Program-made: the position numbers and the translations under genes
The notes under the pieces: generated by a model
Database searches by the model: none
What the model saw: only the letters and a program-made list of their open reading frames with translations
Told to the model about the DNA's origin: nothing
In this document: piece after piece, positions 1 through 28,055 of the stretch
How the letters are laid out: the number at the start of each line of letters is the position of its first letter
Numbering within the stretch: position 1 is the stretch's first letter
Virus record (IMG/VR): IMGVR_UViG_3300035698_018320
Span: 1-28,055 of that record
Reading direction: 5' to 3' (one strand)
Origin: a virus
DNA length: 28,055 nucleotides

Positions 1-2
1 AG

Positions 3-2585
3 GAAATATTATTAGAAGGTCATAATATTTATCCATACATAGGATCATATAAAGGTCTTATTAATGCTATTAAATTTTTTGGTTATAACAATTTACAACT
101 TAAAGAATTCTGGAAAAATGTAAATAAATCATCACCAAGATATGGCAAATATATTCATAGTAATGCTGTAGGTTTATTTGATCCTATTGTAGAATTTAAT
201 AATTTACAAATAACATTACCTAATAAGAATTTTAGAAAAACTAATTTATTTAGTTTAATTTATAAGATTAATAATATTGTACCTAATAGTTTTAATAGTG
301 ATGATTTACCAACAACAGAAGAATCTTTTGATTATACAATAGAAGAAGCTCTTATAAAATTATACGGTCTTAAATTAAAACTTGAAAAAGATTTTCTTCC
401 ATTAAATGCTCACATAAAAGATATAATTGGAGAAGCAGACTTTTTCGGCTTACTAGGAGTTACAAATACAGTAAGTAGAAATAATAGAAATACTCTTGAT
501 GTTGGAATTGACGCTGACTTTGAAGTAACACCAGATGGTTGTAAAATTTATCTAGAAGATTTAAGATCATTAGAAATGTTTTGTCTAGATGAAGATGCTA
601 TTGTTAACCAAGCAATTATTGATTATTGTAATGCGTGGATTGCACCTGCGGGTTTTGGAGTCGGTGGAGCAAATGTTTTACTAGGGCCAATAACGCTAGG
701 GCAAGCATTACCAGCATCACCAATTGGTCCGGATTTATATGGAGGATTTGATAATTCTTTTTTAGCTGGAAATAATATAAGTATTTCTTCAATAAGTAAT
801 AAATTTTTAGCTTACTTTAGTAGATATGCACCTAACTTAAAATATTCTAGATTTAATTATATACCTGGATGGTCATCAATGTATTTACCCGATAGTCCTA
901 ATGCTATAGCTGCAGGATTAGCAGTATTAGAAAATACAAGTTTTGGTGAGTTAACATGGAATAATATAGATTCTATATGGGATCAATTATCTAATGCAAA
1001 TAATTTCTATAGTGTTGATCTAAATCCACAGGGTGCTAACTCCGGTGATATATTTAAAATATATGAACCTATAACTGAAACAACAGTACAGTATGCAGTG
1101 CAGACTGGAGATACTGATGAAGATGTTAGAAACGAATTGTATAGTTTGTTATTAACATTAAAAAATAATTTCGTTAGCCCTTGGACATTTTGGGATCTAA
1201 GTAAAGAAACTGAAAATTACGGCGATGTTATTAGATTATATGGACAAGATGTATACGCATTACAATTATCTGTAACTCATCTTACATTACCAGGTTCATA
1301 TTTTGCGCTAAGACAATTACCTGGGGAGATACTATTTATTTGGAATAATATTATAAGAGGAAATTATATAGAAATAGAATGGACAGTTACTAAAGATGCT
1401 ACTGATACTTCAGCTGCATTTTATTACAACGCTAGAGGAAACTTGGCTGAGTATGAAAGGTTACCTGTAAGTTTACCATTTATTGGTAAGTATGACGTTG
1501 AAATGAAATTATACGATATGTATAATAATGTTTCATCAACGTTTAAAGAGGAAGCTATTTGTGTTGAACAAAGAGAGGTTGAATATTCCGGATGGTATCA
1601 AGCTAGAAAATATCAATATACTTGGGAAAATGATGGCGATTTTAAATGGGAAGATTATGGTTCATATTGGAATTTACCAATTGCGCCTAGTGTTACCTGG
1701 GACGAGGAATCTCCATCATTATATGAATCTCTTGATAGAGTAAATAGTATTCTTAATAATTTTGGATTAGGTACTTCACCCGATTTTCAACTACTTAATT
1801 TCCAAGATGATGGCACTGTTAGTTTTAGTGGACCTTATTTTTGGAATAATTTAACTGAAGGTGATTGGAATGATACTTATCATTTATGGTGGGATATGAC
1901 ATCTACTACTGGTGATACACCAGCATTTTTTCAGTTTAAAGAAATCATTAATAATACTTATTTAAAAATTACGGATTTAAACGGAGAAACTGGAGAGTTT
2001 TTCTTTGACACTAATATCACAACATTAGCCGAAGCAGCGGTTAAACTTAACTTAAGTCCAGATCCTGTTATTAATAAGTATGTTTATAATGTTGTTTATG
2101 ATGCAACAAATAATCAAAAGTTTATACAAGCAGTTGCTAGATACTTTGGTTTATTTGGAGATTGGACTTTTATTGATATTGTAGATGTTAATGGAGACAG
2201 AGTATGTGCATCATCAATTATAACAGGGGCAACGGGAGTTTCTCTCACGGGAGCTACAGGTTGCGATAGTTTAATCTATAGAAAAGGGCTACATACTACA
2301 AGTAATCCTACATGGAATACTGCAAAATTTGTAAATGATGGCAAAGAATTACCTAGAATGACATGGATTATGTTTGTGTATGATAAATGTATGATTGTAG
2401 GTAAGCAAAAAGCAAAGTGGACTATCAGAAATACAAGTGACTCAGATGTAGCAGATATATATTTTGATACCAAGTATTTAACATATTTATTCAAAAATCC
2501 AGGTGAGTACGAAATATTTTTAGAGCTTAGTGATGGGAACGGGAATAAATACAAAAAAGGAAGAAATATTCTTATAATAAAATAA
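3..2585 (+). CDS. Large virion structural protein with PKD/Ig-like domains (5' partial)
   Basis: The reading frame is open from base 3 to the TAA at 2583-2585, so the true start lies upstream; the first internal ATG is only at 576 and is not credible as the start. About 860 residues are visible. The N-terminal visible part (bases 40-130) has a Y-K-G-L-I-N-A-I-K-F-F-G-Y run reminiscent of the helical parts of baseplate/tail proteins. Two stretches, around bases 1340-1570 and 2360-2580, look like PKD/Ig-like beta-sandwiches (G-K-Y-D-V-E-M-K-L-Y-D and P-G-E-Y-E-I-F-L-E-L-S-D-G-N-G). A short T-G-A-T-G repeat linker lies near base 2225. Trp/Tyr-rich composition fits an extracellular virion protein. 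The next gene starts 10 bases downstream. A baseplate or tail role is inferred from context; I do not recognise an exact family. Confidence 0.7.
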   Translation, partial: EILLEGHNIYPYIGSYKGLINAIKFFGYNNLQLKEFWKNVNKSSPRYGKYIHSNAVGLFDPIVEFNNLQITLPNKNFRKTNLFSLIYKINNIVPNSFNSDDLPTTEESFDYTIEEALIKLYGLKLKLEKDFLPLNAHIKDIIGEADFFGLLGVTNTVSRNNRNTLDVGIDADFEVTPDGCKIYLEDLRSLEMFCLDEDAIVNQAIIDYCNAWIAPAGFGVGGANVLLGPITLGQALPASPIGPDLYGGFDNSFLAGNNISISSISNKFLAYFSRYAPNLKYSRFNYIPGWSSMYLPDSPNAIAAGLAVLENTSFGELTWNNIDSIWDQLSNANNFYSVDLNPQGANSGDIFKIYEPITETTVQYAVQTGDTDEDVRNELYSLLLTLKNNFVSPWTFWDLSKETENYGDVIRLYGQDVYALQLSVTHLTLPGSYFALRQLPGEILFIWNNIIRGNYIEIEWTVTKDATDTSAAFYYNARGNLAEYERLPVSLPFIGKYDVEMKLYDMYNNVSSTFKEEAICVEQREVEYSGWYQARKYQYTWENDGDFKWEDYGSYWNLPIAPSVTWDEESPSLYESLDRVNSILNNFGLGTSPDFQLLNFQDDGTVSFSGPYFWNNLTEGDWNDTYHLWWDMTSTTGDTPAFFQFKEIINNTYLKITDLNGETGEFFFDTNITTLAEAAVKLNLSPDPVINKYVYNVVYDATNNQKFIQAVARYFGLFGDWTFIDIVDVNGDRVCASSIITGATGVSLTGATGCDSLIYRKGLHTTSNPTWNTAKFVNDGKELPRMTWIMFVYDKCMIVGKQKAKWTIRNTSDSDVADIYFDTKYLTYLFKNPGEYEIFLELSDGNGNKYKKGRNILIIK

Positions 2586-2595
2586 AAACAATAAT

Positions 2596-3246
2596 ATGCC
2601 AATATCAGTAACAGAAATTTTAGGGACCGATTCATTATCAGGATCTAGATTAGTTATCAATGATAACTTTAACGTATTGAAGAGTGAAATAAATGAGATG
2701 GGAAATTATTTTAATCCATCAGCTGGGACCATTACAAATTTAAACGATGTAAAAACTGAATCGTTAAGAGTTGGTTTAACAACAATACTCTTGGATATTA
2801 ATGCATCAACATTTGATATCTTAACTAATGTAAATTTAACCGGAAATTTAACTCTTAGTAATTCTAAGTTAATTAGAAACAGTGTTGATCCTCAATTGCT
2901 TGATGATGTTTATGCGGGTTCAGGTATGACTATAAATGTTGGTACTAGTACAGCTGTGCCACCATTCACATTTGAGAATGTTGGAAATGTAGGTACATCT
3001 ACATTAAGTCTTCAACTTTATGATGGTTTAATAGGACAAGAAATTATTTTTGTTTATTCAGAAGCATCAACAGGCGCCGTTGATATTGTTGGAGGTTCTA
3101 CTGCATTAGTTTTACCTGGTGCAGGTGCAACACCTACTGTGACTCTTAATGCACAAGGTGATAGTGTACATTTCATATTTGTTAGTGATAGTACAGGAAA
3201 TGGTTATTGGTACATCATCGGCGGCGCAGGTTATACAATTTCATAA
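2596..3246 (+). CDS. Small tail-fibre/virion-associated protein
   Basis: 216 residues, ATG start behind an A-rich leader. The N-terminus (M-P-I-S-V-T-E-I-L-G-T-D-S-L-S, then N-D-N-F-N) closely resembles that of the collagen-like fibre at 14626, suggesting a shared attachment module of about 30 residues. The rest is Gly/Thr/Ser-rich with short beta-strand-like segments (N-L-T-G-N-L-T-L-S-N) typical of phage fibre shafts, and the C-terminal ~100 residues resemble a small beta-sandwich ending G-Y-W-Y-I-I-G-G-A-G-Y-T-I-S. No catalytic motif is visible. The GIY-YIG endonuclease gene begins 13 bases after its stop. Fibre or whisker-like function is inferred; the exact family is not recognised. Confidence 0.6.
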   Translation: MPISVTEILGTDSLSGSRLVINDNFNVLKSEINEMGNYFNPSAGTITNLNDVKTESLRVGLTTILLDINASTFDILTNVNLTGNLTLSNSKLIRNSVDPQLLDDVYAGSGMTINVGTSTAVPPFTFENVGNVGTSTLSLQLYDGLIGQEIIFVYSEASTGAVDIVGGSTALVLPGAGATPTVTLNAQGDSVHFIFVSDSTGNGYWYIIGGAGYTIS

Positions 3247-3259
3247 TAAAAACTTAAAG

Positions 3260-3919
3260 ATGAAAAAAAAATATTATACTTATAAAATAACCAATATCAA
3301 AAATGGTAAAATGTATATTGGATCAAGAGAATCTATATTAAAACCTAAAGAGGATCTTGGTAAAATATATTTCTCTAGTTCATTAGATAAAGAATTTATA
3401 AATAATCAAAAAGAAAATCCAAATCATTATAAGTATGATATATTAAAAACATTTTCATCGCGTAAGAATGCTGATATATATGAATCGAAATTACATAGTG
3501 AATATAATGTAGATAAAAATCCAATGTTTTATAATAGATCTAAACAAACATTAAACGGTTTTAGATATAATCCAACTGGTACAAAATTATCGGAAGAACA
3601 TAAAGTAGCAATAAGTAGAGGTGGAATAGGTAGACAATGTTCAATAGAAACAAGAAAGAAATTAAGAGATGCAAATTTAGGTAAGAAACTTTCTGAATCC
3701 CATAAGCTTAAAATATCAGAAGCTAATATGGGTAAAATTGTATCAGAAGAATGTAAAAAGAAAATGTCAATAGCTAGGAAGAAAAGAGTTGGTAAATTGG
3801 CGCCATCTTATGGAATGAAGCATAAAAAGAAAAAATGTGTGTATTGTAATAGACATATAGCGGTTTCTTGCTTTAGTAGATATCATGACAATAATTGTAA
3901 ACAAAAAATAAACAACTAA
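3260..3919 (+). CDS. GIY-YIG homing endonuclease, free-standing
   Basis: I chose the ATG at 3260 (219 aa) because the open frame upstream of it overlaps the preceding gene and the protein then begins directly with the catalytic fold. Residues 5-23 carry the GIY-YIG signature in the form Y-Y-T-Y-K-I...G-K-M-Y-I-G-S-R, with R23 as the likely catalytic Arg and E75 or E81 as the likely metal ligand. Residues ~105-172 hold three to four NUMOD3-like DNA-binding repeats (G-T-K-L-S-E-E-H-K, G-K-K-L-S-E-S-H-K, G-K-I-V-S-E-E-C-K). The C-terminus has a probable zinc finger (C193-x2-C196 ... H209-x3-C213). Such enzymes nick or cut a target in related phages and spread their own gene. Its TAA overlaps the ATG of the next structural gene by one base (TAATG), so it sits neatly between two structural genes rather than in an intron. 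Confidence 0.88.
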   Translation: MKKKYYTYKITNIKNGKMYIGSRESILKPKEDLGKIYFSSSLDKEFINNQKENPNHYKYDILKTFSSRKNADIYESKLHSEYNVDKNPMFYNRSKQTLNGFRYNPTGTKLSEEHKVAISRGGIGRQCSIETRKKLRDANLGKKLSESHKLKISEANMGKIVSEECKKKMSIARKKRVGKLAPSYGMKHKKKKCVYCNRHIAVSCFSRYHDNNCKQKINN

Positions 3920-6033
3920 TGCCATCAACACCACTAATAAAAACGCCTCAAGCAGATGGAACAACCTTTTATACGTTTTCTTCATCAGCTAGAGACATAT
4001 CTAAAACTTTAAATAATGAAAGTCTTAAATTAGTCTTTTCAAAGTTCCTATTGGTTAATATTCCTGACTTTGATCGATTAGATCCTACGACATATAGTAA
4101 TTACGAAAATTATATGCAGTTTGATACAATCGATGGATCTATACTCAATGGCGGACTTAAAAGTGATCCTAATATTAATTTTACTGAAAGTTTTCAAAAT
4201 TATGCACTTAATTTAGAAGAGCTTATACTAAGTGATAGTGGATATGATAATGACTTAAATAGATCTGTTTCTGAAAGAGTATTTTTTAAATGGCTCAAAG
4301 AAACTGGAGCTATTCGTTTTAGAGAAGCAACTAATCTTGAGAAAAATCCTGGAATAACAAAACCTCTATTTGTTGAAGAAGATCAAAGATCTAGTGGTAT
4401 CCTACAGTACAATCGAGTAGTTAAGTATATTGGTGATATTGACATTATTAATAATGTAGATAAGGCCGGGGAAGCTTATACGGAATTATATATTAACGTA
4501 CCAACTGAAGTAGGTGGTACGCCTACTATACTATTTGATGCTATAGATGATAATAATTATCAACCATCATTAAGTATACAAGGTTCTGATGAATTTATAT
4601 TAGGTAGAGGAACATCAACAGATCATCCACAAGGTTTAGATATACTTGCAGCTTATGATTATGATCAAGCTTTAGCTGGGGCAGGTCCTGCTGGATATAC
4701 TGACCCTAATGCAAATTGGATGAATGGCACGACACCACCAACAATATTAAATTCATATTTTACTGAACCTACTACATTTCAAATTGCAGATAATGTTGAT
4801 ATCAGAAAGTACACAGCTGATTATGGAAGTCCTGCTGGATTTTCAGGAGTTGCATATCGTAGAAATAAATTAGATGGAATCTCTATTGATTTTGATACTA
4901 ATGATTATGAACAAATTATTACGGATCCAAGTATTTCAACGATACAGCAATTTAATGGGAGTATATTATCATCTACATTTGAATTCAATGCAGTATTAGT
5001 TTATTATGATATGGTTGACTTAAGCGATTCTACTAACACCGTAACAAATTTATATGGAATACTTCTTCTTGATAATATTACACCAACAACAGACGGTGGA
5101 TATATCCAAAGATATCCAAAATATAAGCCTAACAAAGTTACTGGTCAAAATGGTAATAGTTATGGTTTTAAGATTAATTTAAGATTTGATGCATCACCAG
5201 GATCAAATGGTGTTGATACAATTATAAATGATTATAATACATTTTCAATGGGATTATTTTCAGATGCTATGGTTAAATTACAAGAATCTGCTAAAATATT
5301 TCAATCACAACAAGTTGAAATTGTTAATTTAACTAATAGATTATATGATGTAGAAAACTTATTAGCAAGTGTTGGTGAAGTTTCTGTGTTACAAAAACAA
5401 ATTAATAGTTTACAGACACAAATAAATAATGCAGCACTTGCATTTGCAACTAATAGCTCACTGCTTGATTTAATTGCTAAGAATTCAGACGATCTCCAAA
5501 AACTTGCAAATGGAGAAATTTCTACAAACTTACAATATAATACTGATGTTGTTAGACAAGGACCTGGTATTATTGTAGATAAAAATACGCCTAATCAAAT
5601 TCAAATTGAATTAAAAGCTCAAGAATATGCATTAATGGTTTCCAGGGATGAATCTAATGTTGATATTACATCAACTGATCCAATTAACTTAAATATAGCT
5701 CAACCTAAAGTTTATGCTGAATTATTGCCTTATACAAATATGTTAAGAATTGACACAGTAAATACAGCGGGTGGAGATTTATTAATTTATATTGATGATA
5801 CTGACACTCAATGGAAAACCGGACAAACAATCAGATTAACATTTAATAATACTTTAAGTATAGGTTCAAGAAATATTAGAGTATTTACAGATGCTCAAAA
5901 TAGACGTAACACTGGAATTTATAAGGTCGAAGTTGGAATAATTACAAACGCTGATATATCAACTAAACCTATAATTGAATTAATTTGTTTAGAAGAAGGT
6001 GTTTTAAGATTTACATATGATATTATCAAATAA
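3919..6033 (+). CDS. Virion structural protein, probably baseplate/tail (704 aa)
   Basis: Starts at the ATG sharing one base with the endonuclease stop and ends 16 bases before the next start. The N-terminal half is mixed alpha/beta with S-E-R-V-F-F-K-W-L-K-E-T-G-A-I-R-F near residue 120. Residues ~445-525 form a heptad-like coiled coil (L-Q-K-Q-I-N-S-L-Q-T-Q-I-N), followed by a beta-rich C-terminal domain from ~545. No enzyme motif or transmembrane segment is visible. The coiled coil followed by a beta domain, and its position among large structural genes, suggest a trimeric virion component such as a baseplate wedge or fibre-connector protein. I do not recognise a specific T4 counterpart. 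Confidence 0.6.
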   Translation: MPSTPLIKTPQADGTTFYTFSSSARDISKTLNNESLKLVFSKFLLVNIPDFDRLDPTTYSNYENYMQFDTIDGSILNGGLKSDPNINFTESFQNYALNLEELILSDSGYDNDLNRSVSERVFFKWLKETGAIRFREATNLEKNPGITKPLFVEEDQRSSGILQYNRVVKYIGDIDIINNVDKAGEAYTELYINVPTEVGGTPTILFDAIDDNNYQPSLSIQGSDEFILGRGTSTDHPQGLDILAAYDYDQALAGAGPAGYTDPNANWMNGTTPPTILNSYFTEPTTFQIADNVDIRKYTADYGSPAGFSGVAYRRNKLDGISIDFDTNDYEQIITDPSISTIQQFNGSILSSTFEFNAVLVYYDMVDLSDSTNTVTNLYGILLLDNITPTTDGGYIQRYPKYKPNKVTGQNGNSYGFKINLRFDASPGSNGVDTIINDYNTFSMGLFSDAMVKLQESAKIFQSQQVEIVNLTNRLYDVENLLASVGEVSVLQKQINSLQTQINNAALAFATNSSLLDLIAKNSDDLQKLANGEISTNLQYNTDVVRQGPGIIVDKNTPNQIQIELKAQEYALMVSRDESNVDITSTDPINLNIAQPKVYAELLPYTNMLRIDTVNTAGGDLLIYIDDTDTQWKTGQTIRLTFNNTLSIGSRNIRVFTDAQNRRNTGIYKVEVGIITNADISTKPIIELICLEEGVLRFTYDIIK

Positions 6034-6049
6034 AAAACTATAAAAATAA

Positions 6050-9000
6050 ATGTCTACAAATAATTCTATATCTACAACACTTCCTGAACTATTGAGATTA
6101 TTCAATAATTCAATGGAAGGATTTGAAAAGATTAACGAAGCAATTACATCAAGTAGAGATTCTGTTACGATTAATGTACAGAAAGAGGATGGTACAACAA
6201 CCAGAGTTACGATACCTAGTTTTGGATATCTTAAAAATAACATCAATCGTTTAGATAAGAATTTTGAAGTACTTACTAATATTACTGGGGCAGGTAGTTC
6301 AGTTAGATTATCTGATGGAACTTTCAGAAAACTTGTTTTATCAAAATTGCCAACAGAAGCAGCTGATCTTACAAATATGAACTCTATAAATCAATTTAAT
6401 ATTAAACCTAATTGGTTTTTTGAAGAATTGATTAATCCTTTATTATACGTATCTTTTGATGTAAGTGGGCAAATTCCTATTGACACTGAACGATCTATTG
6501 TTAAAAGATTTATTTTAGATCTGAACAATCAAACTAAAATTAATTATTTTGAAAATACTTTTAATGGAAAATCTGATATTGATTATACTGCATTTATTCA
6601 ACAAATAGTTAAAAAGAATATTTCATATGTTCTTGATGAAAGTGTTACTGACTTACCACCAAGAGAAAAAAGATATTCAGGAAATTTTAGTGTACTAAGA
6701 ATTTCTGAAGTAGAAACAACAGAGGAAATTAATGGAATTAGCGTAACAACAGAAAAAAAATTATATAAGTTAAATAAGTTATATTACACGGATTCTGATG
6801 TTGGATTTAATGAAACAATTCAAGTTAAAGTTGGAGATTCATTAGAAGTACTGTCAAATCCTATTACAACAAGGTATTTAGTTAAGAGCGTGGATTCATC
6901 TACAAATTCAATTATCTTAGAATTAGTTGAAGGCAATGAAAGTATACAAATAGGTGCAGATGTTTTAAAAATAAGTTCAAGTTTAAATAACTTAACAAAA
7001 ATTGATGTTACTGTTGGATTTAATGAAAGATGTGTTGTATTTATTAAACCAATCGATCCTGATTCAAAAATGCCATCCGTAAACTGGTCACCTGGTAGTG
7101 CGTTTTATACAAATGCGTTAATTACATATGATACAAATGGTATTGAAAAAACTTTAGAAAATTATTACCAAGATAGTGCAATTGACTTTGGTAAATTTTT
7201 ACTTTCATTTGCGCAAGATAAAATTCCAACTTCTCGTGAAGGGTTAACTCCTAATGCACCAGTTTTAAATTCTAATAATTTCAAAGCAGTATTAATAAAT
7301 GAGCAAGTTAGTAAGTCAAGTGTAGTGTTGGAATTAAAAGATCTTAATAACCAAAAAACTGAAGTTGATTCAAAACTTAAAGAACTTGATTCTGCAATAC
7401 TTAAATCTAAAAATAAGATACATACCACAAACTATTCAACTGAAGTTGAACGTGATACAGATAAAAATGCTTTAAATTCATTAATTACGGATAGAAGTGG
7501 GGAGGCAGAATTATATTCATCGGTAGTTAAAGAAATTTCAGCAAAAGGTCAAGATACTGCAATTGCAAGTGCTTCACCTAAATATAGAGTTAGAGGATTC
7601 TTCGAAATGCCTGAAGAAAAATCTTCAATTTCAACAGGAACACAGTCTATTATTAAATTTAAAACAAGATATCGTTATCTTTCACAAGAAGGTGCAGCTA
7701 ATCCTGTTAATCAATTTAAGTATGAAGCTGGAAATGGTACCTCTCAAGGTGCATTTTCAAATTATACAATTATCGATAGTGTTGTTAGACCTAGAGTTAA
7801 GAATACAATAACAGGATCATATGAATGGGCAGAAATAGATGATGACAATGCTGATTCTGTTAATATAAACCAAATTGATATTTCTATTAGAAAAGGTGAA
7901 CAAGTAGAAATACAAGTTAAATCAATTTCTGAAGCAGGATGGCCATCAAACCCAATAGAAAGTGATTGGTCAGATATCATAAGAGTTCCATTCCCATCAG
8001 ATTTAAGTTCTGATAATATTGTTGTTAATATTCTTGAACAAAATAAACAAGATCTTGCGAAAGTATCGTTTCAACAAGATTTAATTTCACAAGGTATTGA
8101 CCAACATATAGCAGGTTCATTTACAGCCAATGAAAACTATTTTTCTCATTCAGCTACTTCTGTGTTTTCTGGATTTTTATCAGATAATCAAACACCAATT
8201 GATTTATTTGCAAAGTTATCAGCTATGCAAGCAACATTAGATCAATTCTCAGAAATTCTGAGTAATGCTAAAGGTGAACTTCTTGTTACTCTTATTGATG
8301 ATAAGGGTAATACAATTAAACTTAATAGAGATAGTGTTACAAAAATATTCGCTGGATTCTATTCACAGGAAGTTATTAATCTTGATGATCCGAGAGGGGC
8401 AATAATATCTAAAACTTTCTTTATTAATCTTGCAAATAATGAACAAACTGCACTAAGACTTATCACAAGAGTCGCGGGTAATAGAGCAAGAATGATTAAA
8501 CAATCAGAATCACCATCTACATTACTAACGCCTTCAACAATATCACAAGGTGAGGTTATTTTACCAGCTATATATGATTGGTTAGATAATAATGCAGACA
8601 ATCAAAGCGATGAACGTTCTACATATGAAACTAATGATAGTGATTATAATACAATAAGAAAATATGATTTAACTCCATTAGTACTAACTAATCCTACTGT
8701 TGATGTTGATGATAAATTTGGTCAAACTATTTCATTATCACCGTTCCAATCAACACAGAATAAAAATCAATTCATATTTTCTAGATTTAAGGATGTATCA
8801 TCAGAAGATGTTTTTTATAATTATATTAATCCTGATTCTGAATATACATTTAATCTTGATGCATTAGAAAATTATTATACAAGAACAAGTCCTGTTGCAA
8901 CTTTTAATAGTAATGAATTTATTTGGGGTGGAGGATTCTTAACAGATGGAACTCCTACATCAGCGTCATCATATGAATTGCCTGATTCTGATGCTGCAGT

Positions 9001-9895
9001 AGATGTTCATATTAATCACCCATGGGTAATAAGTTTTGCAGCATTTAAAACTGCATATGAAACCATGACCGGTGATATTACATCATTAAGTGGACTTACA
9101 TATATAGCAGATGCTACACCATACGCTAAAGTATTATTTAGACAATCTAAATTTATTCCATTAACTTCAGACGTAGCAAAAGGTAAACAACAAGGAATTT
9201 ATATAAATGAAAATCCGTCGTTGTTAACTGATTTTGTTACTGATAACTCTAGTATTAGCCCGTTTTCAACTGGACAAGTATTTCAAGCAAGTCCTTCATT
9301 AACGGCTATTAATGTATTAAGTAATGACACTGTAACCGGATTTGTTAATTATAGTAGAAATTCTAAAAATACATTTGAAACCTTTGATCAATATTCATTA
9401 GGAAAGCAGGCATGTGGTTCATATTTATTTATTTCACCTGATAGTCACGAAAGTATACAAGTTAGTGGTGATGCTGTTCAATCTAATAAAATAATTGAAT
9501 TTGGTAATCAAAATGCTATAAATATTCCTATTGTATTTCAATATAGAATGACTGACTATTATGGAGCAGGTTCTGGCTCAGATGGAGGATTAGGAAATAT
9601 CGGTGGTGATGTTAATGGTGCTATAACTAATATTACATATTCTAAGAAAATCGGATTTGATATTTTCCCTAATGGTGAAGATGTTTATCAATATGATATA
9701 GAAATATTTGCAAAATATAAATCTGATAATCTTAATGTTGATGTATTTCCATCAGCAAGTGTTAATAAAGGTTTAAGCGATCTTGAAAAGGTAATATCTA
9801 AACTTAATCCAAGTGTTGGTTCAACAAAAGTAAACAGTGCAGTCAAAAGCGGTAATATTGACAATTATGGAATTTCAAGATCAGGCAATAATTAA
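6050..9895 (+). CDS. Very large virion structural protein with FN3-like domain (1281 aa)
   Basis: ATG at 6050 lies behind an A-rich leader without Shine-Dalgarno. Residues ~55-95 contain the hydrophilic block P-S-F-G-Y-L-K-N-N-I-N-R-L-D-K-N-F followed by a Gly/Ser turn. Residues ~425-500 form a coiled coil (E-L-K-D-L-N-N-Q-K-T-E-V-D-S-K-L). Residues ~510-655 look like fibronectin-type-III beta-sandwich sequence, ending I-S-E-A-G-W-P-S-N-P-I-E-S-D-W-S. A Gly-rich loop (G-A-G-S-G-S-D-G-G-L-G-N) lies near residue 1175. The size and architecture fit a baseplate wedge protein analogous in scale to T4 gp7 or gp10, but that equivalence is an inference from size and position. A 79-base gap with a hairpin follows. 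Confidence 0.6.
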   Translation: MSTNNSISTTLPELLRLFNNSMEGFEKINEAITSSRDSVTINVQKEDGTTTRVTIPSFGYLKNNINRLDKNFEVLTNITGAGSSVRLSDGTFRKLVLSKLPTEAADLTNMNSINQFNIKPNWFFEELINPLLYVSFDVSGQIPIDTERSIVKRFILDLNNQTKINYFENTFNGKSDIDYTAFIQQIVKKNISYVLDESVTDLPPREKRYSGNFSVLRISEVETTEEINGISVTTEKKLYKLNKLYYTDSDVGFNETIQVKVGDSLEVLSNPITTRYLVKSVDSSTNSIILELVEGNESIQIGADVLKISSSLNNLTKIDVTVGFNERCVVFIKPIDPDSKMPSVNWSPGSAFYTNALITYDTNGIEKTLENYYQDSAIDFGKFLLSFAQDKIPTSREGLTPNAPVLNSNNFKAVLINEQVSKSSVVLELKDLNNQKTEVDSKLKELDSAILKSKNKIHTTNYSTEVERDTDKNALNSLITDRSGEAELYSSVVKEISAKGQDTAIASASPKYRVRGFFEMPEEKSSISTGTQSIIKFKTRYRYLSQEGAANPVNQFKYEAGNGTSQGAFSNYTIIDSVVRPRVKNTITGSYEWAEIDDDNADSVNINQIDISIRKGEQVEIQVKSISEAGWPSNPIESDWSDIIRVPFPSDLSSDNIVVNILEQNKQDLAKVSFQQDLISQGIDQHIAGSFTANENYFSHSATSVFSGFLSDNQTPIDLFAKLSAMQATLDQFSEILSNAKGELLVTLIDDKGNTIKLNRDSVTKIFAGFYSQEVINLDDPRGAIISKTFFINLANNEQTALRLITRVAGNRARMIKQSESPSTLLTPSTISQGEVILPAIYDWLDNNADNQSDERSTYETNDSDYNTIRKYDLTPLVLTNPTVDVDDKFGQTISLSPFQSTQNKNQFIFSRFKDVSSEDVFYNYINPDSEYTFNLDALENYYTRTSPVATFNSNEFIWGGGFLTDGTPTSASSYELPDSDAAVDVHINHPWVISFAAFKTAYETMTGDITSLSGLTYIADATPYAKVLFRQSKFIPLTSDVAKGKQQGIYINENPSLLTDFVTDNSSISPFSTGQVFQASPSLTAINVLSNDTVTGFVNYSRNSKNTFETFDQYSLGKQACGSYLFISPDSHESIQVSGDAVQSNKIIEFGNQNAINIPIVFQYRMTDYYGAGSGSDGGLGNIGGDVNGAITNITYSKKIGFDIFPNGEDVYQYDIEIFAKYKSDNLNVDVFPSASVNKGLSDLEKVISKLNPSVGSTKVNSAVKSGNIDNYGISRSGNN

Positions 9896-9928
9896 AACAC
9901 CTGCCAACTTTATAATTTGGTCATAATA

Positions 9929-9957
9929 ATTTATTCATTTGTAATCAAAGAATAAAT
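9929..9957 (+). other. Intergenic hairpin before the giant structural gene
   Basis: ATTTATTC at 9929-9936 pairs with GAATAAAT at 9950-9957, and inside it TTTG (9938-9941) pairs with CAAA (9946-9949), leaving one bulged A (9937) and a TAAT loop (9942-9945): 12 base pairs in all. No T-run follows on either strand, so it is not a classic intrinsic terminator. It could be an RNA-processing or transcript-stability element; function unknown. It sits in the 79-base gap 9896-9974, which holds no gene. Confidence 0.5.
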
Positions 9958-9974
9958 AAAAAAAGTATTAATAA

Positions 9975-12900
9975 ATGGCCGAAAATTTATTTGATAAAGC
10001 TTCATATAGCATAATAAGAACTAATCCTAGTCTTACTGGTAACGTAAAGCTACTTAGTAATGGTGATGATCTTTATTTAGAATCATTTAATGCTAATGAA
10101 AGATTATCGTCTTCAACGTTTAAAGCATTTAAACTTGACGGTGAATCAACATATGATGAAGTACGTTTTTAAATTCTTCCAAGAAGGAAATTTCCCGATA
10201 GATTTAGCATATGAAGTATTCCAAGAAACTGATGATGTATCAGTAGCATCTAAATATGATAATCAATATGAGATGTTTTATTCTGCTGGGACAAGAGCAG
10301 TTACATCAGAGTCGTATACCGAAGATATGGCAATTCTATCACCTATTTGGTTAAACGAACAAATTCCAAATTATTTTGTTATATTTAGATTGGATGATCC
10401 TGCTGCAGTTAATAACATAAATACAGTAATTGAAAATCAGGGTGAATCTGATGCACAAACATCAGCAGAATTTACAAAGAATGTTTTAGAAAAATGTACA
10501 GCAATTAAAACATTTGATTTAAGAGAGCGTTCAACTCTAGGTGGATATTTAAGAAGATATCGTTCACAGGAATCATTTCCTCGATCACCGCTTACAGTTT
10601 CATGGAGAAAGGATACACCTATTTATTGGAATGGAATATCTTATAATAGTGGTGGATTTACTTCAGGTTGTAGTTTTTCTTATGATGATTTAATTGTACA
10701 GGATGCTACTATTATACAAAATGAATATTTCTTCACAGATGGATTTCGTCGAAACGGCATTTTATTAGCTAATCTTATTAACATGGAATTTTTATTTAGT
10801 GATAATTATGCTGAAGATTATTCATTGAATCGTTATTTTGGATTATATGTAAATGAAATTAATGAAGGAGAATTTCGTTTAGATGGAGAAGAGTTTTATA
10901 AAAATACTGAAAAATCTCAACTACCTAAGATAACAAGTATTACACAAATATCTAAAGATTTAAATGATTCTTTTGAAATTTCAAATAACAAAGGCGTATT
11001 GTTATTTCTAGATGAAGTTACTACAACAACCGGAGTACCTACACCAGCAAGAGTAAATGAAGTCGAATCGATTTTTTATGTCAAAGATAAAAATAGCGAA
11101 TTCCATACCATTAAAAAAGGATCTCAATGGGATGATAATCAAATAAGATTATTTGATAAAAAAATTGATATGTCTTCTTTATCAGGATTTGGAGAACTTG
11201 ATACTTTTGCAAATGCAAATGTTTTAAGTAGATATGGTAATGCAACATGCTATTTTAATATCTTAGATGAAATTCCATACGGAGTAAAAATCAAATTTTA
11301 TGATGGGCTTATATACGTAGGAGAAATAAATGCTGAAACTACACTTACGACAGGACCTGGATCAAATTATTTATATTTCTTTAATCCTACAGGAACTCCT
11401 GGTGAAATTGCTAAAGCAATGTCTAAAGCAATAAATGCTGGAATACCACAAGGTGATAGATTTTTTAATGCATCATATAACGATTCAACTGTATATTTAG
11501 AATCAAGACTTTATGGAAAACGATTTAATAATTTAAACTTTGTAATTAATTATGATGATTACCCAGGGTTAGACGAATCTATTACTACATATCCATCTAC
11601 TTCTGAATCAAATAGCAAATCGAATTTTATTGGCGGTAATGATAAAAATAATTCATTACTTAAAGTAGAAATAAATGATCAATTCAGATTTATAAAAGGT
11701 AGTTATGTACAAACCAAAGATGGTTTTACATTAATTGAAGATTGGGTTCCATATTTGGATGAACCTATTACCGATGATGCCGAAAATATTTTAGGTTATA
11801 CTGATATTGATAAGTATGTAATAATAACATTAAATAATAATCAAGTTACAGTTACACGAACTAATCAAGTTGCATTATATTCTGAATTTAAATCAACATT
11901 CGGTAGATTTTCATTCTTTCCAATAAGAGATTTTGATTTTAATTTCTATAGTGAACTTTATAGTCAATTAGGAGAATTAGAATATGAATATTCTAATTAT
12001 AACTATAGTACAGTAGGATCTAATCCACCTGATTATATAGGAATGAGTTTAAATCCAGATATTAGAACATTTTATGAGAATGAAGGATTTTCAAATCTAA
12101 TTGGCTTACTTAAAGAATCTGATCCTGATGTTAATTATGATACAACAATAACATCGGAATATCAAAGATTAGAAGAAAATTATATAAAAAGCTTAGCGAT
12201 AGCATCTAGATCTGTACCTTACATTAATAAGTGGGTATGGCACAAAGATGGAATGAATGTTAGAAATGTTCCTTATCGTCTTAATTTAAATGAAGCGTTT
12301 GGAATTAATAATTTTGCACCAAGTAAATATGCTGATGGACAATACCCAGCAAGTTTTTCTCATGAATGGTATTACTTATCAGAGTTCCCTTTGTACTTTA
12401 CACAGGATGCAATAGAAAATTCATGGAGTTATATTGATAATACACCTGTTGATTCTACTGAAGAAAATATCTTAGAATTTATTGAATATGCACCTGGAAC
12501 ATTCCAACGAATTGATAATAATTATTTTAATGAATATTTTATTGCTGATAAATTTACAACCGATGGGATTACATTAATTGATAGACAATTAAGATATGGT
12601 AGATTTAATGGAGGAGATTCTGAAAATTTTGCAGAAACATTTTTAAGAGGGATTAGAATAATTGCAAAATCTAAAAAATCAGGAACAGAAAAAGCTAATT
12701 ATAATGCTAAAAAATTATCATACATTAAAGATGCATCATTTAATGATTATCGTTTTTCTGTAATATTGATACCTAATCAAACTAATAAACCAGAAACTCA
12801 AATTAAATTTATAAAAAATGATAAATGGAAAACTATTGTAATGATGATTTTTATAACTCTTTCTGACGAATGTATTAATAGTGGAAATGCAATTATTGAT

Positions 12901-14619
12901 AGAACGACTTTATATTCTTATAAAAACAAATATGTAAAAAATAATGATTGTGAACCTACTCTTACATCAGATGGTTTATATGAATATGAAGATGGACTTA
13001 TGCAAGGTGCTATTAGATTAGATGCATCTGGTTATGATAGCATAGTAGAATCATATTTAATTCAAGGTGTTGCTGATATAAACGGTATTCCTACATCATT
13101 TGTTAATGATATTACAATTGGTGCTAATGGAAAATATGTACCTATTACATTTACTATTGATGCGGATGTATACATAATAGATGAAATTTCTAGAATAATT
13201 GATAATAATAAACTATATGCTTCTTCTATTACTAAGAATGGTATTAATATGTTATTACCAAATTCTTATGTATCAGGGATAGCTCTTCTTAATGCTACAT
13301 ATATTACAGTAGGTGGAGGTTATAGAAATTATATTAGTAACTTATCATCAATTAGTTTTTCGAACATATTTAAAAATGTTAATCAAGGTAATCCTGATAT
13401 AATTTACGAAACTATTGATATTAATGGAAATAGATTAACTAATGATGATAACACCTTTTCACAAACGTTTTCAATTGAATTAAGAGCGCAAGATGATATT
13501 CTTAAATCAATGTATCTAGGCATACTATCAGACCCAGGAAAGCCAACAAAATTTAATTTAGTTGATGTTATAGGATATGAATTATCATTACAAAAAATTC
13601 CTAGAATTACTCCTATTGCTAGACATTCAGGCTATTACGAGCCTTTATCTAATCCTATAATATTTTTTAGAGATCCTTATTTAGAATATGACTTTACTGG
13701 ATATGATACTGGAGTCACAACGGGTTCAACTGGGGGTACGGGTTCAACAGGAAATACACCTATACCAGATCAATTATATAAAGAATCTGTTTTAGCATTA
13801 TGTAGATATGCTAATACTCAGTTTCATAGTAGTAATGCTGCATTTGGACAAATTAACGATTTATTTTATCATAAAGTAAATGAACAGGATGCTTCATCAG
13901 TATTAGAATTATCTAAGGACGATGTATATTTAAGTCAATATCCATTGATTAATGAAATAGGAATTAATTACAAAGATTTTTATATATTTTCTTCTAATTG
14001 GGAGCCTGGATACTTTACAAAAAATATAGATAAGTCTACTATTGCATCTGTAATTGGCACAAGATCTATGAAAGAAAATAAATCATTTTTCGGTTCTAAG
14101 TATTTAAAAGTACCTCAACAAATTACATTGGAAACGTTTATTCCTGCTGAGTATTTAAAAGATGCTATTCAAAATCCATCTTTATCTGATGGTGAATTTA
14201 TGTATGTAGACAATTCATCAAATATAGAATTTTACTTATTCGTTAAAAAACGATTAGTTAAGTATTTGTTTAATTATATTTACATTACATTCGAAAAATA
14301 TATTAATCCTGAATTTGGATATGGCAATGTAAAAACTCTTACTGATGATATCGAAGCATATATTGAACAAAATATTTTGAAAATGTATAATGTAACTAAT
14401 GTTGATTTTTATGTTAGAAATACGCGTCAAAATATTCCATTAGATTATACAACAGCAGAATTAACTAATTCTAATAAAACATCAAGTGGTTTATCTACTA
14501 ATACAGCATTTTCATCAAATCGTCTTAATACTAATCCATTTGATTTAAAACTAATATATAACAAAAGGACAGGTTTTTCTGAAGCCTTTGGTTTTAGTAT
14601 AACTCTTATTAAAAAATAA
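9975..14619 (+). CDS. Giant virion structural protein (~1548 aa) with +1 frame break
   Basis: The ATG at 9975 opens a frame that reaches a TAA at 10170-10172. The following frame, shifted by +1, is open to 14619. Joining them at CGT TTT (T) AAA gives a smooth protein: M-A-E-N-L-F-D-K...D-E-V-R-F-K-F-F-Q-E-G-N-F. The ATGs of the second frame between 10090 and 10172 give an out-of-register, implausible N-terminus, so I treat both frames as one gene. One extra T in the run 10166-10170 (natural indel, sequencing error or programmed +1 slippage at TTT-TAA) explains the break. The protein is Tyr/Asn/Asp-rich with no visible enzyme motif. A G-S-T-G-G-T-G-S-T-G linker lies near base 13735, followed by a distinct C-terminal domain. 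A baseplate/tail role is inferred from context. Confidence 0.6.
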
Positions 14620-14625
14620 TATAAA

Positions 14626-16524
14626 ATGCCAATTACTATACATGAATTACTTGCATCTGATACTATTTCACAAGCAGTAGATAAAACTAATTTTAATTTT
14701 GATCAATTATTATTAAATGGTGGTGGTCCTGGTGGTCCTAGGGGGCTCGCAGGAATTAGAGGGCCTATTGGATTTAGAGGACTTAGAGGATCTAAATGGT
14801 ATGAAGATCCAAATACATCTGCTACAAATCCAAATACACTAACTTTTGTCGATGGAGAAATAGAAGATAATTATCTAGATTTTGATGGTAATGTATGGAC
14901 TTATAATGGAACTGTCTGGGTTGTAACTACAATTAATTTAACAGGAACAACGGGTTCGCAAGGAAGTAGTGCTGGGTGGTCATATTTCGGTAACCCTTTA
15001 GCAACAGGTGAACAATCAATTTACCCATCAGTTATGCCTAATGATGCTGGTGCAACAGCTGCGAACGAAGGTGTTACATCAATGGTTATAGGTGGGGTTG
15101 TTAACACAACTTCCCCACCATCAAGTATAACATTTACACAAGCATATAAGATACCTCAGACTATGGCTGAAAGTATTGCATCTAATATTGTATCGTTATT
15201 TATACACCAAAAGGATACTTCAGTATCATCTATTAAATTTATGGGTGGTGGTGCAGTTACAGCTGATAAATTTGAACAATTAAATATCAATAATTTATCA
15301 AGTATCGGAATTGGCACTGATGATAAATTTATTATAAATGTTCCTAAAATTCCAACTAGTCCTGCATTTCAAGCAGATTTAATTGGGTATGATGTATATA
15401 CTAAATATAAAAGCCAAAAATTTGACGCAGGTAAACATATAGAATTTCACACAGGAACTGATACAACACAAAGATTAGTAGGTGAACATTCAGATTTTCA
15501 AATAACTGTTAATACTGCAAATAGTTCAGTACTAGGTAAATTTTCAGTTAATGTAGTAGACACATCAGCAAATGCAGTATTTCAATTAGGTGGCAATATT
15601 GTATTTCCTTCTACTACAAATAAGAGTGGTAAAAACTTAATAGAAGCTGGTGATTCATTAATACTCACCAAGACGACCAATAAGTTGACAGGGGCAAACA
15701 TAATATTGACAGGAACCGATAGTATAAATTTAACAGCGGTTAATAATACAATTGATGTACATCAAATTACCGGAATACGATTGTCTGCAATTTCCGGAAA
15801 TATTCAATTAAGTAGTGAGAATGATATTAACATTTTAAGTAGTGCTGATGCAAGTGGGAGTGGTCCATATAATATAAAAATAGGTAAAACTGGATTTAAT
15901 ATTGTGAATAGAGCAGAAATACTTTTAACGAATGGTAATTATCCTACAGTAGGTACTATTGCAATTAGAGGTGAAACTACATTTAAAGATCATAGTGGTA
16001 ATGCAGTAACGACAATAAAACCTACTCACACAGAATTTAATAAACCTATAGCATATGAAGAAACTACACCTGCATTGGGTGACCCATTTATACTTACATC
16101 AGTAGGGGTAACCCCACCAGTAATACCAATAACATCGTCTTATACTACATATGCAGGTAGATTAGGATATATACCTGCTTCAATTTCGACGCGAGCTGAT
16201 ACTGTAAATTTACCAGATGGTACTTATGTTGGACAAAAATTATATTTACGTGTAATTGCAATACCTTTTGCCAACACAACTTGGACATTGGTCGTTAAAG
16301 CATATACATATGAAGTTGGATTAACTACGATATGTACTGTTGTCGCTGATGATTTAGGTGGTCCTACATCTGCGCAAATACAAGAACACTTTTTAGAATT
16401 AATATGGACAGGAAATCCGACAAAAGATTATTATCAAGGTACAGTAAACAGTGGAACTAATCCAAAACTATATAATGGCTGGAGAGTTTTATCGGACGAA
16501 CTAATCGAAATAGATCCAACATAA
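14626..16524 (+). CDS. Tail fibre protein with collagen-like segment (632 aa)
   Basis: The N-terminal ~30 residues (M-P-I-T-I-H-E-L-L-A-S-D-T-I-S, then K-T-N-F-N-F-D) match the module at the start of the protein at 2596. Residues ~33-57 contain about eight consecutive Gly-X-Y triplets (G-P-G, G-P-R, G-L-A, G-I-R, G-P-I, G-F-R, G-L-R, G-S-K), a collagen-like triple-helix signature seen in phage fibres. A second short T-G-T-T-G-S-Q-G run occurs near residue 108. The middle (~200-440) is full of short repeated beta strands (N-I-Q-L-S-S-E-N-D-I-N-I-L-S), resembling a beta-helical or trimeric shaft, and the C-terminus ends in a compact domain (N-G-W-R-V-L-S-D-E-L-I-E-I-D). Probable trimeric receptor-binding or short fibre; the receptor cannot be told from sequence. 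Confidence 0.75.
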   Translation: MPITIHELLASDTISQAVDKTNFNFDQLLLNGGGPGGPRGLAGIRGPIGFRGLRGSKWYEDPNTSATNPNTLTFVDGEIEDNYLDFDGNVWTYNGTVWVVTTINLTGTTGSQGSSAGWSYFGNPLATGEQSIYPSVMPNDAGATAANEGVTSMVIGGVVNTTSPPSSITFTQAYKIPQTMAESIASNIVSLFIHQKDTSVSSIKFMGGGAVTADKFEQLNINNLSSIGIGTDDKFIINVPKIPTSPAFQADLIGYDVYTKYKSQKFDAGKHIEFHTGTDTTQRLVGEHSDFQITVNTANSSVLGKFSVNVVDTSANAVFQLGGNIVFPSTTNKSGKNLIEAGDSLILTKTTNKLTGANIILTGTDSINLTAVNNTIDVHQITGIRLSAISGNIQLSSENDINILSSADASGSGPYNIKIGKTGFNIVNRAEILLTNGNYPTVGTIAIRGETTFKDHSGNAVTTIKPTHTEFNKPIAYEETTPALGDPFILTSVGVTPPVIPITSSYTTYAGRLGYIPASISTRADTVNLPDGTYVGQKLYLRVIAIPFANTTWTLVVKAYTYEVGLTTICTVVADDLGGPTSAQIQEHFLELIWTGNPTKDYYQGTVNSGTNPKLYNGWRVLSDELIEIDPT

Positions 16525-16536
16525 TAAATTTATAAT

Positions 16537-16776
16537 ATGAATAAAGAAGATATAGAAAAATTAAATGAGTTTATAAACTCTTACAAAGAAATAGAATTCA
16601 ATATAGATTTAATGCAAAAAAGTATTGAAGGTTTAGCTGAAAAAAGAGATCGTCTTTTTGATGAAGTTCATGTATTAAAACAACAAGAACAAGTTTTCAT
16701 AAAAGATCTTGTTAAAAAATATGGTGCAGCTGAAGTTACACCTAATAAATTATTACAATATATTGAAAATAATTAA
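16537..16776 (+). CDS. Small coiled-coil protein (79 aa)
   Basis: A short, charged, almost wholly helical protein with a heptad pattern (L-N-E-F-I-N-S-Y-K-E-I-E-F-N-I-D-L-M) through about residue 60, ending Y-G-A-A-E-V-T-P-N-K-L-L-Q-Y-I-E-N-N. It starts 12 bases after the fibre gene and overlaps the probable TTG start of the next gene by 14 bases, suggesting translational coupling. No signal peptide or membrane segment. It may be a small assembly factor or chaperone for the fibre upstream, but this rests on position only. Confidence 0.6.
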   Translation: MNKEDIEKLNEFINSYKEIEFNIDLMQKSIEGLAEKRDRLFDEVHVLKQQEQVFIKDLVKKYGAAEVTPNKLLQYIENN

Positions 16777-17542
16777 AAATATAATTGGATTTATTACTGA
16801 TCCTAAAAATACTAGAATGTTAATGTTAGCAGGAATGTTAATATTAGGAATTTTATTATTTAGACAATGTGAAGCTACATCTAATGCAAAATATGAAGCA
16901 ACAGTCATTGAAAACAATTGGAAAGCATCACAAGATTCTGTCCGTAATTATGTTGATAAGTATGGTGACGCAGTTGGAGAAATTAGAGCTCTTACTTTGA
17001 AATTGGATGATGTTAAAGATTCATTAGAATTTGAAAAGAATAAACCACCTATTACAATTGTTAAATGGAAAACAAAAATTGTAGAAAAAATTGTTGAAAT
17101 ACCTGTATATGTTATTGATACTATTATGGGAGAATATAATTCTGCGCTTGATTTTAAAGCTAGTGATGTATGGGGAAAAAGCTCTCGTTCATTACACGGA
17201 TTAATTCCATTTGAAATTAAAGATAATGAATTGTTTCATGGTAAGGCTTCATTAAATCTTATTCAAAATATTTGGTTAAGTGCAACTGTATCAAGAGACA
17301 AGAAAACAAAAGAAGTTTTTGTTAAATTAAAAACAGATTATCCTGGGACAACTTTTAATAGTGCAAGTGGAATATTAATTGATCCAAAATCATCAGGATT
17401 ACGAGATTTAAGTTATAAAAATAGAAAAACTTTAGGTATAGGTTTACAAATTGGAGTAGGTTATACACTTGATATAGAAAGACCATACTCACCATATCTC
17501 GGATTAGGATTATCTTATACACCTAGATTTTTACAATGGTAA
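16763..17542 (+). CDS. Membrane-anchored protein with C-terminal beta segment
   Basis: The most upstream ATG of this frame (16709) would overlap the previous gene by 68 bases. TTG at 16763 gives a more natural N-terminus (M-K-I-I-K-N-I-I-G-F-I-T-D-P-K-N-T-R) and 259 residues; the first ATG after that, at 16817, leaves only a few residues before the membrane segment. Residues ~19-33 (M-L-M-L-A-G-M-L-I-L-G-I-L-L-F) form one transmembrane helix, followed by a charged coiled-coil-like region to ~100. The C-terminal ~40 residues (G-I-G-L-Q-I-G-V-G-Y-T-L...Y-L-G-L-G-L-S-Y) alternate like outer-membrane beta-strands. Topology is that of an inner-membrane anchored periplasmic protein. A spanin-like or host-envelope role is possible but unproven. 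Start codon uncertain. Confidence 0.6.
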   Translation: MKIIKNIIGFITDPKNTRMLMLAGMLILGILLFRQCEATSNAKYEATVIENNWKASQDSVRNYVDKYGDAVGEIRALTLKLDDVKDSLEFEKNKPPITIVKWKTKIVEKIVEIPVYVIDTIMGEYNSALDFKASDVWGKSSRSLHGLIPFEIKDNELFHGKASLNLIQNIWLSATVSRDKKTKEVFVKLKTDYPGTTFNSASGILIDPKSSGLRDLSYKNRKTLGIGLQIGVGYTLDIERPYSPYLGLGLSYTPRFLQW

Positions 17543-17555
17543 ATAAATAAAATAA

Positions 17556-18929
17556 ATGGAATCATCAAAATACATACAAATATCTGATGGAATATTAATA
17601 GAATATATTTATACTGATCAGGCAGACCCTGATGTATATAATACATCTACATATCCCATTGAAATTATGAGAGATACTCATACTGGTGGCTCATTTCTAT
17701 TTAACACAGATACTGTCGCCTCAACTATGGGAAATTATAGAGATATCTCTGCAGTACCTATTAATATAAATAAAACACAATATGCCTACTTAGATACGAG
17801 TATTGGTGTACCTTATAATGATTATGATGTTGATTTAACAAATAGCGATTTAGTATTACAATCATTTAGTCCTAACCTAAATATCGAATACGATAGAGTA
17901 AAAGTTCATTTTATTGCTGGTTTTAATTTTGAAGATTATGATGGAATTATATTTGAAATTTTAGTACCTAGAAGTGATGCTGTATTATTAAATCTTGCAA
18001 GTATTAATTTTTTAAAAACTGATACACCTATATTTAATGCTGACCCGTTTTTAATAGGTGAAAAACTTTATGCATCTTATATAGAATGGGAAGTACCTTC
18101 AATATATTACATGAATAATAATTTTAATTCTGCGGATTCAAATGGATTAGGCTATAGGTTAACAGAAGGTAAGGGATTTTTACCAACTCCACCTATCATG
18201 ATTAAAGCAACTGGAATTTATGAAACTATTATTGAAAATGCATATAGTTTTTATAATGTACAAGAAATTAACACAGCCAGTATTTTAAACAGAGATATTT
18301 ATGATAATTTATATGCAAGTGTACAAGAATCAACATCCGGTGATTATTTTGAAATTACAGGTATGGTTACAGGTTCTACTTTTTCTAATTTTATTGCTCA
18401 GCTTAATTCAAATAATGGAAATTATATGGTCATTCATGAAATAAATGTAAGTGAGCAAATTGGAACAACCTTCGTTCAAACTAGTTCGCAGATATTTACA
18501 CAAACAGATGATTTTGATAATCCTGTTTTATTTAGACCTATAATTTTAAATAGTGCAATCGCAGTTTCGTTTGCTATAAATTATGTCTTAAAATTGTACA
18601 ATAGAGTTGATAATACACAGATAATTAAAAATGCAAGATTAGCTTCATTTGATGTTAAGAAATATGGAAAACGAATGATGAAAATTAATCTAGGAACTGT
18701 TCCTACTGTTGCTAATGTATACAATCAAATACAAGCTGATGATGGTAGAAATATTACAATCATAAATAATGGATCAGACCAAGGTAATGGCGAAACATCT
18801 GAGCAAATAGCAGAAAAATTAGTTATAAAAACTAAATATGTAACAACATTTAGAGATAGAATAAATATTAAAGCTGCTATATCACCGGCTAAAATACAAA
18901 ATATATCGGAAACTGATGATAATAACTAA
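17556..18929 (+). CDS. Virion structural protein (457 aa), unrecognised family
   Basis: ATG behind AAATAAATAAAATAA, typical of the leaders in this window. The protein is beta-rich, Asn/Asp/Tyr-rich and has no membrane segment or enzyme motif. Its C-terminal ~70 residues become polar and flexible (N-N-G-S-D-Q-G-N-G-E-T-S-E-Q) before a basic end. The last 14 bases overlap the next gene's start, pointing to coupled translation. Its position between the fibre/membrane genes and a coiled-coil Ig-like protein suggests a baseplate wedge or collar part; I cannot assign a T4 homologue. Confidence 0.55.
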   Translation: MESSKYIQISDGILIEYIYTDQADPDVYNTSTYPIEIMRDTHTGGSFLFNTDTVASTMGNYRDISAVPININKTQYAYLDTSIGVPYNDYDVDLTNSDLVLQSFSPNLNIEYDRVKVHFIAGFNFEDYDGIIFEILVPRSDAVLLNLASINFLKTDTPIFNADPFLIGEKLYASYIEWEVPSIYYMNNNFNSADSNGLGYRLTEGKGFLPTPPIMIKATGIYETIIENAYSFYNVQEINTASILNRDIYDNLYASVQESTSGDYFEITGMVTGSTFSNFIAQLNSNNGNYMVIHEINVSEQIGTTFVQTSSQIFTQTDDFDNPVLFRPIILNSAIAVSFAINYVLKLYNRVDNTQIIKNARLASFDVKKYGKRMMKINLGTVPTVANVYNQIQADDGRNITIINNGSDQGNGETSEQIAEKLVIKTKYVTTFRDRINIKAAISPAKIQNISETDDNN

Positions 18930-19806
18930 TACACCTCTTACTAAAATAGAGAAAAATATTTACAAGAAATTTAAAAGTCTTTCTGTTAATGAAACACCAT
19001 TAGCACAAGGTGATGGCGTAATTAAGATATCACCATTTGATGATTATTTTATTTTTACTATATATGATGAAAGAGATAATGAAAATACACCAATAGATTT
19101 AAGTAATGTTGGAACAATTTATCTAACTTTCATGAGTGAAGAAGATGAAATAAGAATTCCTAATTTTACAAAAGTTCAAGATATTGATATCTCACAAGGC
19201 CAAATTTTATTTAAAGTTTCTAAAGAAAATTCAAAAAAAATTCTTGCTTTAAATAACAATGTATTTTATGTGTCTACAATAATGATTGATGATAATGGTG
19301 AATCCGATGAATCTGTTATTTACACTGGAACATTTTTATCATATGATCAATCTGCTAGGGAAAGTTTAACAACACAAATAGATGAATTACGTGTTGAATA
19401 TTCTAAAGAATTAGCATCATATCAAAAACAAATAGAAGCCCTTAATACTGAAATTAATATGCTTACTTCAAATACTGATAAACTGACATTATCAAATCAA
19501 ATGTTATTATCAGTTAATGAAAATATAACAAATGAAATTTCAATTTTAAATAAAGAAGTTGGTAGTGCAAAAGCAGAATTTTTAATTAATGCTGCTAAAG
19601 ATGCACAGGAACTCGCAAATCAAACTATGAACTCTTCACAACAGTCTAATATTAATACTGCTAATTTGAATGGGTCAAATAATGATGCTTTATATAATCA
19701 AGCTGCTAAAAATCTAGAAAAATTTACAGTAGATGTTAATGTAATAACACAACCTGAAGATATAAGCGGTAGGGGTTCAGGTATAGATTATACATCAGAA
19801 TTATAA
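18916..19806 (+). CDS. Baseplate-type protein: Ig-like N-terminus plus coiled coil (296 aa)
   Basis: Starts 14 bases inside the preceding gene. Residues ~25-150 read as an Ig-like beta-sandwich similar in style to N-terminal domains of upper baseplate proteins (F-T-I-Y-D-E-R-D-N...G-T-I-Y-L-T-F...F-Y-V-S-T-I-M-I-D-D-N-G-E). Residues ~155-220 are a long coiled coil (L-T-T-Q-I-D-E-L-R-V-E-Y-S-K-E-L), then a Asn/Gln/Ala-rich, probably disordered tail ending G-R-G-S-G-I-D-Y-T-S-E-L. A trimeric baseplate or fibre-adaptor role is inferred from this architecture and from neighbouring structural genes. Confidence 0.55.
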   Translation: MIITNTPLTKIEKNIYKKFKSLSVNETPLAQGDGVIKISPFDDYFIFTIYDERDNENTPIDLSNVGTIYLTFMSEEDEIRIPNFTKVQDIDISQGQILFKVSKENSKKILALNNNVFYVSTIMIDDNGESDESVIYTGTFLSYDQSARESLTTQIDELRVEYSKELASYQKQIEALNTEINMLTSNTDKLTLSNQMLLSVNENITNEISILNKEVGSAKAEFLINAAKDAQELANQTMNSSQQSNINTANLNGSNNDALYNQAAKNLEKFTVDVNVITQPEDISGRGSGIDYTSEL

Positions 19807-19815
19807 AAATAACAT

Positions 19816-20370
19816 ATGTTTTTAAGCGCAAGAAATAATCAATTTAAGTTTTCGTTTCCTAGAAATTTTATTCCGAAGGAAGTATCAGATAAATACAAAC
19901 CATACTTAACACGAATGCCAGGTGGAGTTATAAAAGAATCTATTGATTTCTTTAATTATGGAATTCAATCTTTAAATATACCAGGTCCATCATTTACTCC
20001 AGTTGAACAAAATAGCAATCCTGGAAATACTAGAAGATATAGAACATCTCTACCAACCCCAGAATTATATGAAAAAACTTTAACTGTTACTATGCAAGCA
20101 TATGATGGTTGGATTAATTATTGGATGGCTATTGATATCTTTAATTATTATTATGATCTAGGTGGTAAAGATCCATTTATTCCTGAAGGATCAGGAATTC
20201 ATATGATAGACGCAGAAGGAAATATATTCATTACAATAAAATTAAAGGATATGATAATGAATGAAATTAGCGCATTAGATCTTAATTTCTCTAGTAACAC
20301 AATCGAATTTCAAACATTTGACCTTGGTTTTACATATAACCAATTAAATGTAGCATTAAATTTGGCTTAA
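19816..20370 (+). CDS. Possible tail-tube or tube-initiator-fold protein (184 aa)
   Basis: A compact alpha/beta protein: N-terminal F-K-F-S-F-P-R-N, a loop with L-N-I-P-G-P-S-F-T-P-V-E, R-R-Y-R-T-S-L, then beta strand (K-T-L-T-V-T-M-Q-A-Y-D), Trp-rich helix (W-I-N-Y-W-M-A-I-D-I-F-N-Y-Y-Y) and two C-terminal strands (L-N-F-S-S-N-T-I-E-F-Q-T-F-D-L-G-F-T-Y). The size and the strand-helix-strand plan resemble the tail-tube fold shared by T4 gp19, gp48 and gp54, but similarity is at the level of fold impression, not a clear motif. Alternative: another small baseplate hub protein. Confidence 0.45.
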   Translation: MFLSARNNQFKFSFPRNFIPKEVSDKYKPYLTRMPGGVIKESIDFFNYGIQSLNIPGPSFTPVEQNSNPGNTRRYRTSLPTPELYEKTLTVTMQAYDGWINYWMAIDIFNYYYDLGGKDPFIPEGSGIHMIDAEGNIFITIKLKDMIMNEISALDLNFSSNTIEFQTFDLGFTYNQLNVALNLA

Positions 20371-20391
20371 ATATATAATTAAAATACAAAC

Positions 20392-20745
20392 ATGAAATCA
20401 TATAACGAATTTCTTAAAGAGAATAATAATGATTCTGCTGAACTTTTAAATGTTTTAAACGAATCAACATTAACAAAAGAACAAGAACAGTCAATCGATG
20501 ATACTGTTGAAAAACTTTTAGAAATGCATAATAATGGAGTACCTTTAGAAGAAGCCGTTGAAGAAATTATTAACGAAGGCGTATTAGGTTCTATTTTAGG
20601 TGGTCTTGGTGGATTCGCTTTAGGTAAAACTTTAGGAAAAACTATAGCAAAAGTATTAGGTATCGAAAAAGGAGTACTATACGACCTCTTGACGTCGCGC
20701 CTTGTTGGCGCAGCTTTAGGTGCTGTTATGGGAAAAAGAATATAA
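20392..20745 (+). CDS. Small Gly-rich, possibly membrane-active protein (117 aa)
   Basis: Begins M-K-S-Y-N-E-F-L-K-E-N, an F/Y-x-E-F motif also seen at the start of the small protein at 24054. Residues 1-60 are acidic and helical. Residues 63-115 are hydrophobic and Gly-rich with small-xxx-small spacing (G-S-I-L-G-G-L-G-G-F-A-L-G-K and G-A-A-L-G-A-V-M-G-K), like Gly-zipper or membrane-associating helices. No catalytic motif. It lies between the last structural gene and the RuvC-like gene, three bases from the latter. Function unknown. Confidence 0.55.
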   Translation: MKSYNEFLKENNNDSAELLNVLNESTLTKEQEQSIDDTVEKLLEMHNNGVPLEEAVEEIINEGVLGSILGGLGGFALGKTLGKTIAKVLGIEKGVLYDLLTSRLVGAALGAVMGKRI

Positions 20746-20748
20746 TTA

Positions 20749-21402
20749 ATGAATAAACAAATTGCAATTGACTATAGTCTAAATTCTCCGGGCGTGTGTA
20801 TTAAAGACGACGAGGGAAATTATAGATTTATAACATTTTTTAATTTTGGTGATAGATCATTAGATGATAAAAAATTACCAAAAGCATTTCAGATACATAA
20901 AGAGTTATCTGATAGTGGTGCTATATTAGCATTCCCATATAATAGAAAAGTGTCAAGTAAAGAATTCACAATCAGAGAACGTGAAAAAATGGATGATGGC
21001 GTTTTAATTGCTGATCTTATAATAGAAATATTAACATCAGTATGTCCTGGCACAAATATAAAAATTGCATTGGAAGGATTTTCATATGGATCAAAAGGAA
21101 ATTCATTTATTGATATTGTACAATACAATACGTTTTTAAGAAAGCAATTATTGGAAGAGTACGGCTCAGAAAATATAACAATACATCAACCTACTCATGT
21201 TAAGAAATTAGCAGGAAAGGGAAATGCGAATAAGATGTACATGGCAAAAGCATTTCAAGATAATGTGTTAAAGGATGATAATTTAATTAAAACTGATTTT
21301 TGGAAATGGATTCAAGGAAAGGATTATTCAGAAAAAGTACCAGCTCCTGTATCAGATCTAATAGATAGTTATTTTATTTTAAAATCTAATATAGTTGAGT
21401 AG
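20749..21402 (+). CDS. RuvC-like Holliday-junction resolvase (217 aa)
   Basis: The protein has the RNase H-like layout of RuvC-type resolvases: strand 1 with D8 in I-A-I-D-Y-S-L-N-S-P-G, a central acidic residue E109 in K-I-A-L-E-G-F-S-Y-G-S-K-G, a basic patch A-G-K-G-N-A-N-K at ~155-162, and a C-terminal D203/D206 in V-S-D-L-I-D-S-Y-F-I. These acidic residues would bind the two metal ions that cleave branched DNA. In a T4-like phage such an enzyme would trim recombination and replication intermediates before packaging, the job of gp49 endonuclease VII in T4 itself, which has a different fold. The ATG at 20749 follows AATATAATTA. Its stop codon overlaps the first 23-bp repeat unit. Confidence 0.75.
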   Translation: MNKQIAIDYSLNSPGVCIKDDEGNYRFITFFNFGDRSLDDKKLPKAFQIHKELSDSGAILAFPYNRKVSSKEFTIREREKMDDGVLIADLIIEILTSVCPGTNIKIALEGFSYGSKGNSFIDIVQYNTFLRKQLLEEYGSENITIHQPTHVKKLAGKGNANKMYMAKAFQDNVLKDDNLIKTDFWKWIQGKDYSEKVPAPVSDLIDSYFILKSNIVE

Positions 21403-21476
21403 AGTACCTATAGTAGAGTACATAGAGTACCTATAGTAGAGTACATAGAGTACCTATAGTAGGGTACATAGAGTAC
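21401..21476 (+). repeat. Three 23-bp tandem repeats with seven GAGTAC-type motifs
   Basis: Units at 21401-21423, 21424-21446 and 21447-21469 are identical except for one A-to-G change at 21463, and a fourth unit begins at 21470. Each unit contains two GAGTAC hexamers and a palindromic CTATAG. The hexamers start at 21402, 21416, 21425, 21439, 21448, 21462 (GGGTAC) and 21471, so their spacing alternates 14/9. The array begins inside the stop codon of the resolvase gene and sits upstream of the GroES-like gene. Regularly spaced repeats like this may be protein-binding iterons or RNA elements; function not known. Confidence 0.85.
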
Positions 21477-21479
21477 CCT
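21461..21479 (+). other. Hairpin at the end of the repeat array
   Basis: AGGGTAC (21461-21467) pairs perfectly with GTACCCT (21473-21479) around a 5-base loop ATAGA. The pairing depends on the G that distinguishes repeat unit 3 from units 1 and 2, plus CCC in the flank. No T-run follows (TAAAATAC), so it is not a textbook intrinsic terminator, though it could pause or end transcription between the structural region and the GroES/gp32 region. The remaining gap to 21586 is T-rich; a weak Bacteroidota-style promoter candidate (TTTTG at 21496 and TACTTTTC at 21523) is visible but deviates from the TAnnTTTG consensus. Confidence 0.4.
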
Positions 21480-21586
21480 TAAAATACTTAATACCTTTTG
21501 TATACCCAATTTAGCTATTAAATACTTTTCTTTCTTTTTACAGTTAAATTTTATATAGAAGAAACTCAAATTTGTTTCAGAATATT

Positions 21587-21874
21587 ATGATAAAATCTCT
21601 AGGAAATAGAATTTTTTTAAAAAAAGACGTACAACCGGAAAAAATCGGCAGTATTTATGTACCAAAAAAAGAAGGTGAATATGCACCACCTTATGCAGGT
21701 ACAATTATTTCAGTTGGATCTAAAGTTGAAGATGAAGATTTTATAGTTGGAATTAAAGTATTATTCCATGATATGGCAGGTGTTGAATTCGAAGTTGATA
21801 ATGAGAAATATTTAAGTATTAGAGAAGAAGATATTGTTGCAATCCTACCAGATAATAATGTGAGAATTTCATAA
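21587..21874 (+). CDS. GroES-type co-chaperonin (95 aa)
   Basis: I chose ATG 21587 over the in-frame TTG at 21572 because the family begins almost directly with the first strand (I-K-S-L-G-N-R-I-F-L-K-K). The 95-residue length equals that of bacterial GroES. The mobile loop that contacts GroEL is visible as K-I-G-S-I-Y-V-P (residues 19-26, compare G-G-I-V-L in GroES), followed by Y-A-G-T-I-I-S-V-G, I-K-V-L-F-H-D-M-A-G and a C-terminal strand E-E-D-I-V-A-I-L. It would cap the host GroEL chamber during capsid protein folding, as T4 gp31 does, but it resembles cellular Cpn10 more than gp31. It stands alone between two noncoding gaps. Confidence 0.88.
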   Translation: MIKSLGNRIFLKKDVQPEKIGSIYVPKKEGEYAPPYAGTIISVGSKVEDEDFIVGIKVLFHDMAGVEFEVDNEKYLSIREEDIVAILPDNNVRIS

Positions 21875-21876
21875 AA

Positions 21877-21898
21877 AGTTTCATAAAACCGTGAAACT
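21877..21898 (+). other. Hairpin downstream of the GroES-like gene
   Basis: AGTTTCA (21877-21883) and TGAAACT (21892-21898) form a perfect 7-bp stem with an 8-base loop, starting two bases after the GroES-like stop codon. On the + strand it is followed by AAATAC, so a rho-independent terminator for the + genes is not supported. The T-run needed for termination would occur only on the opposite strand, where I see no gene. It may protect the 3' end of the transcript. Confidence 0.4.
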
Positions 21899-21955
21899 AA
21901 ATACATAAATGAATATATAATATACAAAGGTATTATAAATAATATCTTTTAAACA

Positions 21956-22036
21956 GGCACTAAATTGGCAAAGTTAAATGGCATCCCGGGCAATCATACG
22001 GCAATGTTAAATTAGGCTTAAAACATAAAAAAGGCA
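21956..22036 (+). promoter_or_regulatory. Repeat-rich leader of the gp32 gene, candidate operator
   Basis: The 167-base gap 21875-22041 contains GGCA at 21956, 21967, 21980, 21989, 22000 and 22033 plus GGCT at 22015. A longer imperfect direct repeat, GGCA-A-GTTAAAT-GGC-like, occurs at 21967-21982 and 22000-22017, 33 bases apart. T4 gp32 represses its own translation by binding a structured leader upstream of gene 32, so a repeat-bearing leader here is a natural candidate for autogenous control. A TATAAATA octamer (T4 late-promoter sequence) lies at 21934-21941, but such octamers are expected by chance in DNA this AT-rich. No gene is seen in the gap. Confidence 0.35.
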
Positions 22037-22041
22037 ATAAA

Positions 22042-22980
22042 ATGGCTGAGAAAAATGAATTTGATATTTTTAATGTAAGTGTAAAAGATTTAGACACAGG
22101 TGATAAAGAAGGATCAGGCAAATCTGATTTATACGCACCAAAACCAGATCAAGGAAAGGACGGAACTTATCGTTCTTTAATTAGATTTCTCCCAAATCTA
22201 ATAAATCCACGTAAACCTTTTGTTCGTAAATTTGTATATTGGCTAGAAGATCGTGATGGAAATGGATTTTATGCTGACTCACCTTCAACTGTTGGTGATA
22301 AATGTGCAGTACAAGATATGTTTTTCAAATTACGTAATTCAGAATCTGCATTAGACAAGAAAATGTCAGAAGGATTAAAACGTAGAGAAGTATTCTATGC
22401 ATTAGTACAAATTGTAAAAGATCCACAGAACACGGATCTCGAAGGTCAAATCAAAGTATTCAAATTTGGATATAAGATTAAGACTAAAATTGATGAAGAA
22501 TTAAATCCACAATTCGATGAACCAACTCAAGTATTCGATCCTTTTGAAGGAAAGAATTTTGAATTAGTAATCTCAAAGAAAGCAGGATTTCCAAATTATG
22601 ATTCATGTAAATTCCAAGGTACTCGTTGCGCAATTTCAATTGACGGCGAAGCTGTAAGTGATTCTAATGAAGGTCGTGGCAAAATTGTTAAACATTTAGA
22701 AGGATCTCCAAATTTAGCAAATTTTGAATACAAACCATGGTCTGATGAAATTCACGGTAAAGTAATGAATGTATTATCACAATGTGTTTCACCTGGTGAA
22801 TCTATTGAGACTCTTACTAATCAAGAAGCTCCTAAAGCTAAACCAAAGACTAAAGCTAAAGCTAAACCTAAAACTGATTCTGCACCAGCAGATGAATCTA
22901 AAAATGTATCAGAATCACCAGCAAATGAAGGTGGCGATGGTGAAAATTTCGATGAATTTATTAATGGCTTAGAACTTTAA
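22042..22980 (+). CDS. gp32-like single-stranded DNA-binding protein (312 aa)
   Basis: Length (312, T4 gp32 301) and core motifs match the gp32 family: R-S-L-I-R-F-L-P near residue 44-51, a strand set with I-V-K-D-P...E-G-Q-I-K-V-F-K-F-G-Y-K-I, F-E-L-V-I-S-K-K-A-G-F-P-N-Y-D-S-C-K-F, and a Lys/Ala-Pro linker leading to an acidic tail ending N-F-D-E-F-I-N-G-L-E-L, which in T4 recruits partners such as primase and UvsY. It coats ssDNA during replication, recombination and repair. Unlike T4 gp32, the equivalent of the zinc module (S-T-V-G-D-K-C-A-V-Q-D near residue 82-92) keeps one Cys and lacks the others, so zinc binding is unlikely. The primase gene follows after 3 bases. Confidence 0.92.
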   Translation: MAEKNEFDIFNVSVKDLDTGDKEGSGKSDLYAPKPDQGKDGTYRSLIRFLPNLINPRKPFVRKFVYWLEDRDGNGFYADSPSTVGDKCAVQDMFFKLRNSESALDKKMSEGLKRREVFYALVQIVKDPQNTDLEGQIKVFKFGYKIKTKIDEELNPQFDEPTQVFDPFEGKNFELVISKKAGFPNYDSCKFQGTRCAISIDGEAVSDSNEGRGKIVKHLEGSPNLANFEYKPWSDEIHGKVMNVLSQCVSPGESIETLTNQEAPKAKPKTKAKAKPKTDSAPADESKNVSESPANEGGDGENFDEFINGLEL

Positions 22981-22983
22981 GCA

Positions 22984-24057
22984 ATGTCTACTGATAAACT
23001 ACAAATAACCAAAGATACAAAGACTCGAATTATTGATAAAGTAATTCGAGTTCTTGTTCTTAATCATTCCAATCACGAGAAAAGACAAGTAATTAATTCT
23101 GATGAACGTTTAAATTTCGCATGTCCATACTGTGGTGATTCCACAACTAATACCAGAAAAAAACGAGGAAATATTTATTGGAATGATTTATATTTTCATT
23201 GTTATAATTGCTCTGCTCATGAATCTTTAGATAATTTCCTTGCTCATTATGAGGTTAACTTTGAAGGTGCAGAACGAGTAGATATTATAAATTATATCAA
23301 AGAAAATCATAATAACTATTCATTAGGTGAAGAACTTGATTTTTATCTTTTTGAAAAAGCAAATGAATTAGCATTAACATTTGATGAAATATCAGTAGGA
23401 TTTAATATCTATCCTATTAATTCTCTTACTTATAGAGCATATCCATATTTAAAAAGTAGATTACTTCATCATAAAACTGAATATTTTGCATATGATCCTA
23501 GACGTAAAGAACTTTATATTTTTAATCTTACTCCAGATAAAAAAATAATTGGATTTCAAACTAGATCATTAGATGGTGTTGGACCTAAATATAAAACATG
23601 GTCAATGACAAGAATATATGATCGTCTTAATAAACCATTAAATTTAGAACAAAAGGAAATTGATAACATAAATAAAATATCAATGTTATTTGGTATCTTA
23701 ACAGTAGATTTTAGTAGAGACTTTACAGTCTTTGAGGGACCTATTGATGCTATGTTTATGCAAAATACAATTGGTTTAACAGGAGTTAAGAAACAGATAT
23801 TAGATTTTAATGAAATACCAACAGTAAGATACTTCTTTGATAATGATAAAGAAGGCAAAAGTAGAATGATTGAAAAATTAAAAGAAGGCAATTATGTTTT
23901 TATGTGGGAGAAGTTTATAAAGGATTATAATATTCCACATCGTAAAATTAAAGATTTGAATGATCTAGTAGAATATGAATATAAAAATAGAATTGGCTGC
24001 TTGAAAGATGTGAATAAATATTTTACAAATAATCATTTAGATATAATTTTTATATGA
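22984..24057 (+). CDS. gp61-like DNA primase (357 aa)
   Basis: The N-terminal zinc ribbon is intact: C47-P-Y-C50 and C73-Y-N-C76. The toprim-like catalytic core shows F-E-G-P-I-D-A (E251) followed by Y-F-F-D-N-D-K-E-G (D286, D288), matching T4 gp61 (V-L-E-G-P-I-D-S and V-L-D-N-E-P). T4 gp61 is 342 residues, so the protein is full length. It makes RNA primers for lagging-strand synthesis in complex with the replicative helicase, which is not in this window. It follows the gp32 gene immediately, and its TGA overlaps the ATG of the next small gene (ATGA), indicating translational coupling. Confidence 0.92.
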   Translation: MSTDKLQITKDTKTRIIDKVIRVLVLNHSNHEKRQVINSDERLNFACPYCGDSTTNTRKKRGNIYWNDLYFHCYNCSAHESLDNFLAHYEVNFEGAERVDIINYIKENHNNYSLGEELDFYLFEKANELALTFDEISVGFNIYPINSLTYRAYPYLKSRLLHHKTEYFAYDPRRKELYIFNLTPDKKIIGFQTRSLDGVGPKYKTWSMTRIYDRLNKPLNLEQKEIDNINKISMLFGILTVDFSRDFTVFEGPIDAMFMQNTIGLTGVKKQILDFNEIPTVRYFFDNDKEGKSRMIEKLKEGNYVFMWEKFIKDYNIPHRKIKDLNDLVEYEYKNRIGCLKDVNKYFTNNHLDIIFI

Positions 24058-24284
24058 TAAAAAAATTCGAGGAATTCGTGAATGACAACTTAGATGAATT
24101 TAATAATGATTTAAACATTAGTAAAAAACGTTTAAGATTAATTATCAATTTTGAAAATATAAAAATTGATGAGGGAACTATATCTAATAATATCATATTA
24201 GACGAACCTAAAAAACAATTCAAACCTAAAGTAAAAATTAAAAAAAGAAAACATTTAACTAAATCAAATAAAGACATATTCTAA
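24054..24284 (+). CDS. Small basic protein between primase and UvsY (76 aa)
   Basis: Begins M-I-K-K-F-E-E-F-V-N-D-N-L-D-E-F and ends with a strongly basic Lys/Arg-rich tail (K-P-K-V-K-I-K-K-R-K-H), suggesting nucleic-acid or partner binding. The start overlaps the primase stop by four bases and its own stop shares one base with the next ATG (TAATG), so all are probably translated as a coupled set. The opposite-strand frame is equally long but is not supported by context. No family recognised. Confidence 0.55.
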   Translation: MIKKFEEFVNDNLDEFNNDLNISKKRLRLIINFENIKIDEGTISNNIILDEPKKQFKPKVKIKKRKHLTKSNKDIF

Positions 24285-24733
24285 TGGCATATGATGATAG
24301 CAAAATAAAGGAAGTTAATATTGAATTAGAAAACCGATTATTGTTAGATAGAAAATCGTGGGTTTCTAAAATTGATAAACTTATTCAGAAAATAAAAAAT
24401 ATGAATGAGTTAGGCGATTGCCAAGTACATATGTTATCGTATAGACAAATTCTTTTAGATAAAATCATTGAATTCAAAAGTATGATTTATAAAAGAAATG
24501 CTTCTTGGGAAAATTATTATAAAGCTAAGTATAGAAGTTATACTTTAGATTATGACATTAAATTAACAGGTGGCGAAAAACATCAATTTATAAAAGCTGA
24601 TCTTTCCTCACTTAGACATCAAATAGATATGTTACAATCTCATATTGATTTTTATCAAGATAGTATTAAAACATTAGATAATATGGCTTTTGCTATTAGA
24701 AATAGAATTAGATTAGATGATGAACAACAATAA
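24284..24733 (+). CDS. uvsY: UvsY-like recombination mediator (149 aa)
   Basis: The length (T4 UvsY 137), all-helical composition and the pattern around residues 85-145 (Y-D-I-K-L-T-G-G-E-K, then K-A-D-L-S-S-L-R-H-Q-I-D-M-L-Q...L-D-N-M-A-F-A-I-R-N-R-I) fit UvsY-type proteins, which load the UvsX recombinase onto gp32-covered ssDNA. The position directly before a UvsW-type helicase is the same as in T4 (uvsY, uvsW.1, uvsW). Sequence similarity in this family is low, so the call rests partly on synteny. Start and stop are each coupled to neighbours by one-base TAATG overlaps. Confidence 0.68.
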   Translation: MAYDDSKIKEVNIELENRLLLDRKSWVSKIDKLIQKIKNMNELGDCQVHMLSYRQILLDKIIEFKSMIYKRNASWENYYKAKYRSYTLDYDIKLTGGEKHQFIKADLSSLRHQIDMLQSHIDFYQDSIKTLDNMAFAIRNRIRLDDEQQ

Positions 24734-26090
24734 TGATACTATCCTTATCAGAAAATAAAAAGTTTTTAATAATCGATTCATGTACTGAACTTGAATACGA
24801 TCAATTAAAAAGTAGCCTCACTAAGAAAATTGAAGGGTGGCGGTTTCATCCCCTTGTGAAGAAAAAATTATGGGATGGGAACATTTCATTTATAAAAAGA
24901 AATAAAATTGCAGCAGGCTTATGGAAAGAAGTAATCGATATTTGTAAAGAATATGACTTTGAATTTAAGCTGAATAATATAACTCAATTATTTGACACTG
25001 ATATAAAAGAACCTGAATTTGTTGAGTGGGTTAATGACTTTTTTAAAACTTCACCTTATGATCCTAGAGATTACCAAATAGACGCAGCATTTAAAATACT
25101 TAAATATCGAAGATGTTTAGCGGAATTAGCAACATCTGCTGGTAAAACTCTTATATCATTTATGGTCATTGCATATATGATGGAACGATTACATTATAAA
25201 AAAATATTAATGATCGTACCTAATGTGAGTTTAGTTGTACAAGGTACTGGAGATTTTGAAGAATATAACAAAAGTAGATTACAATTAAAGATACAGCAAA
25301 TATATGCAGGTGTAAAAATAAGACTAGTTCAAATATTGTTATTGGAACATATCAATCTTTAGTTAAAAAGGATGAAGAATATTTCAAACAATTTGATGCT
25401 GTTTTTGTAGATGAAACTCACAAAGCAAAAAGTCAAAGTATTCAAACAATTATGGATAAGTGTTGGCATTGTGATTTTAGATTTGGATTATCTGGTACTA
25501 TTCCTAAACCTCGTACAGTTAATAGATTATCTCTTATGTCCGCAATGGGACCTTTAGTAACTCAAGTAAAAGCTGCAGATTTACAAGAACAAGGATATAT
25601 TGCAAAATGTAAAGTTTTACAAATTCATATGAATTATGCAACAGATAAACAAAAAACTGCATTCTATGAATTACAAAAAAATTATGATAGGCAAAAATTA
25701 TTTTCGCTTGAACAAAATTTTATCAATGATAATGAAAAGAGATTAAACTTTATTTGTCAAGTTATTAATAAATCAACCTCTAATTCATTAGTACTTTTTC
25801 ACAAAATTGCGTATGGTGAAAAAATATTTAAAAAGCTAAAGGCCATCACTAATAAGAAAGTTTATTATGTTGATGGCAGTGTTAGTGCTGATATAAGAGA
25901 AGACTATAAGAAAAAAATGGAAGATGCAGAAACACAAGAAGAATATATTATATTTGAGTTAGATAATTTTAAAGCAGCTGTACCAAAATATGTAAATATT
26001 AAATTAATAGATGGTTCATTTAAACATGCTGGTAATATATCTATTACTGATGATTTAGATGAAGATTTTTTAAAACAATATAAAGAATAA
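24733..26090 (+). CDS. uvsW: UvsW-like helicase, N-terminal part (uvsW-a), frame break and foreign tail
   Basis: The N-terminus has the UvsW-specific domain (G-W-R-F-H-P-L...L-W-D-G-N-I, compare G-Y-R-F-N-P...N-W-D-G-R-I in T4), then Walker A A-T-S-A-G-K-T (K138), DETH box at 25410-25421 and motif III S-G-T near 25491. UvsW is a superfamily-2 helicase that unwinds R-loops and branched DNA, helping switch from origin- to recombination-dependent replication. The frame changes by -1 in the A-run 25314-25318; one extra A gives G-V-K-N-K-T-S-S-N-I-V-I-G-T, as expected for the family. UvsW homology runs to about 25950 (D-G-S-V-S-A-D-I-R-E-D-Y-K-K-K-M-E-D), after which ~45 residues (from F-E-L-D-N-F to Q-Y-K-E) have no counterpart in UvsW. 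Motifs V-VI are in uvsW-b. Confidence 0.85.
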
Positions 26091-26125
26091 CTCTTTCTAC
26101 TGGAATATATATTAAAATAGGAATA

Positions 26126-27085
26126 ATGTTAAATTTTAAACAATTATTTATAGATAAGCATGGTTTACCGGATGATGAAAAGTTTCTCGACGAGTATATA
26201 GAATTAGTAACATGTTACAACGAATTTATTAATGATCAATATTTTGAACAACATCATATTTTACCAAGGGCATTTTTTCCTGAGTATGTTTCAGATAAAA
26301 GTAATATAGTTAAATTATTATACAAAGATCATATTATAGCACATCAGTTATTATTTAAGGCATATAATAATAGAACATACCAAAGACCATTAAATTGGAT
26401 GATAAATGAAGTTGATTATAAAACACATGAAAATATATCAAATGCAGCAAAAAATGGGTGGATAAAATTAAAAAAAAATAAAGAAAAATATAATAAATGG
26501 ATAAAGATTCGATCTAATTATATGAAATCTTTATCATCAGATGAACAACTTAGAAGATGTAATATATTTTGGGATAATATTACAGAAGAAGAATATAACG
26601 AATTTTGTAATAAAATGAAAGAAATTTGGACAGATGATGCTAGATTTATACAATCAAAAAAGTTAAAAGAGTATTATAAAGATCCTAAAAATAGGGAAAA
26701 AAAGTCAGCTGAAGCTATATTAATGTATAAAACGCGAACGGAAGAAGAACGCAATACATTTAAAATAAAAATGAATGAAGTCAATAAACGAAAGGATAAA
26801 AGAGATAAGGCAGGAAAAACTATTAAAGAAAAATGGAAAACTGATGAATTTAGAAATATAATGATGAATCGTAAATCTAAACCTGGCATAAAAATTAAGT
26901 TAGTTTTTCCATCTAAAAAAGAGGAAGTTTATAATAGTTTAAGCGAATTACACAAAAAAACTAATATCTCATTACATATAATAAGAAATTGTATTAATAA
27001 TAATAAACCAATACAATCTAAGAAAAAAATGTATCAATTATTTGTAGGTTGTATTATAAAAAAAATAAATAATGGCAAAAATTAA
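26126..27085 (+). CDS. HNH homing endonuclease inserted in uvsW (319 aa)
   Basis: The His-Me finger is visible at residues 41-75: E-Q-H43-H44-I-L-P-R, then N60-I-V-K-L and H69-I-I-A-H73. The middle is Lys-rich with repeated short helices (W-T-D-D-A-R-F, E-E-R-N-T-F-K, K-W-K-T-D-E-F-R), a DNA-contact region, and residues ~270-300 (S-L-S-E-L-H-K-K-T-N-I-S-L-H-I-I-R-N-C-I) look like a NUMOD1-type helix-turn-helix. It lies between the two halves of uvsW with only 35 bases of noncoding DNA before it, and its 3' end overlaps the uvsW-b start by 14 bases. There is no room for a group I intron, so it interrupts the gene as a free-standing element, as with other endonuclease-split genes of T4-like phages. 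Its frame extends upstream to 26084 and encodes a UvsW-like T-L-S-T-G-I-Y-I-K segment. Confidence 0.88.
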   Translation: MLNFKQLFIDKHGLPDDEKFLDEYIELVTCYNEFINDQYFEQHHILPRAFFPEYVSDKSNIVKLLYKDHIIAHQLLFKAYNNRTYQRPLNWMINEVDYKTHENISNAAKNGWIKLKKNKEKYNKWIKIRSNYMKSLSSDEQLRRCNIFWDNITEEEYNEFCNKMKEIWTDDARFIQSKKLKEYYKDPKNREKKSAEAILMYKTRTEEERNTFKIKMNEVNKRKDKRDKAGKTIKEKWKTDEFRNIMMNRKSKPGIKIKLVFPSKKEEVYNSLSELHKKTNISLHIIRNCINNNKPIQSKKKMYQLFVGCIIKKINNGKN

Positions 27086-27426
27086 TAATATTAAAAAAGA
27101 AATAAGAAATAAGGATGCTACAGTAGTTATTGTAGCATCCTATTGAGTATGGGACATTCTCAACCGGTATATCGATTAAAAACATCCATAATATATTTTT
27201 TACAGAATCATTTAAGTCTGAAGTAATTATTAGGCAGTCAATTGGTCGTGGTTTACGTAAACATATATCAAAAAATATTGTAAAAATTTATGATTTTATT
27301 GATGATTTACGTTATACAAAAAATGGTCATGAATCTTTAAATTATATTTATAGACATGGAATTGAAAGAAGAAAAATATATAAAGAAGAAAAATTTCCAT
27401 TTGAAGTACAAAATATAAATTTTTAA
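27072..27426 (+). CDS. uvsW: UvsW-like helicase, C-terminal part (uvsW-b), with 7-nt interruption
   Basis: The ATG at 27072 gives M-A-K-I-N-N-I-K-K-E-I-R-N-K-D-A-T-V-V-I-V-A-S-Y and then TGA at 27144. The downstream frame, shifted by +1, continues G-T-F-S-T-G-I-S-I-K-N-I-H-N from 27151 to the stop at 27424-27426. Dropping 27144-27150 yields V-A-S-Y-G-T-F-S-T-G, which matches T4 UvsW (V-A-S-Y-G-V-F-S-T-G-I-S-V-K-N). Motif VI Q-S-I-G-R-G-L-R-K begins at 27235, and the end (E-E-K-F-P-F...N-I-N-F) parallels the T4 C-terminus. This half supplies the second RecA-like domain's motifs V and VI, so helicase activity would need assembly with uvsW-a. Either recoding reads through the interruption or this copy is dead. 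Confidence 0.8.
27112..27141 (+). other. 11-bp perfect hairpin just upstream of the uvsW-b interruption
   Basis: AGGATGCTACA (27112-27122) pairs with TGTAGCATCCT (27131-27141) around the loop GTAGTTAT. The stem lies inside the codons for K-D-A-T-V-V-I-V-A-S and ends on the first base of the TAT codon preceding the premature TGA. A structured RNA at a recoding site is typical of bypass and frameshift signals, but the same bases also encode conserved residues, so the structure could be coincidental. Confidence 0.6.
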
Positions 27427-27481
27427 TTATAATATCTTGTGAAAGATAATGAATATATAAAAAAAGTAAAAAAAAGAAAGA

Positions 27482-28055
27482 ATGAATACTATTAAAAAGT
27501 TTTCAACAATATCTAATAACATTTCTGCTATATTAGAATCAAAAAACATAAGTGAAGAACAATTAACTGAACTTGTTAAAAAATTAGGATTCAATTCTAT
27601 TGAAGATGTTAAGAAGGAAAAAAACCTTTTAGCAAAACTTGAAGCTTTATTAAAGGAATTCCCTACTAAACAGGATGTATCTGAAGATGAGGCAGAAGAT
27701 ATTGAAGATGAAATTAAGAAAAAAGGTGAGCCTAAATCTATAGAAGATAAAGAAGGTGAAAAGGAAGAAGAGGGCGAAACTGGTACTGAATCTGAAGAAG
27801 ATGAAGTTGCTGAAGAAACTGAAGAAGAACCTGCAGCTGAAGAAGAACCTGCAGCTGAAGAAGAACCTGCAGCTGAAGAAGAACCTGCAGCTGAAGAAGA
27901 ACCAGAACCAGAGCCTGAAGAAAAATCAGCAAATAGGATTTTGGCATTTGATGAATTTATAAATCAAGCTGAAGAAGAAGCTGAAGAAGAACCTGCAGCT
28001 GAAGAAGAACCTGCAGCTGAAGAAGAAACAGAAGCTGAAGAAGAATTAGAAGAAC
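27482..28055 (+). CDS. Acidic protein with PAAEEE repeats (3' partial)
   Basis: The ATG at 27482 opens a frame that runs off the window (191 codons). Residues 1-60 are helical and charged (M-N-T-I-K-K-F-S-T-I-S-N-N-I...L-A-K-L-E-A-L-L-K-E-F). From ~65 on the protein is extremely acidic, with hexapeptide repeats P-A-A-E-E-E, an interruption reading S-A-N-R-I-L-A-F-D-E-F-I-N-Q, and more repeats. Highly acidic, Glu-rich proteins occur among phage prohead core/scaffold proteins and as disordered interaction tails, but no family is identifiable. A 55-base A-rich gap without clear promoter precedes it. Opposite-strand and other-frame ORFs here are artefacts of the repeat. Confidence 0.7.
   Translation, partial: MNTIKKFSTISNNISAILESKNISEEQLTELVKKLGFNSIEDVKKEKNLLAKLEALLKEFPTKQDVSEDEAEDIEDEIKKKGEPKSIEDKEGEKEEEGETGTESEEDEVAEETEEEPAAEEEPAAEEEPAAEEEPAAEEEPEPEPEEKSANRILAFDEFINQAEEEAEEEPAAEEEPAAEEETEAEEELEE
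27821..28036 (+). repeat. 18-bp coding tandem repeats (PAAEEE)
   Basis: Four perfect 18-bp copies lie at 27821-27892 and two more at 27983-28018, followed by a degenerate copy to 28036. The unit reads GAAGAAGAACCTGCAGCT. Copies are identical at the DNA level, including synonymous positions, which points to recent expansion by slippage or unequal recombination. Copy number is likely to vary between related phages and may be unreliable in an assembly. Confidence 0.9.

Follow-up and report, generated by a model that had tools for sequence, protein, structure and literature searches.

A homing-cassette family in uvsW of T4-like phages, with a candidate short ribosomal bypass and an intein-like tail

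Our analysis points, with a probability that we place at roughly 0.6, to a family of homing cassettes in the uvsW helicase gene of T4-like phages which would combine a short (4-11 nt), hairpin-driven ribosomal bypass, independent of that in T4 gene 60, with an intein-derived assembly tail that does not splice. The case is built around one marine phage, represented by an entire IMG/VR record of 28,055 bases (hereafter the window). In the proposed course of events, a mobile homing cassette fractured uvsW just before motif V and would leave, in order, uvsW-a with an element-derived tail, an HNH endonuclease, and uvsW-b with a start of its own. The latter would encode the native strand VVIVASY, followed by a stop, a short gap and the sequence from GTFSTG onward. 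A hairpin 5' of the take-off codon would lead the ribosome to skip the 7-nt gap from UAU to UAU, and the product, ...VASY-GTFSTG..., would read as intact UvsW sequence. From the sequence, we infer that the two resulting UvsW chains associate, an assembly that the intein-like tail may aid. The gap itself probably serves to shield the cassette from its own endonuclease by protecting the rejoined target site, as proposed for T4 gene 39-mobA-60.

The fractured uvsW of the window

In relatives with the same gene order (160 loci, in two overlapping sets of 80), uvsW is continuous and ~500 aa long; contig-end-cut loci aside, the sole exception is L068, where a short stretch is deleted. One of the intact relatives matches T4 UvsW (2OCA) with E 4.8e-70, and the homology to T4 UvsW covers both RecA domains. 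In the window, where all features discussed lie on the plus strand, both flanks of the endonuclease are UvsW by matches to phrog_16259, phrog_9690 and phrog_17901. Helicase motifs I-III (Walker A at ~25129, DETH at 25410, SGT at ~25491) precede the endonuclease and motifs V-VI (TFSTG at 27154, QSIGRGLRK at 27235) follow it, just where the first-pass annotation had placed them. That annotation also took an HNH homing endonuclease to divide the gene, and this is borne out by the 319-aa product of 26126-27085, which matches phrog_12434 (E 1e-18) and phrog_655 (E 2.9e-16). This free-standing endonuclease interrupts, just before motif V, a gene which relatives have in one piece, and across its full length it shares 41% identity with the one that occupies this uvsW site in contig L252; searched alone against viral contigs by an exact-peptide method, it found no relative. 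A 28-nt remnant of uvsW motif V (26090-26117), identical to relative L037 at 25 of 28 positions, is in frame with the endonuclease start.

Window uvsW is disrupted in three ways, by a frame change, by the loss of homology after 25922 and by a C-terminal body that has no start. The first frame of uvsW-a (24733-25362) encodes the UvsW N-terminal domain and Walker A, loses the frame at about 25314-25330 and reaches a stop at 25362. The gene continues in another frame (25362-25922) through DETH and SGT to ...REDYKKKME, the last residue homologous to intact UvsW, and an open extension of ~50-55 codons then runs to 26090. Hence the earlier reading of the N-half as UvsW up to 26090 has to be given up, the remainder being a foreign tail. 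The same annotation's picture of uvsW as two genes holds for the split itself but not for the idea of two plain genes, the N-half being frameshifted at ~25329 and the C-half startless.

The C-half begins with a leader ORF (27072-27146), the ATG of which overlaps the end of the endonuclease; it encodes MAKINNIKKEIRNKDATVVIVASY and ends at UGA. Its N-terminus reads MAK.. where the usual leader reads MKP... The last residues before the stop are ...VVIVASY, of which the Tyr codon, UAU at 27141-27143, is the proposed take-off codon. Directly 5' of this codon lies a hairpin (27112-27141) of 13 bp with a 4-nt loop, its arms at 27112-27124 and 27129-27141. A 7-nt gap, UGAGUAU (27144-27150), follows, comprising the stop UGA at 27144-27146 and a matched landing codon UAU at 27148-27150. 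Beyond it, in another frame, the body of uvsW-b (27151-27426; GTFSTGISIKN...QSIGRGLRK...EVQNINF) carries motifs V and VI. We found no ATG, GTG or TTG in the frame of the C-part between 27136 and 27426, and the ATG at 27072, the only plausible uvsW-b start, is in a different frame that the UGA at 27144 closes. Since the uvsW-b frame lacks a start codon, ordinary initiation cannot account for it, and the arrangement of hairpin, stop and gap would need recoding.

A hairpin, stop and gap across split uvsW genes

Exact patterns taken from the window gave no match among viral contigs. A degenerate DNA pattern together with a search for the tail recovered 15 metagenomic contigs which, like the window, carry a gap that opens with a stop after the take-off codon, and we consequently rejected an assembly error as the source of the 7-nt insertion. 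A coincidental hairpin within KDATVVIVASY was likewise set aside, as the same kind of leader occurs in LIMEstone and in metagenomic C-parts. Because some of the gapped contigs are near-identical, they stand for fewer independent lineages, perhaps five to seven. Seven gap types occur between the VASY-type codon and the GTF/GIF codons, all with the stop first, at lengths of 4 nt (TGAC), 6 nt (TAGTGA, TAGTGC), 7 nt (TGAGTAT, TGAGTAC, TAGGTGC) and 11 nt (TGAATGATTCG). The gap of L204 is nearly that of the window, and the 6-nt gaps of L233 and L263, TAGTGA and TAGTGC, are one base apart. On contigs that reach far enough, a tailed N-part lies upstream of the gapped C-part in every case; in L246 and L207/L216 the gap is retained and the endonuclease is gone from between the parts. 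No second C-part was present in six records checked, which may be fragments, and distant blastn gave no gapped copy in annotated phage isolates among the matches listed.

Leader peptides are short (18-24 aa). Every distinct gapped sequence examined folds a hairpin with a 10-13-bp stem and a loop of 3-4 nt, the 3' arm terminating no more than a few bases from the take-off codon. Several pairs differ between lineages with complementarity retained, in a 3' arm that is also under coding constraint and in lineages that are related. In ungapped split genes the hairpin is absent or weaker and irregular, the clearest contrast being that of ungapped L213 with gapped L228; a weaker hairpin also folds at the same place in an intact relative.

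Between loci with a common gap, the sequence downstream of it shows strong purifying selection and behaves like a working gene. Over 37 codons there, L246 and L252 differ by 20 silent changes and no replacements, and Nd/N against Sd/S is 0.065 against 0.76 for L212/L246, 0.040 against 0.62 for L217/L222 and 0.085 against 0.75 for L233/L263. Synonymous sites of the leader and hairpin, by contrast, are nearly frozen, with changes at 1.0 of 15.0 sites for L212/L246 (27.0 of 39.2 downstream) and, in two pairs that have L233 in common, at 1.5 of 11.8 for L233/L263 (29.0 of 38.7 downstream) and 0 of 11.8 for L207/L233 (25.4 of 38.5 downstream). In L217/L222 both tail and leader are near-identical and the downstream gene has diverged, a pattern consistent with the cassette having been transferred whole.

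On this sequence evidence, recoding of some kind at the uvsW-b gap appears very likely, and a short programmed ribosomal bypass, analogous to that of T4 gene 39-mobA-60, is its probable form. A skip from the take-off codon to GGN would yield VASY-GTFSTG, VASS-GTFSTG or IATY-GIFQQG at every gap length, and no one frameshift, readthrough or reinitiation covers all of the lengths. We do not rate bypass more highly because the gaps are short, the landing codon matches in three gap types only and alternative starts exist at some loci. Matched take-off and landing codons are confined to the window, L204 (UAU/UAC, both Tyr) and L185/L190; the codons do not match in TGAC, TAGTGA, TAGTGC and TAGGTGC. 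That gaps measure 4, 6, 7 and 11 nt also implies different frames, which counts against bypass. Upstream of the gap, the C-part frame holds no ATG, GTG or TTG in the window, L204, L207, L233 or L263, and the GGN codon of L207 and L233 comes straight after a stop; possible starts in that frame are an ATG 13 codons upstream in L212/L246/L252, a GTG in L217/L222 and a TTG in L228 and L265.

Other forms of recoding, namely a +1 frameshift for the 4- and 7-nt gaps, readthrough for the 6-nt gaps and reinitiation or a -1 shift for the 11-nt gap, would add one to four residues before GTFSTG. Such a mixture finds encouragement in the +1 frame, which runs open from UAU UGA G to GAG UAU GGG in the window and likewise in L204, L212, L228 and L265, and in the GTG that overlaps the UGA in L217/L222. 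We nonetheless regard it as unlikely: lengths of 4, 6, 7 and 11 nt fit no single shift, a +1 shift in the 11-nt type runs into a stop, TAG TGA would take two readthroughs and Tyr-tRNA cannot re-pair at AUU, while skipping the gap restores the sequence of relatives without extra residues in every case.

Decay, introns and the intein-like tail

The 1-nt frame change in uvsW-a (25314-25335), found against all relatives compared, may be a sequencing error or a real mutation. A large gene elsewhere in the window carries another such 1-nt frameshift relative to its relatives, at ~10165. With frameshifts at ~25329 and ~10165, the record may be noisy or its uvsW copy inactive. The window record is itself a fragment, so a second uvsW may lie outside it. 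That window uvsW is a pseudogene or a sequencing or assembly artefact, a reading to which these frameshifts and the lack of any near-identical record for comparison lend some weight, nevertheless seems distinctly improbable, given the gap in 15 other contigs and the selection on either side of it. Furthermore, pN/pS is 0.14-0.25 in all three window uvsW pieces and 0.27-0.33 in five neighbouring genes, which indicates that window uvsW was constrained for most of its history.

Excision of the insert by a group I intron, which would rejoin uvsW, is very improbable. The idea draws on the nearest annotated relatives of the endonuclease, of the I-LimII type, which reside in polymerase genes with group I introns detectable by Rfam. 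We rejected it because Rfam covariance models, at permissive thresholds, found no intron core in the window, in LIMEstone uvsW or in six other loci, and as positive controls the introns around I-LimII endonucleases in DNA polymerase genes did score. Moreover, the insert holds no P7-like GACTA/ATATAGTC pair, the VIIVAS codons are missing from the left exon, ungapped C-parts are in-frame genes, and the N and C genes of Vibrio phages overlap by 4 nt. The first-pass annotation was right to discount a group I intron, but its argument that the space is too small for one fails, since ~270 nt of the insert lie outside the endonuclease.

UvsWs that are split at the motif V site have in common a folded N-part tail of ~45 aa. 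In the window it is the C-terminal stretch YIIFELDN...DEDFLKQYKE (25944-26090), the only significant one of 595 stop-to-stop frames (E 7.4e-6, next 1.6) in a search with a profile of eight other tails from which the window tail was left out. It is 28% identical to the LIMEstone tail over 50 aa, a score that none of 5000 shuffles equalled. The LIMEstone1 tail is present in 19 Dickeya phage records, and 58 Vibrio phage records carry the tail. In Vibrio phages D506 and K469, the two that we inspected, uvsW consists of two genes that overlap by 4 nt without an endonuclease, and hence the split outlives its invader; in Vibrio phage 1.244.A a tail-related segment sits within a single UvsW of 581 aa. 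Metagenomic tailed N-parts are followed by an HNH, GIY-YIG or remnant endonuclease and then by the C-part. An AlphaFold model of the L233 N-part, built from 16 sequences, renders the tail as a compact unit of four strands plus a helix (pLDDT ~78-85) preceded by a low-confidence linker.

Searched alone, the tails gave no significant match in Pfam, PHROGs or PDB, nor did the window tail against phages. Aligned by hhalign with the second half of N-inteins at motif II of UvsW, the tail scores a probability of 92.7% (P 4.2e-7), with sequence similarity in the block B region. These motif II inteins belong to a second uvsW split, in L212, L265 and L228, which by sequence is a true split intein (in L212, Hint E 5.6e-10 and intein_Nterm E 2.5e-9). 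That a functional split intein likewise trans-splices the UvsW halves at motif V, as the resemblance to N-inteins and the inteins at motif II might invite one to think, is the least probable reading of all, for block A, the Cys1 nucleophile and the C-terminal HN/SN junction are absent from the motif V split and the C-part leader, of 10-20 aa, has neither a C-intein nor a terminal Asn. The most fitting reading of the tail is a module that derives from an intein but does not splice.

Significance and comparison with known systems

What is new here is the shared N-part tail, which persists in Vibrio phages without an endonuclease, and the hairpin-stop-gap signal in uvsW C-parts. Among phages, T4 gene 60 supplies the main known example of efficient programmed bypass and other candidates are few, and the existence of shorter-range counterparts has been presumed for a long time (PMC5009743). 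Within the literature, uvsW and bypass appeared together in one incidental co-occurrence. If our reading is true, seven natural gap types share a common signal of hairpin, codon and stop, and gap length, landing-codon match and the stem-loop 'motor' become open to comparative testing. The uvsW cassettes suggest a repeated route: invasion of a gene by an endonuclease is followed by a small insertion that disguises the target, and the damage is made good by the ribosome. The tail, intein-like as it is, hints that failed inteins can persist in split proteins.

The claim that no such case had been described for UvsW did not survive, both because of Vibrio phages with uvsW split without an endonuclease and because an interruption at this very site had been published for LIMEstone1 (ORF124 / I-LimI / ORF122), there called a putative intron (PMC3296691). 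LIMEstone1 (NC_019925) encodes an N-part of 463 aa, the HNH endonuclease I-LimI (ORF123) and a C-part of 109 aa. It resembles the window in its site before motif V, its HNH endonuclease, its homologous tail and a C-part that overlaps the endonuclease end. However, its C-part is in frame, without gap or hairpin, and its endonuclease is only ~27% identical to that of the window, over part of the length. Vibrio phages D506 and K469 have the same split and tail and a separate MKPTK.. C-part, but neither endonuclease nor gap.

Fractured genes with split inteins, reportedly described by Dassa et al. in 2009, are said to have the order N-part, endonuclease, C-part. This order is common to uvsW, and genuine cases occur at its motif II in L212/L265/L228; the motif V tail differs in lacking splicing residues, and its chains would stay separate. 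A precedent for two working chains is the ribonucleotide reductase of Aeh1, where nrdA-a/mobE/nrdA-b is a gene split by a homing endonuclease (PMC2988022), although that is another gene and no gap is described for it.

For the gap, the comparison lies with T4 gene 60, an endonuclease-split gene in which a stop stands beside the take-off codon, a 5' stem-loop acts as motor and the take-off and landing codons match (PMC5009743). Like T4 39-mobA-60, uvsW is split by an HNH endonuclease and has a gap, untranslated in T4, in its downstream piece (PMC5009743, PMC2988022). In the window and the gapped contigs the stop comes right after the take-off codon and a stem-loop lies upstream of or at the take-off site; codons match in the window, L204 and L185/L190, and four other gap types are unmatched. 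The uvsW cassettes depart from gene 60 in a gap of 4-11 nt rather than 50 nt, in a hairpin that abuts the take-off codon, in the gene concerned, a helicase, and in an N-part with an intein-like tail, and the bypass, established in T4, is in uvsW a putative one.

Split inteins at motif II of UvsW-like helicases

In three phage contigs, UvsW-like helicases are split within motif II: L212 (8778-10477), L265 (1112-2809) and L228 (2436-4427, reverse strand). The split point is DE|CH, and judged by sequence the agents are true split inteins. An endonuclease of another type lies between the intein halves, and the helicase is therefore spread over three genes. In L228, at 2436-3485 (reverse strand), the same helicase also appears to carry an extra intein, whose last residues directly precede those of Walker A (...THN|SGKS).

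Variation at motif V

A small deletion in the uvsW of L068, an otherwise intact relative, falls exactly on motif V (~5600). L184 (Vibrio phage 1.244.A) encodes a 581-aa UvsW (1633-3378) with an in-frame insert ahead of motif V, resembling the motif V tail.

Other genes of the window

The gene following uvsW (27482-28055) encodes an acidic protein with EEPAAE-type repeats; relatives have versions of ~510-580 aa, which match it only at the N-terminus. A ~1500-aa gene (phrog_31887, 9975-14616) carries a 1-nt frameshift at ~10165 and is unbroken in relatives. A GroES-like co-chaperonin gene (phrog_3188) occupies 21572-21874. A second homing endonuclease with NUMOD3 motifs is present at 3149-3919; its flanking genes are separated by only about 20 nt in relatives, and it shows a weak, SegE-like match to GIY-YIG.

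Follow-up and report, generated by a model that had tools for sequence, protein, structure and literature searches.

The uvsW gene of T4-related phages, where it is split by a homing endonuclease, probably carries a programmed forward recoding site, and in the form described here (type A) the ribosome would hop 7 nt, from a UAY codon over UGAG onto a second UAY. We place the probability of this reading, which rests on sequence comparison, at roughly 0.55. That the second half of the gene, uvsW-b, is recoded in one way or the other appears very probable, and the 7-nt hop is tentatively favoured over a +1 shift adding Glu-Tyr. The site lies in the window, by which we mean the whole analysed stretch of 28,055 nt (28 kb), an AT-rich record of a T4-related phage. 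It resembles the hop of T4 gene 60, in a new and very short form, and not a sequencing error, since the stop, the matched codons and the preceding hairpin are conserved in distant relatives.

Organization of the split uvsW locus

The features of the locus are collected in Table 1. The initial annotation had described a uvsW-b frame that reads V-A-S-Y (TAT) and then runs into TGA (27144-27146), and this was confirmed in the sequence: the stop is followed by G 27147, and TAT-GGG-ACA comes directly after TGAG. From TAT 27148 the frame resumes as YGTFSTGISIKNIHNIFF... and ends with TAA 27424-27426, which gives a complete UvsW C-terminal domain (PHROG 9690, E 5e-29). The gene between the halves was assigned to PHROG 12434 (HNH endonuclease, E 1e-18) and PHROG 655 (homing endonuclease, E 3e-16), in agreement with the earlier statement that an endonuclease splits uvsW just upstream of the site; its 3′ end is overlapped by the uvsW-b leader. 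To that statement we add a separate break in uvsW-a, a 1-nt deletion in comparison with relatives (at ~25321-25325) that shifts the frame in the window contig. This may be a lesion or an assembly error, independent of the recoding site, and because of it uvsW is possibly non-functional in the window genome. At 27482-28054 there is a gene with many EEPAAEEE repeats, truncated by the contig end.

Table 1. Positions of the features of the split uvsW locus in the window.
Feature	Position	Strand	Match or remark
uvsW-a, UvsW helicase N-terminal part	24733..25928	+	ResIII, UvsW_N, PHROG DNA helicase
Tail module, 53 aa, ETQEEYIIFELDNF...QYKE then stop, in place of the UvsW continuation at the split	25929..26090	+	
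HNH-type homing endonuclease gene between the uvsW halves	26126..27085	+	
uvsW-b leader MAKINNIKKEIRNKDATVVIVASY, 24 codons, ATG 27072	27072..27143	+	Aligned leader in L165, L170
Hairpin, arms 27112-27124 and 27129-27141, loop 27125-27128	27112..27141	+	
Take-off codon TAT (Tyr)	27141..27143	+	
TGAG, stop codon plus one base, separating the matched codons	27144..27147	+	Invariant though free in the scan
Landing codon TAT (Tyr)	27148..27150	+	
uvsW-b body, UvsW C-terminal domain, +1 frame	27151..27426	+	

Conservation of the junction and types of broken uvsW

We scanned IMG/VR with a pattern that left the four bases between two TAY codons unconstrained. The scan returned seven further contigs in three sequence groups, all with a split uvsW and all with exactly TGAG in the free gap. 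Both Tyr codons vary between TAT and TAC, TGAG is invariant across the seven contigs and the window, and the form of the junction seen in L165 is identical in five separate assemblies. When 0-30 nt were allowed after TAYTGA, genuine VASY-stop junctions were observed at gap 4 only; matches at other gaps proved to be ordinary uvsW genes with an out-of-frame TGA, or unrelated sequences, and matches L164, L167 and L171 were attributed to chance. Compared across relatives, the insert and both TAT codons form an identical TAY-TGAG-TAY junction in divergent split uvsW genes. A sequencing or assembly error at 27144-27150, which had initially been allowed for and which the 1-nt uvsW-a break in the same contig might suggest, is contradicted by this same junction in seven other contigs, and we consider it most improbable. 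A search of a literature library found no paper on uvsW recoding.

A second scan was keyed on the MKPT leader and was thereby blind to the sequence after the break. It recovered some 20 more C-halves, nearly all of them broken in the same helicase motif (motif V, the site of the break in uvsW-C) and always with a net change of +1; the exceptions with an intact frame were LIMEstone1 and L215. Type A, the window type, reads TAY-TGAG-TAY, type B reads TAT-TGAC-GGN, and type C consists of ACN-TTT-pyrimidine plus one extra base, with UUU-UAG in one group. A scan of a genome-contig collection with the type A and type C patterns gave no match. In every copy of types A and B, UGA lies immediately 3′ of the take-off codon. 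The UUU-Y slippery site is retained in all type C copies, and judged by its sequence type C is best read as a classic +1-slippery UUU-Y at which simple +1 slippage would occur. A strong Shine-Dalgarno-like GGAGG was noticed ~35-40 nt upstream of UUU-Y in type C leaders, e.g., in L209 and L219.

In close relatives of the window phage, uvsW is unsplit and unbroken. A tail module of about 50 residues, for which no Pfam or NCBIfam family match was found, closes every split UvsW N-half examined, and the split C-half opens with a short leader; the leaders of L165 and L170 also have 24 codons and can be aligned with that of the window. An equivalent split of uvsW occurs in cultured Dickeya phages, which have the HNH gene I-LimI, and in Vibrio phages, which lack an HNH gene. 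No C-half frame break at motif V was found in the records of LIMEstone1, phiDP10.3, K469 and D506.

Several other origins of these elements were considered and rejected. A group I intron ending in TGAG was dismissed, as no Rfam intron match was obtained at E up to 5 over 24000-28055 and the leader remains a coding sequence as far as the break. A split intein composed of tail and leader gave no Pfam, NCBIfam or PDB intein match, and the C-terminal Asn followed by Ser/Thr/Cys is missing at the junction. The UvsW tail resembles the tail of T4 gp39 by eye and in a single-sequence hhalign comparison (P 1e-4, with 2 of 2000 shuffles scoring as high); a common origin was not established, the alignment-to-alignment score being 16.6 vs. 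16.8 for the reversed control.

Hairpin preceding the take-off codon

The hairpin reported initially at 27112-27141 is real and ends on the take-off codon, but it folds as 13 bp and not as 11. It comprises 12 Watson-Crick pairs and one G-U pair closed by a 4-nt loop, and the first T of the take-off codon takes part in its last pair. The energy of this hairpin is −19.3 kcal/mol vs. a mean of −8.0 kcal/mol in shuffles (z −3.1, p 0.002), which used synonymous codons for the same peptide with codon frequencies estimated from the G+C content instead of measured codon usage. A stem of 10-13 bp with a 4-nt loop, ending on the first base of the take-off codon, was found in all seven distinct type A and B sequences, and these hairpins outperformed synonymous-codon shuffles with z from −2.2 to −4.5. 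By contrast, three split copies with an intact frame lack the hairpin (z above 0).

The hairpin is defined here by prediction and covariation. Among the window, L165 and L170, both sides were changed in 5 of 13 pairs, a number equalled in 2 of 500 shuffles. In the L163/type B group the covariation is weak: a single pair was changed on both sides, and 126 of 500 shuffles reached that number.

Selection on the downstream frame and access to it

Within types, the downstream pN/pS was 0.11-0.60, with dS mostly saturated. Such values at saturated synonymous divergence indicate that, while the break was retained, purifying selection acted on the downstream frame. In the tree of C-halves, types A and B each form one clade, and type C forms one clade apart from the nested intact L215. 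Support for the type A clade is moderate (88/78); as type A is probably one clade, TGAG may be a single retained event.

These data bear on whether the break is simply a scar of resistance to an endonuclease in a dying or dispensable gene, in which the cleavage site was destroyed and uvsW-C is not usefully made. The break does sit on a conserved motif, a plausible target of a homing endonuclease, the clustered changes that separate L215 from L212 (about 98% identical) fall exactly at the break site, and the window uvsW-a carries its own break. Nevertheless, the downstream frames are open and under the purifying selection described above, the hairpin has been conserved through changes on both sides of its pairs, and UUU-Y has not been lost from any type C copy. 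A second UvsW copy is also absent from the records searched: we found no second UvsW C-domain in the records of thirteen relatives (mostly fragments, one of 208 kb), and the sole UvsW C-domain of the 208-kb record is the recoded one. A scar of this kind is therefore improbable. The dead gene that the initial annotation had kept as an option is opposed in a similar manner by the conserved TGAG, the matched TAY codons, the hairpin covariation and the downstream selection.

Production of uvsW-C by internal initiation or re-initiation instead of recoding was also weighed, since the downstream frame of certain type C copies does contain an ATG or GTG. However, the downstream frame of the window contains zero ATG, GTG or TTG codons, which leaves recoding as the only ordinary way to reach its C-half, and none of these starts occurs in L170 before motif V. 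ATT is the only frequent candidate in types A and B, and the leader frame is conserved as protein up to the break. We regard initiation within the downstream frame as very improbable. In the window, the open +1 frame reaches back only 5 nt from the take-off codon, which confines the frame change to the A-S-Y codons.

Hop versus +1 frameshift

In the recoding that we prefer for type A, insertion of a homing endonuclease would have split uvsW, with uvsW-N gaining the tail and uvsW-C the leader, and most of uvsW-C would be reachable only by a forward, out-of-frame move of the ribosome at motif V. The ribosome would pause while UAY is occupied by peptidyl-tRNA(Tyr) and UGA stands in the A site. 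As long as the P site contains the take-off codon, the lower stem would be kept apart, and a 7-nt advance would let it close; the partly melted hairpin could re-zip behind the ribosome and pull the mRNA by about 7 nt. The tRNA would then re-pair on the second UAY and translation would resume at GGN, giving V-A-S-Y-G-T-F-S-T-G. We infer re-zipping of the hairpin as the possible motor by analogy with the model for T4 gene 60, in which the 5′ stem-loop acts as a motor (PMC5009743).

A 7-nt hop restores the exact motif, which has no insertion at this place in 22 distinct intact contexts. By codon-anticodon rules, tRNA-Tyr re-pairs at 3 of 3 positions after a move of +7 and poorly after a move of +1. 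The share of GAG among Glu codons in the type A lineages is 10% (window), 23%, 27%, and 18%, and a codon so rarely used for Glu is unlikely to be invariant from coding alone; a hop would account for the G after UGA. In type B there is no second TAY, and the best landing codon, GAC, matches Tyr at 2 of 3 positions.

The alternative is a programmed +1 frameshift at UAY-UGA, in which UGA would be slow in the A site, the hairpin would push, and the next codon would be taken one base downstream. The products would be V-A-S-Y-E-Y-G-T-F for type A and V-A-S-Y-D-G-T-F for type B. Every broken copy has a net change of +1, so a single +1 mechanism might account for all the types, and the type C relatives have UUU-pyrimidine, with the UUU-UAG group among them. 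Removal of three bases turns type A into type B, which would fit translation of the intervening bases in the +1 frame, and a hairpin 5′ of the shift site can stimulate +1 shifting (PMC5009743). The downstream ORF also lies in the +1 frame and is under selection. On the other hand, tRNA-Tyr is unable to re-pair on AUU or ACU: re-pairing of the P-site tRNA at +1 is possible at UUU-Y in type C and not from UAU to AUU in types A and B. A +1 shift would, moreover, add one or two residues within motif V, where intact relatives have none, there is no Shine-Dalgarno-like sequence three bases upstream, unlike in prfB, and GAG is invariant where GAA is the preferred codon. For types A and B we therefore think a +1 shift unlikely. 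Of the very short bypass first proposed, recoding as such is well supported by conservation, covariation and selection, whereas a hop is preferred to a +1 frameshift with some reserve, because the three types all give a net change of +1 and the UUU-Y of type C is simply a +1 site.

Link to the endonuclease and significance

The association with an endonuclease that was part of the initial proposal holds in that the gene is split, but the tie is loose: L165, L170 and L209 have no endonuclease gene between the halves and have kept the recoding. Across the family the halves are separated by an endonuclease, by a glycine-rich ORF or by nothing, which indicates that recoding outlives the endonuclease. 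A search for relatives of the window endonuclease found none. The glycine-rich ORF lies between the uvsW halves in L210 (8607-9422) and L223 (1663-2565), with no recognisable endonuclease there.

A protective role of the insert, also suggested at first, is hinted at by the comparison of L215 (intact) with L212 (broken). Their changes are clustered at leader ATG plus 55 to 75, and such a cluster at the motif V site suggests local allele replacement. The gap of T4 gene 60 is thought to protect the gene against an adjacent, newly arrived endonuclease (PMC5009743), and the insert in uvsW may protect its site from the endonuclease as well.

With a little less than even confidence, we extend the preferred reading to the whole family. 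In the endonuclease-split uvsW genes of T4-related phages, the broken frame would be rescued at a single helicase motif by three interchangeable devices of recoding, namely the 7-nt Tyr hop, a UAU-UGAC 4-nt step and the UUU-Y +1 slip; the window would hold the shortest known natural hairpin-driven hop, kept for endonuclease immunity or for regulation. Natural bypassing has been described for T4 gene 60 and for a small number of isolated cases, and the existence of shorter natural examples has been anticipated for a long time (PMC5009743). If true, a 7-nt hop with a conserved hairpin and related solutions would provide a comparative system for bypassing, in which hairpin-driven ribosome movement, the determinants of hop length and the role of homing endonucleases in driving the evolution of recoding could be tested. 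Recoded genes like the split uvsW are liable to be miscalled as frameshifted pseudogenes.

Comparison with known systems

In Aeromonas phage Aeh1, nrdA is split by mobE into halves with new tails, which reportedly mediate assembly; we know of no recoding in this gene. The uvsW gene of Dickeya phage LIMEstone1 (I-LimI) has the same split point, tail module, MKPT leader and HNH gene as the window, but its C-half is one intact frame; the split was described there as an intron (PMC3296691).

The +1 frameshifting of prfB (RF2) and of UUU-pyrimidine sites involves a net +1 change at a slow codon, as in the window family. It differs from the window in that UAY-UGA cannot re-pair at +1 and that no Shine-Dalgarno-like element is present at a 3-nt spacing. 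In synthetic stop-hops, matched codons flank a stop and 9 nt are decoded as one residue, compared with 10 nt in the window (PMC5009743). Those constructs are artificial and in frame, whereas the site in the window is natural and frame-changing and has a conserved hairpin.

Gene 60 of Aeromonas phage Aes012 is endonuclease-split as well and carries a predicted 17-nt bypass (GAC-GAC plus a stop), annotated by the depositors; gene, gap and codons differ from those of the window. Gene 60 homologues with T4-like non-coding gaps after DADVDG are present in Proteus PM2, Salmonella NP4 and Shewanella Thanatos-1 (L231, L233 and L234), where the gene 60 parts are annotated as separate genes; bypass is wider than T4.

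T4 gene 60 itself differs from the window in its host gene, in its gap of 50 nt vs. 7 nt (4 between the codons) and in its Gly codons and UAG vs. Tyr codons and UGA. Unlike T4, the window has no take-off hairpin in the gap, as there are only four bases between the codons. T4 has KKYK ~30 residues from the P site, while the 24-residue leader of the window contains the basic stretch IKKEIRNK and no KKYK. The analogy with T4 gene 60 drawn initially holds for the matched codons, the stop, the upstream stem-loop and the endonuclease-split gene: both T4 gene 60, part of a topoisomerase gene split by mobA, and the window have an HNH endonuclease adjoining the split gene, a stop after the take-off codon, a stem-loop upstream of it and a basic leader peptide (PMC5009743).
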